A stretch of DNA of 64,000 nucleotides from positions 372,001 through 436,000 of the forward strand of contig NZ_VOLT01000004.1 of assembly GCF_007954275.1 (NCBI RefSeq), given 5' to 3'. Each line of letters begins with the position of its first letter. The first letter of the stretch is position 1. The notes below the pieces were generated by a model that did not search any database, was not told the origin of the DNA, and saw nothing but the letters and a program-made list of their open reading frames with translations. A program made the translations under genes and the position numbers. This stretch comes from Colwellia demingiae (lineage in GTDB: Bacteria > Pseudomonadota > Gammaproteobacteria > Enterobacterales > Alteromonadaceae). Below, piece after piece: positions 1-64,000 of this stretch.

Positions 1-45
1 GGCGCATTGTTTGTAATACAGAATTAATCATGATGTTCTACTTTA

Positions 46-501
46 TCAAATTGATGTGTGTTGTTTAGCGCAGATACGATAGCCAACTAAATACAGTAAC
101 CCAGTCATTAGCCAAACAATACCAACATAAAGAACAGTATCATTTACTTTTTCGGGGTGGCGAAGCCAGAGTTGTAATGGCAATAGACCACGAATAATAC
201 AAAGCGTTGTTATGGAATATATTGCATAGTTAACCAGTGGTAGTTTATCTATTAACTTGCCCGTAAAGCCAGCACCAGATAGCGCATAAAGCCCCAGAAT
301 AACAAAAACAGCTGAGGCGAATATCGTTCCGATTGGCGCTAAATAAGTACCATTAATAGCAGATTCTACAATTGGTGGGGGTGCCATTTGAGCGGCATAA
401 CATTCAGGGCCCAAATATATGCATGATAGATGTGCAGCAGCTGTGCCCATAGCTATTAATGCTGCAAGCACTAAAAGTACAACGCCAATTTTTCGTTTCA
501 C
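46..501 (-). CDS. Small integral membrane protein, unknown function
   Basis: A 151-residue protein with four hydrophobic segments near residues 5-23, 55-75, 90-105 and 122-140, so very likely an inner-membrane protein. The first segment is followed by two Cys residues (27 and 34) in a short loop that would face the periplasm. The start is GTG, preceded by a good GGAG ribosome site five bases upstream. I recognise no named family. It has no partner on its strand: the next gene to the right faces away from it. Function cannot be assigned from this sequence. Confidence 0.7.
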   Translation of the reverse strand: MKRKIGVVLLVLAALIAMGTAAAHLSCIYLGPECYAAQMAPPPIVESAINGTYLAPIGTIFASAVFVILGLYALSGAGFTGKLIDKLPLVNYAIYSITTLCIIRGLLPLQLWLRHPEKVNDTVLYVGIVWLMTGLLYLVGYRICAKQHTSI

Positions 502-678
502 GTTAACTCCGTTTAAGTAAGACCAAACTATTGTGCAGACATCTTAGTCATTACCGTGACTATTTTAACTGCTAATTTACATCAAATGCTACTGAATTCA
601 AACTGTTAAATTCGTTTCGAATTAGATAATGAATTGGCAAGACAAGCGATAACTAATTAGGGAAATTAGCTGCTTTTT

Positions 679-840
679 ATGGGGTTTTTTAGTGGTATCG
701 CTTTGTATTGGATATCTTAGTTTATTTTACTTAGGGATGATATTAATGGAGAAATTGACTGGCTTTCTAGATAAAGGAATAAGAGGTGCTATAATTTTTA
801 CTGTATTTTAGGCATTTTAGGACTTTATAAAAACTTCTAA
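679..840 (+). pseudogene. Decayed small membrane protein gene (two compensating frameshifts)
   Basis: This lies in the 373-base gap between the first gene and the TPR gene. ATG at 679 opens a frame reading MGFFSGIALYW before a stop. The +1 frame then continues as a hydrophobic stretch, an amphipathic stretch (MEKLTGFLDKGIRGAIIF) and TVF. The original frame resumes with LGILGLYKNF and TAA at 838-840. The total is exactly 54 codons, so the two shifts cancel. The composite looks like a small two-helix membrane protein. No ribosome site is obvious. The alternative is chance composition in AT-rich DNA. The rest of 502-874 shows nothing I can name. Confidence 0.33.
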
Positions 841-892
841 GCGGTTTACTTAGACTACAAGCCAATTTCTTTCATTGAAGACGCTCATCAAT

Positions 893-1954
893 ATGGATAT
901 TATGCTTAGATTACAGCTTTTTATAATGATTACTTTCATGATTCACTCTGTAAGTGCAGAGCCTGCATCAGAAAGTTTATTGAGCAAGTTATCTGAAGCA
1001 GAAGACTACTTACGAATACAACCCTCAGTTTCATCAAGAATACTTAAAAAACACCTTGCCAATATTGGTCAGCTGAGCATAAATGATCAATTAACCTGGC
1101 ATCAAAATCTATTAAGAGCATCTATTGCTCTAAATGATTTAAATCAGGTTGAAAAAACGGTAAAAGTAATGATCTCCTATCCCGAACTAGAAAAGGAAAC
1201 AGATAAATTTGTTTCTTTGTTAAGTAGTTTAGGTATATTTTTACGCCGAACTGGACATCCCCATGAATCTATTTTGCTCTTCAATTGTGGACTTGAACAA
1301 CCAATTAAAAACGACAAACAAATAATAAGTTTACTGATCAGTAAAGGGAGTAGCTTAAGTTCTCTTAATAAATATAGTCAGGCGAAAGCAACCTATGCTC
1401 AAGCTTTGCAATTAGCTAAACAACAAAATGCAGAGGTATTAATAAGCGCTATTTATAACAGCTTAGGAATAATGGCGCTAAAAGAAGGCAATTATTCGTT
1501 GGCCAAAGAGTACTTGATAAATGCTTTACAACTCTCACAAAAAATTTCGAGGCGTTCTGGTCAAATTGTCGCGGGTTTACAGTTGCTTAGGTTATCTATA
1601 TTAAACAATGAGCCTATGCTATATGACAGATTGCATTACCGCATCAGTAGGCTCACCTTAGTGAGCGAAAGTGATGTTAGGCATGCTTATCTTTTTTGGA
1701 TAGAAAAGGCGCATAAAGTATCAAGGGGGCACAAACTTTCTTCACCAGAACAAGACGAGTTGTTGGGTAAACTCGACCAAATCAAACCGATTAGCGTTAG
1801 TTTATATAACCAGTTGGTTGAAACACTTGCAGAACCAATGGGGATTACCTCTTTAGCCCTCATGAATGAATCCAGCGAATATCAAGGTGATTTATTAAAT
1901 GATATACACCAATGTAAAAATATAGATTACCCAAAACGTAGATCAATAAAATAA
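893..1954 (+). CDS. Exported TPR-repeat protein
   Basis: About 353 residues. A hydrophobic N-terminus ending near Ser-Ala-Glu looks like a signal peptide. The rest is helical TPR-like repeats, clearest around KGSSLSSLNKYSQAKATYAQAL and the following NSLGIMALKEGNYSLAKEYL, about residues 145-220. There is no downstream catalytic domain. ATG 893 is preferred over a TTG at 875 because it begins directly before the signal sequence. The architecture resembles the periplasmic N-terminus of the TPR-GGDEF protein at the right edge of the window, so it may be a stand-alone sensor or adaptor, or a remnant of such a protein. The substrate or partner is unknown. Confidence 0.6.
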   Translation: MDIMLRLQLFIMITFMIHSVSAEPASESLLSKLSEAEDYLRIQPSVSSRILKKHLANIGQLSINDQLTWHQNLLRASIALNDLNQVEKTVKVMISYPELEKETDKFVSLLSSLGIFLRRTGHPHESILLFNCGLEQPIKNDKQIISLLISKGSSLSSLNKYSQAKATYAQALQLAKQQNAEVLISAIYNSLGIMALKEGNYSLAKEYLINALQLSQKISRRSGQIVAGLQLLRLSILNNEPMLYDRLHYRISRLTLVSESDVRHAYLFWIEKAHKVSRGHKLSSPEQDELLGKLDQIKPISVSLYNQLVETLAEPMGITSLALMNESSEYQGDLLNDIHQCKNIDYPKRRSIK

Positions 1955-2041
1955 GTTACTAACACTGTCAGTACAATCACTCACAGTAATCTTTTAACGC
2001 TAATATGGCATCGTAGTAAATAACATAACCACTTACTAACA

Positions 2042-2914
2042 TTAACCATTAGCAGCGATTAGCTGTGTATGTTCAGGATTAGTGGTTTGTTGTAAATACA
2101 ATGAAATTTCTTTGTGAGCTTGGCGAAATGGCTTAGTCAGATGAGATTTCAGCGCTTTCTTTACCGGCTTAATATCAACCCCTTTTATTACGCAAAATAA
2201 AGCTAAAGCATAAACTGTTTCTAACTCAGGCAGTGCTGATTGTCGGTTAAGGTTTTGGTTGTTACACGAGCCACAACCACCTTTAAATTGGTAAGCTGTA
2301 TTAGCAAAGATAACACCAAACCCCATAAAACAAGCGACTAAATCTATAGTTTGAGGCAATACTTCTTTACCTCCAGGGGGAAGCATACCATTTTGATTAA
2401 CTAAAATACCGGCCTGTACTTGTACTAAATAGGCAATTAAATCTTGTGGCTGGTTAAGCTGACTTGAATGAAAAGCAATATCTATCGTAGGTGTTGAAGG
2501 TGCTAATGTAGGTGTGATTTCCTCACCTTCTACTTTATAACTGACATGAGAGCTTACATCAGAGCTTATATGCGTATTTATTTTAGAACTAACATTAGCG
2601 TCTTCACCACGAAGCCTTGATTCAAAAATTAATTGAGGCATTGGCTTTTGGCTAAAGTTGTCAGCTGATACCAATTGTAGTGGCCAAGACGTCATGCCGG
2701 CGTATTTAAGCGTATTAGCAAATATTTTATCCGCCATTGCTTCTACACTGCTTGCACTGCCCGGATAAAAAGAATTGTTGGGTAATATCAATTCACTGTT
2801 ATCTTTGAAAAAGTCGCCATCAAGTTGGTCGATACACCAAAGAAAGGTATCAAAAATCCATTCTTTACTTTCTTCATCAATGACTGGTTTTGCTTTAAAA
2901 AAAGTTGATAACAT
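2042..2914 (-). CDS. Conserved hypothetical protein with C-terminal GCGSC motif
   Basis: About 290 residues from ATG 2914, which has an AAAGG ribosome site ten bases upstream. An upstream TTG at 2977 would add 21 residues but lacks a good site. No signal peptide is seen, so it is probably cytoplasmic. The middle (about 110-160) is Ser/Thr-rich and likely disordered. The C-terminal third has a KGGCGSCNN motif whose paired Cys could bind metal or form a disulfide, followed by a basic helical tail. I do not recognise the family. It is a monocistronic-looking gene convergent with the TPR gene. Confidence 0.6.
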   Translation of the reverse strand: MLSTFFKAKPVIDEESKEWIFDTFLWCIDQLDGDFFKDNSELILPNNSFYPGSASSVEAMADKIFANTLKYAGMTSWPLQLVSADNFSQKPMPQLIFESRLRGEDANVSSKINTHISSDVSSHVSYKVEGEEITPTLAPSTPTIDIAFHSSQLNQPQDLIAYLVQVQAGILVNQNGMLPPGGKEVLPQTIDLVACFMGFGVIFANTAYQFKGGCGSCNNQNLNRQSALPELETVYALALFCVIKGVDIKPVKKALKSHLTKPFRQAHKEISLYLQQTTNPEHTQLIAANG

Positions 2915-3180
2915 TAATGGATAGCCTTTATTGATGATTAAGATATTGTTTAGTGACTGTTTGTTAGCCAATGACAAAGCTTTAGTATTATAAAGCTCTT
3001 TTAATTAAGAACTAGCTAAGAGTAAACTAATTTCAATATAGAATCGATTGGCTTAAATAAGACCGCTATAAATTACAGCGTTTGTAATTCACAGGAGGTT
3101 TATTTAGCCATTTTTCGAGATGAAATGTAAAGTAGAGATAGGATGATAATATGAAAGCTGTTTTTCGCATGGAGTGTAGA

Positions 3181-3663
3181 TTACAGCTTTTTTAACATCC
3201 AAACATCGCATCCACTGTGGATTGTACCTGCTAGTGGTTTATCTAGATGAATGAAACCTAGCTTTTCATAGAGAGAAATTGCAGATTCCATGCTTGTTAG
3301 TGTATCCAAATAGCATTCTTTATAACCTTTACTTTTAGCAAAGTCTAAGCAACTTTCAGTAAGTTTTTTACCTAAGCCTAATCCTCGACTTTCTGGGAGT
3401 AGGAATAACTTACGCAACTCACATATCTCTTTGCTGCCATTAAAAGCTGCAATTCCACTTCCTCCAACTATTTCTTCTGCAATAGTGGCAACTAAGTAGC
3501 AGCTAGCATCTTCATTTTTATAATGAAGGCTCATCGCATCAACTTCAGGATCGGAAGGACCAAACCCTTCACCAACGGCTCCGAACTCTGAGCCAACTTT
3601 TTTAATTATTTTGCAAACTTGATGATCGTGATGAGGCTTGATGGACTGAATTTCATAACTCAC
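3181..3663 (-). CDS. GNAT-family N-acetyltransferase
   Basis: 160 residues that make up one complete GNAT domain. Motif A, LRKLFLLPESRGLGLGKKL at about 82-100, contains the R-G-L-G-L-G pyrophosphate loop that binds acetyl-CoA. The C-terminal YLDTLTSMESAISLYEKLGF is the usual motif B. The acceptor substrate cannot be told from sequence. The start is GTG with AGGAG eight bases upstream. A 31-base perfect palindrome ends 20 bases before the start codon. The gene lies 130 bases downstream of nirN on the same strand, but nothing ties it to denitrification. Confidence 0.85.
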   Translation of the reverse strand: MSYEIQSIKPHHDHQVCKIIKKVGSEFGAVGEGFGPSDPEVDAMSLHYKNEDASCYLVATIAEEIVGGSGIAAFNGSKEICELRKLFLLPESRGLGLGKKLTESCLDFAKSKGYKECYLDTLTSMESAISLYEKLGFIHLDKPLAGTIHSGCDVWMLKKL

Positions 3664-3682
3664 TAAATATTCTCCTGACTTT

Positions 3683-3713
3683 CTGCAATTAACTTAAATT
3701 AAGTTAATTGCAG
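3683..3713. repeat. 31-base perfect palindrome before the GNAT gene
   Basis: Two 15-base arms (left arm CTGCAATTAACTTAA) flank a single central A with no mismatch. The palindrome sits between the nirN stop and the acetyltransferase GTG, 20 bases upstream of the latter. It could be a dimeric operator or form a hairpin in the leader. It has no GC-rich stem with a U run on either strand, so it is not a classical terminator. Confidence 0.7.
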
Positions 3714-3793
3714 TAGATAGTTATCTTTTTATAACTATACCAGTTAGTCATGGGCGAGCCATTTATTATTGAGAAATAGTGTATCAAATGAGT

Positions 3794-5422
3794 TTAATGA
3801 CTCGTGCCTTTCTCATAGCTTATTTTGTTAAATACATTGTACTTACCCGACGGTTTCTTCATTGGCATACGCTTTACTATTTCCAATGTTTCGGCATCGT
3901 AAACAATCAGTTCACCATCCATATCCCACACACTTAACAGTACGAACTTACCATCTTTGGTAAACTCAACATGGGCGGCATTTTTCCCCGGTGATGGCGC
4001 TAAGGTTTTTACTATCTCTAAAGTGCTCTTGTCAATAACGTGTACTTTGTCGTTATTTGGGCCAAAGAATACGTCGGTCCACGCATAACGCGATTTGCTG
4101 TGACTACGCATAAAGAAACCCGGGCCTTCGGTTTTGATCTCTTTAATGATGTTCCAATTCTCCATATCGATAACAGTAATTTTACCTTCTTTGATATTGG
4201 GTGAAGCGAACACTTCTTTTCCTTGATAATTCCAGGTAATGCCAGAGCCTAAATGTGGCATACCGGTTAAGCCGATAGAGGCTACTTTCTTTTTAGTGTC
4301 TAGGTTGATCACTTGACCATTGTGGCTGTTACGCGCGGTACCAATTAAGTTGATGTAATCAGGGTCGAAGAAAAAGTCATTCAAGTAATCATCAGTTTTA
4401 ATGCGGCGAATAGGGAATTGATCACTCTTTTTAGATAAATCAGCTTTCCAACCTTCTGCTTTCGCTTCTACTCTATAGTCATGTGCCCAGCCTTTATAGA
4501 CTTCAACGCCGCCTTCATCACTGTAAGGTATTTCCCATACTTCTTTCACGTCTTTGAGTGCGACAATAAAACTATGACGTGGTGGCGCGTTGTATACGGC
4601 ACTTACACGTGAACTATTGCCGTCACTGTCGATGGCATCAATCACTTTAAGTGGTGATAAGTCTTTGGTATTGAGTATGACTACGTTATTAGGTAGGTAA
4701 TTACCGACAATTAAATATTTACCGTCATTCGATATAGCGATGTTGCGCGTATTAATCGCTGCGCGAACTTCGCTGACGGTTTTGCGATTGTAAATATCGT
4801 ATTTACTGATCCAACCATCGCGCGAGGCAAAAAATACAAAGCGACCGTCAGGAGAATATTTTGGTCCACCGTGTAAAGCAAAACGGGTTTTAAAGCGATC
4901 TAAGCGCTCAAAGGTATCGCCGTTTAATAAGGTGGCGCTGTGGTCACCTAATTCAACAACAATAAATAAATTCATTAAATCAGCGTCAAACTGTGCTTCA
5001 TTTGGTAGTTTACTTTGATCAAAATGTTGTACTTTTGACGCGTTAATATCGGCAACTGTCCAGCTCAGAGAGGCTTTTGATGGCGTATAAATATAATTAG
5101 CTAAACTGGCGATTTCAGCCTTAGTTAAGGTTTTGTTAAAGGCAGGCATTTGTGTGGCAGCACGACCGGTATTGATAACCTTAATGGCTTTGTTTTTGCG
5201 AAAACGGGCAAGGTTTTCTGGTAATAATGCAGGCCCCATAGCACCTAATCGATCAACGCCATGACAGCTTTGACAATTGTCTTGATAGAGCTTTTGGGCC
5301 GCAACTTTTTCATCGGCTGACATTGTGATTTTTTTGGCTGGTGCTGCATTGACAGCATTGACGGTAAAAAAACCACACAAAAGAGCGATAGATAGAGACA
5401 TTAAAAAATGGTGTTTAGTCAT
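3794..5422 (-). CDS. nirN: NirN, cd1-like dihydro-heme d1 dehydrogenase
   Basis: 542 residues: signal peptide (1-27), a cytochrome c domain with heme site C50-x-x-C53-H54 and candidate Met ligand M92 (ATQMPAF), then an eight-bladed d1-type propeller. In NirN-type proteins this module performs the last oxidation of heme d1 in the periplasm and passes it to NirS. The proximal d1 histidine corresponds to H184 (FALHGG). One of the two distal-pocket histidines of NirS is Asn here (YLND, N348), whereas the other (GMPH, H390) is kept; this argues against a second nitrite reductase. It is the last gene of the nirC-N series, 297 bases after nirE, as nirN is in Pseudomonas. Confidence 0.88.
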   Translation of the reverse strand: MTKHHFLMSLSIALLCGFFTVNAVNAAPAKKITMSADEKVAAQKLYQDNCQSCHGVDRLGAMGPALLPENLARFRKNKAIKVINTGRAATQMPAFNKTLTKAEIASLANYIYTPSKASLSWTVADINASKVQHFDQSKLPNEAQFDADLMNLFIVVELGDHSATLLNGDTFERLDRFKTRFALHGGPKYSPDGRFVFFASRDGWISKYDIYNRKTVSEVRAAINTRNIAISNDGKYLIVGNYLPNNVVILNTKDLSPLKVIDAIDSDGNSSRVSAVYNAPPRHSFIVALKDVKEVWEIPYSDEGGVEVYKGWAHDYRVEAKAEGWKADLSKKSDQFPIRRIKTDDYLNDFFFDPDYINLIGTARNSHNGQVINLDTKKKVASIGLTGMPHLGSGITWNYQGKEVFASPNIKEGKITVIDMENWNIIKEIKTEGPGFFMRSHSKSRYAWTDVFFGPNNDKVHVIDKSTLEIVKTLAPSPGKNAAHVEFTKDGKFVLLSVWDMDGELIVYDAETLEIVKRMPMKKPSGKYNVFNKISYEKGTSH

Positions 5423-5611
5423 GGGGGTAACCTTTTGTATTCGTGATATATATACTAATCAAAGTAATTACAGGATCCATTTTAATGGCCTAAACATCCA
5501 ATAAAGTCGTTGCTTTCAATCCCAATAGCCAGCTATTACTGAATCAAGCGCCTTTTTCTTGAAAATTTATTATCATTAAATTTTTATCATTAATTAATCT
5601 GACTAGTACTC

Positions 5612-5691
5612 GTCGTCATCCTCGTGTTGTTTTAATCGAGGAGCCAGTTTAAAGCTATGGATTTCCGATCAGGAACCTCGGAAATGACGAC
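5612..5691. repeat. Structured intergenic repeat-like element (REP type)
   Basis: The 297-base nirE-nirN gap holds an outer inverted repeat, GTCGTCAT (5612-5619) with ATGACGAC (5684-5691). It encloses two hairpins: TCCTCG/CGAGGA (5619-5624, 5637-5642) and TTTCCGA/TCGGAAA (5662-5668, 5678-5684). The nested layout and the CGTCATnCC start resemble dispersed palindromic intergenic elements of many Gram-negative genomes. It could stabilise or end the upstream nir message. Only one copy is visible here, so repetitiveness is inferred. Confidence 0.6.
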
Positions 5692-5719
5692 TGTTAGCTG
5701 GCAGTCTGTTCAGTTTTAC

Positions 5720-6598
5720 TTAAGCTATTTTTATTGCTTGTGGTTGAACATAGTCATTAGCATCTAAAAAACCAGGGGTTTTTAATTGTTGCTCAGTTAA
5801 CTGATTTACTACATCACCAATAACGATAAGCGTTGGCGGGGTAATATTATGTTTTTCAACAAGCTCAGCCAAGTTACCGATAGTACCGCGATAGGTTTTT
5901 TGTTCAGGCTGTGTGCCTTTACGAATTAATGCGGCTGGCGTATTAATATCTCGGCCATGCTCAACAAGTTTTTCTGCAATTTTAGATAAGGTATTAATGC
6001 CCATGTAAAACACAACCGTTTGGGTTGGGCAACATAAACTCTGCCATGGCAAATTAAGCTGACCATTGTTTTGAATATGACCAGTAATAAATGTACAACC
6101 TTGTGCAACACCGCGATGTGTTAACGGAATGCCTGCATACGTTGTACAGCCAGAAGCAGCAGTAATGCCTGGGCAAATATGACAACTTACACCATGTTGC
6201 AACATGTATTCTGCTTCTTCACCACCACGACCAAAGATGAACGGGTCGCCACCTTTTAAACGCAATACTCTTTTACCTAAGCGCGCTTCGTGTACTAAAA
6301 TTTCGTTAATTTTATCTTGTGGTACACAATGTTTAGCTTGCTCTTTACCCACGTAAAATCGTTCACAATTATCAGGCAATAGCGCTAATATTTCATCACT
6401 TACTAATCGGTCATAAATTGCGATTTCAGCTTGCTCAATAAAGCGCATTGCACGAATAGTTAATAATTCAGCATCACCAGGGCCAGAGCCAACTAGGGCA
6501 ACTTCGCCTTGGTTTAATACTGATTTCCCTCTCGCTGATATTTTATCGTTATCTGCTGATATTAGGCTGTTTGGTTGATTTGCTGATAGTGTATTCAT
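5720..6598 (-). CDS. nirE: Uroporphyrinogen-III C-methyltransferase (NirE)
   Basis: 292 residues. It uses SAM to methylate uroporphyrinogen III at C2 and C7, giving precorrin-2, the entry step to heme d1. Family signatures are VALVGSGPGDAELLT (about 33-47), LRLKGGDPFIFGRGGEEAEY (about 113-132) and the PGITAASGCTTYAGIPLTHR stretch. It lacks the CysG dehydrogenase/ferrochelatase half. An N-terminal extension of about 30 residues precedes the catalytic core. Its place between nirJ and nirN marks it as the dedicated nir enzyme rather than a siroheme housekeeping copy. It could also serve cobalamin or siroheme synthesis. Confidence 0.92.
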   Translation of the reverse strand: MNTLSANQPNSLISADNDKISARGKSVLNQGEVALVGSGPGDAELLTIRAMRFIEQAEIAIYDRLVSDEILALLPDNCERFYVGKEQAKHCVPQDKINEILVHEARLGKRVLRLKGGDPFIFGRGGEEAEYMLQHGVSCHICPGITAASGCTTYAGIPLTHRGVAQGCTFITGHIQNNGQLNLPWQSLCCPTQTVVFYMGINTLSKIAEKLVEHGRDINTPAALIRKGTQPEQKTYRGTIGNLAELVEKHNITPPTLIVIGDVVNQLTEQQLKTPGFLDANDYVQPQAIKIA

Positions 6599-6759
6599 GC
6601 TCTCGCCTTATTGCACTTGAGCCTATTTCAGGACAGGCTCGGTTGCTTAATTAGTTTCTTTAGTTTTGTATCATTAAGAATTAGTTAGCTACGTATTGTT
6701 AATAATTAATTTGTTACGTGTTGCTAAGTTTTCTTTAATAATTAGTGTACTTACTACGG

Positions 6760-7992
6760 TTAAACTTCAACAAATTGAATCGGATTTTCTGTGTTAGTTA
6801 ACTCGTCGGCAAACTTTGATGGCGACGGGATAAAACCAATTTCATCATCATCTAAGTAACATCCAGGATCTTCAGCCCAAGCATCACCGGTTTGCGCAAA
6901 AGCACGGGTTCGAGTGTTGCCACCACAAATAGCTAAGTGATCACAACTTGCACAACGTCCTTTTACTGGGCGTGGTGATTGTCTAAAACCTAACATTAGT
7001 GAGTCTTGAGTATCACGCCAGACATCAGAAAACTTTTCAGTTGTTACATTGCCGATAGGATGATTCCACCAGTAAGTATCAGGGTGAATTGTGCCGGTGT
7101 TATCAATGTTGGCTACGTTAATACCACTTGAATTACCGCCCCAATTGATTAAACGTTGTTTTAAATTGGCAATAGCTTCTGGATATTCTTCAGCAAACTG
7201 CTTGCTTGCCCATTGTAATAAAAATGGACCGTCAGCATCATTGTTACCGGTAACAAAGTCGGTTTCTATGCCTTGATTGATATGCGACCAAGCACGAGTA
7301 TAAAGAAGCTCCATAGCGTCTTTAGTCATTTTGAACATGGCATCATTTTCAGCGGTGCGCTTGCCACGGCCTGAATAATTAAGGTGAGATAAATAAAATT
7401 TATCAACACTATTTTCTTCCATTAAATTCAACATGGCAGGTAAATCTTTGAAGTTTTCGCGTGTTAAACATAAACGCATGCCGACTTTAATACCCGCCTC
7501 TTTACACAACTTAATGGCATGCATTGAGGTTTTAAAACTACCTTTTTGACGACGGAACTCATCGTGAAACTCTTCTAAACCATCAATGCTGATACCAACA
7601 TATTGATACTCTGCAGCTTTAATTGCTTCAATATTGTCTTCGTTAATTAACGTGCCGTTAGTAGATAGCGCAAGGTAAAAACCTTTTTGTTTAGCATATT
7701 CAGTGATTTCATAAATATCAGGGCGTAATAATGGCTCGCCACCTGACAAAATTAACACGGGCACATGAGCAACTTTTAAATCATCTATGGTGGCTTTAAC
7801 TTGCTCAGTTGATAGTTCGTCTTTAAAGTCGATATCAAGAGATGTTGAATAACAGTGTTTACATTGCAAGTTGCAACGACGGATCAGGTTCCATATAACC
7901 ACTGGACCCTTCATTTTACGTGATGCTTTAACGGGCTTAAGTTCAGCCATGTCATCATGAAGTGTTTTTAATAATTGTGAGATTCTAAACAT
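6760..7992 (-). CDS. nirJ: NirJ, radical SAM enzyme of heme d1 synthesis
   Basis: 410 residues. The radical SAM cluster site is C40-x3-C44-x2-C47 (RRCNLQCKHC), followed by LSGGEPLLRPD, the GGEP SAM-binding motif. A C-terminal Cys group (GRCASCDHLAICGGN, then a further Cys about 24 residues on) would bind a second Fe-S cluster, as in the SPASM/twitch-type NirJ family. NirJ removes the two propionate side chains of didecarboxysiroheme and helps install the oxo groups. The gene is separated from nirH by a 367-base structured insert, unusual for an otherwise tight operon. Confidence 0.93.
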   Translation of the reverse strand: MFRISQLLKTLHDDMAELKPVKASRKMKGPVVIWNLIRRCNLQCKHCYSTSLDIDFKDELSTEQVKATIDDLKVAHVPVLILSGGEPLLRPDIYEITEYAKQKGFYLALSTNGTLINEDNIEAIKAAEYQYVGISIDGLEEFHDEFRRQKGSFKTSMHAIKLCKEAGIKVGMRLCLTRENFKDLPAMLNLMEENSVDKFYLSHLNYSGRGKRTAENDAMFKMTKDAMELLYTRAWSHINQGIETDFVTGNNDADGPFLLQWASKQFAEEYPEAIANLKQRLINWGGNSSGINVANIDNTGTIHPDTYWWNHPIGNVTTEKFSDVWRDTQDSLMLGFRQSPRPVKGRCASCDHLAICGGNTRTRAFAQTGDAWAEDPGCYLDDDEIGFIPSPSKFADELTNTENPIQFVEV

Positions 7993-7998
7993 AATATT

Positions 7999-8274
7999 AT
8001 ACCAATTCTATTAAATTTATTCTCAGCTCAGAGCTACTATTAGCGAGCTTAGAATAAGTGAAATTGATTAAATATAGTTATTCTATATTTCACCAATTTT
8101 GCGATGTTATCAGTTTGCTAATAAGCTCCCGAAGGGCGAGTACCTAGCAAAAGGCAAAGACTTATTTACAGCGTTATTTATTTTGATAAGGGAATAACCA
8201 TTATCTTTAATTAAAGCCTGCCTCTAAGTCTTTTAATTCTCGCTGAGCGGGAAATAACTTAATAGACTTGGTAT
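7999..8274. mobile_element. MITE-like element with terminal inverted repeats, inside nir operon
   Basis: The nirH-nirJ gap (7993-8359) has no ORF. Its ends read ATACCAATTCTATTAA (from 7999) and TTAATAGACTTGGTAT (to 8274), imperfect inverted copies (one mismatch in 16) that extend for about 22 bases. Inside are further stems, such as TTCTCAGCTC/GAGCTTAGAA and AAATATAG/CTATATTT. This is the build of a miniature inverted-repeat element: short, non-coding, terminal repeats, high secondary structure. No clear target duplication was found. Alternatively it could be a regulatory leader or an RNA-processing site within the operon. Confidence 0.55.
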
Positions 8275-8359
8275 TACATACCTTGACCTTCGGCGTTGTT
8301 CTTTATGCGATTAATGTAATCTAGTTATAAGTCCGTATACCTTTGGTATTAGGCTACTA

Positions 8360-8917
8360 TTACTTTTTTAATCGCAAACCTGTTTTTTTCAGTATTGCTG
8401 TGCTGGTTAACATATCATTACTTTTGGTAATAATGTCTTGACTTGAATCATGGTTGCGGGAGACCAAGACCTCTTTTAACAATTCTTTGATCTGACCCCG
8501 ATACTTGGTGATTGATTCTTCTGTTTTTCCATGCACCATGGCGAATAAATTGTAATTCCACTCGGGTAAAAAGCGTGGTCTTAAATAACAATGGCTAACG
8601 AAAGGTAACCTACCAACAGCATCGCCAAACTTTTCGGCTTGCTCATCATCAATATCCCATACGGTCATGCCGTTGAATTGATAACCCAATTTATAGTGAT
8701 TAGGTACAGCGGCAATGCGTCTGATAATGCCACGTTCTTGCATGCTTTTAGTTAGGGAGAGTACTTGCTCAACACTAAGATTCATTTGCTCTGCAATCGC
8801 GTGATAAGGCTCCTGAATAATAGGTAAACCATTCTGGGTTAATAAAATGTATTGTCTTTCTTGATCGCTAAGTTTTTCTTTCGTTATTTTTTCGTGTTCT
8901 TGAGTGATTGTAGACAT
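8360..8917 (-). CDS. nirH: NirH, siroheme decarboxylase subunit
   Basis: 185 residues of the Lrp/AsnC-like fold used by siroheme decarboxylases: a winged helix at about 18-72 and then a ferredoxin-like domain (GYQFNGMTVWDIDDEQ, HCYLRPRFLPEWNYNLFAMVHG). Together with NirD, L and G it decarboxylates two acetate arms of siroheme to didecarboxysiroheme in the cytoplasm. The motif YxRPRxLPxWxYNLFxMxHG is shared with the C-terminal half of NirDL (NirL-like). NirH and NirL group together, apart from NirD and NirG, which carry the R-x-GPxFD/LAALAVPE signature. It is not expected to be a transcription regulator despite the HTH. Confidence 0.88.
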   Translation of the reverse strand: MSTITQEHEKITKEKLSDQERQYILLTQNGLPIIQEPYHAIAEQMNLSVEQVLSLTKSMQERGIIRRIAAVPNHYKLGYQFNGMTVWDIDDEQAEKFGDAVGRLPFVSHCYLRPRFLPEWNYNLFAMVHGKTEESITKYRGQIKELLKEVLVSRNHDSSQDIITKSNDMLTSTAILKKTGLRLKK

Positions 8918-9005
8918 AATGTAAACTCTTTTGTATGTGGCGTTTTACTCAGTAATTAACACGCTTTGCTGCTGTTTTTAAACGAGTAATCTGTTAAACG
9001 GGTAG

Positions 9006-9518
9006 TTATACTGGTAGGTATAAATTCACATAGAACTCTTTTAGTTTCGGTACGTTAAGCACCTTTAAACCAGTTTTTGTTTCAATCGCTTGTACTACTT
9101 TCTCAATTTCTTCAGCTGATTCTGTGGCGATAACGAACCACATATTAAAATCATGATCTCGGCGGTAGTTATGAGCAATTTGTTCAAAACTATTTACTTG
9201 TTCGGTAACAAAGTCAAAATCAGCTTCGGGTACTGCTAAAGCTGCTAAGGTAAAAGCGCCACCTAAACTTGCTGCATCAAACATGGGGCCAAAACGGGTT
9301 AGTACTTTTTCGCTGCGCAATTTTGTTAAACATTCAATGACGGCTTGTTCGGTGCTTGATATTTCTTCAGCAATTTGTGCAAAAGGGCGCTCACAAACAG
9401 GTAAGCCATGCTGTAGTAGGTTGATTAATTGTTTCTCTAGCGCAGAAAGTTCAACGGTTTGGCATTTTCGGCTTTTACTTAGGCTTTCGGTCTTAAGTGG
9501 ACTGCTGCTATTATCCAT
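9006..9518 (-). CDS. nirG: NirG, siroheme decarboxylase subunit
   Basis: 170 residues with the same Lrp-like fold. The signature RFGPMFDAASLGGAFTLAAL (about 78-97), then AVPE and YRRDHDFNMWFV, matches the NirD/NirG branch, whose Y/H-containing pocket acts on siroheme. Its start overlaps the end of nirDL by eight bases, indicating translational coupling. Paralogy with the first half of NirDL makes the G versus D letter depend on gene order; nirF-DL-G-H is the Pseudomonas order. Confidence 0.87.
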   Translation of the reverse strand: MDNSSSPLKTESLSKSRKCQTVELSALEKQLINLLQHGLPVCERPFAQIAEEISSTEQAVIECLTKLRSEKVLTRFGPMFDAASLGGAFTLAALAVPEADFDFVTEQVNSFEQIAHNYRRDHDFNMWFVIATESAEEIEKVVQAIETKTGLKVLNVPKLKEFYVNLYLPV

Positions 9519-10629
9519 GGGCTTGTCCTTGTTTTTTCATGTCGTTGTTATTTTCTGTTTTACCGGCATTTATCTTGCTGGTTTTTACCTTACTGCTCTT
9601 TGTTTTAAAATAACGAGCACCGTGCTGTTTATAAGCTTTGAAGCTAAATAGCACATCTTTTTCGATCGACTCAAGGCCAAGCTGTTCGGTAATTTGACTT
9701 ATTTGTTGTAAAACTAAGGTTCTATCTGTGCCATGAATCATGCAGAACAAGTTATATGGCCAATCAGGTAAGCGGCGAGGACGTTGATAACACAGGGAAA
9801 CAGGAGCACACTTGGCTAATTTCAGGGCAACGGCATCCATGTTTTCATTAGGAATATTCCAAACAACCATAGCATTCGCGTCGTAACCTAATTTTCTATG
9901 CTTAATGACTAAACCAAAGCGGCGGATCAAACCATCTTCTTGCCAAAGAGATATTTGCATCAACACTTGTTGCTCTGTTAAAGCGAGTTGTTCGGCAATT
10001 ACTTGATAAGGAAATAAGTGCGTTGGTAAGCCTTTCTCGATGGCTTGACGTAAGGCTGTTTTTTCAATGTCAGTTAAGCTTATTGTGTCATTATTATTAA
10101 AAGTAACGAGTTTACTTTCTTGATTGGAAGTGGGACTTTCTACGCCAGTAACATTAATACTGAACGCTAAATCAATGTGATAAGAAGCTTCCATTGGTAA
10201 TACTAAAACAGGTAAACCTGTGAGTAATTCAATGTTTACTATGGTGCTATTGAGTGCCACCATATCGCTGGCCGTGACGACAAACCATAAATTATAAACA
10301 TGCTCTCTACCGTAGTTATGATTCACTTGGTCAAATTGGTTAACAATACCGGCAATTTTATCAAGGTCTTTTTCTGGCACCGCAAGGGCAGCTAATGTGC
10401 TTGCGCCTGCTTTTTTATGATCAAATACTGGTCCAACACGTGATAGCACTTCTTGGCTGTTTAGATCATCAATGGCTTGAAATACCTCCAGCTCATTCGT
10501 CACAATATTAACGTGAGCCAGTTGCTCAGCAATTGTTTTATAAGGCTGGCTGGTAAGTGGAAAACCCTTTTGGCTATTATTAATAATGTCTTGCTGTAAC
10601 TGACTAATTATTGCGGTTTCTTTAGTCAT
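9511..10629 (-). CDS. nirDL: NirDL fusion, siroheme decarboxylase
   Basis: 372 residues made of two complete Lrp-like units. Residues about 5-160 are NirD-like (RVGPVFDHKKAGASTLAAL, then AVPE and YGREHVYNLWFV). Residues about 185-350 are NirL-like (RRFGLVIKHRKLGYDANAMV, then CYQRPRRLPDWPYNLF). A Lys/Ser/Asn-rich tail follows. NirD and NirL are separate in Pseudomonas, but fused NirDL proteins are known in other denitrifiers. With NirG and NirH the full set of four half-domains is present. The gene follows nirF by two bases and overlaps nirG. Confidence 0.9.
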   Translation of the reverse strand: MTKETAIISQLQQDIINNSQKGFPLTSQPYKTIAEQLAHVNIVTNELEVFQAIDDLNSQEVLSRVGPVFDHKKAGASTLAALAVPEKDLDKIAGIVNQFDQVNHNYGREHVYNLWFVVTASDMVALNSTIVNIELLTGLPVLVLPMEASYHIDLAFSINVTGVESPTSNQESKLVTFNNNDTISLTDIEKTALRQAIEKGLPTHLFPYQVIAEQLALTEQQVLMQISLWQEDGLIRRFGLVIKHRKLGYDANAMVVWNIPNENMDAVALKLAKCAPVSLCYQRPRRLPDWPYNLFCMIHGTDRTLVLQQISQITEQLGLESIEKDVLFSFKAYKQHGARYFKTKSSKVKTSKINAGKTENNNDMKKQGQAHG

Positions 10630-10631
10630 GA

Positions 10632-11873
10632 TTATAAGCCTATTTGGTGTGCGCGACTGGTAAAGAAAATACCGCTCGGGCTTGATGATTTAAGTGTTTT
10701 TTGTAACGTTTGAGTCTTGGTATCGTAAATCTGAATTTCATTGCTATCGCGTACTGACATCCATACGTGTTCGCCACGTGGGGTGAACTCCATATGTAAC
10801 ACAGCAGGACCAGGCGTTAACGTTTTTACTAATTCAAAGGTTTCGGTATTAAATATCTGAATGGTATTGTTGTCAGGGTGAGCAAAGTTAACCCATATTT
10901 GTCGGTTATCAGGCTGCGCCATAACAAATATTGGTTGGCTATGAGCAGGGATTGATGTCACTTGTTCCCATGTTTTAGTGTTTACTACTAAGACTTCATG
11001 TTGACCCACTGCTGGCATAAAAGCGTAGTCGCCAGCAATTGCCCAGCCTTCTAAATGGGGCATTTTATAAACAGGTAGTTTTTTCTGACCTTTACCGTAA
11101 TTAGGTAAAATACGTTTAACACCTTTTTCTATATGCCATAAGTCAACGAGCGCCATACCGTCTTCGCCAAATAAACCGGCAATATAGTAGCGACCATCAG
11201 GGCTGATTAAGGCGTCATAAGGAAATAGGCCAATATCAGTAAACTTGGTTATTTTAGGCGTTTTGTCTTGCTCAATCGTTGAGAAGTCGGCAATCCAAAT
11301 TTCATGACTATCAAATAAGCTAAAAACAAACTTGTTGTTTGGCGCATCAACTAAGCCAACTACTTTAGAGCGTACTGGGCTGCCATCTTTATTTTTTGGT
11401 TTAGTGGTTAAAATAGAGCTGTCGATTGTGGCGACCAATTCAAGCGTTTCACTGTTAAATACTTTTACGCCGCCAGGAGTGTAGTTTGAAACGGCAACTA
11501 ATTTACCATCTTGGCTAATTGCGCCGCCAATACTATTACCTGACTGCATTACGCGCTTGGCAATTTTGTCTTTAAGAATATCTATTTTAGTTAACCCACC
11601 ATCACGGCCGAAAACATAGGCATAGCGTTGGTCACGTGAATAAACAATAGAAGCGTGAGATAAATCACCTAGACCATCTATTTCTGCTAATACTTCTTGA
11701 TTGGTATGGTTAACAATTTGCACTTGGCCGGTGGCGCGCTCAATAACAACCCCCATATCTCCAGTGGCGCGAATTGGTGCTTGGTCTGTTTTAGTAGACG
11801 TTTGACTAGTGCAAGCGGCAATCACGCTAGACAGTATTACAATGCTCGCTAGTTTTAATAAGGGTGTGTTCAT
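10632..11873 (-). CDS. nirF: NirF, periplasmic d1-propeller lipoprotein
   Basis: 413 residues. A lipobox, VIAAC with lipid-modified C21, shows membrane anchoring on the periplasmic side. The rest is a d1-type beta-propeller without a cytochrome c domain (repeated xxVxNxxTxEVxxxI blades; end motif SSPSGIFFTSRAH). NirF is needed for a late step of heme d1 formation before NirN acts. His-containing loops such as LSHASIVYSRDQRY near the N-terminus would face the heme. It lies between nirC (108-base gap) and nirDL (two-base gap). Confidence 0.92.
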   Translation of the reverse strand: MNTPLLKLASIVILSSVIAACTSQTSTKTDQAPIRATGDMGVVIERATGQVQIVNHTNQEVLAEIDGLGDLSHASIVYSRDQRYAYVFGRDGGLTKIDILKDKIAKRVMQSGNSIGGAISQDGKLVAVSNYTPGGVKVFNSETLELVATIDSSILTTKPKNKDGSPVRSKVVGLVDAPNNKFVFSLFDSHEIWIADFSTIEQDKTPKITKFTDIGLFPYDALISPDGRYYIAGLFGEDGMALVDLWHIEKGVKRILPNYGKGQKKLPVYKMPHLEGWAIAGDYAFMPAVGQHEVLVVNTKTWEQVTSIPAHSQPIFVMAQPDNRQIWVNFAHPDNNTIQIFNTETFELVKTLTPGPAVLHMEFTPRGEHVWMSVRDSNEIQIYDTKTQTLQKTLKSSSPSGIFFTSRAHQIGL

Positions 11874-11981
11874 CAGTTATCCTTTCATGGTGCTTTTATT
11901 AGTGCTAAAAGTCTTTGCTGTTATATTTGGTAAAAAGTTGTTTGGTTTTGAATACTTTAATTTAGCTATTAAATATTTGGT

Positions 11982-12353
11982 TTATTGTTTAGCTACTTTT
12001 CCCGCTTTTAATTGTTGGGAAATCCACAAGGCTTCTTGTTCGGTTAATAGCGGTTTCCAAGGAGGCATTGCAGTGCCTGTTCGGCCATGTAAAATAGTAT
12101 ATTGTAAATACGGTATTGATTTTCCTTCAAGGTTTTCTGGTAATAACGCTGGCCCTAGTCCCCCTTTTAAGGTCATGCCATGGCAAGAACCACAATCTTG
12201 TTTAACGATATGGGTAAGTTGATCTTTACGTGCTTGAGATAACGCTTCTTTATTGGTGTCATCGTTCGCTGCAACAGCAGCTGTAACAAAAATAAGGCTT
12301 AATAAATGAGTAGCGATAGCTAAACCGCTTAAGGTGATTTTTATAGGACTCAT
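11982..12353 (-). CDS. nirC: NirC, small periplasmic cytochrome c
   Basis: 123 residues: signal peptide to about Ala29, then one class I cytochrome c domain with C54-GS-C57-H58 and probable axial M96 (GTAMPPW). NirC proteins donate or accept electrons for NirS and for the NirN/NirF steps of heme d1 maturation. It shares the stretch GPALLPENL with the cytochrome domain of NirN, suggesting common origin. It is the first gene of the leftward operon; an FNR-type box lies about 100 bases upstream of its ATG. Confidence 0.88.
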   Translation of the reverse strand: MSPIKITLSGLAIATHLLSLIFVTAAVAANDDTNKEALSQARKDQLTHIVKQDCGSCHGMTLKGGLGPALLPENLEGKSIPYLQYTILHGRTGTAMPPWKPLLTEQEALWISQQLKAGKVAKQ

Positions 12354-12454
12354 TTTATTTCCACTGTGCTTTTTAAGTTGTCTTAACCTTATAACGCTTA
12401 GGGGATTCGTTTTTTGTCAAAGATCATACTTTGATGATGAAGTGCGAGGCTTTT

Positions 12455-12468
12455 TTGATTTAAATCAC
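12455..12468. promoter_or_regulatory. FNR/Dnr-type box upstream of nirC operon
   Basis: TTGATTTAAATCAC matches the FNR/CRP-Dnr consensus TTGAT-N4-ATCAA at nine of ten defined positions. It lies about 100 bases before the nirC start, a usual distance for an activator site upstream of a leadered promoter. FNR senses anoxia and Dnr-type relatives sense NO; the site alone does not say which. Confidence 0.65.
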
Positions 12469-12535
12469 TTTATGCGGAATTATACTAATTTTCACTGAGT
12501 TTTAGCTCATTCAATCGATTTGGTAGTTATCAAAA

Positions 12536-12560
12536 AAAAGAGCTTCTAGGAAGCTCTTTT
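12536..12560. terminator. Bidirectional terminator, hemerythrin gene
   Basis: An 11-base perfect stem, AAAAGAGCTTC/GAAGCTCTTTT, with a three-base loop, flanked by an A run on one side and U-rich ends. It lies 35 bases past the hemerythrin stop on the minus strand and separates that gene from the nirC operon. Confidence 0.8.
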
Positions 12561-12594
12561 GTGTGTTCGTCTGTGAAGAATGTGTGATTAAATG

Positions 12595-13161
12595 TTAATA
12601 AATACCTTTGCTATGTAAGTGTTCAGAATACTGTTTATCAGTACCATTTATATGATTTATTAACCAATCAGTTAAGAAACTAGCAATTTCTTCAAGCGCA
12701 TCATGGCCTTTGTCATTGTATAGTTGTACAAATTTCTCAACTTGCTCAATCATCACTTTATGCTGCGCTTTATGAGCGATTAAGTCAGGATAGCCATTAT
12801 CTTCCATCATCTTTTCTTCACGCTCAAAATGATACTTGGTATAGCTAATTAATTCGTTCAATGCTTCTTTTTCAAAAGACTCACTCATAGCGTAGTCATA
12901 AGCGATGCTAAAATTATTTAATAAACTGATTAACTTTTTATGGTCATCATCTATGTGTGCGATACCAACGCTGTACTCTTCACGCCACTTCATTTGCTTT
13001 GGATTAGACTTTTTCTTGTAAAGAACTGGAATGAGCAATAATACTGCAATTAGGATCCAAGAGATGGGGTTCGCCATACTTGATAAAAAACCTAAAAAGA
13101 TGGCAACAATAATTAAGCCGATGATAGCCGCATAAATAAATGACTTAGTGCGATTCTCCAT
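12595..13161 (-). CDS. Membrane-anchored bacteriohemerythrin
   Basis: 188 residues. Two hydrophobic segments (8-28 and 32-48) anchor a cytoplasm-facing hemerythrin domain (59-188). All seven di-iron ligands of the family can be placed: H74, H111, E115, H130, H134, H170 and D175 (HxxxE in HFEREE, HxxxH in HKAQH, HINGTD). It should bind O2, or NO, at a non-heme di-iron centre. Lying between nirC and nirS and downstream of the region with two FNR boxes, it may sense or buffer O2/NO for the denitrification system. That role is inference. Confidence 0.88.
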   Translation of the reverse strand: MENRTKSFIYAAIIGLIIVAIFLGFLSSMANPISWILIAVLLLIPVLYKKKSNPKQMKWREEYSVGIAHIDDDHKKLISLLNNFSIAYDYAMSESFEKEALNELISYTKYHFEREEKMMEDNGYPDLIAHKAQHKVMIEQVEKFVQLYNDKGHDALEEIASFLTDWLINHINGTDKQYSEHLHSKGIY

Positions 13162-13271
13162 GAAAAAATACCCCTAAAAAAAATATGGTTAAATGATTAG
13201 TAACGTTGACTGAATAGTAGCGCTTAATACTGATGAACAAGTAGTTTTTTTATAATTCAATGCGCAATTTA

Positions 13272-13285
13272 TTGACCTTGATCAA
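13272..13285. promoter_or_regulatory. FNR/Dnr-type box 1 upstream of nirS
   Basis: TTGACCTTGATCAA has nine of ten consensus bases of TTGAT-N4-ATCAA. It lies in the 423-base divergent region between the hemerythrin gene (start 13161) and nirS (start 13585). At 111 bases from the hemerythrin start and 300 from nirS, it could serve the hemerythrin gene, nirS or both. Confidence 0.6.
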
Positions 13286-13320
13286 CTTGTGTAATCATTA
13301 AAAGTTATTTTTTTTTAAAC

Positions 13321-13334
13321 TTGATCTGAATCAC
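13321..13334. promoter_or_regulatory. FNR/Dnr-type box 2 upstream of nirS
   Basis: TTGATCTGAATCAC again has nine of ten consensus bases. It is centred about 49 bases right of box 1, close to helical phase. Beyond these sites, and an AT-rich stretch directly before the GGAGAG ribosome site of nirS, I see no other signal in this gap. Confidence 0.6.
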
Positions 13335-13584
13335 ATTTTCAAAAGTGGATATAGCTGATAGTGCTGATAGTAATATTTCGTTACATAAATGAAGCATCAA
13401 CGTTTTACACATTATGTGTAAACAAAACTTCCTGAAGATGCCTTTTTTATCAGGATCTCAGTCGATTGGCTCTAAATAGCTCCGATCTGCTAAATGAAAA
13501 CGACTAAAAAGTTAAACAAAGGTAAAGCATCATTATTTAACTTGTTTAACAAAAAAATAATTTTTAATATCTGGAGAGTACCCA

Positions 13585-15213
13585 ATGAAAACAGTAAAAT
13601 ATGGTCTTTCAGCACTTGGTCTAGCAATAGGCATGGCTGCTACTGGTGTTAGTATGTCAGTATCAGCTGCAGAACCAACTTTGGCTGAAGCTGATTATGA
13701 AAAAGCAAAATTACAATACTTCCAACGCTGTGCTGGTTGTCATGGTACTTTGCGTAAAGGCGCTACAGGCAAAAACTTAGAGCCAAAAAGCACAATGAAA
13801 AAAGGCCAGAAGCGTTTAGAGAAAATTATCGCTTTAGGTACTGAAGGCGGCATGAACAACTTTGATGACTTGTTCACTAAGAAAGAAATTGCCAACATGG
13901 CAACGTTCATCCAAATGGAACCACCTGTTCCACCAGAAATGTCTTTAGAGCAAATGCGTTCACATACTAAAGAGTATGTTGCACCGAAAGATTACCCAAC
14001 TAAACCAATGCACGGTTTAAACTGGAAAAACTTCTTTGTTGTTATCGAACGTGACGCAGGTACTGCGGCAATTATTGATGGCGATACTAAGAAAATCATC
14101 ACTCATATCGATACCGGTTACGCAGTACATGTAATCAAAGGTACTGAGCATCATAAAATTGACCATGCAAAAGATGTTGGTCGTTTCTGGTACACCATTG
14201 GTCGTGACGGTAAAGTTAACAAAATCGATTTATGGCAAACACCTGATAAAATGTTAGTTGCTGAAACTAAAATGGCTTATGACGCTCGTGATATCGCTGT
14301 TTCTGGTGACGGAAAATACGTAATTGCTGGTGGTTACTGGCCTGCGCATTTCGTTATCATGGATGCTGTAACGTTAAACCCACTTAAAGTTGTATCTACT
14401 CGTGGTTACAATACTAAAGGTGAATTCATCAATGAAGCACGTGTAGCGGCAATTTACACTTCGCCTCTAACATCTTCATTTATCGTTGCCGTTAAAGAAA
14501 CGGGTCAAATGTTACAAGTTGATTATACTGACTTAGATAACTTAACAATTACTAGCATTGCTTCAGCAGAATTCTTACACGATGGTTTCTTCGACCCTTC
14601 AGGTCGTTACTTCCAAATTGCTGCTAACGCATCAAACAAAATGGTTGTTATTGATACTATCGAACGTAAGTTAGAAGCGATGATCGAAGTTGACGCTCTA
14701 CCACATCCTGGTCCAGGTGCTAACTGGATTGATAAAGAATGTGGTCCTGTTGGCGGAACAACTCACTTAGGTGTTGGCCTAGTTTCTGTTTGGGGTAACG
14801 ATCCTATGGGTCACCCAGATAAAGCGTGGAAACTTTGTTATGAAGTTGAAACAGATGGTGCTGGTGCATTCATTCGTACACACGAAACTTCACAATACGT
14901 TTGGGCTGATCAACTTAAGCACCCTGAACCAGAAGTTCAACAGTCAGTGCAAGTATTTGATAAAGATACTCATGAAATTGTTAAAACTATCCGTGTAACA
15001 ACTGAGCCAGGTAAAGCGGCTTTACACATGGAATTTAACAACGATGGCTCTGAAGTTTGGGTTTCAGTTTGGAACCGTAAAGATGCTAAAAACCCAACTG
15101 GTGAGATTGTTGTTTATGATGCAAAAACTCTTAAAGAGTTATACCGCATTAAAGGCTTAACAACGCCTACTGGTAAGTTTAACGTTCATAACCGTATGAA
15201 CCATAAAACTTAG
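13585..15213 (+). CDS. nirS: NirS, cytochrome cd1 nitrite reductase
   Basis: 542 residues. It reduces nitrite to nitric oxide in the periplasm. Signal peptide 1-28 or so; cytochrome c domain with C49-AG-C52-H53; then the eight-bladed d1 propeller. The proximal d1 ligand is H182 (GYAVHV). The two distal histidines that protonate nitrite are both present: H332 (FLHDGF) and H374 (LPHPGPGANW). The end, TPTGKFNVHNRM, is typical. There is a family-unusual insert KGTEHHKIDHAKDVG just after H182. The gene is monocistronic by its terminator and divergent from the nirC operon, unlike the nirSMC order of Pseudomonas; no nirM is next to it. Confidence 0.97.
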   Translation: MKTVKYGLSALGLAIGMAATGVSMSVSAAEPTLAEADYEKAKLQYFQRCAGCHGTLRKGATGKNLEPKSTMKKGQKRLEKIIALGTEGGMNNFDDLFTKKEIANMATFIQMEPPVPPEMSLEQMRSHTKEYVAPKDYPTKPMHGLNWKNFFVVIERDAGTAAIIDGDTKKIITHIDTGYAVHVIKGTEHHKIDHAKDVGRFWYTIGRDGKVNKIDLWQTPDKMLVAETKMAYDARDIAVSGDGKYVIAGGYWPAHFVIMDAVTLNPLKVVSTRGYNTKGEFINEARVAAIYTSPLTSSFIVAVKETGQMLQVDYTDLDNLTITSIASAEFLHDGFFDPSGRYFQIAANASNKMVVIDTIERKLEAMIEVDALPHPGPGANWIDKECGPVGGTTHLGVGLVSVWGNDPMGHPDKAWKLCYEVETDGAGAFIRTHETSQYVWADQLKHPEPEVQQSVQVFDKDTHEIVKTIRVTTEPGKAALHMEFNNDGSEVWVSVWNRKDAKNPTGEIVVYDAKTLKELYRIKGLTTPTGKFNVHNRMNHKT

Positions 15214-15256
15214 GTAATTATCTTACCTTTATAGGTAAGCGTTACTAAATATGAAT

Positions 15257-15285
15257 AGGGCATGGCTGATGCCATGCCCTTTTTA
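15257..15285 (+). terminator. Rho-independent terminator of nirS
   Basis: The ten-base perfect stem AGGGCATGGC/GCCATGCCCT with loop TGAT is followed by TTTTATTTT. It lies 44 bases after the nirS stop. A weaker hairpin, CTTACCT/AGGTAAG, precedes it. Confidence 0.93.
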
Positions 15286-15484
15286 TTTTCATTCGACTTT
15301 TCATTCGACATTTTCTTAGAAAAGTAACTGAAGTAGTGAAAATAAAAAGGGTTGTAATCGTACTTTATAAATACGTTACTACGCCTTATAAGCATTGTGA
15401 CTTCCTTGTTTAGATCAATCGGGAAGGCAATGGATAATAATTTCCCTCAGCATTATTGCTAAAGGGAAGAGAGCTGAACTTATT

Positions 15485-15507
15485 AAGAGTCAATTCAAGA
15501 GTCAATT
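15485..15507 (+). repeat. Tandem duplication of the ribosome-site segment before nirT
   Basis: AAGAGTCAATTC is followed directly by AAGAGTCAATT and then the ATG of nirT. Both copies contain the only Shine-Dalgarno-like bases (AAGAG), so translation could load at either copy. Confidence 0.75.
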
Positions 15508-17319
15508 ATGGCAAATAACACTTTCTTAAAACCAAGTTTTTGGTCACGTCGATTAATACTCGGCACTACTGTCTCAGGTGCTGTTATCTTCTTTATCGTA
15601 GGTATTGTCTTCTGGGGTGGTTTCAATACTGCCATGGAAGCAACGAATACCACCGAGTTTTGTATCGGTTGTCACGAAATGGAAGCCAACGTTTACCAAG
15701 AATACAAACCATCAATACATTTTTCTAATCGTACAGGCGTGAGAGCTGGCTGTCCGGACTGTCACGTTCCTAAACCTTGGATACATAAAGTTGTTCGTAA
15801 AATTCAAGCGTCAAAAGAAGTTTTTTCTTGGTTAACAGGCAAGCTTGATACCAAAGAAAAATTTAATGAGCACCGATTTGAATTAGCCCAAAGTGTTTGG
15901 CATGCAATGAAATCAACTGACTCAAGAGAGTGCCGTAACTTTCACAATTTTGAATCTATGAATCCTGAATTTCAAAAGCCACGCGCACGTAAGCAGCATT
16001 TAAATGCTTTCGAAACAGGACAAACCTGTATCGATTGTCATAAAGGTATTGCGCATCACAATGTACGTGACAAGCTTTCTGATGAAGAATTAGAAATACT
16101 TGAAGCACCAAACCCTGATTATATTCGTGAAGTGCCACAAGCTTACCGCGAAGGTTTAGCACGTGTAGAAGCGAAAGAAGCTGCAGCGGCTGCGAAAGTC
16201 AAAGAAGAAAAAATGGCTGAAAAAGCAAAAAATGAACAGAAAATAGCCTCTGCCGTTGAAGAAGCATTAGCTAATGCTGGTTCTAGCAAAGCGACTACAG
16301 CTAAGTCGTCAAAAGCTACTGCAAGTGCAGCACCGACTGCTAGTAATATTAATGTTGATTGGAGCAAAGCAAGCTCAAAAGATATTGGTGTTTTCTACCC
16401 AGGTACTGCGTCTATTGAATGGATTTTAGGTCGTAGACACGGTGGTAAACGTGCCTTTACTAAGGGTGATCGTTGTATTGAATGTCATGGTGAAGAGATA
16501 GCTGATATTGGTAACAATATCGTTACCGGTGAAAGTGAGAAGAAACTTGAACCTAATGTTATCCCTGGAAAACGTGGTCATATCGATGTAACTATTGATT
16601 CAACTCACGATGCTGAAAATCTATATTTGAGATTCAGTTGGGCTGATGGTGAACACGCTGCCGTTCCATTTGTTGATGGTGGTAAAATGGACCCAGAAAA
16701 CCCAATGAAGTTAGCTTTTATGCTAGCAACTGATGATGTTGAATACGCAGATAGAGCAGGTTGTTGGGGTACGTGTCATGCGGATGCTAACTCTATGCCG
16801 TTTGCACCAGATGCTGATACGTTGAAAGGCAGTGATTTAGCTAAACGTCTTAAATTCGATACTGGTTCAGGTACAGGTGTTACTAAGTATCTTAAAGAAT
16901 CACGTACTAAGCTAGAGCTTAAAGGTCGTGGCGGTAAATCATTAGGTGGTTGGGATAAACTGAAAGATCAAAGCGAAATTGATGCGGCACAAACAGCTAA
17001 TCAATTTATGGATGTTGTTCGTTATAAATCAGGCACCAAAGAAGTTGAAGATGGTCAAATTTTAGCAGAACGCGACATGCATAAAGGTGTTGGCGCAGCT
17101 GTTGAAGCTTCATTGAAAAATGGTACTTGGTCGGTAGTTGTTAAGCGTAAGCTTAAATCTGATAAAGCCGGTGATGTAAGTATTGAAGCAGGTAAAGTAT
17201 ATAACTTTGGCTTTGCAATACATGACGATTACTCAAGCGCTCGTTATCACCATGTTTCATTTGGTTATAAGTTAGCACTTGATAATGCTGATGCTGAAGT
17301 GAATGTTACTAAGCAATAG
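15508..17319 (+). CDS. nirT: NapC/NirT-type cytochrome c fused to a C-terminal heme-binding domain
   Basis: 603 residues. One membrane helix (16-38) anchors a periplasmic NapC/NirT domain that takes electrons from quinol and would pass them towards NirS. Heme sites are C52-C55-H56, C82-C85-H86 and C174-C177-H178. The expected third site reads C142-R-N-F145-H146, lacking its second Cys. An Ala/Lys-rich linker (220-280) leads to a second unit with C323-IE-C326-H327, a C419-x3-C423-H424 site and a beta-rich fold like the ethylbenzene-dehydrogenase gamma/cytochrome c-552 heme-binding family. Usual NirT proteins are about 200 residues. The gene follows nirS by 294 bases and has its own terminator. 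NirT is the family name; the C-terminal role is unknown. Confidence 0.85.
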   Translation: MANNTFLKPSFWSRRLILGTTVSGAVIFFIVGIVFWGGFNTAMEATNTTEFCIGCHEMEANVYQEYKPSIHFSNRTGVRAGCPDCHVPKPWIHKVVRKIQASKEVFSWLTGKLDTKEKFNEHRFELAQSVWHAMKSTDSRECRNFHNFESMNPEFQKPRARKQHLNAFETGQTCIDCHKGIAHHNVRDKLSDEELEILEAPNPDYIREVPQAYREGLARVEAKEAAAAAKVKEEKMAEKAKNEQKIASAVEEALANAGSSKATTAKSSKATASAAPTASNINVDWSKASSKDIGVFYPGTASIEWILGRRHGGKRAFTKGDRCIECHGEEIADIGNNIVTGESEKKLEPNVIPGKRGHIDVTIDSTHDAENLYLRFSWADGEHAAVPFVDGGKMDPENPMKLAFMLATDDVEYADRAGCWGTCHADANSMPFAPDADTLKGSDLAKRLKFDTGSGTGVTKYLKESRTKLELKGRGGKSLGGWDKLKDQSEIDAAQTANQFMDVVRYKSGTKEVEDGQILAERDMHKGVGAAVEASLKNGTWSVVVKRKLKSDKAGDVSIEAGKVYNFGFAIHDDYSSARYHHVSFGYKLALDNADAEVNVTKQ

Positions 17320-17378
17320 TTAGTCATATTGTTATAAATTAGAGTGTAAATATATTTGCGCTTAAATTAAAAATTAAT

Positions 17379-17433
17379 AAAGCTGTAAGTTAGCGACACT
17401 GACAAAGTGACGTTATCTTACAGCTTTTTTATT
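17379..17433 (+). terminator. Terminator of nirT
   Basis: AAAGCTGTAAG (17379-17389) pairs with CTTACAGCTTT (17417-17427). The imperfect inner stem TAGCGACAC/GTGACGTTA closes a GACAAA loop, and a T run follows. It lies 60 bases past the nirT stop. Confidence 0.8.
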
Positions 17434-17517
17434 TGTTTTAACGCTCCCGTATGTAGTGATGCATCAAAAGAAGGTATAATCAAAATATTGAATAGTGATG
17501 AAAAGTTAGGAATAAAA

Positions 17518-17931
17518 ATGAGTAACCCCGATATCTATAAAGCGAATCCACTGCACGGTACAAGTTTAGAAACAGTTTTAACAACATTAGTTGACCATTA
17601 CGGTTTTGAAATATTATCGGCTTACATGAACCTAAATTGCTTTAAGCAAAATGCCAGTATTGAGTCGAGTTTAAAGTTTTTAAAGAAAACTTCATGGGCG
17701 CAAGAAAAGGTTGAGGCTTTTTATATGTATCAATATAACAGCTTACCTAAAGCCGATGATGCTAACTTTGAATTACCACCACGTGACCGTATTGTGCCTG
17801 CAGGGTTAGAGCAAAGACCACCGAAAGAGCTTAGCCTTGAAGATGCAGAAGAGATACGCATTAAACAAGCTAAGAAAACGCGTGAGCGTGCTGCAGCTGC
17901 AACTTCTGCTAATCCTTGGGGCAATAGATAA
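17518..17931 (+). CDS. VF530/DUF2132-family protein
   Basis: 137 residues from ATG 17518 with a TTAGGA site upstream; a longer frame would begin inside the nirT terminator. The N-terminal half, [20 protein letters not shown] to about residue 75, is the compact VF530 domain, a four-helix fold proposed to bind DNA. The C-terminal part is Pro-rich ([16 protein letters not shown]) and ends in a basic, Ala-rich helix. It stands 34 bases before the AlkB-like gene on the same strand, so the two may be cotranscribed. The biological role of the family is not known to me. Confidence 0.8.
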
Positions 17932-17965
17932 TCTATAACTCGCGTTAAGGCTATTTTATTTAATC

Positions 17966-18622
17966 ATGGACTTATTTTCTTCTTTGCTCGATGAGCCGAT
18001 TAACATTTTGCCAAAAGATGGTGTGGTTAATTATTATGGCGAAATCATGCCTCTTAGTGATAGCAGCTATTACTTTGAGCGGTTATTTAACACTATTGCT
18101 TGGCGTCACGATCAAGCCTTAGTATTTGGTAAGATCATAGAAACGAAAAGAAAAGTCGCTTGGTGCGCAGATACGATTGACGGTAAACCTTTTGCCTATA
18201 GTTACTCAGGGGTTACCAGATACTCTATCCCATTTACTGAAGAGTTATTATTGCTTAAAAATTTAGTAGAACAACAAAGCAATGAAAGCTATAACTCGTG
18301 TTTATTAAACCTTTACCATTCGGGTGAAGAGGGCATGGCATGGCACAGTGATGGTGAAGCAGATTTAAAAGAGCAAGGTGCTATTGCCTCGCTAAGCTTT
18401 GGCGCGGAGCGAAAGTTTGCTTTTAAACATAAATTTTCAAAAGAAGTTGTTGCCTTACAACTTAAACCTGGCAGTTTGTTAGTGATGAAAGGCATTACGC
18501 AGCAGCATTGGTTACACCGTTTACCACCAACCAAAAAAGTATCTGAACCACGGATAAACCTCACCTTTAGAACCATAGATAAAGCTGAACTCAAGTATTC
18601 GGTTCAGGATGTTAAGTCTTAA
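17966..18622 (+). CDS. AlkB-like 2-oxoglutarate/Fe(II) dioxygenase
   Basis: 218 residues. Such enzymes oxidatively remove methyl groups from damaged bases. The iron triad is H127-x-D129 (AWHSDGE) and H184 (HWLHRLP); the 2-oxoglutarate arginines fit R196 and R202 (EPRINLTFR). The sequence layout (NLYHSGEEGMAWHSD, SLSFGAERKFAFKHK) is that of the ALKBH2-like bacterial branch rather than classical E. coli AlkB. There is no Ada or alkA partner nearby. An RNA or DNA substrate cannot be told from sequence. Confidence 0.9.
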   Translation: MDLFSSLLDEPINILPKDGVVNYYGEIMPLSDSSYYFERLFNTIAWRHDQALVFGKIIETKRKVAWCADTIDGKPFAYSYSGVTRYSIPFTEELLLLKNLVEQQSNESYNSCLLNLYHSGEEGMAWHSDGEADLKEQGAIASLSFGAERKFAFKHKFSKEVVALQLKPGSLLVMKGITQQHWLHRLPPTKKVSEPRINLTFRTIDKAELKYSVQDVKS

Positions 18623-18646
18623 ATGTTAAGTTGTGTCAGCAGATAA

Positions 18647-19228
18647 CTAAGCACTAAGGTGTACATAAGAAGACGTGCTTGGCATCATTAGGCTGTTGTA
18701 AGCGTCGAGTTGTTTGCGCGCTAACGGTTGACTGCTAGCACTTATTATCGCCTCATTGTTACTTGTACTAGCAACTGAATTATCTGGTGATTTTTCAATT
18801 TCTTCATGTTTTATTCCAACCCCAGGTAATTGACCAACACCTTCTTTTATCGTTTGGTGTATTTGATATAAGTCAGCATAAGCATTTGTTAATGCAGACA
18901 CTGCACTGGTATTTTCATTTTTTTGAGTTGAACTTGATGCTGTATTGCCATCAGTACTTGTTTGTAAATAGACATCAAAAAGTTTCTGCTGTTGTTGATA
19001 GTATGACTGCATTAAATCAATGTCTTTAGCGGTTTGGTAATTTGATTTCACATTTTCAACTTGCTCAGCTATTTTGTCATCAGCACCTTGCTGAATCGTG
19101 TTCTTTTGCTCAGGTGTTAAAATATTGCTAAAGTCTTGTCGTGGCTCTGGTTGAGGCCAGCTAGGCTTAATAGGTTGAATAGTAAGAGCTGATGTTGAAT
19201 TGCTTGAAGAAATTATTTGCATTGTCAT
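18647..19228 (-). CDS. Hypothetical protein, Gln/Ser-rich, coiled coil
   Basis: About 193 residues from ATG 19228, which has AGGTGG five bases upstream; a GTG at 19237 lies inside that site. No signal peptide or membrane segment. Residues about 45-85 (QVENVKSNYQTAKDIDLMQS, then YYQQQQKLFDVYLQT) look like a coiled coil. The flanks are Ser/Thr/Asn-rich and probably disordered, and it ends SSYVHLSA. I do not recognise the family. It is convergent with the AlkB-like gene, 24 bases apart. Confidence 0.6.
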   Translation of the reverse strand: MTMQIISSSNSTSALTIQPIKPSWPQPEPRQDFSNILTPEQKNTIQQGADDKIAEQVENVKSNYQTAKDIDLMQSYYQQQQKLFDVYLQTSTDGNTASSSTQKNENTSAVSALTNAYADLYQIHQTIKEGVGQLPGVGIKHEEIEKSPDNSVASTSNNEAIISASSQPLARKQLDAYNSLMMPSTSSYVHLSA

Positions 19229-19471
19229 ATTAACCACCTTGTTTATTTAACTTGGTATTACCCAAACCAGACACTGACTTGATGTAAATATGATAGTTAA
19301 ACTGGTGCTAATAAGTTGTTGTTGTTTGTAAATATGTTGCAATAAATTGTTGTTTGTATTTCGTACAGCTTGTTTGGTTGTTATATCGGTGTTTTACAAT
19401 TTTTATAATGCTGTTCAGCGAGTATTCTCACTAAACAACACAAGGACATTAGATTGAAGTGCGTTTTTTCT

Positions 19472-20809
19472 TTATTGCGGCGTAGGATTCAAATGCGCAG
19501 ACTCGGCTTTAATTTTTGTAATAGCGTTTAGTCTCTCTTTTGCCATTGCTTCTTTTATGGCAAGGCCTTGAAACCCTTGTTTAACAAAGGGTTGCGCTGT
19601 CACTTGCCTTGCAGCTTTGACTGCCGTTTGTAAATATTGCTCTTGTGGATAGGCACGGCTTTCAAAACCTAAACGGCCTAAAAAGTCAGATTTACAAGCC
19701 ATTAAAAACAAATCAAATTCTTCTGGTTTACGCCAAATATCGAGCTGATCAAACATTTTCAATAACGTGCTGGCTTTAAGTTCAAAAGCTTTATGACAAT
19801 GTAAATGAAACTCACAAACTTTCAAAGCAAGTTGTTTGTAATGTGAAGGGACTTTCAACTGTCGACAGATTCTTTCGACTAAGGGTAAACCTGATTTTTC
19901 ATGTCCTTTGTGGCTAGGCCATAATTTATCAGAGGTAACACCTTTACCTAAATCGTGGCATAAGGCAGCAAAACGTACTGCAGTTCTATAGTCACTTTGC
20001 TCCACAGGAATCGCTTGTGTTAACAAAACAGCTTGTTGTAATACCATCATGGTATGAATGCCACTGCATATTTCAGGATGCCAAAGTGCAGGGTTTGGAA
20101 TACCCCACAAAACGGCTAGTTCAGGCCATAATTCTTCTAAGGCATTACATTGCTGCAATACTTCAAAGAAGACTTCAGGGTTACCTGAATTAGTGTCAGA
20201 ATTAACGCCACCATCAGCCAAACTTAATTGCATTTCTTGCCAAACACGCTCAGGTGTTAAGCTTTTTAACTCGCCACTTGCACTTATTTCCTGCATTAGG
20301 TTTAGTGTTTCATCGGCAATGGTAAAACCATATTTATGATAGCGTGCGGCAAAACGTGCGACACGTAGAACGCGCAGAGGATCTTCAATAAAAGCATCGC
20401 TGACATGGCGTAAAATACGATCGTTAAGATCGTTTTGGCCATTATAGGGATCAATTATCTTACCGTTGTGATCCATTGCCATGGCATTGATTGTGAGATC
20501 GCGCCTAAGTAAATCTTGCTCGATGGTAACGTCAGGGGCGAAGTAGCAGCTAAAACCGGTATAACCTTGGCCTTGTTTTCGCTCAGTACGGGCTAGGGCA
20601 TATTCTGCTTTTGTTTGGGGATGTAAAAAAACAGGAAAATCTTTACCCACTTGTTGATAACCAAGATTTTTCATTTGATCAACACTGGCACCAACCACTA
20701 AATAATCTTCATCTTTTATCGGGCGATTGAGTAGTTTATCGCGTACCGCACCACCGACTAAGTAACTGTTAAGTTCGCTATTTTTAATTTCAGATTTACT
20801 GGTTAACAA
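19472..20809 (-). CDS. cca: CCA-adding tRNA nucleotidyltransferase
   Basis: 445 residues. It adds or repairs the 3' CCA of tRNA. The N-terminal class II nucleotidyltransferase head has YLVGGAVRDKLL (16-27) and the catalytic D-E-D of PIKDEDYLVVG, then RRDLTINAMA. A C-terminal HD domain (CHDLGKG, HKGHEKSG) marks the multifunctional gammaproteobacterial type with phosphatase/phosphodiesterase activity. The start must be TTG 20809: an in-frame TAA lies nine codons upstream, no ATG exists before the GG motif, and the ribosome site is weak. Low expression by rare start is plausible. Confidence 0.95.
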   Translation of the reverse strand: MLTSKSEIKNSELNSYLVGGAVRDKLLNRPIKDEDYLVVGASVDQMKNLGYQQVGKDFPVFLHPQTKAEYALARTERKQGQGYTGFSCYFAPDVTIEQDLLRRDLTINAMAMDHNGKIIDPYNGQNDLNDRILRHVSDAFIEDPLRVLRVARFAARYHKYGFTIADETLNLMQEISASGELKSLTPERVWQEMQLSLADGGVNSDTNSGNPEVFFEVLQQCNALEELWPELAVLWGIPNPALWHPEICSGIHTMMVLQQAVLLTQAIPVEQSDYRTAVRFAALCHDLGKGVTSDKLWPSHKGHEKSGLPLVERICRQLKVPSHYKQLALKVCEFHLHCHKAFELKASTLLKMFDQLDIWRKPEEFDLFLMACKSDFLGRLGFESRAYPQEQYLQTAVKAARQVTAQPFVKQGFQGLAIKEAMAKERLNAITKIKAESAHLNPTPQ

Positions 20810-20883
20810 AGTACGACCAAAATGAAGAGAATGTTAATTAAAGTGTATCATAAGAACAAGCATAAGTTCAGAGATTGTCCGTG

Positions 20884-20911
20884 GGCAAAGCAGTAGAAAT
20901 TCTGCTTTGCC
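20884..20911. repeat. Inverted repeat between TonB receptor and cca
   Basis: GGCAAAGCAG and CTGCTTTGCC form a ten-base perfect stem with an eight-base loop, 29 bases past the receptor stop. There is no U run on the receptor strand, so terminator function for that gene is uncertain; the plus strand has a short T run. Confidence 0.55.
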
Positions 20912-20939
20912 TTTATTCATCGATGGTTAGGATTAACTA

Positions 20940-23105
20940 TTAGAATTGATAATTAACGCCCATATTTACCGTGGCTCCTAAACCTTTAATGTTGTAACCA
21001 CCGTAGGTGTAGCCTTGTGATTTTGTTGGGTAGTAATCTTGGTTAAATAAATTTTCAACGCCAATAAATGCTGACCAATCGCTCGCGAAGTTATAGTTAC
21101 CGCTTAAATTGACAATTTGATAGCTCTCAATAGGGCCCTGATCACCAACATATTTGTCATTAACAGGCTCAAAGCGCTTACGATCGCCAACATATAAATA
21201 ATTGATCGCTACGCTGATATCACTATTCGGGTTCCAATTGACATTTATTGTCGCTTTAGGTGGACTGATTTGCTTTGCCCCTAAATAAACGTCAGCTTCA
21301 GTATTTTTACCTTCTACCCAGCTATAAGTGGCATTTACAGCCCAGGCTTCGTTGATCTCATAATTGATTAATGCTTCATAACCGTAGATTTCTTGCGGTG
21401 CCCGTACTGGTAAATAGACACCAGTAGTTTCATCAAACTTATTCGTTGTACCGAATTCAGAAGTACTGAAGTAGGTGGCAAACTCAAAATGAACTTGCTC
21501 GAAATCAGAACTAAAACCTAGTTCGTAATTATCGATTACAGAGGCTTGGGTATGGATGAGAGAAATATCAGTAACTGTTGCGGTACGCAATAATCGACCG
21601 GTGTCAGAAATATCAGCACCTTGCGAGTAACTAACAAAAGGACTAAATAATGGCAGCGCATTATACTTTATCCCGATATTGTAGGTCGTCGCTTTATAAT
21701 TTAAGGTGTCTCCAGTAACATTGACAGGTACAGAGCATTGAACAGCACTTTTTCATAGCTTGAGAGTACTGTAATCATTCACGGTTAAATCAATATCTTC
21801 TTGTCTGACACCCAACTTAATAACAAGGTCATCATTATAAATTAACTTGGTTTGCAAGAAACCGGCGAGATTTTCCATATCCATTTCTGGCACCCAAACT
21901 CGGCCATCTACCATAGATTGAGAGGTGACATCATTGAGTGCATCGATACCGTAAATAAAGGTGGTCTCAAGTGAGTCACCATTATCAAAACTGAAATCAA
22001 CCAGCGTATTGAACGTTACTCGAAGACCTTTTTTTTCTGAATTTATTAATGATTGTCCACCAGCATAACCCGCATCAGGATTAGCTAGTACTGGCGAATA
22101 AAAGAAAGTATTGTCTACTTCTTGGCTATAAAGGTCGACCATCAATTGTGTTTGCTCGAAGACTTCATCATCAACATACTTAAGCATCATGTTGTGGTTG
22201 CTTGGACCTTGCGGCTCACCTAAGACTATCTTGCCTTGAGGAACAGGTATTGCTTGAGTTTTTTCTCCGGTATTAATATTGCCAACTTGATCGATTAAAT
22301 CTACATCTTGTTTTGATTGATAGTAGTTATAAGTGAACTGTAATGACTTTTCATCGTCAAAATGATATCCCACCTTAGCAAAGTAATCTTGCATTACCGC
22401 ATCAGATAGCCCGTATTTTAAACCTAAAATATCGCCGTCAGCATCGCGTTGTAAGCCATTTTCTTCGTAACTAGCATTAAGGACATAATCGAAGTTATTT
22501 ATTTCACCATTGATGCCACCTTCATAGCGTTGACCGATTGAGTCTTCTGTTTCTACGGCACTAAAACGCGTTGAAATACTTGCATGGCCGCTTAGCGCTT
22601 TATCACTGTTGGCTTTTTTAGTGATGTAATTAATGATACCGCCTGCAGCACCATTACCATAAATGGAAGTAGCACCTTTAATGACTTCAATACGTTCAAT
22701 GACGCTGGCGTCGAGTGTTCTAATACCTAATGAACCATTACGTAATGGTGTTGATTGCGGTACGCCGTCAATCATTACTAAAGGAGAACGCCCTCGAAGA
22801 GTTTGCCCTGAATTGCTCGAAGAGCCTGTACTTGGCGCCATGCCAGGGACAAGATTTGCCAATAAACTTTGAATTTCTGAGGAAACTTTTAGCTGTGCGG
22901 CAATTTGTTTTTGGGTGATTATGGTTATTGAAGCGGGCACTTCATCTATATTTTCGGCAATACGACTACCGGTAACGATAATGCGTTCAATATCTTGTTC
23001 TTTAGACTTTTGTTGGATTTTATTTGGTTCTGATTGGTTTTCTTGGCTGAGTGCTTGACCGCTTATAATAAGCGCCAATAGAGTAAAATATGTTTTTAAC
23101 ACCAT
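20940..23105 (-). pseudogene. TonB-dependent receptor interrupted by an in-frame TGA
   Basis: The frame from 23105 codes a signal peptide, TonB box (ERIIVTGSR), plug domain (SLLANLVPGM, LRGRSPLVMIDGVP, GATSIYGNGAAGGIINYITK) and barrel strands. A TGA at 21753-21755 follows YSTLKL. The same frame then continues without another stop through KSAVQCSVPV, SPFVSYSQGADISDTGRLLR and a barrel end GVNYQF at 20940. Total length would be about 721 residues, normal for a siderophore receptor. Both parts look otherwise intact, so this is a recent nonsense change (TGG to TGA fits), a sequencing error, or a read-through site. A Fur-type box precedes it and AAGGAAT serves as ribosome site. The ligand is unknown, probably a ferric siderophore. 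Confidence 0.88.
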
Positions 23106-23153
23106 GTATTCCTTCTAAGTATTGGAGGTAATTAATTAATTCGCACATCTTAA

Positions 23154-23168
23154 TGATAATTGTTATCG
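23154..23168. promoter_or_regulatory. Fur box
   Basis: TGATAATTGTTATCG fits the 7-1-7 Fur consensus TGATAAT-N-ATTATCA with two mismatches. It lies 49 bases upstream of the TonB receptor start in the divergent gap to the GspA-like gene. Iron repression of the receptor is expected; the other gene could also be affected. Confidence 0.75.
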
Positions 23169-23271
23169 TTTGCAATTAAATGTTATCTAATTGCTCTAAA
23201 TTTAGTTACTCTTTGACATCCTTCAAACAAGCAGTTAATTTTGTACCTTACTTTTCTTGCCCAGACACACC

Positions 23272-24975
23272 ATGTACCGCAACTTTTTCTCACTAAGTGA
23301 ACTACCTTTTTCAATTTCCCCAGATCCTAAATATTTATTTATGAGTGAAAGGCATAGGGAAGCGTTGACACATTTAACTTATGGCTTAGGTGAAGTGGGT
23401 GGTTTCGCATTGTTAACTGGGGAGGTAGGAACGGGGAAAACGACAATAAGCCGTTGTTTAATGGAGCAGTTACCGGACAACACTCAAGTTGCTTTTATTC
23501 TTAATCCTACCTTGTCTTGTCAAGAGTTACTCGCAACCTTATGTGACCAATTAAAAATTCGTTATCGCAAAACAGGTGCTAGTTTAAAAAGCCTAACTGA
23601 TAAAATTTCAGAAAAGCTGTTGAAAAACCATGAAAATGATATCAATACATTATTGATTATTGATGAAGCTCAGCATTTACAGCCTGAAGTGTTAGAGCAG
23701 TTGCGTTTACTTACCAACTTAGAAACCAATACTAAAAAATTGTTACAGGTAATTCTAATAGGACAACCTGAATTACAGCAATTATTACAACGTCGAGACT
23801 TACGCCAATTAGCACAACGTATAACGGCAAGATATCACTTAATGCCGTTAACAAAACAAGAGCTAATGCAGTATATTCAGCACCGATTAACTGTCGCAGA
23901 TTGCGCAAGACAACTCTTTGATAGAAGTGCGTTAACTAAAATTCATCAATTATCTCAAGGTGTACCAAGGTTGATTAACTTACTGTGTCATAGCGCATTG
24001 ATGTTGGCGTATAACCAAAATGATAGTGTTGTTAATAAAAAAACGGTTGTTGCGGCGGCCACACGTGCATTAGGAGAAGATGTAACCCGTAAGCAGGGGC
24101 GAGTTCATTATAATGCTGTCATGATGTTTTCTACTGTTTTAAGCATTACTGCGTTCTTCACTTTAGCTGGCTTTTGGTGGGGACAAACACCCATTAAAGA
24201 TGTTGTGATTAAGAGTAGCCAAGAACGTGTAATCAGCACCGACGAACATCTAAACGGTACTGAATTGGCTAAGGTTGTCGTAAATAGTGAAAAAAAACCA
24301 CTGTTAGATGAGGGTAATGTTCAATCGGAACAAGCTAGAATCAATAACAATAACAATAACAATACCGATACAGCTATGGCTAGCTTAGATAATTCAGCTC
24401 CAAATACAGCACTTGTTACGGTTGAAAAACTTAGCAAGGTTGAAGCTGAGCGCAAATCGGATGATGCACTAGCAGTTGAAAATAAAATTAACGAGCCTGC
24501 TAATGATGAAACTCTGTTGGTTAGCGGTGAGAAGAATAACTTGCCTTATGAAAATATGCAGAATACTAATTATAAAGTTACCGATGTTGAAGGTGTTTCT
24601 AGTGATTTAATAGCCCGTTTTCAAGCCGCAATAGATGAAACTAGCGTAGGAAACACGCCTAGCAGTCAGTCAACCGATTATCGTTTGGAAAATAGCCATG
24701 ATACTTATGAGTCATCTCACAACTCTAATGAAGAGGCTACTATTAGACCACTCACTCAAATGCCTCAACAACTACAAAATGCTTTACCAAGTTTGCAATT
24801 TGAACAGCATATATATGCTTCTGACGGTCAGGGTTGGGTAAAGGTGAATGGTCGAGATCGTTATGAAGGTGACTCTATAGGCGATAATTTGTTTGTTGAG
24901 AAAATATTACCTCAACAAGTGATTCTTTCTTTTCAAGGTGAAAAGTTCAGTTTACCTGCGTTGACAAATTGGTAG
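23272..24975 (+). CDS. GspA-GspB fusion, type II secretion assembly ATPase
   Basis: About 567 residues from ATG 23272; an upstream TTG at 23257 is less likely. Residues 1-270 are an ExeA/GspA AAA+ ATPase: FSISPDPKYLF, Walker A GEVGTGKTT (50-58), Walker B LLIIDEAQHL. One membrane helix lies near 283-303 (MMFSTVLSITAFFTLAGF). A long, Asn/Ser/Glu-rich periplasmic linker (about 310-495) includes an AATAAC run encoding N repeats. The end, about 500-565 (ASDGQGWVKVNGRDRYEGDS), is a GspB/PulB-type domain. GspA and GspB are commonly separate partners that help the secretin cross peptidoglycan; here they are one chain, without GspA's peptidoglycan-binding domain that I can see. No other gsp gene is near. 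Confidence 0.8.
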   Translation: MYRNFFSLSELPFSISPDPKYLFMSERHREALTHLTYGLGEVGGFALLTGEVGTGKTTISRCLMEQLPDNTQVAFILNPTLSCQELLATLCDQLKIRYRKTGASLKSLTDKISEKLLKNHENDINTLLIIDEAQHLQPEVLEQLRLLTNLETNTKKLLQVILIGQPELQQLLQRRDLRQLAQRITARYHLMPLTKQELMQYIQHRLTVADCARQLFDRSALTKIHQLSQGVPRLINLLCHSALMLAYNQNDSVVNKKTVVAAATRALGEDVTRKQGRVHYNAVMMFSTVLSITAFFTLAGFWWGQTPIKDVVIKSSQERVISTDEHLNGTELAKVVVNSEKKPLLDEGNVQSEQARINNNNNNNTDTAMASLDNSAPNTALVTVEKLSKVEAERKSDDALAVENKINEPANDETLLVSGEKNNLPYENMQNTNYKVTDVEGVSSDLIARFQAAIDETSVGNTPSSQSTDYRLENSHDTYESSHNSNEEATIRPLTQMPQQLQNALPSLQFEQHIYASDGQGWVKVNGRDRYEGDSIGDNLFVEKILPQQVILSFQGEKFSLPALTNW

Positions 24976-25023
24976 TTTGTTGATCTTTTCAGTTAAGTGA
25001 GAACTTAGTTGAAAGCAATAAAA

Positions 25024-25056
25024 AGCCCAGCTAAATTGTTATTCAGCCGGGCTATT
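25024..25056. terminator. Bidirectional terminator between gspAB-like gene and leuD
   Basis: AGCCCAGCT (25024-25032) pairs with AGCCGGGCT (25045-25053) at eight of nine positions. ATTATTTT follows on the plus strand and TTTTTATT on the minus strand, so it can end both convergent transcripts. Confidence 0.82.
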
Positions 25057-25102
25057 ATTTTCATGGACTTAATAATATTCCTTTATTAAGTCATGGTTCC
25101 GT

Positions 25103-25699
25103 TTATTGCCAAGCAGGCATTTTTTCTTCAAAGGCTTTGATGGTATCAAGTTTATCTAAAGTCCAACCGACACTATCAACACCATTTTCTAAGCTATATT
25201 GTTGAAATTCATTCAAGCTAAACTTAAAAGATAATTCGCCACAAGTTACGATGTTATTTGGTAAATCAACAGTAAGCGTTAGTTGGGCGTTAGGAGATAG
25301 TTTGAATAACTGTTCTATCTCTGCTTCGCTTAACTTAATCGGTAAAAGACCAACATTGATACAGTTACCGTAAAAAATATCTGCAAAACTTGACGCAAGA
25401 ATAACTTTAAAGCCGTATTCTTGCAGTGCCCAAGGCGCATGTTCACGACTTGAACCACAACCAAAATTTTCACCGGCTAATAGGATGCTAGCACCTTTAT
25501 ATTCTGGCTTGTTGATAACAAAGTCAGGGTTCACTTTCGTACCCGCATGATCTAAATAACGGCTATCGTGAAATAAATGTACACCAAAACCTACGCGTTC
25601 AGTTTTTTGTAAAAACTGTTTAGGGATGATTTGATCGGTATCGACGTTTGCAACATCTAGTGGCACAACCAAACCTGTGTGAGTGTTAAATTTTTCCAT
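25103..25699 (-). CDS. leuD: 3-isopropylmalate dehydratase small subunit
   Basis: 198 residues. With LeuC it isomerises 2-isopropylmalate to 3-isopropylmalate in leucine synthesis. The swivel-domain signatures are [11 protein letters not shown] (20-30), [20 protein letters not shown] (73-92) and [17 protein letters not shown]. The length is normal for the bacterial small subunit. It is last in the leuABCD operon, 137 bases after leuC, followed by a strong terminator. Confidence 0.97.
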
Positions 25700-25836
25700 C
25701 TGTCTTCCTAAAAAATTTTAAGTAGCGATTTTTCTTGAAGCTATTTAATCCAATTAAAAGGAAAAAGCACGGAGTTGACGCTAGTCAATGAATACTTTTG
25801 ACACAGTAATTGCTTTAAATAGCAAAAAGACAATTG

Positions 25837-27252
25837 TTACGCATTTAAATCAACAAAGTGACCTGTGATAGCTGCTGCAGCTGCCATTTCAGGGCTCACT
25901 AGGTGAGTACGACTACCACGGCCTTGACGACCTTCAAAGTTACGGTTACTGGTTGATGCACAACGATCGCCTTCTTCAAGTACATCGTCATTCATGCCCA
26001 AACACATTGAACAGCCAGGTAAACGCCATTCAAAACCAGCATTGGTAAATATTTTATCTAAGCCTTCACTTTCTGCCTGTTCTTTAACGCGATATGAACC
26101 AGGAACGATTATGGCATCGATAGTTTCAACTACTTGTTGACCTTCATATTTCTGAACAACACCGGCAGCGGCGCGTAAATCTTCAATACGTGAGTTAGTA
26201 CAAGAACCAATAAATACTTTATTCACATGAATATCAGTCATCTTGGTACCGGCAGTTAGGCCCATATAGTTTAGCGCACTAACACAAGACTCTTTTTCAA
26301 CTGGGTCACTAAAGTCTTCAGGCGAAGGGACAATACCGTCGACACTGATAACTTGCCCTGGGTTGGTACCCCAAGTGACTTGTGCTTTGATATCTTTTGC
26401 TTCAAGGGTTAATACTGCATCAAATGTCGCATCAGCATCAGATTTTAGGTTTTTCCAATCAACAACGGCTTGTTCAAATACTTCACCTTTTGGTGCGTAC
26501 TCTTTACCTTCTACATAATCAAAGGTGGTTTGATCTGGTGCAATTAAGCCCGCTTTCGCGCCAAATTCGATACTCATGTTACAAACAGTCATGCGCTCTT
26601 CCATACTTAGCGCTTCGATAGCTTCGCCACAGTATTCAACCACATAACCTGTCGCACCAGCACTACCTGTTTTGCCGATAATAGCTAAGATAATATCTTT
26701 TGCACTAATACCTGCACCGACATGGCCTTTCACTTCGATTTTCATGGTTTTGGCTTTATTTTGACGTAAAGTCTGTGTAGCAAAAACATGTTCTACTTCA
26801 GAGGTACCAATACCAAAAGCAAGGGCACCAAAAGCGCCATGGGTAGCGGTATGTGAATCACCACAAACAATAATAGTACCTGGCAATGTCAACCCTAGCT
26901 CAGGCCCAATAACATGTGCTATACCTTGGTTTTTATGACCCATGTCAAAAAGCTCGATACCAAAGTCTTTACAGTTAATTGCTAATGCGCGTAATTGGTT
27001 GGCAGCGCCTTCACCAGCGGCGTCGATTTTAATTGAACGTGTTGAAATATTATGATCCATAGTCGCAATTGTACGTTCAGGATGACGTACTGGGCGGTTA
27101 TGAAAACGTAAATTTGCAAAAGCTTGTGGTGAGGTCACTTCATGGATCAGGTGACGGTCAACATATAATAATGGTGTTTCCCCTTTCGCTGCTTCAACTA
27201 AATGGGTTTGCCATAATTTTTCATACATGGTTTGCGGGGTAGAAGTTGTCAT
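25837..27252 (-). CDS. leuC: 3-isopropylmalate dehydratase large subunit
   Basis: About 471 residues from ATG 27252. An upstream start at 27312 would lie inside leuB. The chosen ATG follows the leuB stop by one base and has GAGAG upstream. This aconitase-family subunit carries the [4Fe-4S] cluster. Ligand Cys sit in [15 protein letters not shown] and [12 protein letters not shown] near the C-terminus. [19 protein letters not shown] is the family signature. It pairs with LeuD in the cytoplasm. Confidence 0.97.
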
Positions 27253-27253
27253 C

Positions 27254-28354
<1,101 letters not shown>

Positions 28355-28418
28355 TTATATTTTAAAAACTTTTCAGCGATTGATTCGCTACTGCTAATTT
28401 AATTTGTTGTTAACGCTA

Positions 28419-29999
28419 TTAAGCTTGTTTTGCTGATTTTAAATCGGCAATTGTCATCGCTCTATGGATGCTGTTTAGTGCATTAATCAATGCTTGACCG
28501 GATGCTTCAATAACATCGGTTTCTAAACCATAACCGTGAAAATTTCTCCCTTGCCAAATGATTATTAAATCGGCTTGGCCTAAGCCATCTTCACCTGAGC
28601 CTTTATTAGATATTTTGTAATCACTGACTTCAAATTCTATATCAACACTTTGCTTAATTGCTTGATACAGCGCATCAACAGGGCCGTTACCCGTAGCAGC
28701 ATGTGTCTTGCTATTGTCTTTATCACCTGTTACTTCACCAGAGATGAGCTTGATGCTAGCGGTAGAAAATTCGCCATCGCCACACTGCACATTGATAGTA
28801 TCTAACTGGAAGAAATCTTGTAAATCCTTTTGCTGCAACTTGAATACTAACGCTTCTAGGTCATCATCGAAGACTTGACCTTTTTTATCCGCTAACGTTA
28901 AAAAGTCAGCATATAATTCTTCAATCTCATAGTCACTTTCTTGATAACCTAAGCTTTCCATGCGGTGTTTAATGACATGACGACCACTGCGAGAAGTTAA
29001 GTTTAACTTTGTTTTCGCAATACCGACACTTTCAGGCGTCATGATCTCATAAGTATTGCTGGCTTTTAACATGCCATCTTGATGGATACCTGATGAGTGG
29101 CTAAAGGCGTTACCGCCAACAATGGCTTTATTTAATTGCACAGGCATATTGCACACGGTGCTGACTAACTTAGATACGCGTGCTATTTCTTGATGATTGA
29201 TATTTGTTTTTACACCTAACAATGCTTGGCGTGTTTGCATGATCATGGCGACTTCTTCTAACGAGCAGTTACCCGCACGCTCGCCGATACCGTTGATGGT
29301 ACATTCAATTTGACGTGCTCCTGCTTGAACCGCAGCCATTGAGTTAGCAACAGCTAAACCTAAATCATTATGACAATGAACAGAGATTATCGCTTGATCT
29401 ATATTAGGTACACGATTAAATAAGTCAGTTATGATGCCTTGAAATTCGAAGGGCAGGGTGTAACCAACGGTATCAGGAATATTGACTGTGGTGGCACCGG
29501 CTTTAATCGCACCTTCTACCATGCGACATAAATTATCAATTGGCGTACGGCCTGCATCTTCACAAGAGAACTCGACGTCATCGGTATACTTTCTTGCATG
29601 CTTCACCGCGTGAATTGCCATGGCTTCTACATCGCTAAATTCTTTTTTTAGTTTTTGTTGTACGTGCACATCAGAGGTTGAAATAAAGGTATGGATACGA
29701 AATTGGTCAGCAACTTTTAATGCTTGTGCACAGGCATCGATATCTGCTTCTACTGCACGTGCTAAACCACAAACACGAGCATTTTTAATTGTTCGGGCTA
29801 TTTGCTGTACTGATTCAAAATCACCAGGAGAAGAAACCGGAAAACCGACCTCCATTACGTCTACCCCTAAGCGTTCAATCGCTAAGGCAATTTGAAGTTT
29901 TTCATGTACCGATAAGCTGGCATTCAATGCTTGCTCACCATCACGTAAAGTGGTGTCAAAAATTATAACTTGGTCATTATTAATTTGTGGATTGCTCAT
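28419..29999 (-). CDS. leuA: 2-isopropylmalate synthase
   Basis: 526 residues. It condenses acetyl-CoA with 2-oxoisovalerate, the committed step of leucine synthesis. The HMGL-like TIM barrel shows [17 protein letters not shown] (13-29) and [16 protein letters not shown], whose metal-binding His pair is HCHND. The C-terminal LeuA allosteric domain (from about 395; [14 protein letters not shown]) should bind leucine for feedback inhibition. Expression is probably attenuated through the leader and hairpin upstream. Confidence 0.97.
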
Positions 30000-30072
30000 T
30001 TTTTATCCTTTAAAATCTTTGCTGATGTCTGCATTATCAATTATTCACGACTAACCTAACTGCGGACATAAA

Positions 30073-30100
30073 AAAACCCGCGATTGTTAGCGCGGGTTTT
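30073..30100 (-). terminator. leu operon attenuator
   Basis: AAAACCCGCG pairs perfectly with CGCGGGTTTT around an eight-base loop. On the minus strand the stem runs into TTTTTTT. It lies between the leader peptide stop and the leuA start, the position of a transcription attenuator. Confidence 0.9.
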
Positions 30101-30153
30101 ATTTTATTTCTACTTAGTTCTCAATATTTAAACTTTTGAAGAAGCAACAAAAC

Positions 30154-30225
30154 CTAGCCGCGCACGATGAGTACGAGGAGGAGGTTATTTTTAATGTGCT
30201 TGATCAATTTAGTCATGTGAGTCAT
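30154..30225 (-). CDS. leuL: leu operon leader peptide
   Basis: A 23-residue frame reads MTHMTKLIKHIKNN followed by LLLVLIVRG. It has four Leu codons in five positions (CTC CTC CTC GTA CTC). The ending IVRG resembles the E. coli leu leader. It ends 54 bases before the attenuator stem. Ribosome stalling at the Leu run when leucyl-tRNA is scarce would favour an antiterminator. A second ATG at 30216 could also start it. Upstream, 30226-30391 holds the presumed promoter, but I cannot place it with confidence. Confidence 0.85.
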   Translation of the reverse strand: MTHMTKLIKHIKNNLLLVLIVRG

Positions 30226-30391
30226 TTTAATCTATTTTAGCCTTTGTGTAAAAATACGAAAAAAGCTAATAAATATTCTTTTTAAGCGAAAACTATTCAA
30301 TATACTATTAATAGCGCAGATACTCTAACTATGTCAAATGAAAAATATTTTATCGCTAGACGGATTAGTTATATGCACTGTTATAACTCAT

Positions 30392-31435
30392 TCAAATAGC
30401 CCAGTATTTAAGTTTTTTTCTTTGTTTTAAATTCCTAAAAAGATTTAATGGTTTACTTTTCTTCGCTTGTTTACCATTAGTCAAAATATTCTCTGTAGCT
30501 GATAAAATACGCTGAGCAGCTTGGCCATCTTGATATGGATGAAGATCGTCAGCATATGCCTTAATTGCTGTCTTCAATTTCTTACTTGGATTAAGTGCTC
30601 GCTCAATTGCTGGTTCAAGTTGATCTGCTGTTTGAATATTGACTAGGTAATCACCGGGCTCTTTATTATTTAAACTTACAGTTACTTTATTGAGTAACGA
30701 GAACTCGCCAATAACTGATGAGGTGTCGGACACCATAATATCAGCTGTTTGTAATAATTCATTTATGCTTGATGTTTCGATAATTTGAACGTTATCTTTC
30801 TTTAACGTTTTATATCGCTCGAGCCATTGTGTTGCCATTTTAGGATGAAATTTAATTAACCAATGATAACTTTTTTGCTCACTTAAACGCTTTATTTCAT
30901 CAAATAATGCAGGGGCTGAAGTTAATGTAGGAGAAAAAGTTGGCGCATATAGAATGACCTTTTTTTCTTGAGCGTGCAATTTGTCTTTAATTGGCATCGC
31001 GGGTGATGTGAATAAATAATCAAGTTTTGGCCAAGCGGTTTCAATTACATCGAAAAAACCATGTTTTTGAGCTAATGTATTGAAGCGGCTTGTGGTTGCT
31101 GGACCATGAGTACAATAAAGGTCAAAAAAATCACGAATAACAAAGTGGCCTTTTTTCTTCCATTCAAGGCCATGAAAAATTTGAACTTTTAATCCAGGAA
31201 TGAAGTTTGGGATTTCATTCCCTGGTGCAAAGCTAGCATCTGGGTTGTAACTTCTAGCGTCATCTATAGAGTTCAATACAGATTCATTACTTTGAAAATA
31301 ACTGAGGTTGACTTCTTGACCAATAGCTAACCATTTTACCTCATCACCATTTGCCCAAATAGCTTGTTGTAATGGTCTTAATATTTCAAAAGAATAGTTA
31401 TGAGCGATATAAAATAAATAACGTTTAGCTGTCAT
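30392..31435 (-). CDS. CDP-glycerol glycerophosphotransferase-like protein
   Basis: 347 residues with the GT-B-like layout of the TagB/TagF family. Landmarks are FIPGLKVQIFHGLEWKKKGH (substrate loop around 80-98), ILYAPTFSP, WLIKFHPK and ADIMVSDTSSVIGEF, where the D-x-S-S motif is usual. The family transfers glycerol phosphate, or a related polyol phosphate, from a CDP carrier onto a growing polymer. It follows the tagD-like gene by 18 bases, which would supply CDP-glycerol. The exact acceptor is unknown. A basic C-terminal tail (KKSKPLNLFRNLKQRKKLK) suggests membrane-surface association. Confidence 0.8.
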   Translation of the reverse strand: MTAKRYLFYIAHNYSFEILRPLQQAIWANGDEVKWLAIGQEVNLSYFQSNESVLNSIDDARSYNPDASFAPGNEIPNFIPGLKVQIFHGLEWKKKGHFVIRDFFDLYCTHGPATTSRFNTLAQKHGFFDVIETAWPKLDYLFTSPAMPIKDKLHAQEKKVILYAPTFSPTLTSAPALFDEIKRLSEQKSYHWLIKFHPKMATQWLERYKTLKKDNVQIIETSSINELLQTADIMVSDTSSVIGEFSLLNKVTVSLNNKEPGDYLVNIQTADQLEPAIERALNPSKKLKTAIKAYADDLHPYQDGQAAQRILSATENILTNGKQAKKSKPLNLFRNLKQRKKLKYWAI

Positions 31436-31453
31436 AAGTGGGCTCTGATTAAG

Positions 31454-31849
31454 TTAAAGTCGTTTTGTTTTAACTACTTCAATAATTTCTGTAGTCGAAA
31501 CTGAAGGGGTACGAGGTAAATAAATCACCTGACAGATATCTTTTAAATGGTCAAACTTACCCTGCCAATCATCACCCATGACTAATATATCGGCATTATA
31601 ATACTTAATGTAATCGGCTTTGAGTTCTAATGACTCTTCTAAAAAAACCTCATCAACGCAGCGCATAGAGCGAATTATGTGTTGACGGTCGTCTTCACAG
31701 TAAATAGGTGGCCGTCCCTTTTTAGAAATATTTAGTTTATCTGAAGACACACCAACAATAAGATGTTCACCGTGTAGTCTTGCTCGTTCAATAATATTCA
31801 CATGACCAACATGAAAAATATCATAGGTGCCAAAGGTTATTACCCTCAT
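31454..31849 (-). CDS. Glycerol-3-phosphate cytidylyltransferase (TagD-like)
   Basis: 131 residues, normal length for the family. It joins CTP and glycerol 3-phosphate to give CDP-glycerol. Signatures: TFGTYDIFHVGHVNIIERA with the HxGH nucleotide motif (H15-H18 region), KGRPPIYCEDDR, and the C-terminal RTPSVSTTEII in place of the typical RTxGISTT. It lies between the Wzi gene and the glycerophosphotransferase, forming a three-gene leftward operon. Closely related enzymes make CDP-ribitol or ADP-heptose, but this sequence fits the glycerol type best. Confidence 0.87.
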   Translation of the reverse strand: MRVITFGTYDIFHVGHVNIIERARLHGEHLIVGVSSDKLNISKKGRPPIYCEDDRQHIIRSMRCVDEVFLEESLELKADYIKYYNADILVMGDDWQGKFDHLKDICQVIYLPRTPSVSTTEIIEVVKTKRL

Positions 31850-31880
31850 TATTACTTGCTCCTAACCCGTAAAAAATAGC

Positions 31881-33350
31881 CTACCAAGTATATGATATGC
31901 CGGTTTGTACAAAATTATCACCTAAATTACTTCTACCTACATATAACTTCAAAGTTAAGAAGTTTGAGTCAATCACTTTGTGATACTTCATTTCTAACTC
32001 ATGTGATTGTTGATAATCAGCGAAGCTTGATTGATTAAAATTAGCGGTGCGATATAGGAATGATATTTGGGAGTCACCACTGTTTTGCCAATCAAGTCGA
32101 ATACTGCCAGCTTCACCACCAACACTATCTTTAGGGTCTTTCATGCTACCCCACCAATGTCCCATTTTTACGCCATCATTACTATAACCTTCACCATAGA
32201 TATGGTGGGTGTACCATGCGCTTTGAAAAGTAGTGAATTCCATATTTAATGATAGTGAGTCGCCAAGATAAGGTAGAAACAAACCAAAACTGTTGGCTAA
32301 ATTAGCTAATTTGTAATTACTATAATTGTTGGTATCTTCGCCTGCGTATTCGTAATATAAACTAAAGGGGACATCAAACCAGTTAAGATCAAATTTATTG
32401 CTAATAGAGGCTTGTTGGTTGCCAAACTCTTCACTACAGTCTTGTAAATCCGTACCATCACCACCACAGTTATCACTATTAACGGGGTCTATGATGGCAT
32501 TCCAAATATCACCTAAAGAAACACTGTCTTCGCCACCTGCAAAAACAAAAGTACGGTTAAAGCCAATTGTCCACCAATCAAAAGGTTGAGCGCTAAAATG
32601 CATGGTAAGTAGCGCTGGTTCACCAGAAACTGGCGGTTTATCTTTATCAAATTGGATATCGTCTTGCTCATCTAGTAAACCAATGGACATTTCATACTTT
32701 ATATTAAAATCAGTCATTAGTTTTGGATTGCTAATTGTTACACTAAGCGGTGGTTTTGCTTGCGTTGATAAAAGCACCGAACTCTCTTGAAATGGAGAAA
32801 TCCAATGCTCTCGATAACCGATATCAACTTGAAAAACATCAGCACCAAAAGAAATAAAACTATTATTTCTAAGGTAATCACCATTTTCGTAATATATGCC
32901 GCCAGCATTGATGATCACATATTGGTTCGCTTGCCAAAAACTACTAAAACTGGCTTGATAATTGGCATCAGCCATTTGACCTCGCTGATTGGGTAAAACA
33001 ATATTCTCTTGATTTGCATAATTTAATTGTACTGAGGCATGGGTTAGTGCAGCAGTTTTTTTATAACGTTTTAAGTAATTATTAATGCGACGATATAATA
33101 TAGGGTGGCTGTCTACTACCGTTTTTAAGTAACGGTTTACTGTTGCTGCATGATAAGGTTTTGTTAAGAGTGGTAACTTGGCTACCGTTGCTAAACGTTG
33201 TAATTCAAGCTCAATTAACGGCTCCATTTGCAATGGTAAGTATGGTGATGGCCCTTTAGCATAACTGTTAATACTAGATAATATTACGGTAGAAAAGGTT
33301 ATGATAAGAAAAAATAAAATTTTAAATAAATTTAACAAGCTAATATTCAC
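31881..33350 (-). CDS. Wzi-family capsule assembly outer-membrane protein
   Basis: 489 residues with a signal peptide to about Ala31 and a beta-barrel pattern ending in SYTW. The N-terminal helical part (MEPLIELELQRLATVAKLPL, LTKPYH) and SFGADVFQVDIGYREHWISP are typical for the Wzi family, which binds capsular polysaccharide to the cell surface. First gene of the operon with the tagD- and tagB-like genes, so the surface polymer probably contains glycerol phosphate. No Wza-Wzc or ABC-exporter genes are in the window. Confidence 0.82.
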   Translation of the reverse strand: MNISLLNLFKILFFLIITFSTVILSSINSYAKGPSPYLPLQMEPLIELELQRLATVAKLPLLTKPYHAATVNRYLKTVVDSHPILYRRINNYLKRYKKTAALTHASVQLNYANQENIVLPNQRGQMADANYQASFSSFWQANQYVIINAGGIYYENGDYLRNNSFISFGADVFQVDIGYREHWISPFQESSVLLSTQAKPPLSVTISNPKLMTDFNIKYEMSIGLLDEQDDIQFDKDKPPVSGEPALLTMHFSAQPFDWWTIGFNRTFVFAGGEDSVSLGDIWNAIIDPVNSDNCGGDGTDLQDCSEEFGNQQASISNKFDLNWFDVPFSLYYEYAGEDTNNYSNYKLANLANSFGLFLPYLGDSLSLNMEFTTFQSAWYTHHIYGEGYSNDGVKMGHWWGSMKDPKDSVGGEAGSIRLDWQNSGDSQISFLYRTANFNQSSFADYQQSHELEMKYHKVIDSNFLTLKLYVGRSNLGDNFVQTGISYTW

Positions 33351-33857
33351 AGTTAGACGAAAGAAAACATTTTACCTATCAAAAAGTGTAATTGCTAGCT
33401 CGACTTATCTAATTATGGCGTCACTTTAATAATACCTATCAAGAGTAAACGTTAGTTTTATATTTCATAGAATCGTTCATAACTCCTTTGAGTTATCTTT
33501 TTAACTGAATGATCACTAAACCTTTACGCAACTTTAGATTTACGCTAGGCATTTGAGGGGACTAATTTTTTAATTTTCCACTTGAAATATAAAGTGGTTA
33601 TTATTTATTGAAATATAAGGCATCATTTAATTAAACCTAAAGGCATTAAGGTTATTATTTATGAACATGTGTCGGATGAAAAAAATTTCACTTAATAGTA
33701 TTCAACCATTTGATATAATTTAAAGGAAAAATGATATTGTTAAAACTGTGTGCTCAATAAGTTAATTAGTGTAAAAATATTTACTTTTGATTTATACGAT
33801 TTAGATTAGCACTTGATTAACTTAAAAAATTATATTTTAGCTGACCTGAATATCTGA
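33351..33857. other. 507-base AT-rich gene-free gap
   Basis: This region lies between the glycosyltransferase stop and the Wzi start. It must contain the promoter of the Wzi operon. It is very AT-rich with long T and A runs. I see no JUMPstart/ops element, no convincing ORF, and no inverted repeat longer than a few bases. Confidence 0.6.
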
Positions 33858-34955
33858 TTATAATGCTTGACCCGAAAGTGTTTTTTCAAAATATTTAATA
33901 TAATTTTCAACAGTCTCTTTATGAGACATCGTGGTGTTTATTGTATTGATGGCGCCGTTGGTTAAATGTAGCTTTACTTGTTCATTTTGATAAAGATAAC
34001 GAATGCGTTCGGCAATTGCTTCCCCATCACCAATAGGCACTATGTAACCATTTATACCGTCTTCAATAATCTCCATCGCCCCTTCGTTAGCAGATGTTAT
34101 TACAGGCGTTCCGCTTGCTAAAGACTCTAATACAACTCTAGGTAACCCTTCTCTCTCTGAAGGTAATACTAATATGTCACAGGCTTTTGCTATTTGTGGG
34201 ACATCATTTCTAAAACCAGTTTCAATGATATGCTCGCTCATACCTGTAGCTTTTATTTGTGAAGAAAATGGCTCACAATCAAAATTATCACCTACTAGAA
34301 TAAGTTTTATATTGTTTAAGTCGGTTAGATGTTTCATAGCATCTAACATAAAGTGCATACCTTTGTAGGGTCTGTGGCTACCGATACAGAGAATATTGAA
34401 ATTGGTTGGGCTGGTAGCTAAACTTGAAAGTTGTATTGCAGGTTCATTGTACCAATTTATGTCATGCCCTTTATAAATAGTACTTATATTAGATTTTATA
34501 GCACCTCTTACTTTAGTGGTTACATGCTTTTTCACTGCATTGGACACGCAAACATAACCGTTTATTCTTGGATGTAATGTACACAAGTAATTACTAGGAT
34601 CAGTTTTATACATGCCACCAGTGGTACCACGATAAGCAATCATTTTTGCTTTGGTGCCTATACAGGCAAAAGCAGCATTTGGGATACCATTGGATTCAGT
34701 CGCGTAAACAATATCAATATTATGCTGTTTGATATAACGATGGATTTGCTTGATAACAGATAAGCTATATTTTTTTAAAGACGACAGTTCTATTAAGTTA
34801 ATGTTTGCTTTTTTATAGTCAGAATAATATGCGTTACTTTCACAAGTGAATAGTGTGACTTCATGGCCTGACTTAGCTAAGCTGATGTAACATTCGGCCT
34901 CTGGACGAACTGCATTATAAGAACGACCTCGATTGGGGATAACTAGTATTTTCAT
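33858..34955 (-). CDS. Family 4 glycosyltransferase
   Basis: 365 residues from ATG 34955; a TTG at 34970 would add five residues. The GT-B fold is shown by the N-terminal MKILVIPNRG, LCIGSHRPYKGMHFMLDA at the inter-domain region, and the nucleotide-sugar binding stretch SEREGLPRVVLESLASGTPV with ITSANEGAMEIIEDG (E-x7-E type). It probably adds a sugar to a surface polysaccharide at the cytoplasmic face. Donor and acceptor are unknown. It sits just beyond the Wzi operon on the same strand, 507 bases away, so it may be a separate unit. Confidence 0.88.
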   Translation of the reverse strand: MKILVIPNRGRSYNAVRPEAECYISLAKSGHEVTLFTCESNAYYSDYKKANINLIELSSLKKYSLSVIKQIHRYIKQHNIDIVYATESNGIPNAAFACIGTKAKMIAYRGTTGGMYKTDPSNYLCTLHPRINGYVCVSNAVKKHVTTKVRGAIKSNISTIYKGHDINWYNEPAIQLSSLATSPTNFNILCIGSHRPYKGMHFMLDAMKHLTDLNNIKLILVGDNFDCEPFSSQIKATGMSEHIIETGFRNDVPQIAKACDILVLPSEREGLPRVVLESLASGTPVITSANEGAMEIIEDGINGYIVPIGDGEAIAERIRYLYQNEQVKLHLTNGAINTINTTMSHKETVENYIKYFEKTLSGQAL

Positions 34956-35155
34956 AGCGCTGCTCTGCAATAATAGAAGGAAAATAAAAAGGTTAATTGT
35001 TTATAGATATTCTGTTTATTAATAAACCACTTATAAGTGAGCGTCAAATCATGTTCAAATTTAAGAGGGTATTTCCAACGCAGTGATCTTAATTGGTCAC
35101 TATATGAAAACCCATGGATAGGCTCACTTCGATCCCAAACAATAACGTTGCTCAA
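34952..35155 (-). CDS. Possible 67-residue protein coupled to the glycosyltransferase
   Basis: This frame ends in TGA overlapping the glycosyltransferase ATG as ATGA, the arrangement of translationally coupled genes. The product starts MSNVIVWDRSEPIHGFSYSD, is basic and aromatic-rich, and has no signal peptide or known motif. It could be a genuine short gene, a remnant of a larger glycan-enzyme gene, or chance. No clear ribosome site is seen. Confidence 0.3.
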   Translation of the reverse strand: MSNVIVWDRSEPIHGFSYSDQLRSLRWKYPLKFEHDLTLTYKWFINKQNIYKQLTFLFSFYYCRAAL

Positions 35156-35221
35156 AGGCTGCTTGATTAATTAGGGTGGATATCGGATGAACCGAAAAAG
35201 AGATGCTATTGAATATTAGTT

Positions 35222-35255
35222 CTTAGTACCTCAAACTGAGTTATGAGGTACTAAG
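35222..35255. terminator. Hairpin after ygiM
   Basis: CTTAGTACCTCA and TGAGGTACTAAG form a 12-base perfect stem with a ten-base loop, 15 bases past the ygiM stop. The U tract is weak, so termination efficiency is uncertain. Confidence 0.6.
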
Positions 35256-35269
35256 TGTGACTTATAAAT

Positions 35270-35875
35270 CTATGACCAACTATCCATGGCGCCACGGCGA
35301 CGAGCAAAGAAACGTGGTAAAATCAAGCCTAAAATCAAACCTATACCTAATACCAATGCGCCATTAAAAAACCATTGTTTCTTAATATTGGTATCTTGAT
35401 CCTTAATTTTAGTTTGGGTTTTTTCCAAAGTACTGGTCAACTTTTTAAGCTCTGCTGACAGCTTTTTCTTATCATTAGTTAATAAGTTAACTTTACTCTT
35501 TAGCTCGTTTACTTCGCCGTCAAGCTGGCTGCTATAATCACTACTACTAGTTATTTTTCCATTAAGTTCAGCAACAACAAAACGTAGTCCTGGCTGAGTG
35601 GTTACATATTTACTTTCAACCCAAGTAGTTCGATCCTTGTTATCTATTATTTCACTATAACCGCCGTCTACCGCGCCGGTAATTTTAACTTTCGAACCCG
35701 CAATGATAGTACCCAAAATTCTAAACTTCTTACCTGGTCCTGTATGCATATATATGAATAATTCATCAGAGATATAGCCCTGCTTGTAATTGTTCTCTGC
35801 AGCCTGAGCAGGTATAAAAAGCGAGCTAGCTAAAGTGATAGCAAGAAAAGCTATGACGTTAATAACGTTATTCAT
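35270..35875 (-). CDS. ygiM: YgiM-like SH3-domain membrane protein
   Basis: 201 residues. Signal peptide to about Ala25; a bacterial SH3 domain at about 30-95 (ELFIYMHTGPGKKFRILGTI, then AGSKVKI); a long coiled coil at about 115-170 (LKSKVNLLTNDKKKLSAELK); and a C-terminal membrane helix (NGALVLGIGLILGLILP) with a basic tail. This is the TIGR04211/YgiM plan, an envelope protein of unclear function. In enterobacteria ygiM is next to cca and ygiF near glnE; here ygiF is its divergent neighbour. Confidence 0.88.
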   Translation of the reverse strand: MNNVINVIAFLAITLASSLFIPAQAAENNYKQGYISDELFIYMHTGPGKKFRILGTIIAGSKVKITGAVDGGYSEIIDNKDRTTWVESKYVTTQPGLRFVVAELNGKITSSSDYSSQLDGEVNELKSKVNLLTNDKKKLSAELKKLTSTLEKTQTKIKDQDTNIKKQWFFNGALVLGIGLILGLILPRFFARRRGAMDSWS

Positions 35876-36177
35876 AGAAAAACCAATGTAGTAAATAAGT
35901 CAAAGAAGACAAGATATTATGTGTTTGCTGCTTTGATGGCAAGCTAAGAATGACTTCATTACCTACAAAAGTTAACTCAATCCCTGAGTAAGTTTACTTT
36001 TTCGATGAGTGATAACTAAGTTAATCAATAAGTTTCGCTACATTCTATTAAATTTTAGTTAGGTTAGGTCGCATTCTATATAAGTTTGCAACAAATAATG
36101 GGAAACTCGCTATTGGCATATTGATGCACTAACGGTATGCTTGTTAAGTGATAAGTAAACACTTAAATTAGGGTATA
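35876..36177. other. 302-base divergent intergenic region ygiM/ygiF
   Basis: AT-rich and must hold both promoters. The ygiF start codon overlaps a TATAAT-like string, and TTAGGG four bases upstream of it is the ribosome site. AAGTG/CACTT arms around 36146-36163 form a short inverted repeat. Nothing else recognised. Confidence 0.5.
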
Positions 36178-37785
36178 ATGGTTACAGAAATAGAATTAAA
36201 GTATTCATTGCTTGAAAGCAATGAACAGGCCAAACCAGAGCAAATAACAACCACTATAAACCAACTACTCTCTGAACACGATGTCACCTTTGTGCATCAG
36301 GAGAAGCAGTTGAGTAACCATTACTTCGATACTGCTAACCTAACACTACGCAAGAATAGAATTGCCTTACGTACTCGCGGTACAAAATGCTTTGATGAAA
36401 CCAAACGTTTTGAACAAACGATAAAAACCTCAGGCACCATCATTGCAGGTTTGCATCAAAGACCCGAATATAATATAGACATTGGTGATGCTAAGCCTAT
36501 TGTTTCACTGTTTCCGCATATTATTTTTCAGCCTAATATCGATATTAATCTATTGCAGCAACAGATTATCGAACTATTCTCTACTCACTTTACTCGTCAT
36601 ACTTGGCTTGTAAGCTTAGAAGATGCTCAAATTGAGATTGCATTTGATTGTGGTGAAGTTGCTTGCCAAGACTATGTTAAAAAGCCACGTATATATGAAA
36701 TTGAATTAGAGTTGGTCAGCGGTGATTCTCAAGCGCTATTAGTGTTAACTAAGCTTTTATTTAGTCAATTAGCTTTACGACCTGGACAGCTAACAAAAGC
36801 AGCCCGGGGTTATGCTTTATATCATGAGAGTCTTACATTAGCCTCTCATGTTGAGAGTAAGCTGCCTAATAACGGCGCTATTGTTGAGAAAATAGAGCTT
36901 TCGATAATTGATTTACCAAAAAAAATGCAACTTCATAACGCTCTCACCCATGGCATCGAGTTTTCGCTAAACCAGCTGCAACTCTGTGTTGATAGTTATG
37001 TTGAAATACCTTCGTTTAATGTGCTCAGTAAAGTAAGTGAACAGCTTATATTACTTAGACAAGGATTTTGGTTGTTTGATGAGCTATTATCTCCAGATGA
37101 AAAAGCACTTCGCAATGAGCTTAGTTATTTTATCCGAACAATTCATTGGGTTGAAAATGCACGTTATATTCAATTACTAATCAACAAACAAAGTTCATAT
37201 CAGAAAGAAAACTCAATCAATCAAGAGTTGATAACAAAATTGCAATTGCGTCAGAGCCGTTATCCAAGGGAGCCACAAGTATTAGCATTATTGCATAGTG
37301 AACGTTTTAATAATCTGCAAGTTGACTTACTTTCTTTATTACTTAAAAGAAATAGTGATGATACGCTTAAAATCGATAATTCTTCTTCATTAGTTGAATT
37401 TGCAGCTAAACACTTAACCAACAGCACTAAAGCACTAAGTGATGAATTAGCTAAATTGCAAAAGCCACAAGATTCTACCTCTATTGAGTTATATTTAACT
37501 GCGCATAGTTTATTGATTAGAGCACTATTAACTACAAGTTGGTTTAGCTGCTTATTCGCTGAGCCAGAGAGTGAGATAGTTAAGAGATTTAATATGCCTT
37601 TGTTAGATATTAAACAGGGCATCGTTGAGTTACAATCCTTGAGCTTATTACAGCAACAGTTAGAGCAGCTGCCAAAACAAGAAAATAAATTAACGCAATG
37701 GTTAGCCAATAAAAGTGAAAATTTAATCACGGCATTAGATCAGTCCAGAGCAAAAGCCTTAACAATGAAACCTTACTGGCCATAA
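36178..37785 (+). CDS. ygiF: YgiF-like inorganic triphosphatase, CYTH-CHAD
   Basis: 535 residues. The N-terminal CYTH tunnel domain opens with the E4-I-E6-L-K8 motif and continues with NHYFDTANLTLRKNRIALRTR, cut here by LR; it hydrolyses triphosphate using divalent metal. From about residue 225 a helical CHAD domain follows, with basic residues thought to bind polyphosphate. The architecture matches E. coli YgiF, although the CHAD half is divergent. The L,D-transpeptidase gene begins five bases after its stop, so the two are likely cotranscribed. Confidence 0.88.
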   Translation: MVTEIELKYSLLESNEQAKPEQITTTINQLLSEHDVTFVHQEKQLSNHYFDTANLTLRKNRIALRTRGTKCFDETKRFEQTIKTSGTIIAGLHQRPEYNIDIGDAKPIVSLFPHIIFQPNIDINLLQQQIIELFSTHFTRHTWLVSLEDAQIEIAFDCGEVACQDYVKKPRIYEIELELVSGDSQALLVLTKLLFSQLALRPGQLTKAARGYALYHESLTLASHVESKLPNNGAIVEKIELSIIDLPKKMQLHNALTHGIEFSLNQLQLCVDSYVEIPSFNVLSKVSEQLILLRQGFWLFDELLSPDEKALRNELSYFIRTIHWVENARYIQLLINKQSSYQKENSINQELITKLQLRQSRYPREPQVLALLHSERFNNLQVDLLSLLLKRNSDDTLKIDNSSSLVEFAAKHLTNSTKALSDELAKLQKPQDSTSIELYLTAHSLLIRALLTTSWFSCLFAEPESEIVKRFNMPLLDIKQGIVELQSLSLLQQQLEQLPKQENKLTQWLANKSENLITALDQSRAKALTMKPYWP

Positions 37786-37790
37786 ATATC

Positions 37791-38702
37791 ATGATAAAAA
37801 ATAAAAAATCACTTTTTACTTCGTTAAGCCTATTTATCACACTGATATTTATTAAGTCTTCAATGGCAACTGTGTATGATATAGAAAATGATAACAAGCG
37901 CCTTATAGGTGAACCTAAAATTCATACCGTAGTCAAAGGAGACTACTTTCAGCAATTAGCTGAGCAGTATGATGTTGGCTTTTTAGCATTGTTGGCGGCT
38001 AACCCTGAGCATGATCCCTTTTTACTTAAGGTTGATACCGAGGTCGTAATCCCAAATCAAATGTTATTACCCTTTATTTCGCGAAAGGGGATAGTAATTA
38101 ACCTGCCTGAATTACGTTTATACTACTTTTCACCCAATGAAAATAAAGTTTATGTTTTTCCTGTAGGTATTGGTCGACAAGGACTCTCGACACCATTAAC
38201 TAGTACTGTGGTTGGTGAAAAGAGAAAAGATCCCGACTGGCGTCCAACCAAAGAAATGCAAGAGCGTCACTTCGCTGAGTATGGAAAGTATCTTCCTGAC
38301 GTAGTTCCTGCAGGACCAAACAACCCATTTGGCAAATATGCCTTGCGATTAGGCACCAGTGAATACCTAATTCATGGTTCTAATAAGCGTTTTGGTATTG
38401 GTATGCGCGCTAGTTCAGGTTGTATTAGAATGTATGATGATGATATTAAATGGCTTTTTGATAATGTTCCTGTAAATACTAAAGTGAGAGTCGTTAATCA
38501 ACCAGTAAAAATGTCTTTTGAAAATGGTGATAAGCAATTAATAGAGATACATCAACAGTTGTCAGACCTTGAGACGACTCAAGGTAATGTTATTTTAACT
38601 AAAGCTATGCAACGGTTTGTTGGTACTAATCGTGAATATTGGCAGCAACTACTACCGGTTATTGAAAAACCACATGGGTTAGTCGTTGAGTTAGCTAAAT
38701 AA
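37791..38702 (+). CDS. LysM L,D-transpeptidase (ErfK/YbiS type)
   Basis: 303 residues. A signal peptide to about Ala26 is followed by a LysM-like peptidoglycan-binding segment (HTVVKGDYFQQLAEQYDVGF, 45-64) and a YkuD catalytic domain. The catalytic signature is H195-G-S...ASSGC211-I-R, with the nucleophile Cys211. Enzymes of this type either make 3-3 cross-links or attach Lpp to peptidoglycan; the latter fits, because an Lpp-like gene ending in Lys is the convergent neighbour. It acts in the periplasm. It follows ygiF by five bases and ends in a long hairpin terminator. Confidence 0.92.
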   Translation: MIKNKKSLFTSLSLFITLIFIKSSMATVYDIENDNKRLIGEPKIHTVVKGDYFQQLAEQYDVGFLALLAANPEHDPFLLKVDTEVVIPNQMLLPFISRKGIVINLPELRLYYFSPNENKVYVFPVGIGRQGLSTPLTSTVVGEKRKDPDWRPTKEMQERHFAEYGKYLPDVVPAGPNNPFGKYALRLGTSEYLIHGSNKRFGIGMRASSGCIRMYDDDIKWLFDNVPVNTKVRVVNQPVKMSFENGDKQLIEIHQQLSDLETTQGNVILTKAMQRFVGTNREYWQQLLPVIEKPHGLVVELAK

Positions 38703-38740
38703 CCGCAAAGATTAACCTGTTTCATTAAGAAACTACTCTA

Positions 38741-38790
38741 GCAATAGACAATAAAAAAGCACCATAAGGTGCTTTTTTATTGTCTATTGC
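38741..38790. terminator. 50-base perfect inverted repeat, bidirectional terminator
   Basis: A 23-base perfect stem with loop ATAA. The inner part of the left arm is AAAAAAGCACC and the right arm begins GGTGCTTTTTTATTG, giving a U run within the stem on both strands. It stands between the convergent L,D-transpeptidase and Lpp-like genes. The GC-core plus outer AT extension makes it unusually long for a simple terminator. Confidence 0.92.
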
Positions 38791-38811
38791 TAATTAAGCT
38801 AGCAAAAATAA

Positions 38812-39069
38812 CTATTTTTTATATGAAGCTACAACATTATCAATACGTTCATTTGCTGCTTTAGCATCAGTCGCTGCTTGCTCAGCTGCTGCTTTTGCTG
38901 CTTGAACATCAGCCGATACAGATTGTTGTTGTGCTTCTAAATCAGAAACTTGGCTTGATAAAGCATCAACTTTACTTGTTAGTGAAGTGATGTTTGCATC
39001 AAGTGCATCTGTGTTGGCGCAAGCTGATAGCGCTAATGCTAGAGATACTGCAGTAATTTTTTTTAACAT
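38812..39069 (-). CDS. Lpp-like murein lipoprotein
   Basis: 85 residues. Lipobox ALSAC with lipidated C17, then an uninterrupted heptad-like helix (LTSKVDALSSQVSDLEAQQ, then repeated Ala-rich turns AKAAAEQAATDAKAA) and an end YKK. This is the plan of Braun's lipoprotein: a trimeric coiled coil anchored in the outer membrane, whose terminal Lys is joined to peptidoglycan. Somewhat longer and more Ala-rich than E. coli Lpp. The neighbouring L,D-transpeptidase is a plausible attachment enzyme. Likely abundant, with a promoter in the 118-base upstream gap. Confidence 0.85.
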   Translation of the reverse strand: MLKKITAVSLALALSACANTDALDANITSLTSKVDALSSQVSDLEAQQQSVSADVQAAKAAAEQAATDAKAANERIDNVVASYKK

Positions 39070-39187
39070 AATGATATCCTAAGTGAAGTTATTATTTATT
39101 CTTGTTCATTGCAGTATGGCACAAAAAAAAACTTTCACAAAGCCGTTATATTTTTATATTAGATAGTGAGGTTAGACATTAATATCA

Positions 39188-39526
39188 CTATTCCTTCTCT
39201 TCGCAGTTACCTGAGTTGATATGGGTGATTAGATCATCCATAAGTTTTTTCTTAATTTCTAGTTGATCTTCGGCTTGTAGTTGATATTTATCAGCGAGAA
39301 GTTGATAGTCACTAGGAGCTAAACTCACAGTTAAGCGAGGTCGCTTGGGTCTTTTATTGATTGGTAAGCCTAAAATATCACGAATTTGATCAGAAGGACT
39401 TAAGCCTGCATCAAGTGCTTGTTTACGAATAGACAACTGGATTTTTTCGTCCATATCAAAAGCAACCTGCACCGCTTTTATCGCTTTAACGGAGGATTGC
39501 CATTTATCGGGGATTTTTCTCGCCAT
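39188..39526 (-). CDS. Ribbon-helix-helix-like small protein
   Basis: 112 residues. Two segments resemble ribbon-helix-helix units: KIQLSIRKQALDAGLSPSDQ with IRDILGL (about 28-54), and RLTVSLAPSDYQLLADKYQL with the following EDQLEIKKKLMDDLITHIN (about 64-106). Each has a beta-strand followed by two helices. It is last in the PspA-DUF2491 group, 51 bases after the DUF2491 gene, separated from PspA by a terminator. A DNA-binding role is inferred and would make it a candidate regulator of the GACATAwTATGTC palindromes upstream. It could instead be a protein-binding partner. Confidence 0.6.
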   Translation of the reverse strand: MARKIPDKWQSSVKAIKAVQVAFDMDEKIQLSIRKQALDAGLSPSDQIRDILGLPINKRPKRPRLTVSLAPSDYQLLADKYQLQAEDQLEIKKKLMDDLITHINSGNCEEKE

Positions 39527-39577
39527 AGTCGTTTCCGAATTAGTAGTTTCCGTATTCTTTGTGAATAACTCTTTTGA

Positions 39578-40219
39578 TTAACTTGCTGGGTACATATCAA
39601 TTATATCACTAAGCGGCTTAAATAAAGTTAAGCACACTTCAGTATCGCCATCTTGCCATACTTCAACATCAATACCCTTACTCTGGTCTTCATTATACAA
39701 GCTATATAATTCAAATTGCTCTCCACTATCTTTTCCTTCATAAGCAGACAGGTTCTCACTACGATGATCTTTACGATGAAAAAAGCCAACCTTAGCGAAC
39801 ACGCTTTGTTGGTATTGTTCGCTACTCCATAGGGCAGTGATGTTGGAGTCAGCCTTTTTTTCTAAAAAAGCCTCTCCAGGTTCATCGAATACTTCAGAAA
39901 AACTGTCTAAGTCAAATAAGGTTTCGACATCTTCATGTTGAATCTTTAATGATAATTTGAGCTCGGTAATATCATCTACTTCCAATGATAAAAATATTTC
40001 TAGTGCGTTAGTACCTATTAAGGCCCATTCGGTTTGCACCTTTTCTTCAAATTCATAGCTATTAACGGCTTTTACTTGAAACTCTTGTCCACGCAATGAC
40101 TCAGGTAAGGCAAAGCTATCCGTCAAAACAATAATATCATCAACCAGTAATTGATTAACTTTTGTTAATTTTCTTGGTTCGTTAGATGATTTATTAAATA
40201 TTTTTTTAAAAAAACTCAT
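39578..40219 (-). CDS. yjfK: DUF2491 (YjfK-like) protein
   Basis: 213 residues, cytoplasmic, acidic. The order FKKIFNKSSNEPRK, then beta-rich LLVDDIIVLTDSFALPESLR, and the ending EDQSKGIDVEVWQDGDTEVC match the DUF2491/YjfK family, found next to pspA and DUF2170 genes in many proteobacteria. Function unknown; guilt by association suggests a role in membrane-stress response. It lies 135 bases after pspA with a terminator between, so its expression may depend on read-through. Confidence 0.78.
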   Translation of the reverse strand: MSFFKKIFNKSSNEPRKLTKVNQLLVDDIIVLTDSFALPESLRGQEFQVKAVNSYEFEEKVQTEWALIGTNALEIFLSLEVDDITELKLSLKIQHEDVETLFDLDSFSEVFDEPGEAFLEKKADSNITALWSSEQYQQSVFAKVGFFHRKDHRSENLSAYEGKDSGEQFELYSLYNEDQSKGIDVEVWQDGDTEVCLTLFKPLSDIIDMYPAS

Positions 40220-40311
40220 AGGGTTACCCGAAGTAGGATGGATACTGATTTAACACAATGCTAATGAACGGATACAGTCCCGCTCAGACAGCATATTTAT
40301 ATAGTAGCCAT

Positions 40312-40346
40312 TAAAAAATAAGCCAGTTAAATTATTTAACTGGCTT
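40312..40346 (-). terminator. Terminator after pspA
   Basis: AAGCCAGTTAAA and TTTAACTGGCTT (40320-40346) make a 12-base perfect stem with a three-base loop. On the minus strand it runs into ATTTTTTAAT. It begins eight bases past the pspA stop and separates pspA from DUF2491. Confidence 0.88.
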
Positions 40347-40354
40347 AGGTAATA

Positions 40355-41044
40355 TTACTTTTGTTTAGCTTTTAAACGCTCTAATACTGAGTTAGCGCTA
40401 TTGTCTTGTGAGCCAATACCCGCAGCTTTTAACTGCGCTTGTAATGATGAATCAGAGTTTTCAGATTCAAGTAATTCACCCGCTTTCATTTTGTCATCGA
40501 ACTTTTGTTGCTTAGCTTTAATGCGTTCTAAAGAATCTTTCGCACTTAATAACTTAGAATTGCTTGATGAAAAATTATCGGTAATAGCTGACGTCGCTTT
40601 TTGTACACTTTCAGTAGTCTTAACCATTGAAAGTTGACGTTTATGCTCGGCGACTTGACGTTCACTTCTCTTAACTAACTCTTTTAAACGTTCAGCGTTT
40701 CCACTAAAACTATCGTGAGCTTGCTGCTGATCGGCCAAAGTACCCTCTAAGGTAGCAATTTTTTCTGCTACAGCGAGTGCTAATGTTTCATCACCTTTTT
40801 CAAGTGCTTGCGTTGCATAACCTTCGTGCTCTGTAACTTCACGGGTTAAACGATCTACTTCACGTTTTGCTGACATTTGCTCAGCCATGACACCAGTTAA
40901 ATCACGTTTTGCTTTGGTAAGGTGATTTTCAGCATCTCGGATTTCTTGTTCAAAGATACGGGTTGCATTTGCATCAATGATAGCTTCACCAGCTTCTGAT
41001 GCACCGCCACGAATTGCGGTCATTATTTTTTTAAATATACTCAT
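40355..41044 (-). CDS. yjfJ: PspA/IM30-family protein (YjfJ-like)
   Basis: 229 residues from ATG 41044, with GGAG six bases upstream; a GTG at 41056 lies inside that site. The N-terminal amphipathic helix MSIFKKIMTAIRGGA is followed by the long helical hairpin typical of PspA/ESCRT-III-like proteins (EIRDAENHLTKAKRDLTGVM, EKIATLEGTLADQQQAHDS). Such proteins coat stressed inner membrane. It is not the PspA of a pspABC set: no PspF, PspB or PspC is nearby. The DUF2170 and DUF2491 neighbours place it in the YjfIJK branch. Confidence 0.88.
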   Translation of the reverse strand: MSIFKKIMTAIRGGASEAGEAIIDANATRIFEQEIRDAENHLTKAKRDLTGVMAEQMSAKREVDRLTREVTEHEGYATQALEKGDETLALAVAEKIATLEGTLADQQQAHDSFSGNAERLKELVKRSERQVAEHKRQLSMVKTTESVQKATSAITDNFSSSNSKLLSAKDSLERIKAKQQKFDDKMKAGELLESENSDSSLQAQLKAAGIGSQDNSANSVLERLKAKQK

Positions 41045-41103
41045 TATTAACTCCACTCATTCCCATTTAGGGGATAATTAAAGGTGATCTTGCTAGCGTA
41101 GTG

Positions 41104-41517
41104 CTAAAGCAAGTAATCACTCATATCATCAATTACTTCGATGGCATTATTACTTAATACCGCTAACTCATGCTCAACATCTGCAAAGCTTGAACTGATA
41201 GATAAAGCGCCAAAGACTACATATTTATCACCAATTTTTGAAAATGATGACAAGGGCATAGGGATATTCATTTCTAACATGCTCTCATGCATTGCATGAA
41301 TACATTCAGGTTTAACTTCTTCTGCTCCCCATAAGTAGCTGATGCAAATAATTTGGTCTTCGGTTACCGAAACAAAAATTGGCAACTCTTCACGGTCTGA
41401 AATGCTAATTTGCAGGACGTCGACTTCGCCAGATATTGGTTGGCAATCAAAGCTCATTCCTGTGTCTGAATTATCTGCCAAGCTGTTTAAGTGATCGGCT
41501 ATAGTATGAATATTCAT
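41104..41517 (-). CDS. yjfI: DUF2170 (YjfI-like) protein
   Basis: 137 residues from ATG 41517, preceded by AGGATAGGAAATAC. The longer frame to 41589 would run over an upstream palindrome that looks like an operator. It is a soluble alpha/beta protein: MNIHTIADHLNSLADNSDTG at the start, SISDREELPIFVSVTEDQII in the core, ending in IDDMSDYLL. The DUF2170/YjfI family is regularly encoded before PspA-like YjfJ. Biochemical role unknown. It is the first gene of the unit DUF2170-pspA-(DUF2491-RHH), 59 bases before pspA. Confidence 0.82.
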   Translation of the reverse strand: MNIHTIADHLNSLADNSDTGMSFDCQPISGEVDVLQISISDREELPIFVSVTEDQIICISYLWGAEEVKPECIHAMHESMLEMNIPMPLSSFSKIGDKYVVFGALSISSSFADVEHELAVLSNNAIEVIDDMSDYLL

Positions 41518-41556
41518 GTATTTCCTATCCTTCCTTTCTTTAGTGAAAAAGTAGAT

Positions 41557-41569
41557 GACATAATATGTC
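41557..41569. promoter_or_regulatory. Palindromic operator copy 1 (GACATAATATGTC)
   Basis: A perfect 13-base palindrome around a central A, 40 bases upstream of the DUF2170 ATG. It is identical, on the other strand, to copies at 41593 and 45518. The position is that of a core promoter/operator. Confidence 0.75.
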
Positions 41570-41592
41570 GTCTGAGTTAAATTTAACATCCT

Positions 41593-41605
41593 GACATATT
41601 ATGTC
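41593..41605. promoter_or_regulatory. Palindromic operator copy 2 (GACATATTATGTC)
   Basis: Extends to a perfect 15-mer TGACATATTATGTCA (41592-41606). Its centre is 36 bases from copy 1. The pair suggests cooperative binding of a dimeric regulator in front of DUF2170-pspA. Confidence 0.75.
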
Positions 41606-41686
41606 AAGGTGTTTTTATAAACTAATTGTTACTCTTTGTAGTTACTTTGTAGCAATTGTGATTACTAATCATTTTGGTATTAGCGA

Positions 41687-43393
41687 TTAATTTAAGCCTT
41701 GTTGATCTTGCCAAGCCCTTTGGTGTAATTGATAAATGGTATGACTGCCCAAAATATTAATACCGATATTCTCTTTATTTTGATAAAAATCATTAGGGAA
41801 AATGAAAGCAGCCTTTAATATAGCCAAATTTAACCATTGATGCGCTACCGGAAGCTTAGTTAGTTTGTTTAACCTTGTTAACGGGCTAGCGCCACTTTTA
41901 GAGGCAATAGTCCATCCCCATTCGCCAAAACTGGGCACGTTATCGTGATATTGCTCTACATGGGAAAACTTAGCTGCTGCTAAAGTATTGCCAATAGCAA
42001 TGAAAGAGTCTTTAGCGTGATACGGGCTAGTTGATTGAATTGCGATTAAACCATCGCCGGAAAGTAATAACTTAAGCCGGGCATAAAAGTTTACTGAATA
42101 GAGTTTATTAAGATCAGGATGACTTGGGTCTGGTAAATCAACAATAATTGCATCGAATGTTTGTCGATCTTTTAACAATTGATTAATGGCAATAAACGCA
42201 TCGGCACGATAAATTGTGACCCGTTCATCTTGTAAGCTGTTCTTATTTAACTGTAAAATTTGACGCGCTAAGCGAGGGTTTACTTGCTCTTCTGGTTGTT
42301 TAAAAATATCTATTAATTCACTATCTAAATCAATTAGCGTTACGTTTTTAGGATTGTATTTTAAAACATCTCTTAAGGCTAAACCGTCACCGCCGCCAAT
42401 AATTAATATCTTTTCATGTCGCGCAGAACCTGCCATTACTGGGGCAACGAGGTAATCATGATAAATATGTTCATCAATAGATGAAAACTGCAAACGGCCA
42501 TTTAGATAGAAATTGATTATATTGTCTTGCTCAAGACCCATATGACGTTCGGTAAAGGTTAACTGTTGATAACGAGTTTTATCGGTGTGAACCACTTTAT
42601 CAAGGTAGAGCAGACTATTCATTTGATTAAGCCATTGATTACCATAACTAAACATCAAAACTATAATTAAAGCTAATACACAATGTAAACCGACAAAGGT
42701 TTTACGCCAATTAAGGTGTTGCCAATAGCGGAGAATAAAAAAAGCACCGACAATTAGGTTTAAACTTGCTGTGAGTGCTGCTGCTTTACTGATATCTATA
42801 CTCAGTAAAAAAACAACCCAGATTGCCGCACCTATTCCAGCACCAACATAATCTGCGCCATAAATAGTACCTAAATTATTAGCAAGATGTTGCTGATGAA
42901 TTTTCTCCCTAATACGAGCAATTAGCGGGATCTCCATGCCAATAAAAAAGCCGAGTAATACGCCGAAGAGATAAGGGCTATTAAACGCTAGCCAGCTTAA
43001 TTGCTTGAAAAGTCCGCCTTGCGGCTTCATATCGGGCGGAAGTGATAACATATCAGCAATCAGTTGCGGGAATATTTGCGTAATAGCGATTAAACCGCCA
43101 ATGATCAAAATGGCAGAGCTACCCAGTAAGGCAATAATCAGTTCTAGCCATACAAAACCATTAAAAGCACAACGTACTTTTCTAGCAGCAAAAGCACCAA
43201 GACCCATCGACACTATCATTAACCCTATCATGGTGTAGATAGTGCTTTCCATCACGCCTAAAACTCGACCGGCGTAATGAGATAGTAAATACTCATAAAT
43301 TAACCCACAACCTGCTAGAACAGACATTGTTAGAATAAGTAGGATATCGTCAAGTAGGTGAGACTTCTCTTGAGGTAAAGTGTTTTGTGACAT
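41687..43393 (-). CDS. Membrane-fused polyamine aminopropyltransferase (SpeE-like)
   Basis: 568 residues. About seven membrane segments fill residues 12-255. A spermidine-synthase-like Rossmann domain follows (about 265-520): ILIIGGGDGLALRDVL (binding decarboxylated SAM in classical SpeE), VTLIDLDSEL, YRADAFIA, DAIIVDLPDPSHPDL and YSVNFYARLKLLL. Soluble SpeE makes spermidine from putrescine; the membrane fusion suggests action on a membrane or exported acceptor, which is inference. It lies 118 bases after the DUF350 gene in the same direction, an association seen in other proteobacteria. Confidence 0.85.
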   Translation of the reverse strand: MSQNTLPQEKSHLLDDILLILTMSVLAGCGLIYEYLLSHYAGRVLGVMESTIYTMIGLMIVSMGLGAFAARKVRCAFNGFVWLELIIALLGSSAILIIGGLIAITQIFPQLIADMLSLPPDMKPQGGLFKQLSWLAFNSPYLFGVLLGFFIGMEIPLIARIREKIHQQHLANNLGTIYGADYVGAGIGAAIWVVFLLSIDISKAAALTASLNLIVGAFFILRYWQHLNWRKTFVGLHCVLALIIVLMFSYGNQWLNQMNSLLYLDKVVHTDKTRYQQLTFTERHMGLEQDNIINFYLNGRLQFSSIDEHIYHDYLVAPVMAGSARHEKILIIGGGDGLALRDVLKYNPKNVTLIDLDSELIDIFKQPEEQVNPRLARQILQLNKNSLQDERVTIYRADAFIAINQLLKDRQTFDAIIVDLPDPSHPDLNKLYSVNFYARLKLLLSGDGLIAIQSTSPYHAKDSFIAIGNTLAAAKFSHVEQYHDNVPSFGEWGWTIASKSGASPLTRLNKLTKLPVAHQWLNLAILKAAFIFPNDFYQNKENIGINILGSHTIYQLHQRAWQDQQGLN

Positions 43394-43462
43394 AGGTATT
43401 AGTGACTAGTAATTAAGGTAAAAGGAGAGATATATATGAAGTTTACGCAGTATTTAATGATG

Positions 43463-43498
43463 CTCACCACCAGCGCTTGATCGTACTATGGTGGTGAG
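43463..43498. repeat. Strong hairpin between DUF350 and aminopropyltransferase genes
   Basis: CTCACCACCA and TGGTGGTGAG form a ten-base perfect GC-rich stem with a 16-base loop. No U run follows on the transcribed strand, so it may be an RNA-processing or stability element rather than a terminator. Confidence 0.65.
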
Positions 43499-43511
43499 TT
43501 TAACGCTTTTA

Positions 43512-44414
43512 TTAGGCCATTAGTGCCGTTAATATTAAGGCTATAGCGATACTAGTTGCCATTTCAATACTGGCGACACCGATATTATGTTGTTGATCTA
43601 CTTCTTCAACTAGGTTTATTCCCCAAAGTACGATGCGCTTAGCTATTGAAGAAAGTAGCGCAACAAGTAAAGTCATACCGATACCAAAAACTAACCAGCC
43701 GAGTAAATTAACGACTAATGTTTCTGGGCTGTAAGTTAGGAAGTGACTGGCAGCAGTTACCGCTAAAGCCGTACTAATTACTTGACCACTATAACGAATG
43801 GCTAAAGCAAGTTGACCATTACTTAACGCTTCCTGTAAGCAATCTTCTTGGTTGTTTTTAGCATACTGCTGTTCGCGTAGTCGAGTTACTATGACTAACA
43901 TGGTTTGAGCAACAATAAAGCCACTTGTGATAGCGATGAATGTACTTAAATCGAGCCCGTCTACCCATAGTAATACAGCACGAATGATTATCGCTGTTGC
44001 AATAGCCCCAGATGCGTCGATAATGCCAATGGTTAAATTTTTCTCTATTATCAGTGCATTTTTATCTAAGTGTTGCAGTGCAATTTTATCATGGATAATA
44101 CGACCTACTTTAATCAGAATTAAACCATAGCCGCCGTATGCCAACATACCAATAGCTTCCATAGCATAGCTACTTGCTGCTTCGCCAGTAATAGCACCGG
44201 TAAGAACAATGCCTAGCGCTAATACACTACCAGCAACACTGATACCAAAAGCGAAGTTATCTTCTTTGGCTAATTCTTCAGTACTGTTTACCTTTGCACT
44301 AAGTCCTGACAGGAAGCGCATTGCTCCTAATAACAATATGGCAATCGAAACATCGATGGCCAAATAAACGAGTAAGTCTTGATTAACACCAGTGAGTTCG
44401 ATGAATGAGTTCAT
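43512..44414 (-). CDS. Double-DUF350 (YjfL-like) membrane protein
   Basis: 300 residues, about eight membrane helices in two related halves. Each half has the family's small-residue helix: DNFAFGISVAGSVLALGIVL (about 52-71) and HNIGVASIEMATSIAIALIL (about 276-295). E. coli YjfL has a single, roughly 130-residue DUF350 unit, so this is a tandem version. Function is unknown; the family is linked with PspA-like and polyamine-transfer genes. It lies 31 bases after the lipoprotein gene. Confidence 0.83.
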   Translation of the reverse strand: MNSFIELTGVNQDLLVYLAIDVSIAILLLGAMRFLSGLSAKVNSTEELAKEDNFAFGISVAGSVLALGIVLTGAITGEAASSYAMEAIGMLAYGGYGLILIKVGRIIHDKIALQHLDKNALIIEKNLTIGIIDASGAIATAIIIRAVLLWVDGLDLSTFIAITSGFIVAQTMLVIVTRLREQQYAKNNQEDCLQEALSNGQLALAIRYSGQVISTALAVTAASHFLTYSPETLVVNLLGWLVFGIGMTLLVALLSSIAKRIVLWGINLVEEVDQQHNIGVASIEMATSIAIALILTALMA

Positions 44415-44445
44415 AATTTTACTGTTCCTATTCTTTATTTATTCA

Positions 44446-45435
44446 TTACTTCCCGCGTCTAAAACCGCGTGATGTATTGGTGTTTGAGTTTCTAAAACTA
44501 GAATTTTTACTTTTAGATTTACTGGCATAACTGCTTTTCTTCACACTATTGGTGCGGAAGCGATTAGCACTCGTTTGGGCTGTTTTACTTTGGCTTGATA
44601 AGCTTGAAGATCCCGCTCGGTTTTTGCTATACGGACTGGTAAATTTTTGCCCGCGATTACTAAAAGATTTTTTAGTGCGGGTATCAAGCGATGTCTGTTT
44701 CTTTAACTGGTTGGGTGAGCTGTAACGTGTTCTGCCGTAGTCGTTGTAATAGCTATAATTACGTTGTCTACCCCAATCATTATAAGAGGTACGTCGACCA
44801 AACATGTCACCCATCAAAGAGTACATGCCATACCAAGCCCAAAAAGACATGCCATTGCTGCCTGTTTGCCAGTTACCGTAACTAGGGTTACCAATTAATT
44901 GCTCACCGGTACCAAAGTCTTGTGCATTGTTGGCTTGCTGGCTTTGCGATTTTGATAATGAATTAATACGAGGCAGTTGACCATCAGACATATCAGCCAA
45001 TACATTAAGCGGATCGCTCAATGCATCTGAATAAAGTACAGGATCTGCTGCTTGGTAAATATTCAGTAATTCATTATAAAGCGCCTGAGAAGACTCAAAC
45101 ATTTGTGGTTGGTTTTTTGCTGTATTAATCCTATCTAATAGCGCTTTGTACATAGGGCCATCGGTGGAAGCATCTTTACGAAACTCATTGATCAAGGGGG
45201 CTAAGTTCGCTTTATTAACCATTACTGTATCAGCATACTTTTTAATTAAGCTGGCATTGCGAACTTGACCATTATTTAAAGCCTCACCTAACTGAGCAAC
45301 TCTTTGCTCGGTCATCGGTAATTGCTGTTCGATTTGCTCTTTTACAGGATCACCACAGCCAAATAAACTAAGCGTGGTAATTATGATCAAGAGCAATAAA
45401 AAAGGTGTTTTTAGTAAGTGCATTTCTGCCATCAT
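44446..45435 (-). CDS. Lipoprotein with basic low-complexity tail
   Basis: Up to 329 residues; three Met codons at positions 1, 2 and 5 compete for the start near an AAGGAG. Lipobox SLFGC marks a lipoprotein. Residues about 30-160 are helical (EQIEQQLPMTEQRVAQLGEA). A Trp/Tyr/Gly-rich part (SFWAWYGMYSLMGDMFG) follows. The last 120 or so residues are Ser/Lys/Arg/Asn-rich and probably disordered, ending SRGFRRGK. I do not recognise the family. It heads the unit lipoprotein-DUF350-aminopropyltransferase and has the shared palindrome 83 bases upstream. Confidence 0.72.
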   Translation of the reverse strand: MMAEMHLLKTPFLLLLIIITTLSLFGCGDPVKEQIEQQLPMTEQRVAQLGEALNNGQVRNASLIKKYADTVMVNKANLAPLINEFRKDASTDGPMYKALLDRINTAKNQPQMFESSQALYNELLNIYQAADPVLYSDALSDPLNVLADMSDGQLPRINSLSKSQSQQANNAQDFGTGEQLIGNPSYGNWQTGSNGMSFWAWYGMYSLMGDMFGRRTSYNDWGRQRNYSYYNDYGRTRYSSPNQLKKQTSLDTRTKKSFSNRGQKFTSPYSKNRAGSSSLSSQSKTAQTSANRFRTNSVKKSSYASKSKSKNSSFRNSNTNTSRGFRRGK

Positions 45436-45517
45436 CTCCTTAAAAATGCTATGTTATCGTAATAGTTAATTAATATTAGCGACAAATCATAGACAAGTGT
45501 CAATTAATACCATTAAC

Positions 45518-45530
45518 GACATATTATGTC
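45518..45530. promoter_or_regulatory. Palindromic operator copy 3 (GACATATTATGTC)
   Basis: The same 13-mer as copy 2, in the divergent gap between the lipoprotein gene (start 45435) and glnE (start 45563). It could control either or both; sharing with the DUF2170 promoter favours the lipoprotein unit. Confidence 0.72.
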
Positions 45531-45562
45531 TATAGCAACGCTTGCTTATATAAGGAATTCTT

Positions 45563-48421
45563 GTGACGTTATCTTTTTCTCCCCTTTTACACGACCAACA
45601 AAAAACCAGCTGGCAGCAATTTATTGACCAGCATGCAGATGCCTGTAATGAATTAACACAAGATCAGCTTAATAGATTTAAGCAAGCGATTACCTTGAGT
45701 GATTTCATCTTAAACAGTGCTTTACAAGCACCTGAACTCGTTATTGAACTATTTAAAATAGCTAGCGAAGAAGTATTACCTGATTATAAAAGCCTTTTAC
45801 ATGAACAATTATCCCCTTGTACTGATGAAGCTCAGTTGCATCGAGTTCTTAGACGATTTCGCTTACAACACATGGTTAAGATAGCACTTGATGACTTGAT
45901 TCTGAGCATTAGCCTAGATATTTCATTAGCAAGATTATCCTCATTAGCGGACGAACTTATTTTAGCTAGCTTAGAATGGCTCAGTGATTTTTGTCAGGAA
46001 AAATGGGGTACACCGACGAGTGAACAAGGCGAAAGTCAGACTTTATTGGTCTATGGCATGGGGAAACTTGGCGGGAAGGAATTAAATTTTTCCTCCGATA
46101 TAGATTTAATTTTTACTTACCCTGAAAGTGGAGAAACCCAAGGTTGTCGTCGCAGTATAGATAACCAGCAGTTTTTTACCCGCTTAGCACAAAAGCTTAT
46201 TGCGTCATTACATCAAGTAACCTGCGATGGTTTTGTTTATCGTGTAGACATGCGATTACGCCCTTTTGGTGATAGTGGGCCACTTGTGCTGACATTTAAT
46301 GCTATGGAAGATTACTACCAAGAACAAGGACGCGATTGGGAACGTTATGCTATGTTGAAAGCTCGGGTTATTGGTGAGTCTAAATACCACGAGCAGCTAT
46401 CAAGCATGCTCAGACCCTTTGTTTACCGTCGTTACATCGATTATAGCGTCATTGATAGTTTACGTCGCATGAAAATGATGATTGCCCAGGAGGTTCGTCG
46501 TAAACAATTAATTAATAATATTAAACTTGGCGCTGGCGGTATTCGTGAAATTGAATTTATCGTACAAGTTTTTCAGTTAATTAGGGGAGGGCGGGTCAAA
46601 GAGCTTCAACAACGCAGTTTATTAATAGTGTTGCCAAAACTTGTGGAGTCAGGCGAAATTAACGCTGAGAATAAAGAAGTGTTAGAAAATGCCTACCGCT
46701 TTTTACGACGTGTTGAAAATATCATTCAAGCCTTAGCAGATAAACAAACGCAAACGTTACCCGATAATGAGCTTGATCAACAGCGATTATTAACAGTACT
46801 TGCCATTAAAACTTGGCCTGAATTTTTAGTTATATTAGCTAAGCATATGGACGGTGTTCACCAAGAATTTGATCTGCTTATTGGACTTGATAGCCCAAAT
46901 CATCAAGCTGCAGATGAACACTGGGTAACCCTTTGGCACAGCCGCTGGAGTGATGAAGAGTCTATTGCATGGCTAGAACAAGAAGCCCATTCATGGGAAA
47001 GTAATAAGGTTTGGCAAATACTGCATGATTTTCGAGAGGATACTAGTAAACGCAGTTTAGGTAATAGAGGTCGTCAAGTTTTAGATAAATTAATCCCGTT
47101 ACTGTTATGTAGATTACAAAAAAATGAAATGGCAGAACAAGTTATTGCAAGAGTATTGCAAGTCTTTAGCAAAATAGTGACACGTACTGCTTACCTAGAA
47201 CTACTCTTTGAAAATGAAGGAGCGTTAAAGCAGCTTATTCACTTATGCCAGGCAAGTAGTTGGGTGACAGATTATATTGCTAAATATCCTATTTTACTTG
47301 ATGAGCTTATTGATCCTAAGTTGTTACATAATCCACCACAACTTTCATCTTATGCAGTAGAGCTGCGTGAACGCATGTTAAGAATTCCAGAGGAAGATCT
47401 TGAAGCACAAATGGAAGCGCTACGTCAGTTTAAGCAATCTCAGCAATTACGTATTGCGGCCGCTGAAATTGCTGATGTCTTACCGGTAGCAAAAATCAGC
47501 GAACACTTGACGTCTTTAGCGGAAGCCATTGTATCTGAGGTGATAAATCTTTCATGGCAGCAAGTCAGTGAGCGCTTTGGTATACCGACCTCATGCTTAG
47601 ATGGCGCTAAGGAAAAAGGCTTTGGTGTTATTGCTTACGGAAAAACTGGCGGGGTAGAGTTAGGTTACAGTTCAGACTTAGATTTAGTATTCGTCCATCA
47701 TAGTGAGGCAAATGAAGACACAACAGGAAGGGCTGATGGTAGTAAAGTAATACCAGCAAGCCAGTTTTATATGAAGTTAGCCCAGCGTATTATGCATATT
47801 TTTAATACGCGTATGAACAGTGGCATTTTATATGAATTGGATATGCGTTTAAGGCCATCAGGTAATTCGGGCATGTTGGTCGTACATTTAAATACCTTTG
47901 CTCAGTATCAACATGAAGATGCTTGGACTTGGGAGCATCAAGCGTTAGTAAGAGCCAGAATGATCTTTGGTAATGAAGAGCTCCAGCAGCAATACATCGA
48001 TATTAGGCAAGATGTCTTATCAAAACCCAGAGCGTTTATCGAACTCAAAAACGATATTATTACTATGCGTGAAAAAATGCGCAGCCATTTAGATAAATCA
48101 ACTGAATCGCTCTTTGATATTAAGCAGGGTAAAGGTGGGTTGGTTGATATTGAATTTCTTGCCCAGTTTTTAGTACTTGCCTACGCATCACAGCACAGGG
48201 AATTGATGCTTGTATGTGATAATTTAGGTATTTTTAAAACCCTGCTGAAGTTGGACTTATTAGAAAAGGTAGAACAACAACAGCTAAGTAATATGTATCA
48301 AAAATTAAGGGCTCTAGGGCATCAAGCTACAATGCAAAATGCGGGGCAACTTATTAATAGGGAAAGCATAGACGGTGAAGAGGCTATTGGAGACATTTGG
48401 CAAAAACGCCTAATTGATTAA
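45563..48421 (+). CDS. glnE: Glutamine synthetase adenylyltransferase/deadenylylase
   Basis: 952 residues, full length. It attaches and removes AMP on glutamine synthetase in response to PII and glutamine. Two nucleotidyltransferase domains are present. The N-terminal deadenylylating one has YGMGKLGGKELNFSSDIDLI (about 170-189). The C-terminal adenylylating one has AYGKTGGVELGYSSDLDLVF (about 692-711). Each carries the GSxxDxD-type metal site. The start is GTG with AAGGA upstream. It is monocistronic, divergent from the lipoprotein gene, with a hairpin spanning its stop codon. Confidence 0.97.
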   Translation: MTLSFSPLLHDQQKTSWQQFIDQHADACNELTQDQLNRFKQAITLSDFILNSALQAPELVIELFKIASEEVLPDYKSLLHEQLSPCTDEAQLHRVLRRFRLQHMVKIALDDLILSISLDISLARLSSLADELILASLEWLSDFCQEKWGTPTSEQGESQTLLVYGMGKLGGKELNFSSDIDLIFTYPESGETQGCRRSIDNQQFFTRLAQKLIASLHQVTCDGFVYRVDMRLRPFGDSGPLVLTFNAMEDYYQEQGRDWERYAMLKARVIGESKYHEQLSSMLRPFVYRRYIDYSVIDSLRRMKMMIAQEVRRKQLINNIKLGAGGIREIEFIVQVFQLIRGGRVKELQQRSLLIVLPKLVESGEINAENKEVLENAYRFLRRVENIIQALADKQTQTLPDNELDQQRLLTVLAIKTWPEFLVILAKHMDGVHQEFDLLIGLDSPNHQAADEHWVTLWHSRWSDEESIAWLEQEAHSWESNKVWQILHDFREDTSKRSLGNRGRQVLDKLIPLLLCRLQKNEMAEQVIARVLQVFSKIVTRTAYLELLFENEGALKQLIHLCQASSWVTDYIAKYPILLDELIDPKLLHNPPQLSSYAVELRERMLRIPEEDLEAQMEALRQFKQSQQLRIAAAEIADVLPVAKISEHLTSLAEAIVSEVINLSWQQVSERFGIPTSCLDGAKEKGFGVIAYGKTGGVELGYSSDLDLVFVHHSEANEDTTGRADGSKVIPASQFYMKLAQRIMHIFNTRMNSGILYELDMRLRPSGNSGMLVVHLNTFAQYQHEDAWTWEHQALVRARMIFGNEELQQQYIDIRQDVLSKPRAFIELKNDIITMREKMRSHLDKSTESLFDIKQGKGGLVDIEFLAQFLVLAYASQHRELMLVCDNLGIFKTLLKLDLLEKVEQQQLSNMYQKLRALGHQATMQNAGQLINRESIDGEEAIGDIWQKRLID

Positions 48422-48433
48422 ATTAGGCGCTTT
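48407..48433 (+). terminator. Hairpin over the glnE stop
   Basis: CGCCTAATT (48407-48415) pairs perfectly with AATTAGGCG (48421-48429); the loop holds part of the stop region and only CTTT follows. It is probably a terminator, also facing the convergent gene at 48458. Confidence 0.65.
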
Positions 48434-48457
48434 ATGAAAGATGATTATTAAGGTTGG

Positions 48458-49156
48458 CTAATACGGATTATCACTAGCAAGTCTAATACACTCCTCATCT
48501 AAAAACGGTTGAGGAGCACTCTCAATGACTACAACAGCGCGTTGACGATAACAAAAGAAAATAGATAGGCCTGATTCAAAATGTCCTTCAATGGCTTTTG
48601 CTACTTGGAAAGTGGTTTTTAAAATGTCCTTTTCAATTCGAAACGGATCTTTTACTACATAATCACGGTTTAACCACCAAATTAAATCAATACCGTCTTT
48701 TTCAGAATATTCTACAAGCTTTTGGTTTAAGGTTTCACCGGTTCTAAAGGGTCTAGATTCAATACTGCCTTGCCAATTTTTATTATATGGACGAACTACC
48801 ATTTCTCTTGCTTGTAATAACTTAGCTAAATCACCTTTAGGATCAGGAAGATAAACAATATTATTACGAATTTTAGGGCCTTTACCCTCCATATCACCAT
48901 GTAAATTAGCATAAAACTTGGATAAACCATCTGCCGCGGCATTGCCTGAGGTTCTACCTTGTTGGTATAAAGTTTTTTTATTTTCAATCACTTGTGGAGC
49001 TGAATCTATAACTGTTTCAGTGGTTTTTATTGAGTCTTCTTTACCGTTACCTAAAGAGCCATCGAGAGAAAGCAAAAAGTCTTGATTGGCAAAAAATAAC
49101 CAAGCTAATACTGTAAGAATAAGTCCTAAGATAATGTTCCGAAGCCAAAAATTCAT
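48458..49156 (-). CDS. TcpQ-like C-terminal domain protein
   Basis: 232 residues. One N-terminal membrane helix (4-22), a low-complexity linker, then about 120-225 with FRTGETLNQKLVEYSEKDGI, DLIWWLNRDYVVK and a following AIEGHFESGLSIFFC. This is the pattern of the TcpQ/PilL C-terminal domain, found in envelope proteins that help pilus or secretion outer-membrane pores. No pilus genes are near, so the actual role here is open. AAAGGTG lies 11 bases upstream of the ATG. Confidence 0.6.
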   Translation of the reverse strand: MNFWLRNIILGLILTVLAWLFFANQDFLLSLDGSLGNGKEDSIKTTETVIDSAPQVIENKKTLYQQGRTSGNAAADGLSKFYANLHGDMEGKGPKIRNNIVYLPDPKGDLAKLLQAREMVVRPYNKNWQGSIESRPFRTGETLNQKLVEYSEKDGIDLIWWLNRDYVVKDPFRIEKDILKTTFQVAKAIEGHFESGLSIFFCYRQRAVVVIESAPQPFLDEECIRLASDNPY

Positions 49157-49332
49157 TGGTTAATCAACACCTTTGTTATTATTACTATAATTATAGTGAA
49201 CGTTAGTCTACTGTACGCAAAGAATAATGTTTATACAAATAATCCCTTTAAAGTTAAAGTTTAATCCTTTAAATATTTAGAATATTAAAGAAAACACTCT
49301 TTACTTTCTCCCGTTAAAGATATCGTTGAACG

Positions 49333-50271
49333 TTATTTGTATAATGATGCATCATCTGGATTTGGCCTTGTCTTAAAGCGTCTGTGCAACCACATGTATT
49401 GTTCAGGTTTTCGTGAAATTGCTTTTTCCAGCTCTTGATTGATACGAGTGACGTCCGCAATATTATCTTTAGTGGGAAAGTTTTCTAATGGCGGCATGAT
49501 TTCTAACGTATAGCCACTGCCGTCGTCGTTTCTTACCGGGATAATCATCATTGTTTCTACATTTTTTTGACGAGCAAAGATTAAAGTACCCGTTGTGGTC
49601 GCTGCCTCTTTAACACCAAAAAAGGGCACAAACACACTACGGTTTCTTCCATAATCTTGATCGGGTAAGTAAATACACGCTTCACCATCTCTTAGCGCTT
49701 TCATTAAACCTTTTACATCACGCTTACCTAACATGTACTTATTCGAAAGACCTCGACCTCTGAACTGAAAAAACTCCATCAATTGATTATTATGAGGTCG
49801 ATAAAAAACAACCATAGGGTGACCATAACCAACGCCTCTTGCATTCATTTCTACACTTAAATAATGCATCGCAAGCAGTAAAACTCCATTGCCTTCTTTA
49901 CGTGCTTTTTCAAGGTGTTCTAAACCTTTTACTTTGAATTTTCGTTTTACTCGCCAATCAGGCCACCACCAGCCCATGCCGGTTTCAAACAGTGCGATGC
50001 CCGTATTTTCAAAGTTCTTCTTCAATAATATTTGTAATTCATCTTCACTTTTTTCTGGAAAACATAACCTAAGATTGGTCAACGCGATATGTTTACGCTT
50101 AGAGCCTATTTTCATTAATAATCGGCCAAGCATACGACCCATGAACAACTGCAGTTTAAAAGGCAACCATGAAATAGTGTAAAGAATAAAAACACCTAGC
50201 CAAGTAAGCCAATATTTGGGTAATAAAAAAGATAATTTAAAATCAGGCTGTAAAACTTTATTGCTACTCAC
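49333..50271 (-). CDS. lpxL: Lipid A lauroyl-type acyltransferase (LpxL/HtrB)
   Basis: 312 residues. It transfers a fatty acyl chain to the Kdo-lipid A precursor at the inner membrane. One N-terminal membrane segment (20-37) precedes the catalytic H-x4-E (MHYLSVE, about 140-146). Also present are VVFYRPHNNQLMEFFQFRG, YLPDQDYGRNRSVFVPFFG and the end MWLHRRFKTRP, all standard for LpxL. The start is GTG with GAGAG upstream. A divergent glycosyltransferase gene follows to the right, so the pair may serve the lipopolysaccharide core. Confidence 0.93.
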   Translation of the reverse strand: MSSNKVLQPDFKLSFLLPKYWLTWLGVFILYTISWLPFKLQLFMGRMLGRLLMKIGSKRKHIALTNLRLCFPEKSEDELQILLKKNFENTGIALFETGMGWWWPDWRVKRKFKVKGLEHLEKARKEGNGVLLLAMHYLSVEMNARGVGYGHPMVVFYRPHNNQLMEFFQFRGRGLSNKYMLGKRDVKGLMKALRDGEACIYLPDQDYGRNRSVFVPFFGVKEAATTTGTLIFARQKNVETMMIIPVRNDDGSGYTLEIMPPLENFPTKDNIADVTRINQELEKAISRKPEQYMWLHRRFKTRPNPDDASLYK

Positions 50272-50401
50272 AGTGTTCTCTCTGAGGAATATGTAGGTTC
50301 ATGATTATACCTAAGTTACTTTTAAATAGGCAATTAACTTATTATCGGCTTTCAAGTAGAATAGTGAATATTATTTTACATACTATTAATTGCTGGTCGT
50401 T

Positions 50402-51496
50402 ATGGTTCAAAAAGAAAAAAATGTCGACAATGAACAAGAGATTGAATTGATCATTGGTAATTCAAATTCTAATTTTTCTGGCGTAACATCAACCATGTTA
50501 CAAGTTTTGTCTCACGAACAAAGTTTGATCAATTTACGGGTGATGGGTAAACACCACTTACCGGATGAGTCTTTATCGATTAGCTTTTGGCAGGTTGCGA
50601 GCTTATGTAGAAAACCACTATCTACTGGAAAATTTAGGATTTTTCATGCCCGTCGTGTTGATGAGATGATCCAAGCTCTAATATTAAAATATGTATTTCG
50701 CGTTAAATTAAAAATTGTTTTTAGCAGTGCTGCGCAGCGTTATCGCTCAGGTTTTACATTATGGCTAACGGATAGAATGGATGCGGTACTTGCCATGTGC
50801 AAAGCTTCAGCAAGTTATTTACACCGAAAACCCGACGCTATTATTTACCATGGGGTAAAAACTGATGTTTACCTGCCAGCAACAGATAAAAGTAAAGCGT
50901 GGCAATCTCTTGGGTTGCTTCCAGAAAATAGCGTTAAAGGTAAACAGGGTATTGCGATATTAGGTCGAGTACGCAAACAAAAAGGTGTGCATTTATTTGT
51001 AGAGTCTTGCATCGAAATATTAAAAGATAAACCTGATTATACGGCAGTAATTGTTGGTTCAATATCTTCGAGTAATGAAAGTTTTGTTAATGAGTTACAA
51101 GATAAAGTGGCGCAAGCTGGATTGAGTGAACGCATTGTATTTGCTGGGGAGCAAAATTTTGCTGATATCCCTAAAATATTTAGCAGTTTGTCTTTAGTCG
51201 TTGCCTTGAGTGAAAATGAAGGTTTTGGTTTAACTATTTTAGAAGCCATGAGTAGTGGTGCAGCAGTCTTGGCCAGTGAAGCGGGTGCTTGGCCTGAAGT
51301 TGTGCGTCAAGGCGTTGATGGTTACGTTGTACCTATTAATGATTTAGCCGCAGTCACTGAAAAGATGTCGCTGTTATTAACTGATGAAGAGAAACTAATG
51401 CAAATGGGCCGTGATGGCCGTGAGCGGGTTTTAGAGCATTATTCAGTTGAGCGAGAAGCAAAAGAGCTGGTAACGTTTTTTAGAAGTTTGATGTAA
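50402..51496 (+). CDS. Family 4 glycosyltransferase, probably LPS core
   Basis: 364 residues from ATG 50402; the TTG at 50390 is less likely. The GT-B fold is shown by IAILGRVRKQKGVHLFVESC, IVFAGEQNFADIPKIF, and the donor-binding SENEGFGLTILEAMSSGAAV with LASEAGAWPEV. It has no membrane segments, so it acts at the cytoplasmic face. The divergent lpxL next to it suggests lipopolysaccharide core assembly, which is inference. It ends in a strong hairpin shared with tolC. Confidence 0.88.
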   Translation: MVQKEKNVDNEQEIELIIGNSNSNFSGVTSTMLQVLSHEQSLINLRVMGKHHLPDESLSISFWQVASLCRKPLSTGKFRIFHARRVDEMIQALILKYVFRVKLKIVFSSAAQRYRSGFTLWLTDRMDAVLAMCKASASYLHRKPDAIIYHGVKTDVYLPATDKSKAWQSLGLLPENSVKGKQGIAILGRVRKQKGVHLFVESCIEILKDKPDYTAVIVGSISSSNESFVNELQDKVAQAGLSERIVFAGEQNFADIPKIFSSLSLVVALSENEGFGLTILEAMSSGAAVLASEAGAWPEVVRQGVDGYVVPINDLAAVTEKMSLLLTDEEKLMQMGRDGRERVLEHYSVEREAKELVTFFRSLM

Positions 51497-51524
51497 ATAA
51501 AATTATAAAAGTAAGTATTATAAA

Positions 51525-51561
51525 AAAGTGACAAGTAGCGTTATGTTCTACTTGTCACTTT
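51525..51561. terminator. Bidirectional terminator glycosyltransferase/tolC
   Basis: AAAGTGACAAGTAG and CTACTTGTCACTTT are a 14-base perfect stem with a nine-base loop, between convergent genes. AAAA flanks one side, giving U runs on the tolC strand. Confidence 0.88.
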
Positions 51562-51587
51562 GATTGTAAACAATGAATAATGAACGA

Positions 51588-52934
51588 TTAATTAGCGACC
51601 ATTAAACCAGAGTTAATTGCATTTATATCTTCATTAGTGATTGTGCCAGCAGCGCGTTTTAATAATAAAACGTTTTGAATATAGGCATAACGTGTTGTAG
51701 ATAAATTACGCTTAGCGTTATATAAATTCTGCGTGCTATCTAATACATCAACAATAGTACGCGTACCCACTTCAAAACCAGCTTCAGTTGCTTCTAGTGC
51801 TTTTTGAGCACTTAATACTGATTGTTCAAACGCTTTGATGGCTGAAATAGCGGCAATAACCGTATTGTAGGCATTACGTGTGGTACGAACAACACCGCGA
51901 TGTGTTAATGATAAGTCTTGGCTAGCAAGTACAAAGCTGTTTTGAGCTTTACGGACTGAGCTTTGAATAGCACCACCAGAGTAAATTGGAATGCTTAATT
52001 GAACACCAAGAGAGTAACCATCAACGCCAGGAACATCTGTAGTAACATTGCTGATAGTTGATTCATCATCTTGGCCGCTGTAGGTAGCACCAAAATCTAA
52101 CGTAGGATAGTGACCAGCCCGGGCTATATCGATATTATCTTGGGCAATATCTATACTTACTTTAGCGGTAATTAAATCTAGGTTTTTAGCTTCAGCTGTG
52201 ACTTGCCATTCATCCGCGCTGTTTGGTACTGGAGTACTCGTACTAAAACGTTGGGTGTTTAATACACTAACATTCTTAGGATAAGTATTCGTTATCACGC
52301 GTAATTCTTCTTCGGCTTGGAAAATTGCATTTTCAGCGCGAATTTCTTCAGTAACAGCACTATCAAACTGTGCTTGTGCTTCATAAACATCAGTTATAGC
52401 GGTTAAACCGACTGAAAATCGCTGTTTTGTTTGTTCAAGTTGGCGAGCAATAGCATCTTTTTCTGCGGTAGCAAAAACGAGATCATCTTTAGTACTGAGT
52501 AAATCAAAATAAGCCTTAGCAACGCGGGTAATTAAATCCTGTTTTGCTACTTTATAGGCTAAATCACTTTGATGAGCTGCTTTTTCTGCATTACCTAAAC
52601 GCAACCAGCTATCATGATGATAAAGCTGCATATTTAAGTTAGCGCCATACGTTAAACTGGAAAACTCGTTATTAATGACTGAACTGGAAAAATTAGAATA
52701 TGATTCTTGCTCGCCAATGTTATAACCACCACTTGCCGTAATTTGCGGTAATAATACCGAGCGCGCTTGTACAATATCTTCTTTTACTATCATAAACTGA
52801 GCTTGTGCTTTAAGTACCACAGGATCGTTTAATAAAGCTTGTTGATAAACGGTTAGTAAATCATCAGCTTGGGCTTGCGTGCTACTAATGGCAGCAGTTA
52901 TAGCTATAATTAGTGTGCTTAGTGTTTTATTCAT
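51588..52934 (-). CDS. tolC: TolC outer-membrane efflux channel
   Basis: 448 residues. Signal peptide to about Ala23, then two OEP repeats, each with barrel strands and long helices (DLLTVYQQALLNDPVVLKAQ near the N-terminus; GVQLSIPIYSGGAIQSSV in repeat two). It forms the trimeric exit duct for drug pumps and type I secretion. The location beside nudF-yqiB-cpdA-yqiA-parE, divergently transcribed, is the conserved gammaproteobacterial tolC locus. Slightly shorter at the C-terminus than E. coli TolC. Confidence 0.96.
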   Translation of the reverse strand: MNKTLSTLIIAITAAISSTQAQADDLLTVYQQALLNDPVVLKAQAQFMIVKEDIVQARSVLLPQITASGGYNIGEQESYSNFSSSVINNEFSSLTYGANLNMQLYHHDSWLRLGNAEKAAHQSDLAYKVAKQDLITRVAKAYFDLLSTKDDLVFATAEKDAIARQLEQTKQRFSVGLTAITDVYEAQAQFDSAVTEEIRAENAIFQAEEELRVITNTYPKNVSVLNTQRFSTSTPVPNSADEWQVTAEAKNLDLITAKVSIDIAQDNIDIARAGHYPTLDFGATYSGQDDESTISNVTTDVPGVDGYSLGVQLSIPIYSGGAIQSSVRKAQNSFVLASQDLSLTHRGVVRTTRNAYNTVIAAISAIKAFEQSVLSAQKALEATEAGFEVGTRTIVDVLDSTQNLYNAKRNLSTTRYAYIQNVLLLKRAAGTITNEDINAINSGLMVAN

Positions 52935-53077
52935 GAGTAAGGAATTCCTTGGGTGTATTACTCTTGTTATTTATTTATTGATATTCGCTGGTAGAGTATC
53001 CTACATGGATTTTTAAATTAACCAAATAAAATAACTGTTTACTAGTGTAACAAATTATTATTAAAAAGAGATGCTTG

Positions 53078-53737
53078 ATGAAAAGTAATAAAAATAAGCC
53101 GTTAGCTATGCTGAAATTTGATAATGAACAGGTGTCAGTGCACTCAGTGGTAACGAAATATCAGGGTTTTTTCAAGATGGATGAATATTCACTGCAACAT
53201 AAACTTTTTTCGGGAGAGCAAAGTCAGATTTTTACCCGAGAAATTTTTGAACGTGGTGATGCTGTGGTTGTTATGCCCTACGATGCAAAGTTAGATAAGG
53301 TGTTATTGATAGAGCAGTTTAGGCCTGGTGCTTTAAGAGGAGATGACAGTCCTTGGTTATTAGAGTTTATTGCTGGGATGTTTGACGAAAATGAAACCCC
53401 AATAGAAGTCGCTATAAGAGAGGCCAAAGAGGAAACTGATTTAACTCTTTGTCATAATGATTTAGTGCCTATTATGCAATACCTTTCTAGCCCTGGCGGT
53501 ATGAGTGAGCGGATTCATCTATATCTAGCGCATTTTGATAGTGATCAAATAACGGATGGCGCTATTCATGGCTTGCCTGAAGAAAATGAGGATATTTTGT
53601 TACATCTTGTCAGTCGCACTGACGCTTTGGCGCTATTGACTGAAGGTAAAATCACTAACGCAGCCACTATTATCGGGTTACAATGGCTTGCGCTGAACCA
53701 TCAATCGTTATCGATTCAAGAGACCAGCACTAAATAG
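53078..53737 (+). CDS. nudF: ADP-ribose pyrophosphatase
   Basis: 219 residues from ATG 53078 (the preceding TTG is less likely; AAGAG is upstream). It splits ADP-ribose to AMP and ribose 5-phosphate. The Nudix box is complete: GMFDENETPIEVAIREAKEE, starting at about residue 105, with the REAKEETD metal site. Preceded by IEQFRPGALR, a NudF-subfamily mark. First gene of the nudF-yqiB-cpdA-yqiA-parE series, divergent from tolC. Confidence 0.95.
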   Translation: MKSNKNKPLAMLKFDNEQVSVHSVVTKYQGFFKMDEYSLQHKLFSGEQSQIFTREIFERGDAVVVMPYDAKLDKVLLIEQFRPGALRGDDSPWLLEFIAGMFDENETPIEVAIREAKEETDLTLCHNDLVPIMQYLSSPGGMSERIHLYLAHFDSDQITDGAIHGLPEENEDILLHLVSRTDALALLTEGKITNAATIIGLQWLALNHQSLSIQETSTK

Positions 53738-53858
53738 TCATACCACTAAAAATTAATTATAAAGTAGTTACTTTAAAGGTATTGTTTATATAGGTCTTAG
53801 TTGTAAATGTAATACTTCTAAATATATGAGTGTTTGAAAAGGCAGTTAAGAGGCATAC

Positions 53859-54353
53859 ATGAGTTTTTTTCCTAACAAAGCGTTTAATAACGCAGGTAGA
53901 AAAAGTTACCAGCCTAACTTAGTTAGTTTGATGACCTTATGTGCCAACAATTATATGTTACTGCAAAAAGTGTTAGCAGGTAAAACGGTGCTTGGAGAAA
54001 TTAGACAATTTTTTATCAGTGATTTCCTCTCGTATAGCGTAACGATAACAGAAGTAACTCGATACACCTCTGTTATCTGCTTTGAGCAAGATAGTTTGAG
54101 CTCATCTTTTAAAAATATTCCGGGTATTGTTGCCACAGCGCTACATCCACGCATGACTATTCGGTTATATCATGATGCTCGAATGGCGGAAGTTCTTTCA
54201 ACACAGGACATCAGACAGGTAAAACCTCGTTACGATTATCATAATAGTCAAATGCACCAGCAAGATGAAAAACAACAAATCAATCAGTTTTTAAATGAAT
54301 GGCTACATTTATGTTTACGCTTAGGGCAAGTAAATGTGGAGCTGCATTCTTAA
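53859..54353 (+). CDS. yqiB: DUF1249 (YqiB) protein
   Basis: 164 residues. Cytoplasmic protein of the DUF1249 family, seen by YQPNLVSLMTLCANNYMLLQ, FEQDSLSSSFKNIPGI and the ending YDYHNSQMHQQDEKQQINQF. In E. coli it lies in the same place between nudF and cpdA. Function unknown. It follows nudF by 121 bases and precedes cpdA by 18. Confidence 0.9.
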   Translation: MSFFPNKAFNNAGRKSYQPNLVSLMTLCANNYMLLQKVLAGKTVLGEIRQFFISDFLSYSVTITEVTRYTSVICFEQDSLSSSFKNIPGIVATALHPRMTIRLYHDARMAEVLSTQDIRQVKPRYDYHNSQMHQQDEKQQINQFLNEWLHLCLRLGQVNVELHS

Positions 54354-54371
54354 TTTATGAAGTGTTAATTT

Positions 54372-55163
54372 ATGAACTTAGCAGAACTATATTCTTCAAA
54401 TAACCAACCTGTCACTTTTGCACAAATAACTGATAGTCATCTGTTTTCATCAGTTGATGGCTTACATCATGGGCATAATGTATTCAGCAATCTTAAACAA
54501 GTTTTACTGAGTATTAGCGATAACCCAGCGGTAAAATATATCATTTTTACCGGGGACTTGACCCAAGACCACACTGAGCAGTCCTACCAGAATTTTGTTG
54601 ATTGTGTGCTTGAGTGTAAGATTACTGTGCCTATTTATTATTTGGCAGGCAATCATGATGAGCCAGAACTATTAGATAAATATTTTTCTGTATCGCCGTT
54701 TCAAGCAGATAAAGAAATCAACTTATCGTACTGGCAAATTCAACTCGTTGATAGCAAGAGTGCAACTCCAGCAGGCTATGTTAGTGAACAAGCATTTGTT
54801 AAATTACAACATGCGGTCAAAAAAAATAAAAATCAGCTACTTATGATGCATCATCACCCCATTGATGTTGGTTACTTTATTGATAACCATGGTTTACAAA
54901 ATAAAGACACTTTTTGGCAAGTTATTAATTCCTATGACAATATAAAAGCGATTGCGTGTGGGCATGTCCATGGTGATATGACGTTAACAAATCCTATAAC
55001 CAGCTCATTAAATGAGCCTGTCACTTTATATACTTGCCCTGCTACATCCATTCAATTCGATCCAAATGTTGATGGTGTAGCTGCTTTAGCCAAAGGGCCA
55101 GGATATAGAATTTTTTATTTATATGCTGATGGTCAATTAAGTACTGATGTTGTGATGTTATAA
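54372..55163 (+). CDS. cpdA: 3',5'-cyclic-AMP phosphodiesterase
   Basis: 263 residues. Metallophosphoesterase that lowers cAMP. The metal-binding blocks are all present: FAQITDSHLF (D-x-H), TGDLTQDH, AGNHDEPE, MMHHHPID and CGHVHGD. The order and spacing fit CpdA. It acts in the cytoplasm and would influence CRP-dependent genes. In the middle of the tolC-side operon, 100 bases before yqiA. Confidence 0.95.
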   Translation: MNLAELYSSNNQPVTFAQITDSHLFSSVDGLHHGHNVFSNLKQVLLSISDNPAVKYIIFTGDLTQDHTEQSYQNFVDCVLECKITVPIYYLAGNHDEPELLDKYFSVSPFQADKEINLSYWQIQLVDSKSATPAGYVSEQAFVKLQHAVKKNKNQLLMMHHHPIDVGYFIDNHGLQNKDTFWQVINSYDNIKAIACGHVHGDMTLTNPITSSLNEPVTLYTCPATSIQFDPNVDGVAALAKGPGYRIFYLYADGQLSTDVVML

Positions 55164-55263
55164 ATAATGAACCATGACAAGTAGATGATAATTGAACTCG
55201 TTATGGTTATTCTTTTCTAAATAGAACTCCTATTTAATAATTTAATAATTTAAAAGTTTAATA

Positions 55264-55881
55264 ATGAAAAAAAACATCCTCCACATTCATGGTTTTAACT
55301 CTTCTCCATTGTCGTCAAAAGCAGAGCAAACCCGTAAATACTTAGCCAAAAATCACCCTGACGTTGGATTTTATTGCCCTCAATTAGCAACAACACCATC
55401 GAAAGCTATTACTCAATTAGAGCAGCTTATTGAAACACATGGTTCAAATACAAAATGGTATTTAATCGGTTCCTCATTAGGTGGGTACTTTGCTCATTAT
55501 CTAGCGACAAAATATAACTGTTTAGCCGTGTTAGTGAATCCAGCGATAACACCTTATGAACTATTGCACGATTATATTGGCGAACAAGTTAATCCTTATA
55601 CCGAGGAAGTGTACCAAGTGAGCGAAGATCATATGCATCAGTTGAAAGCGCTTGAGAAAACAGCACCAACAATTGATTGTAAGGAAAAAAATAATTACCT
55701 AGTTATGGTACAAACGGGCGATGAAGTGTTAAATTACCAACAAGCTGTGGAAAAATATCAACATTGTCGATTAATAGTACAAGAGGGTGGTGATCATAGC
55801 TTTATCAACTTTGATAATTGCTTACCCAACATCAGTGATTTTTTTCAACTTGATAGTACCAAACGAATTAATTCTCGCTAA
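55264..55881 (+). CDS. yqiA: YqiA-family esterase
   Basis: 205 residues, alpha/beta hydrolase. The nucleophile elbow is G-S-S-L-G-G (LIGSSLGGYFAHYLA, Ser at about 70); HIHGFNSSPLSSKA forms the oxyanion region. The acid and His are in QTGDEVLNY and GGDHSFINF. YqiA hydrolyses short acyl and CoA thioesters in vitro; the physiological substrate is unclear. It precedes parE by 97 bases. An AT-rich run with three TTTAATAA units comes directly before its ATG. Confidence 0.92.
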   Translation: MKKNILHIHGFNSSPLSSKAEQTRKYLAKNHPDVGFYCPQLATTPSKAITQLEQLIETHGSNTKWYLIGSSLGGYFAHYLATKYNCLAVLVNPAITPYELLHDYIGEQVNPYTEEVYQVSEDHMHQLKALEKTAPTIDCKEKNNYLVMVQTGDEVLNYQQAVEKYQHCRLIVQEGGDHSFINFDNCLPNISDFFQLDSTKRINSR

Positions 55882-55978
55882 GTGATTAATATAGTAGTCA
55901 GGTTGATATAGCCACGAATAAAATTAGCAATGTGCAATATAGCCTAAACCTTTTAACTGCGATCAAATTGAGTTTCAA

Positions 55979-57865
55979 ATGACTGACCAATACAATTCCG
56001 ATTCCATTGAAGTACTTAGTGGTCTAGAACCCGTTCGCCGCCGACCAGGTATGTATACCGATACCACTAGACCTAATCATTTAGGTCAAGAGGTTATTGA
56101 TAACTCAGTGGATGAAGCGCTTGCAGGTCACGCACAAAACATTAGTGTTATTTTAGAAAAAGATCAGTCCCTTGAAATAATTGATGATGGCCGTGGTATG
56201 CCTACCGACATTCATCCTGAAGAGGGCGTGTCAGGGGTTGAGCTTATTTTCTGTAAGTTGCATGCTGGTGGTAAATTTTCTAATAAAAGTTATCAGTTCT
56301 CAGGTGGTTTGCATGGTGTTGGTATTTCCGTGGTTAATGCCTTATCAACGCGTGTTGATGTCAGTGTTAGGCGAAACAGTAAAGTCTATGAAATGGCATT
56401 TGAAAATGGTGATAAAGTTGAAGAACTACGAGAAACAGGCACGGTAGGAAAAAGAAACACAGGCACAAGTGTTAAATTTTGGCCTGATGCAAGCTATTTT
56501 GATACGGCTAAATTTTCGGTACGTCACCTCACGCATTTACTTAAAGCTAAAGCGGTATTATGCCCAGGCTTAACGATTAAGTTTCATGATAAAATAGAAG
56601 ACAAAAAATATCAGTGGTGTTATGAAGATGGTCTTACCGATTACCTAAAAGATTCAGTAAAAGACTATGTTTCATTACCTGAAGACCCTTTTGTGGGCAG
56701 TTTTACTTCACAACATGAAGCGGCTGATTGGGCTGTTACTTGGTTACCGGAAGGTGGTGAAAGTATAGGTGAAAGTTATGTTAACTTAATTCCAACCATT
56801 GCCGGCGGTACACATGTTAATGGCATGCGCCAAGGGCTACTTGAATCGATGCGAGAATTTTGTGAGTTTCGCAATCTATTGCCACGCGGTGTCAAACTAA
56901 CACCTGATGATATCTGGGATAAATGTAGTTATATCCTATCTATTAAGATGCAAGACCCACAGTTTGCTGGGCAAACCAAAGAACGATTATCGTCACGTCA
57001 ATGTGCCGCTTTTGTCACAGGCGTAGTAAAAGATGCTTTTAGTTTATGGCTAAACGAGCACACAGATAAAGCTGAGTTATTGGCTGATTTTTGCATTAAT
57101 AACGCCCAAAAACGTATGCGTGCTAGTAAAAAAGTAGTCCGTAAAAAAATCACTCAAGGACCTGCTTTACCTGGTAAGTTAACTGATTGCGGTAGCCAAG
57201 ATTTAGCTCGTACCGAATTGTTTTTAGTCGAAGGTGACTCCGCTGGCGGTAGTGCTAAACAAGCAAGAGATCGAGAGTTTCAGGCGATAATGCCACTTAG
57301 AGGTAAAATTCTAAACACCTGGGAAGTCGATTCAGGACAAATTCTTGCTTCGCAAGAAGTACATGATATTTCCGTCGCTTTGGGCATTGATCCAGATAAC
57401 GATGATTTATCTGAATTACGTTACGGTAAAATTTGTATCTTAGCGGATGCCGATTCCGATGGATTACATATTGCGACCTTGTTATGTGCTTTATTTATGC
57501 AACACTTTCTACCTTTGGTACAAGCTGGCCATGTATATGTAGCTATGCCGCCGCTCTATCGCATAGATATCGGGAAAGAAGTTTTCTACGCATTAGACGA
57601 AGCGGAAAAAGACGGTATTTTGGACCGAATTGAAGCAGAGAAGAAACGTGGTAAGGTAAACGTGCAACGCTTTAAAGGTTTGGGTGAAATGAACCCTCCG
57701 CAGTTGCGTGAAACTACCATGGATCCTAATACCCGTCGATTAGTACAATTAACCGTTGATGAACATAGTGAAACGATGGAACTCATGGATATGCTACTTT
57801 CTAAAAAGCGCAGTCCAGACAGAAAAATTTGGCTGCAAAGTAAAGGTGATATGGCGATTGTTTAA
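55979..57865 (+). CDS. parE: DNA topoisomerase IV subunit B
   Basis: 628 residues, normal length. GHKL ATPase: EVIDNSVDEALAGHA (Asn for Mg-ATP), IDDGRGMPTDIHP, FSGGLHGVGISVVNALS. Toprim: LVEGDSAGGSAKQARDRE and LADADSDGLHIATLL, with QRFKGLGEMNPPQLRETTMD. It decatenates daughter chromosomes with ParC, which is not in this window. GyrB-type insertions are absent, supporting ParE. Confidence 0.96.
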   Translation: MTDQYNSDSIEVLSGLEPVRRRPGMYTDTTRPNHLGQEVIDNSVDEALAGHAQNISVILEKDQSLEIIDDGRGMPTDIHPEEGVSGVELIFCKLHAGGKFSNKSYQFSGGLHGVGISVVNALSTRVDVSVRRNSKVYEMAFENGDKVEELRETGTVGKRNTGTSVKFWPDASYFDTAKFSVRHLTHLLKAKAVLCPGLTIKFHDKIEDKKYQWCYEDGLTDYLKDSVKDYVSLPEDPFVGSFTSQHEAADWAVTWLPEGGESIGESYVNLIPTIAGGTHVNGMRQGLLESMREFCEFRNLLPRGVKLTPDDIWDKCSYILSIKMQDPQFAGQTKERLSSRQCAAFVTGVVKDAFSLWLNEHTDKAELLADFCINNAQKRMRASKKVVRKKITQGPALPGKLTDCGSQDLARTELFLVEGDSAGGSAKQARDREFQAIMPLRGKILNTWEVDSGQILASQEVHDISVALGIDPDNDDLSELRYGKICILADADSDGLHIATLLCALFMQHFLPLVQAGHVYVAMPPLYRIDIGKEVFYALDEAEKDGILDRIEAEKKRGKVNVQRFKGLGEMNPPQLRETTMDPNTRRLVQLTVDEHSETMELMDMLLSKKRSPDRKIWLQSKGDMAIV

Positions 57866-57930
57866 AGTTAACATAGATATAAGTTAGCCATAAGTTTGCT
57901 GTAAGTGTAATTCAATAATAGGGAGAGGAA

Positions 57931-58308
57931 ATGAATACAGAGCATATTCCAGGGTATTTGGCTGGCGCTAATAGTGATCCTTTAATGGTTGTAATGGCTG
58001 TTATTCTTATCGTTATAGTTTTAATCGCTGGTGTTTTCTACTTTAAATTACATGCGGTACCTGAGCATATTGCTCACGGGAAAAATCATACACAAATACA
58101 GCTGATCACAATATTAACTATTTTAGCTTTATTTACTCATAACAATATTTTTTGGGTTGCAGCTTTGGTTTTAGCCGTTGTTGAACTACCTGACTTTTTA
58201 ACCCCTTTACAATCTATTGCTAAGTCTTTAGCGACTATTGCTCAAAGTAAAGAGCAAAAAACACAGAAAAAGACTGAAGATACAGTAGCAGTAAAGGAGG
58301 ATAATTAA
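57931..58308 (+). CDS. Small two-helix membrane protein, HlyD partner
   Basis: 125 residues with membrane segments near 18-41 and 58-82 and a Lys/Glu-rich tail. Its stop directly abuts the ATG of the next gene. This resembles the E. coli yiaW-yiaV pair (DUF3302 plus HlyD-type protein), although I cannot confirm the family from sequence alone. Probably a scaffold for the adaptor. AGGGAGAGGAA gives a strong ribosome site. Confidence 0.68.
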   Translation: MNTEHIPGYLAGANSDPLMVVMAVILIVIVLIAGVFYFKLHAVPEHIAHGKNHTQIQLITILTILALFTHNNIFWVAALVLAVVELPDFLTPLQSIAKSLATIAQSKEQKTQKKTEDTVAVKEDN

Positions 58309-59550
58309 ATGTTAGAAGTTTTACTTTGTTCGCTTATTACTATTTTGCCGGATTATTTATTCCGAAAATATCGCCAAGGTAAGGCTTGGGGAAAAGAAAT
58401 TACCTTTTTCACCATGTGGTACGAGCTACGGTGGGGCATAACAGCCTGTGCGATGTTATCTATATCATTAGTAACGCTAATTTTTTATTATCACCCATCA
58501 ACCACTAACGCTGCACCACTATTTAGAACCGTTTCTATAATGCCGGAGAAAAGTGGCAGGGTTCAGCATGTATTTGTTGAAAATCATCAGGAAATTAAAG
58601 CAGGGACGGCTATTTTTAGCATGTATGATGAATCTCAAATGGCGGCAATTGAACAAGCAGAAGCAAATATCAGGCAAGTTGAGGCTGAGTTTTCTACCGC
58701 CTATGCACAACTTACGGTAGCAAAAAGTAACGTGGAAAAAGCTAGAAGTGCTTACATGCGTTCGAAGAATGAATATGATCGTAAAAAGGAGCTATCACTA
58801 AAAGGTAATAATATTATTAGTGAAAGCGAAGTACAAAAAATGGCTGATACTGTCGCAATAAATGAAGCGGGTTTATCATCATCTTCAGCCAATCAAGTTT
58901 CAGCCCAAGCCGTGATTGATAATATTTTACCGGCAAAAAAAGCCAGCGCAATTGAAGTGTTAGATAGTGCAATTGTTGATGAAGCTAAACGTACTGTTTA
59001 TGCCCATATTGATGGCGAGTTACAGCAGTTCGCGTTGCAACCAGGTGACTTTGTTAATCCAATGATTCGCTCTGCCGGTATGATAGTACCTTCTTCTGGT
59101 GAAGCATCAGGTAGAGAAGCCGTTCAAGCGGGTTTTAACCAATTAGCGGCGAATGTTATTAAAGTAGGTACTTTTGCTGAAATAACGTGTTTATCTAAAC
59201 CTTTTACCATCATTCCTATGAAAGTAGATAGCGTTCAAAGCGTTATTGCAACAGGTCAAGTTAGAACCAATGAGACCTTGTTAGACGTGCAAGAACGTGC
59301 GCGACCAGGCACGCTAACGGTAAGATTAGTACCACTGTATGAAGGTGGGCTTGATGGCGTTATCCCTGGAACAAAATGTGTAGCAAATGCTTATAGTTAT
59401 CATCATGAATTGATTGCCAGCGGAACACTCAGTACTTCAGAGACACTTTATTTACACATGGTTGATGCTGTAGGGGTTGTTCATGCAATTATCCTTCGCA
59501 TGCAAGCCTTGTTATTGCCTGTTAAAGTATTAGTCTTTTCAGGGCATTAA
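58309..59550 (+). CDS. HlyD-family membrane fusion protein
   Basis: 413 residues. One membrane helix (about 45-63), then a lipoyl/barrel half (IMPEKSGRVQHVFVENHQEI), a long coiled hairpin (about 110-190; IEQAEANIRQVEAEFSTAYA) and the returning barrel part (ARPGTLTVRLVPLYEGGLDG). Such periplasmic adaptors link inner-membrane pumps to TolC. No transporter gene accompanies it, so the partner pump is encoded elsewhere or the protein works alone, as proposed for YibH/YiaV types. AAAGGAGG precedes the ATG; translation is coupled to the upstream gene. Confidence 0.82.
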   Translation: MLEVLLCSLITILPDYLFRKYRQGKAWGKEITFFTMWYELRWGITACAMLSISLVTLIFYYHPSTTNAAPLFRTVSIMPEKSGRVQHVFVENHQEIKAGTAIFSMYDESQMAAIEQAEANIRQVEAEFSTAYAQLTVAKSNVEKARSAYMRSKNEYDRKKELSLKGNNIISESEVQKMADTVAINEAGLSSSSANQVSAQAVIDNILPAKKASAIEVLDSAIVDEAKRTVYAHIDGELQQFALQPGDFVNPMIRSAGMIVPSSGEASGREAVQAGFNQLAANVIKVGTFAEITCLSKPFTIIPMKVDSVQSVIATGQVRTNETLLDVQERARPGTLTVRLVPLYEGGLDGVIPGTKCVANAYSYHHELIASGTLSTSETLYLHMVDAVGVVHAIILRMQALLLPVKVLVFSGH

Positions 59551-59617
59551 ACTCCTAAGTGAAAGTGATTAATTTTTGTCATAAAATTGTCATATAGGTG
59601 TAATATAGTTAAATTCG

Positions 59618-59645
59618 AAAATCCTCTTTATAGAGGATTTTTTTT
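59618..59645 (+). terminator. Terminator after the HlyD gene
   Basis: AAAATCCTCT and AGAGGATTTT form a ten-base perfect stem with loop TTAT, followed by TTTTT. It lies 68 bases past the stop. Confidence 0.92.
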
Positions 59646-59736
59646 ATGGCTTAAATAACTAATGTTAGCTAACTTTTAATAAAAGAATATTGCTTAAGAC
59701 AATACTGGGCAGTAACAATAGAGACGAGTTGAAAAA

Positions 59737-60792
59737 ATGACAATTAAAGTAGGTATAAACGGCTTTGGTCGTATGGGGAGATTGATATTACGCGCTGCAT
59801 GGCATTGGCCTGAGGTTAAATTTGTGCAAATTAATGACCCTGCTGGCGATGCACCTACACTTGCTCACCTACTTAATTTTGACTCTATTCATGGTCGTTG
59901 GCAGCACGAAGCTACAGCTGAAAACAAGTTAATGAATATTGAAGGCAGTTCTTTAACCGTAAGCCAGAATTTTGATATAGCTGAAACAGATTGGTCTGGT
60001 TGTGACCTTGTCATTGAAGCATCGGGAGTGATGCGTGATAAAGAAAAGCTACAGACTTATTTTACGCAAGGTGTAAAAAAAGTACTTGTCACAGCGCCGA
60101 TGAAATTGGCGGATGATGGCTCTGATAGCGATATAGTCAATATTGTTATGGGCGTTAATCAACATTTATATCAAGTTAATGAACATAGTATTGTCACTGG
60201 CGCTTCATGTACCACCAACTGTTTGGCCCCAGTTGTTAAAGTTTTGCAAGAATTTGTCGGTATAAAGCATGGCAGTATGACCACCATTCATGATATTACC
60301 AACACCCAAACTATTTTAGATGCCCCACATAAAGATTTACGTCGCGCACGAGCTTGTGGTCAATCATTAATTCCAACCACAACGGGATCTGCGAAAGCCA
60401 TCACTGATATTTTTCCTGAGTTAAAAGGAAAATTAAATGGTCATGCTGTTAGAGTTCCATTAGCAAACGCCTCATTAACCGATTGTGTTTTTGAGATGCA
60501 ACGTGATGTCAGCGTTGAAGAAATAAATCAGTTAATGTCTGATGCAGCCCAAGGTGAACTAAAGGGGATTTTGGGCTATGAAACTAAGCCCTTAGTGTCA
60601 GTTGACTATAAAACTGATGCCAGGTCGTGTGTCGTTGATGCTTTATCAACAATGGTAATTAATGGTAGCCAGTTGAAAATGTATTTATGGTATGACAATG
60701 AGTGGGGTTACGCGAATCGCACGGCGGAATTAATGAAATTAATGGCAAACAGTTTAAGTACTGTTGCTAAAACCAGCATTAACGAATCATAG
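59737..60792 (+). CDS. gapdh (ars type): ArsJ-associated glyceraldehyde-3-phosphate dehydrogenase
   Basis: 351 residues. NAD-binding [16 protein letters not shown] (5-20) and the catalytic C158 in ASCTTNC; later NEWGYANR. The N-terminal details ([27 protein letters not shown]-type HDITNTQ) and the next gene mark it as the form paired with ArsJ. It uses arsenate in place of phosphate to make 1-arseno-3-phosphoglycerate, which ArsJ exports. As a housekeeping glycolytic GAPDH it would usually stand alone or with pgk. Strong terminator upstream, so it has its own promoter in 59646-59736. Confidence 0.82.
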
Positions 60793-60793
60793 T

Positions 60794-62020
60794 TTGGCTT
60801 TACTTAGTTCTTTGCCAGTATCAGTAAAAAAATACATCGCTATCACCGCTAACTATTGGGCATTTACGTTGACTGATGGCGCATTACGTATGTTGGTGTT
60901 GCTGTATTTTTACCAGCTAGGTTATAGCCCATTTGCGTTAGCGACATTATTCATTCTTTATGAAGTCTTTGGTGTTGTCACTAATCTTGTTGGTGGCTGG
61001 CTCGGTGCTCGCATTGGTTTAAATAAAACCATGTTAATCGGCATCGTTATACAAGTTTTAGCTTTATTGATGTTGGCGCTGCCGAGCGAGTACTTAAGTG
61101 TTGCTTATGTCATGTTTGCGCAAGCATTATCAGGTATCGCCAAGGATCTGAATAAAATGAGCGCCAAGTCGAGCATAAAGTTGCTGGTAACTAAGGTAAA
61201 TAAGGAAGAGGCACAAAGTAAACTATTCACTTGGGTGGCGTTACTCACAGGTTCAAAAAACACGCTAAAAGGTGTCGGTTTTTTTCTAGGTGGTTTATTA
61301 CTCACTACCTTTGATTTTCAAGTTGCGGTACTCTTAATGGCAATGTCATTAGCTTTTGTTGCTTTATGCACGTACCCAATGTTACGTGGTGAGATTGGTA
61401 AAACTCGCTATAAAGCAAAATTTAGTCAGTTATTTTCAAAGAATGCATCATTAAACTCTTTATCCGCGGCGCGTTTATTCCTATTCGCTGGTCGTGATGT
61501 CTGGTTTGTTATCGCTTTACCTGTTTATTTGGCAAGTCAATTACAATGGCAGCACCAAGCTGTAGGTACTTTTCTCGCTTGTTGGATAATCTTCTACGGC
61601 ATCATTCAAGCCAATGCTCCAACAATCCTGAGTTTTTTTATTGGCGATGTTGAAAAAACTTCACTTCAGCAAGTAACGCTTTGGTCGGTATTACTGGTGC
61701 TGGTAACCTTGGTTTTATGTATTGCTGTCTACCTTTTTCCGCAAAATAATGAAGTACTGGTAATCGGCCTATTTATATTTGGTGCAGCATTTGCTATGAA
61801 TTCATCGCTGCATAGTTACCTTATTGTCGCCCTTGCGAGAGAGGATGGAGTCTCAATAGACGTTGGCTTTTATTATATGGCCAATGCCATGGGCAGGTTA
61901 GTTGGCACCATGCTTTCAGGCGTGATTTATCAGCAGTTTGGTTTATTAGCCTGCATGTCTTTTGCTCTACTATTAACATCACTAGCCAGTTACTTTATTC
62001 GAAAAATAGCTAATATCTAA
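60794..62020 (+). CDS. arsJ: ArsJ organoarsenical exporter (MFS)
   Basis: About 408 residues, 10-12 membrane helices. The start ANYWAFTLTDGALRMLVLLY and the following FGVVTNLVGGWLGARIGLNK are characteristic of ArsJ. It exports 1-arseno-3-phosphoglycerate, which breaks down to arsenate outside, giving arsenate resistance. There is no ATG: TTG 60794 lies one base after the GAPDH stop and TTG 60764 would overlap it; 60812 is another TTG. Coupling to GAPDH is clear whichever is used. No ArsR, ArsC or ArsB gene is in the window. Confidence 0.85.
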   Translation: MALLSSLPVSVKKYIAITANYWAFTLTDGALRMLVLLYFYQLGYSPFALATLFILYEVFGVVTNLVGGWLGARIGLNKTMLIGIVIQVLALLMLALPSEYLSVAYVMFAQALSGIAKDLNKMSAKSSIKLLVTKVNKEEAQSKLFTWVALLTGSKNTLKGVGFFLGGLLLTTFDFQVAVLLMAMSLAFVALCTYPMLRGEIGKTRYKAKFSQLFSKNASLNSLSAARLFLFAGRDVWFVIALPVYLASQLQWQHQAVGTFLACWIIFYGIIQANAPTILSFFIGDVEKTSLQQVTLWSVLLVLVTLVLCIAVYLFPQNNEVLVIGLFIFGAAFAMNSSLHSYLIVALAREDGVSIDVGFYYMANAMGRLVGTMLSGVIYQQFGLLACMSFALLLTSLASYFIRKIANI

Positions 62021-62112
62021 AAGTTACGGTTTAACTCTCAGCTAAAATAGTTTTATACTGCTTTCATCGCATTTATCGATGAATGCAGACCGGCTTATTA
62101 AGGAATTAGTGT

Positions 62113-64000
62113 TTGTTGTGTTTTGCTAAAAAAATATCCCATGCGATAGGGATCGTTATCAGTGTAGTTTTTTACCTTATTTCGATGGCTGTTATCGCCC
62201 AAGAAACGGTCAATGTTAAGCAATTTAATCTAGTTGCTGAGCAAGTAAAAGAATTGAAAAAGACCGATCTAGTACTTTCCCTTAAACAATTAACTACTTT
62301 TGAAAGCTTGCTAAGTGCGCTCACTGTTGAACAAAATTTGGTTTACTTCAAACTACTTGCGGAAATACAAATTGAACAAAATAGATATAGTGCAGCTAAA
62401 AAAACAGCAAATGAAGGGCTCTCCATAGGGAAGAGACTTGCCAGTCCAAGCATATTAATGAGTGAACTATTGTATTTGAGAGGATTTGCTTTTGAAAGTT
62501 TAGGCAATATTCCTCGAGCAACTAAAGAGTATAAAAAAGGCTTGGAAGTTGCGGAGTCTTTACACAACAAAATACAAGTTGCTCTCGGGCTTATCAACTT
62601 AGGCGCTATTGCCTATTTAACGGATAACTATAAACGTTCTTTAATTTTGCTTAATGATGCTTATAACATTGCTGGACAAACGGATGATGAAGAGCTTAAA
62701 GGTACTGCTAATACTGAATTGGGTATTCTCTATTCTTTGTTACGACAAAGTGATCAGTCTATGGCTTATTATCAGCAGTCATATATACACTTCAAAAAAG
62801 CTGGCTTGTTATTATCTGCACATAATAGTTTGCATAACATTGCCATCACTCATATTCGTGAAAAACGTTACGAACAAGCAATAACAGTCTTTAAAACGAT
62901 AATCGCTGAATCAAATAAAGATACCTCAAGTGACAGTATGTTCACTGTTTATTCTGGCATGGCTTGGGCTCATTTAAAAAAAACAGATAGTAATATTGAT
63001 GCAGCGCATCAATATTTATTGATGGCCAAACAGTATTTAGAGTTCACTGAGAAAGTCGATTATCGCTTACAGTTTTATTTTGACGAAGCGAGTGTTTTAT
63101 ATAAATTAGAACGCTATGATGAAGTGCTGATAAGTATAGCTCGTATTGAAAAAATATTAGTTAATCATCAGGATATGCCTCGAAGAAAAAGAAAAGGTTA
63201 TGTCAATATCATCAACCTTAAAGCCAAGGTGTTTTACAAGCAAGAAAAGTTTAAACAAGCTTACGAGACAAAATCTAGAGTGATCGCGTTAACAGACAAG
63301 CTCTATGAAAATGAAGATAATCGCTCTATTGCAAAAGTTCGTCTAAAGCTTGAAGCAGAGCAGGCAGATAAACAAAATGAGATATTAAACAACCAAAAAA
63401 GCCGTTATGAAGCCAGCTTCAATGAAGCAAAGTTAGAGAATGAAGAACAGCGAATATATCTAGTTATTAGTGCTTTGCTTGCTTTAGCTTTTGCTTGGGT
63501 TTTAGTTAAATTAATTCAAAGCCAGCACAAGCTTAAAGTCGCCTTGAACGTTGATAAACTTACCGAGACGGCTAACAGACGTAGCTTAATGGTAAAATCT
63601 CAACAGGCATTTGAATTAGCACAAACCAAACAATCTCATTTGAGTCTAATGATGATTGATATCGATCATTTTAAAAGTATTAATGACAGCTTAGGCCATA
63701 GCATTGGTGATGAAGTTTTAGCTAAAGTTGCTTTTATAGGCGCTAATATGATGCGAAAGAATGATGTTTTTGGTCGTTTTAGCGGTGGAGAGTTTATGGT
63801 GTGTTTACCAAAAACCAACATGAAGTCGGCAATGGAAACAGCGGAGTGTATTCGCGCTTCTATTGATGAACACACATGGCAGCTTAACAATCTTGAGAAA
63901 GTTAGCGTCAGTATTGGTGTTGCTACACTAACTGATGATAGGGAGTTAATCAGTTTAGTAACGAGAGCCGAGGAACAACTTTATCAAGCTAAAGCGTCGG
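62113..64000 (+). CDS. TPR-sensor diguanylate cyclase (runs off right edge)
   Basis: At least 629 residues, stop not reached. The start is TTG 62113 with AAGGA eight bases upstream; no ATG is near. Hydrophobic signal or anchor at about 10-32, then TPR-type repeats through about 400 (NLGAIAYLTDNYKRSLILLN and others), a coiled coil (about 410-450), a membrane helix (IYLVISALLALAFAWVLVKL) and a GGDEF domain. The active site reads GRFSGGEF, with DKLTETANRR at the start of the domain, so it should make cyclic di-GMP. The sensed signal is probably periplasmic, bound by the TPR part. The last residues seen are AEEQLYQAKAS, near the domain end. Confidence 0.88.
   Translation, partial: MLCFAKKISHAIGIVISVVFYLISMAVIAQETVNVKQFNLVAEQVKELKKTDLVLSLKQLTTFESLLSALTVEQNLVYFKLLAEIQIEQNRYSAAKKTANEGLSIGKRLASPSILMSELLYLRGFAFESLGNIPRATKEYKKGLEVAESLHNKIQVALGLINLGAIAYLTDNYKRSLILLNDAYNIAGQTDDEELKGTANTELGILYSLLRQSDQSMAYYQQSYIHFKKAGLLLSAHNSLHNIAITHIREKRYEQAITVFKTIIAESNKDTSSDSMFTVYSGMAWAHLKKTDSNIDAAHQYLLMAKQYLEFTEKVDYRLQFYFDEASVLYKLERYDEVLISIARIEKILVNHQDMPRRKRKGYVNIINLKAKVFYKQEKFKQAYETKSRVIALTDKLYENEDNRSIAKVRLKLEAEQADKQNEILNNQKSRYEASFNEAKLENEEQRIYLVISALLALAFAWVLVKLIQSQHKLKVALNVDKLTETANRRSLMVKSQQAFELAQTKQSHLSLMMIDIDHFKSINDSLGHSIGDEVLAKVAFIGANMMRKNDVFGRFSGGEFMVCLPKTNMKSAMETAECIRASIDEHTWQLNNLEKVSVSIGVATLTDDRELISLVTRAEEQLYQAKAS

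Follow-up and report, generated by a model that had tools for sequence, protein, structure and literature searches.

The Bacillus sigma-W response and other Psp-type responses bring PspA and SPFH/NfeD proteins into one response run by a sigma factor or by PspF/two-component control, whereas a small ribbon-helix-helix (RHH) repressor is proposed for the locus described here; the classical Psp response depends on PspF and sigma-54, in contrast to the sigma-70-like promoter proposed at the present operon. A PSP partner operon has been described in which CesT/Tir (DUF2170)-PspA is accompanied by a spermine synthase, DUF350, a lipoprotein and DUF4178, and in which the final gene codes in some cases for an RHH transcription factor; in the portions of that article available to us, no DNA site, autoregulation or regulon is given, and separate band-7/YqiJ operons are suggested to work possibly with PspA encoded elsewhere (Ravi et al. 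2024, PMC11237479). To this account the present analysis adds an operator, its position at the promoter, and targets in trans. The DUF2170-PspA pair is also shared with the bac cluster of P. aeruginosa, where a mutant of bacA (encoding the DUF2170 protein BacA) accumulates the remaining cluster proteins, leading the authors to suggest negative control (PMC10948618); from this mutant it follows only that an operon of this type can be influenced by DUF2170. The two clusters differ in that sigma-54 sites are shown at bacA, as against the sigma-70-like promoter predicted here, and the words ribbon and RHH are absent from its main text (PMC10948618). In E. coli, a rise of yjfIJKL is reported for a promoter deletion, in work that does not concern this site (PMC12492005). 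The operon and the RHH gene in it are already in print; among the open-licence papers listed, none was found that describes the operator, the geometry of its sites or a regulon (the exact motif appears only in an unrelated plant paper). The DUF2170-PspA-polyamine operon, so far known from gene neighbourhoods, thereby acquires a candidate regulator and operator, together with a set of genes elsewhere in the genome that would be co-regulated with it.

The locus lies in a 64-kb stretch of Colwellia demingiae DNA, the whole of which was analysed and is referred to as the window. Along the minus strand, the genes follow one another in the order lipoprotein-like gene (44446..45435), DUF350 membrane protein gene (43512..44414), a gene whose product has a C-terminal spermine/spermidine synthase domain (41687..43393), the candidate operators O1 and O2, DUF2170 (YjfI/BacA-like, CesT/Tir-like; 41104..41517), pspA (PspA/IM30; 40355..41056), a DUF4178-like gene (39578..40219) and, closing the DUF2170-pspA operon, the gene for a 112-aa predicted tandem RHH protein, the candidate regulator (39188..39526). 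This is the same operon as that of Ravi et al., with the DUF2170, PspA, spermine synthase, DUF350, lipoprotein, DUF4178 and RHH components all present, the DUF4178 match (E 0.0036) being below the curated cut-off and the lipoprotein having no Pfam family at E 0.001. On the plus strand, glnE (45563..48421) diverges from the lipoprotein gene. A small Lpp-type lipoprotein gene is found 3' of the regulator gene, at window positions 38812-39069. The reading proposed here, to which a probability of roughly 0.83 is assigned, is that the 112-aa tandem RHH protein has the palindrome GACATAwTATGTC as its operator and would repress its own operon as well as targets in trans, with envelope or ion stress lifting that repression.

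The earlier note on this DNA had reported three exact copies of the palindrome and no other in the window, two of them before DUF2170-pspA and one before the lipoprotein unit. All three were recovered (41557-41569, 41593-41605 and 45518-45530), and the 19 remaining matches in the window each carry three mismatches; the resulting total of 22 matches with up to three mismatches is at chance level (mean 20.5). The gene context was likewise as described, with the third copy flanked by the lipoprotein-DUF350-spermine-synthase genes on one side and by the divergent glnE on the other. Genome-wide (assembly of 5,227,722 bases in 37 contigs), these three are the only exact copies, accompanied by 11 sites with one mismatch, compared with expectations of 0.0023 exact copies per window and 0.19 per genome when a first-order Markov model is fitted to the window. 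Among other perfect 13-bp odd palindromes in the window, none occurs more than once except T6-N-A6 (2 copies).

The positions of the copies relative to promoter elements point to repression. O1 (41593..41605, minus strand), which with its two preceding bases reads TTGACATAATATGTC, includes the -35 hexamer of a predicted sigma-70 promoter of DUF2170-pspA (TTGACA-16-TAAATT with TG ahead of the -10; 41580..41607, minus strand), although the promoter scan alone was not above chance there (2 found; shuffles mean 1.3). O2 (41557..41569, minus strand) is 36 bp away from O1, close to the predicted transcription start and ~40 bp 5' of the DUF2170 start codon. The O1-O2 pair is present in 80/80 named loci, which represent the best 80 of 412 stretches and are not independent because they come mostly from Colwellia and Thalassotalea. 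The spacing within the pair is 36 bp in 51 of these loci, 35 in 24, 37 in 4, and 39 in 1; O1 forms TTGACA, a perfect -35 box, in all 80, and a -10 with 4/6 matches follows at a 16-bp spacer in 75 (the best of spacers 15-19, counted without a shuffled control). Since O1 holds a perfect -35 and O2 is near the predicted start, the arrangement has the geometry of a repressor. In four loci from other orders (L402, L403, L405, and L406) the paired sites are far closer, 15 or 18 bp apart, indicating that inter-operator spacing is not fixed. O3 (45518..45530, minus strand; TAGACATAATATGTC), ahead of the lipoprotein-DUF350-spermine synthase unit, itself reads as a near-match to a -35. The promoter scan of the window found none at O3. 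Across the 42 loci in which O3 and 45 preceding bases could be read, the consensus is TAGACATA.TATGTC followed by TG.TATTAAT, and this conserved ending suggests that O3 may overlap the -35 of the lipoprotein unit. The called glnE start is 33 bp from O3, and control of glnE by O3 is possible but unproven. At sites with a single target, overlap with a -35 was seen in 15/22 cases at DUF2170 (versus 10/22 read backwards) and in 21/62 cases elsewhere (versus 7/62 read backwards), and overlap with a -10 showed no excess.

That a common regulator serves both units, as the earlier note had proposed, is well supported by conservation: the paired sites, and often the third as well, are conserved in the genus, and pairs 5' of DUF2170 are found again at this promoter in other families. 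Between 2 and 8 exact copies occur in each of the 37 genus genomes examined (source genome included), and at least one exact site is present in 46/61 genomes, compared with one copy each in 4 genomes for a reversed control pattern. The earlier note would have been refuted by many random copies or by absence of the motif at orthologous clusters; for the most part neither was the case, with exceptions in families f11 and f25. Genomes with the regulator gene only, where read at the DUF2170 promoter, carry altered operators. In the DUF2170 promoters of family f11 (L212-L219), the operator is altered to GACATTWAATGTC in 8/8 genomes, a variant found outside f11 in 3/22 other genomes of the same search, one copy each; the DUF2170 promoter carries a site with one mismatch in two genomes of family f25 and with two mismatches in two of f102. 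The predicted strands of the f11 regulator are almost the same despite the altered operator (VQIAF versus VQVAF).

The regulator of the site is most likely the 112-aa product of the last gene of the same cluster, whose nearest named relatives are Colwellia records. A low-confidence model (mean pLDDT 65) predicts two beta-alpha-alpha units in order (E19-22 H27-40 H44-52 E66-69 H71-81 H88-106), as in a putative tandem RHH protein. No curated RHH family of Pfam or NCBIfam matches it, a PHROG Arc-like repressor is matched by 5/15 members of the regulator family (best E 0.008), and no relatives were found in phage and plasmid collections at E 0.001. The tandem RHH proteins single-chain Arc, AvtR, and TraY of plasmid F differ from it in genomic setting and targets, and no sequence similarity to any of the three was found. 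The gene is present in 50/148 genomes of the order and in 37/39 of the genus, and its distribution follows that of the sites. With a threshold of two exact sites, the 148 order-level genomes comprise 39 with both, 2 with sites only, 11 with the gene only and 96 with neither (39, 1, 11 and 17, respectively, among DUF2170 carriers), and the genus-level counts are 12, 1, 2 and 51. In a class sample (n=274) scored for at least one site, 7 genomes have both (2 of them from the source's own family), 3 sites only, 3 the gene only, and 261 neither. Sites and gene also vary together within narrower groups (e.g., of the sampled genera of family f1, four carry sites and gene and four lack them; in genus g7, G158 carries the two together and the remaining seven genomes lack them), and in G058 the regulator gene and the two-site pspA promoter are on separate contigs. 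Counter-cases are G023 (from the genus, 99% complete), with three sites and no regulator gene detected; G119, with two sites and no regulator gene; and G417, with the gene but no site in the stretch read. In G147, scored as sites only, the contig ends ahead of where the gene would follow. A single site without the regulator gene was seen in six order genomes and three class genomes.

The co-distribution also bears on whether some other factor binds the site, for instance an Lrp/AsnC protein divergent from nhaA or a Mrp-like gene, or a membrane XRE protein beside NfeD/SPFH. Such a reading draws on the sites in nhaA/Lrp and Mrp-like/Lrp intergenic regions, on Lrp/AsnC being a target in at least 7 genomes, on sites adjoining XRE genes in L138, L141 and L142, and on G023, which has sites while its RHH gene was not detected. 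When genes beside the extra sites were compared as candidates on the same 148 order genomes, however, Lrp/AsnC showed no co-distribution (4 both, 37 sites only, 13 gene only; p 0.78). XRE-B was partly associated (8 both, 33 sites only, 4 gene only; p 0.004), but it occurs in only 12/148 genomes and is absent from the source genome at E 1e-10; XRE-A has matches in 22/148 genomes, with long close ones (at least 51% identity) confined to three f1 genomes. All three were rejected by distribution: Lrp/AsnC, present in 17 genomes, shows no association with sites, XRE-B occurs in 8/41 genomes with at least two sites, and XRE-A was judged only by inspection of the match list. Another factor is considered distinctly unlikely.

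Promoter geometry bears instead on the sign of control and on whether a protein is involved at all. The RHH protein might bind and activate, or repress some promoters and activate others, as could be argued from the 41/62 single-target sites outside DUF2170 promoters that lack -35 overlap; yet O1 contains TTGACA in 80/80 loci and O2 is near the predicted start, positions that normally exclude polymerase and so count against activation at the autoregulated promoter, making this an unlikely reading. It is extremely improbable that the palindromes, instead of binding a protein, form an RNA hairpin or terminator-like element or constitute a mobile repeat: one terminator-like element is formed by the palindrome at 41552-41574 (scan; shuffles mean 0.1), but O1 is at the predicted -35 and so outside the transcript, flank conservation is limited to promoter-like elements, and copies recur at the same promoters across families.

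Repression by the tandem RHH protein, through autorepression via O1/O2 together with repression in trans, is the best-supported arrangement, judged from sequence. In the mechanism that we infer, which comprises regulator binding, repression and signal, one RHH-RHH monomer would be roughly equivalent to an Arc dimer, the palindrome taking one or more such units; by occupying O1, over the -35, and O2, near the start, the protein would keep RNA polymerase out and thus silence its own operon, and occupancy of O3 would extend repression to the lipoprotein-DUF350-spermine synthase unit. In various relatives, repression in trans would extend to a second pspA, SPFH/NfeD genes, nhaA or Mrp-type antiporters, an M48 protease and carbonic anhydrases. 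Release from repression would come with envelope or ion stress, perhaps via a DUF2170 or PspA partner, these two being natural candidates because they are constant partners. A broader proposal, held at even odds, is that many Gammaproteobacteria have an unnamed envelope-stress response apart from Psp/PspF, Cpx, sigma-E and Rcs; a small tandem-RHH repressor would coordinate PspA paralogues and SPFH/NfeD membrane organisers with a membrane protease, a polyamine-type synthase and Na+/H+ antiporters, and DUF2170-PspA would be the sensor/anti-repressor.

The earlier note had treated the two units as one regulon; the common operator stands, and the regulon appears to be wider than two units. A census covering 67 genomes, some of which lack the regulator gene, and at least 166 distinct exact sites yielded target clusters (Pfam labels from single representatives) of which 46/67 were seen in a single genome, so that chance may account for many of the single targets; for 8 sites, no ORF lay within range. 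Downstream of exact sites are DUF2170 (at least 24 genomes), the glnE and lipoprotein sides of O3-type sites (at least 17 and 12), nhaA (at least 12), an HtpX-like M48 protease (at least 10), Lrp/AsnC and Band_7/SPFH (at least 7 each), a small secreted protein (at least 6; the PspA gene is next in L019, L042, L135, and L143), a small membrane gene without a Pfam label adjoining a Band_7-type gene (at least 6), NfeD (at least 6), a YqiJ-type gene and peptidase M16 (at least 4 each), and carbonic anhydrases (at least 3). An operator common to both gives sequence support to the link that Ravi et al. suggested between band-7/YqiJ and PspA, which is now testable. Three of the 11 one-mismatch sites in the source genome fit this regulon (before a beta carbonic anhydrase gene, in a Mrp-like/Lrp intergenic region, and ahead of a Bax1-I family gene); exact counterparts of the first two occur in genus relatives.

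Longer DUF2170 proteins from other families (L044-L048) have a conserved N-terminal YRQRLREQGLxKKEVWILPE-like stretch, with weak Pfam MazE-like matches in 2/5 (best E 0.0023) and no profile match to the RHH regulator; from its sequence, this stretch is possibly a fused DNA-binding domain replacing the separate RHH gene. In L134 (2149-5820), one site is flanked by an ion-channel-like gene and by an LTXXQ (Spy/CpxP-type) gene, the latter being divergent from a two-component system; a response regulator carrying a Trans_reg_C domain is nearby, and a link to a Cpx-like response is possible.
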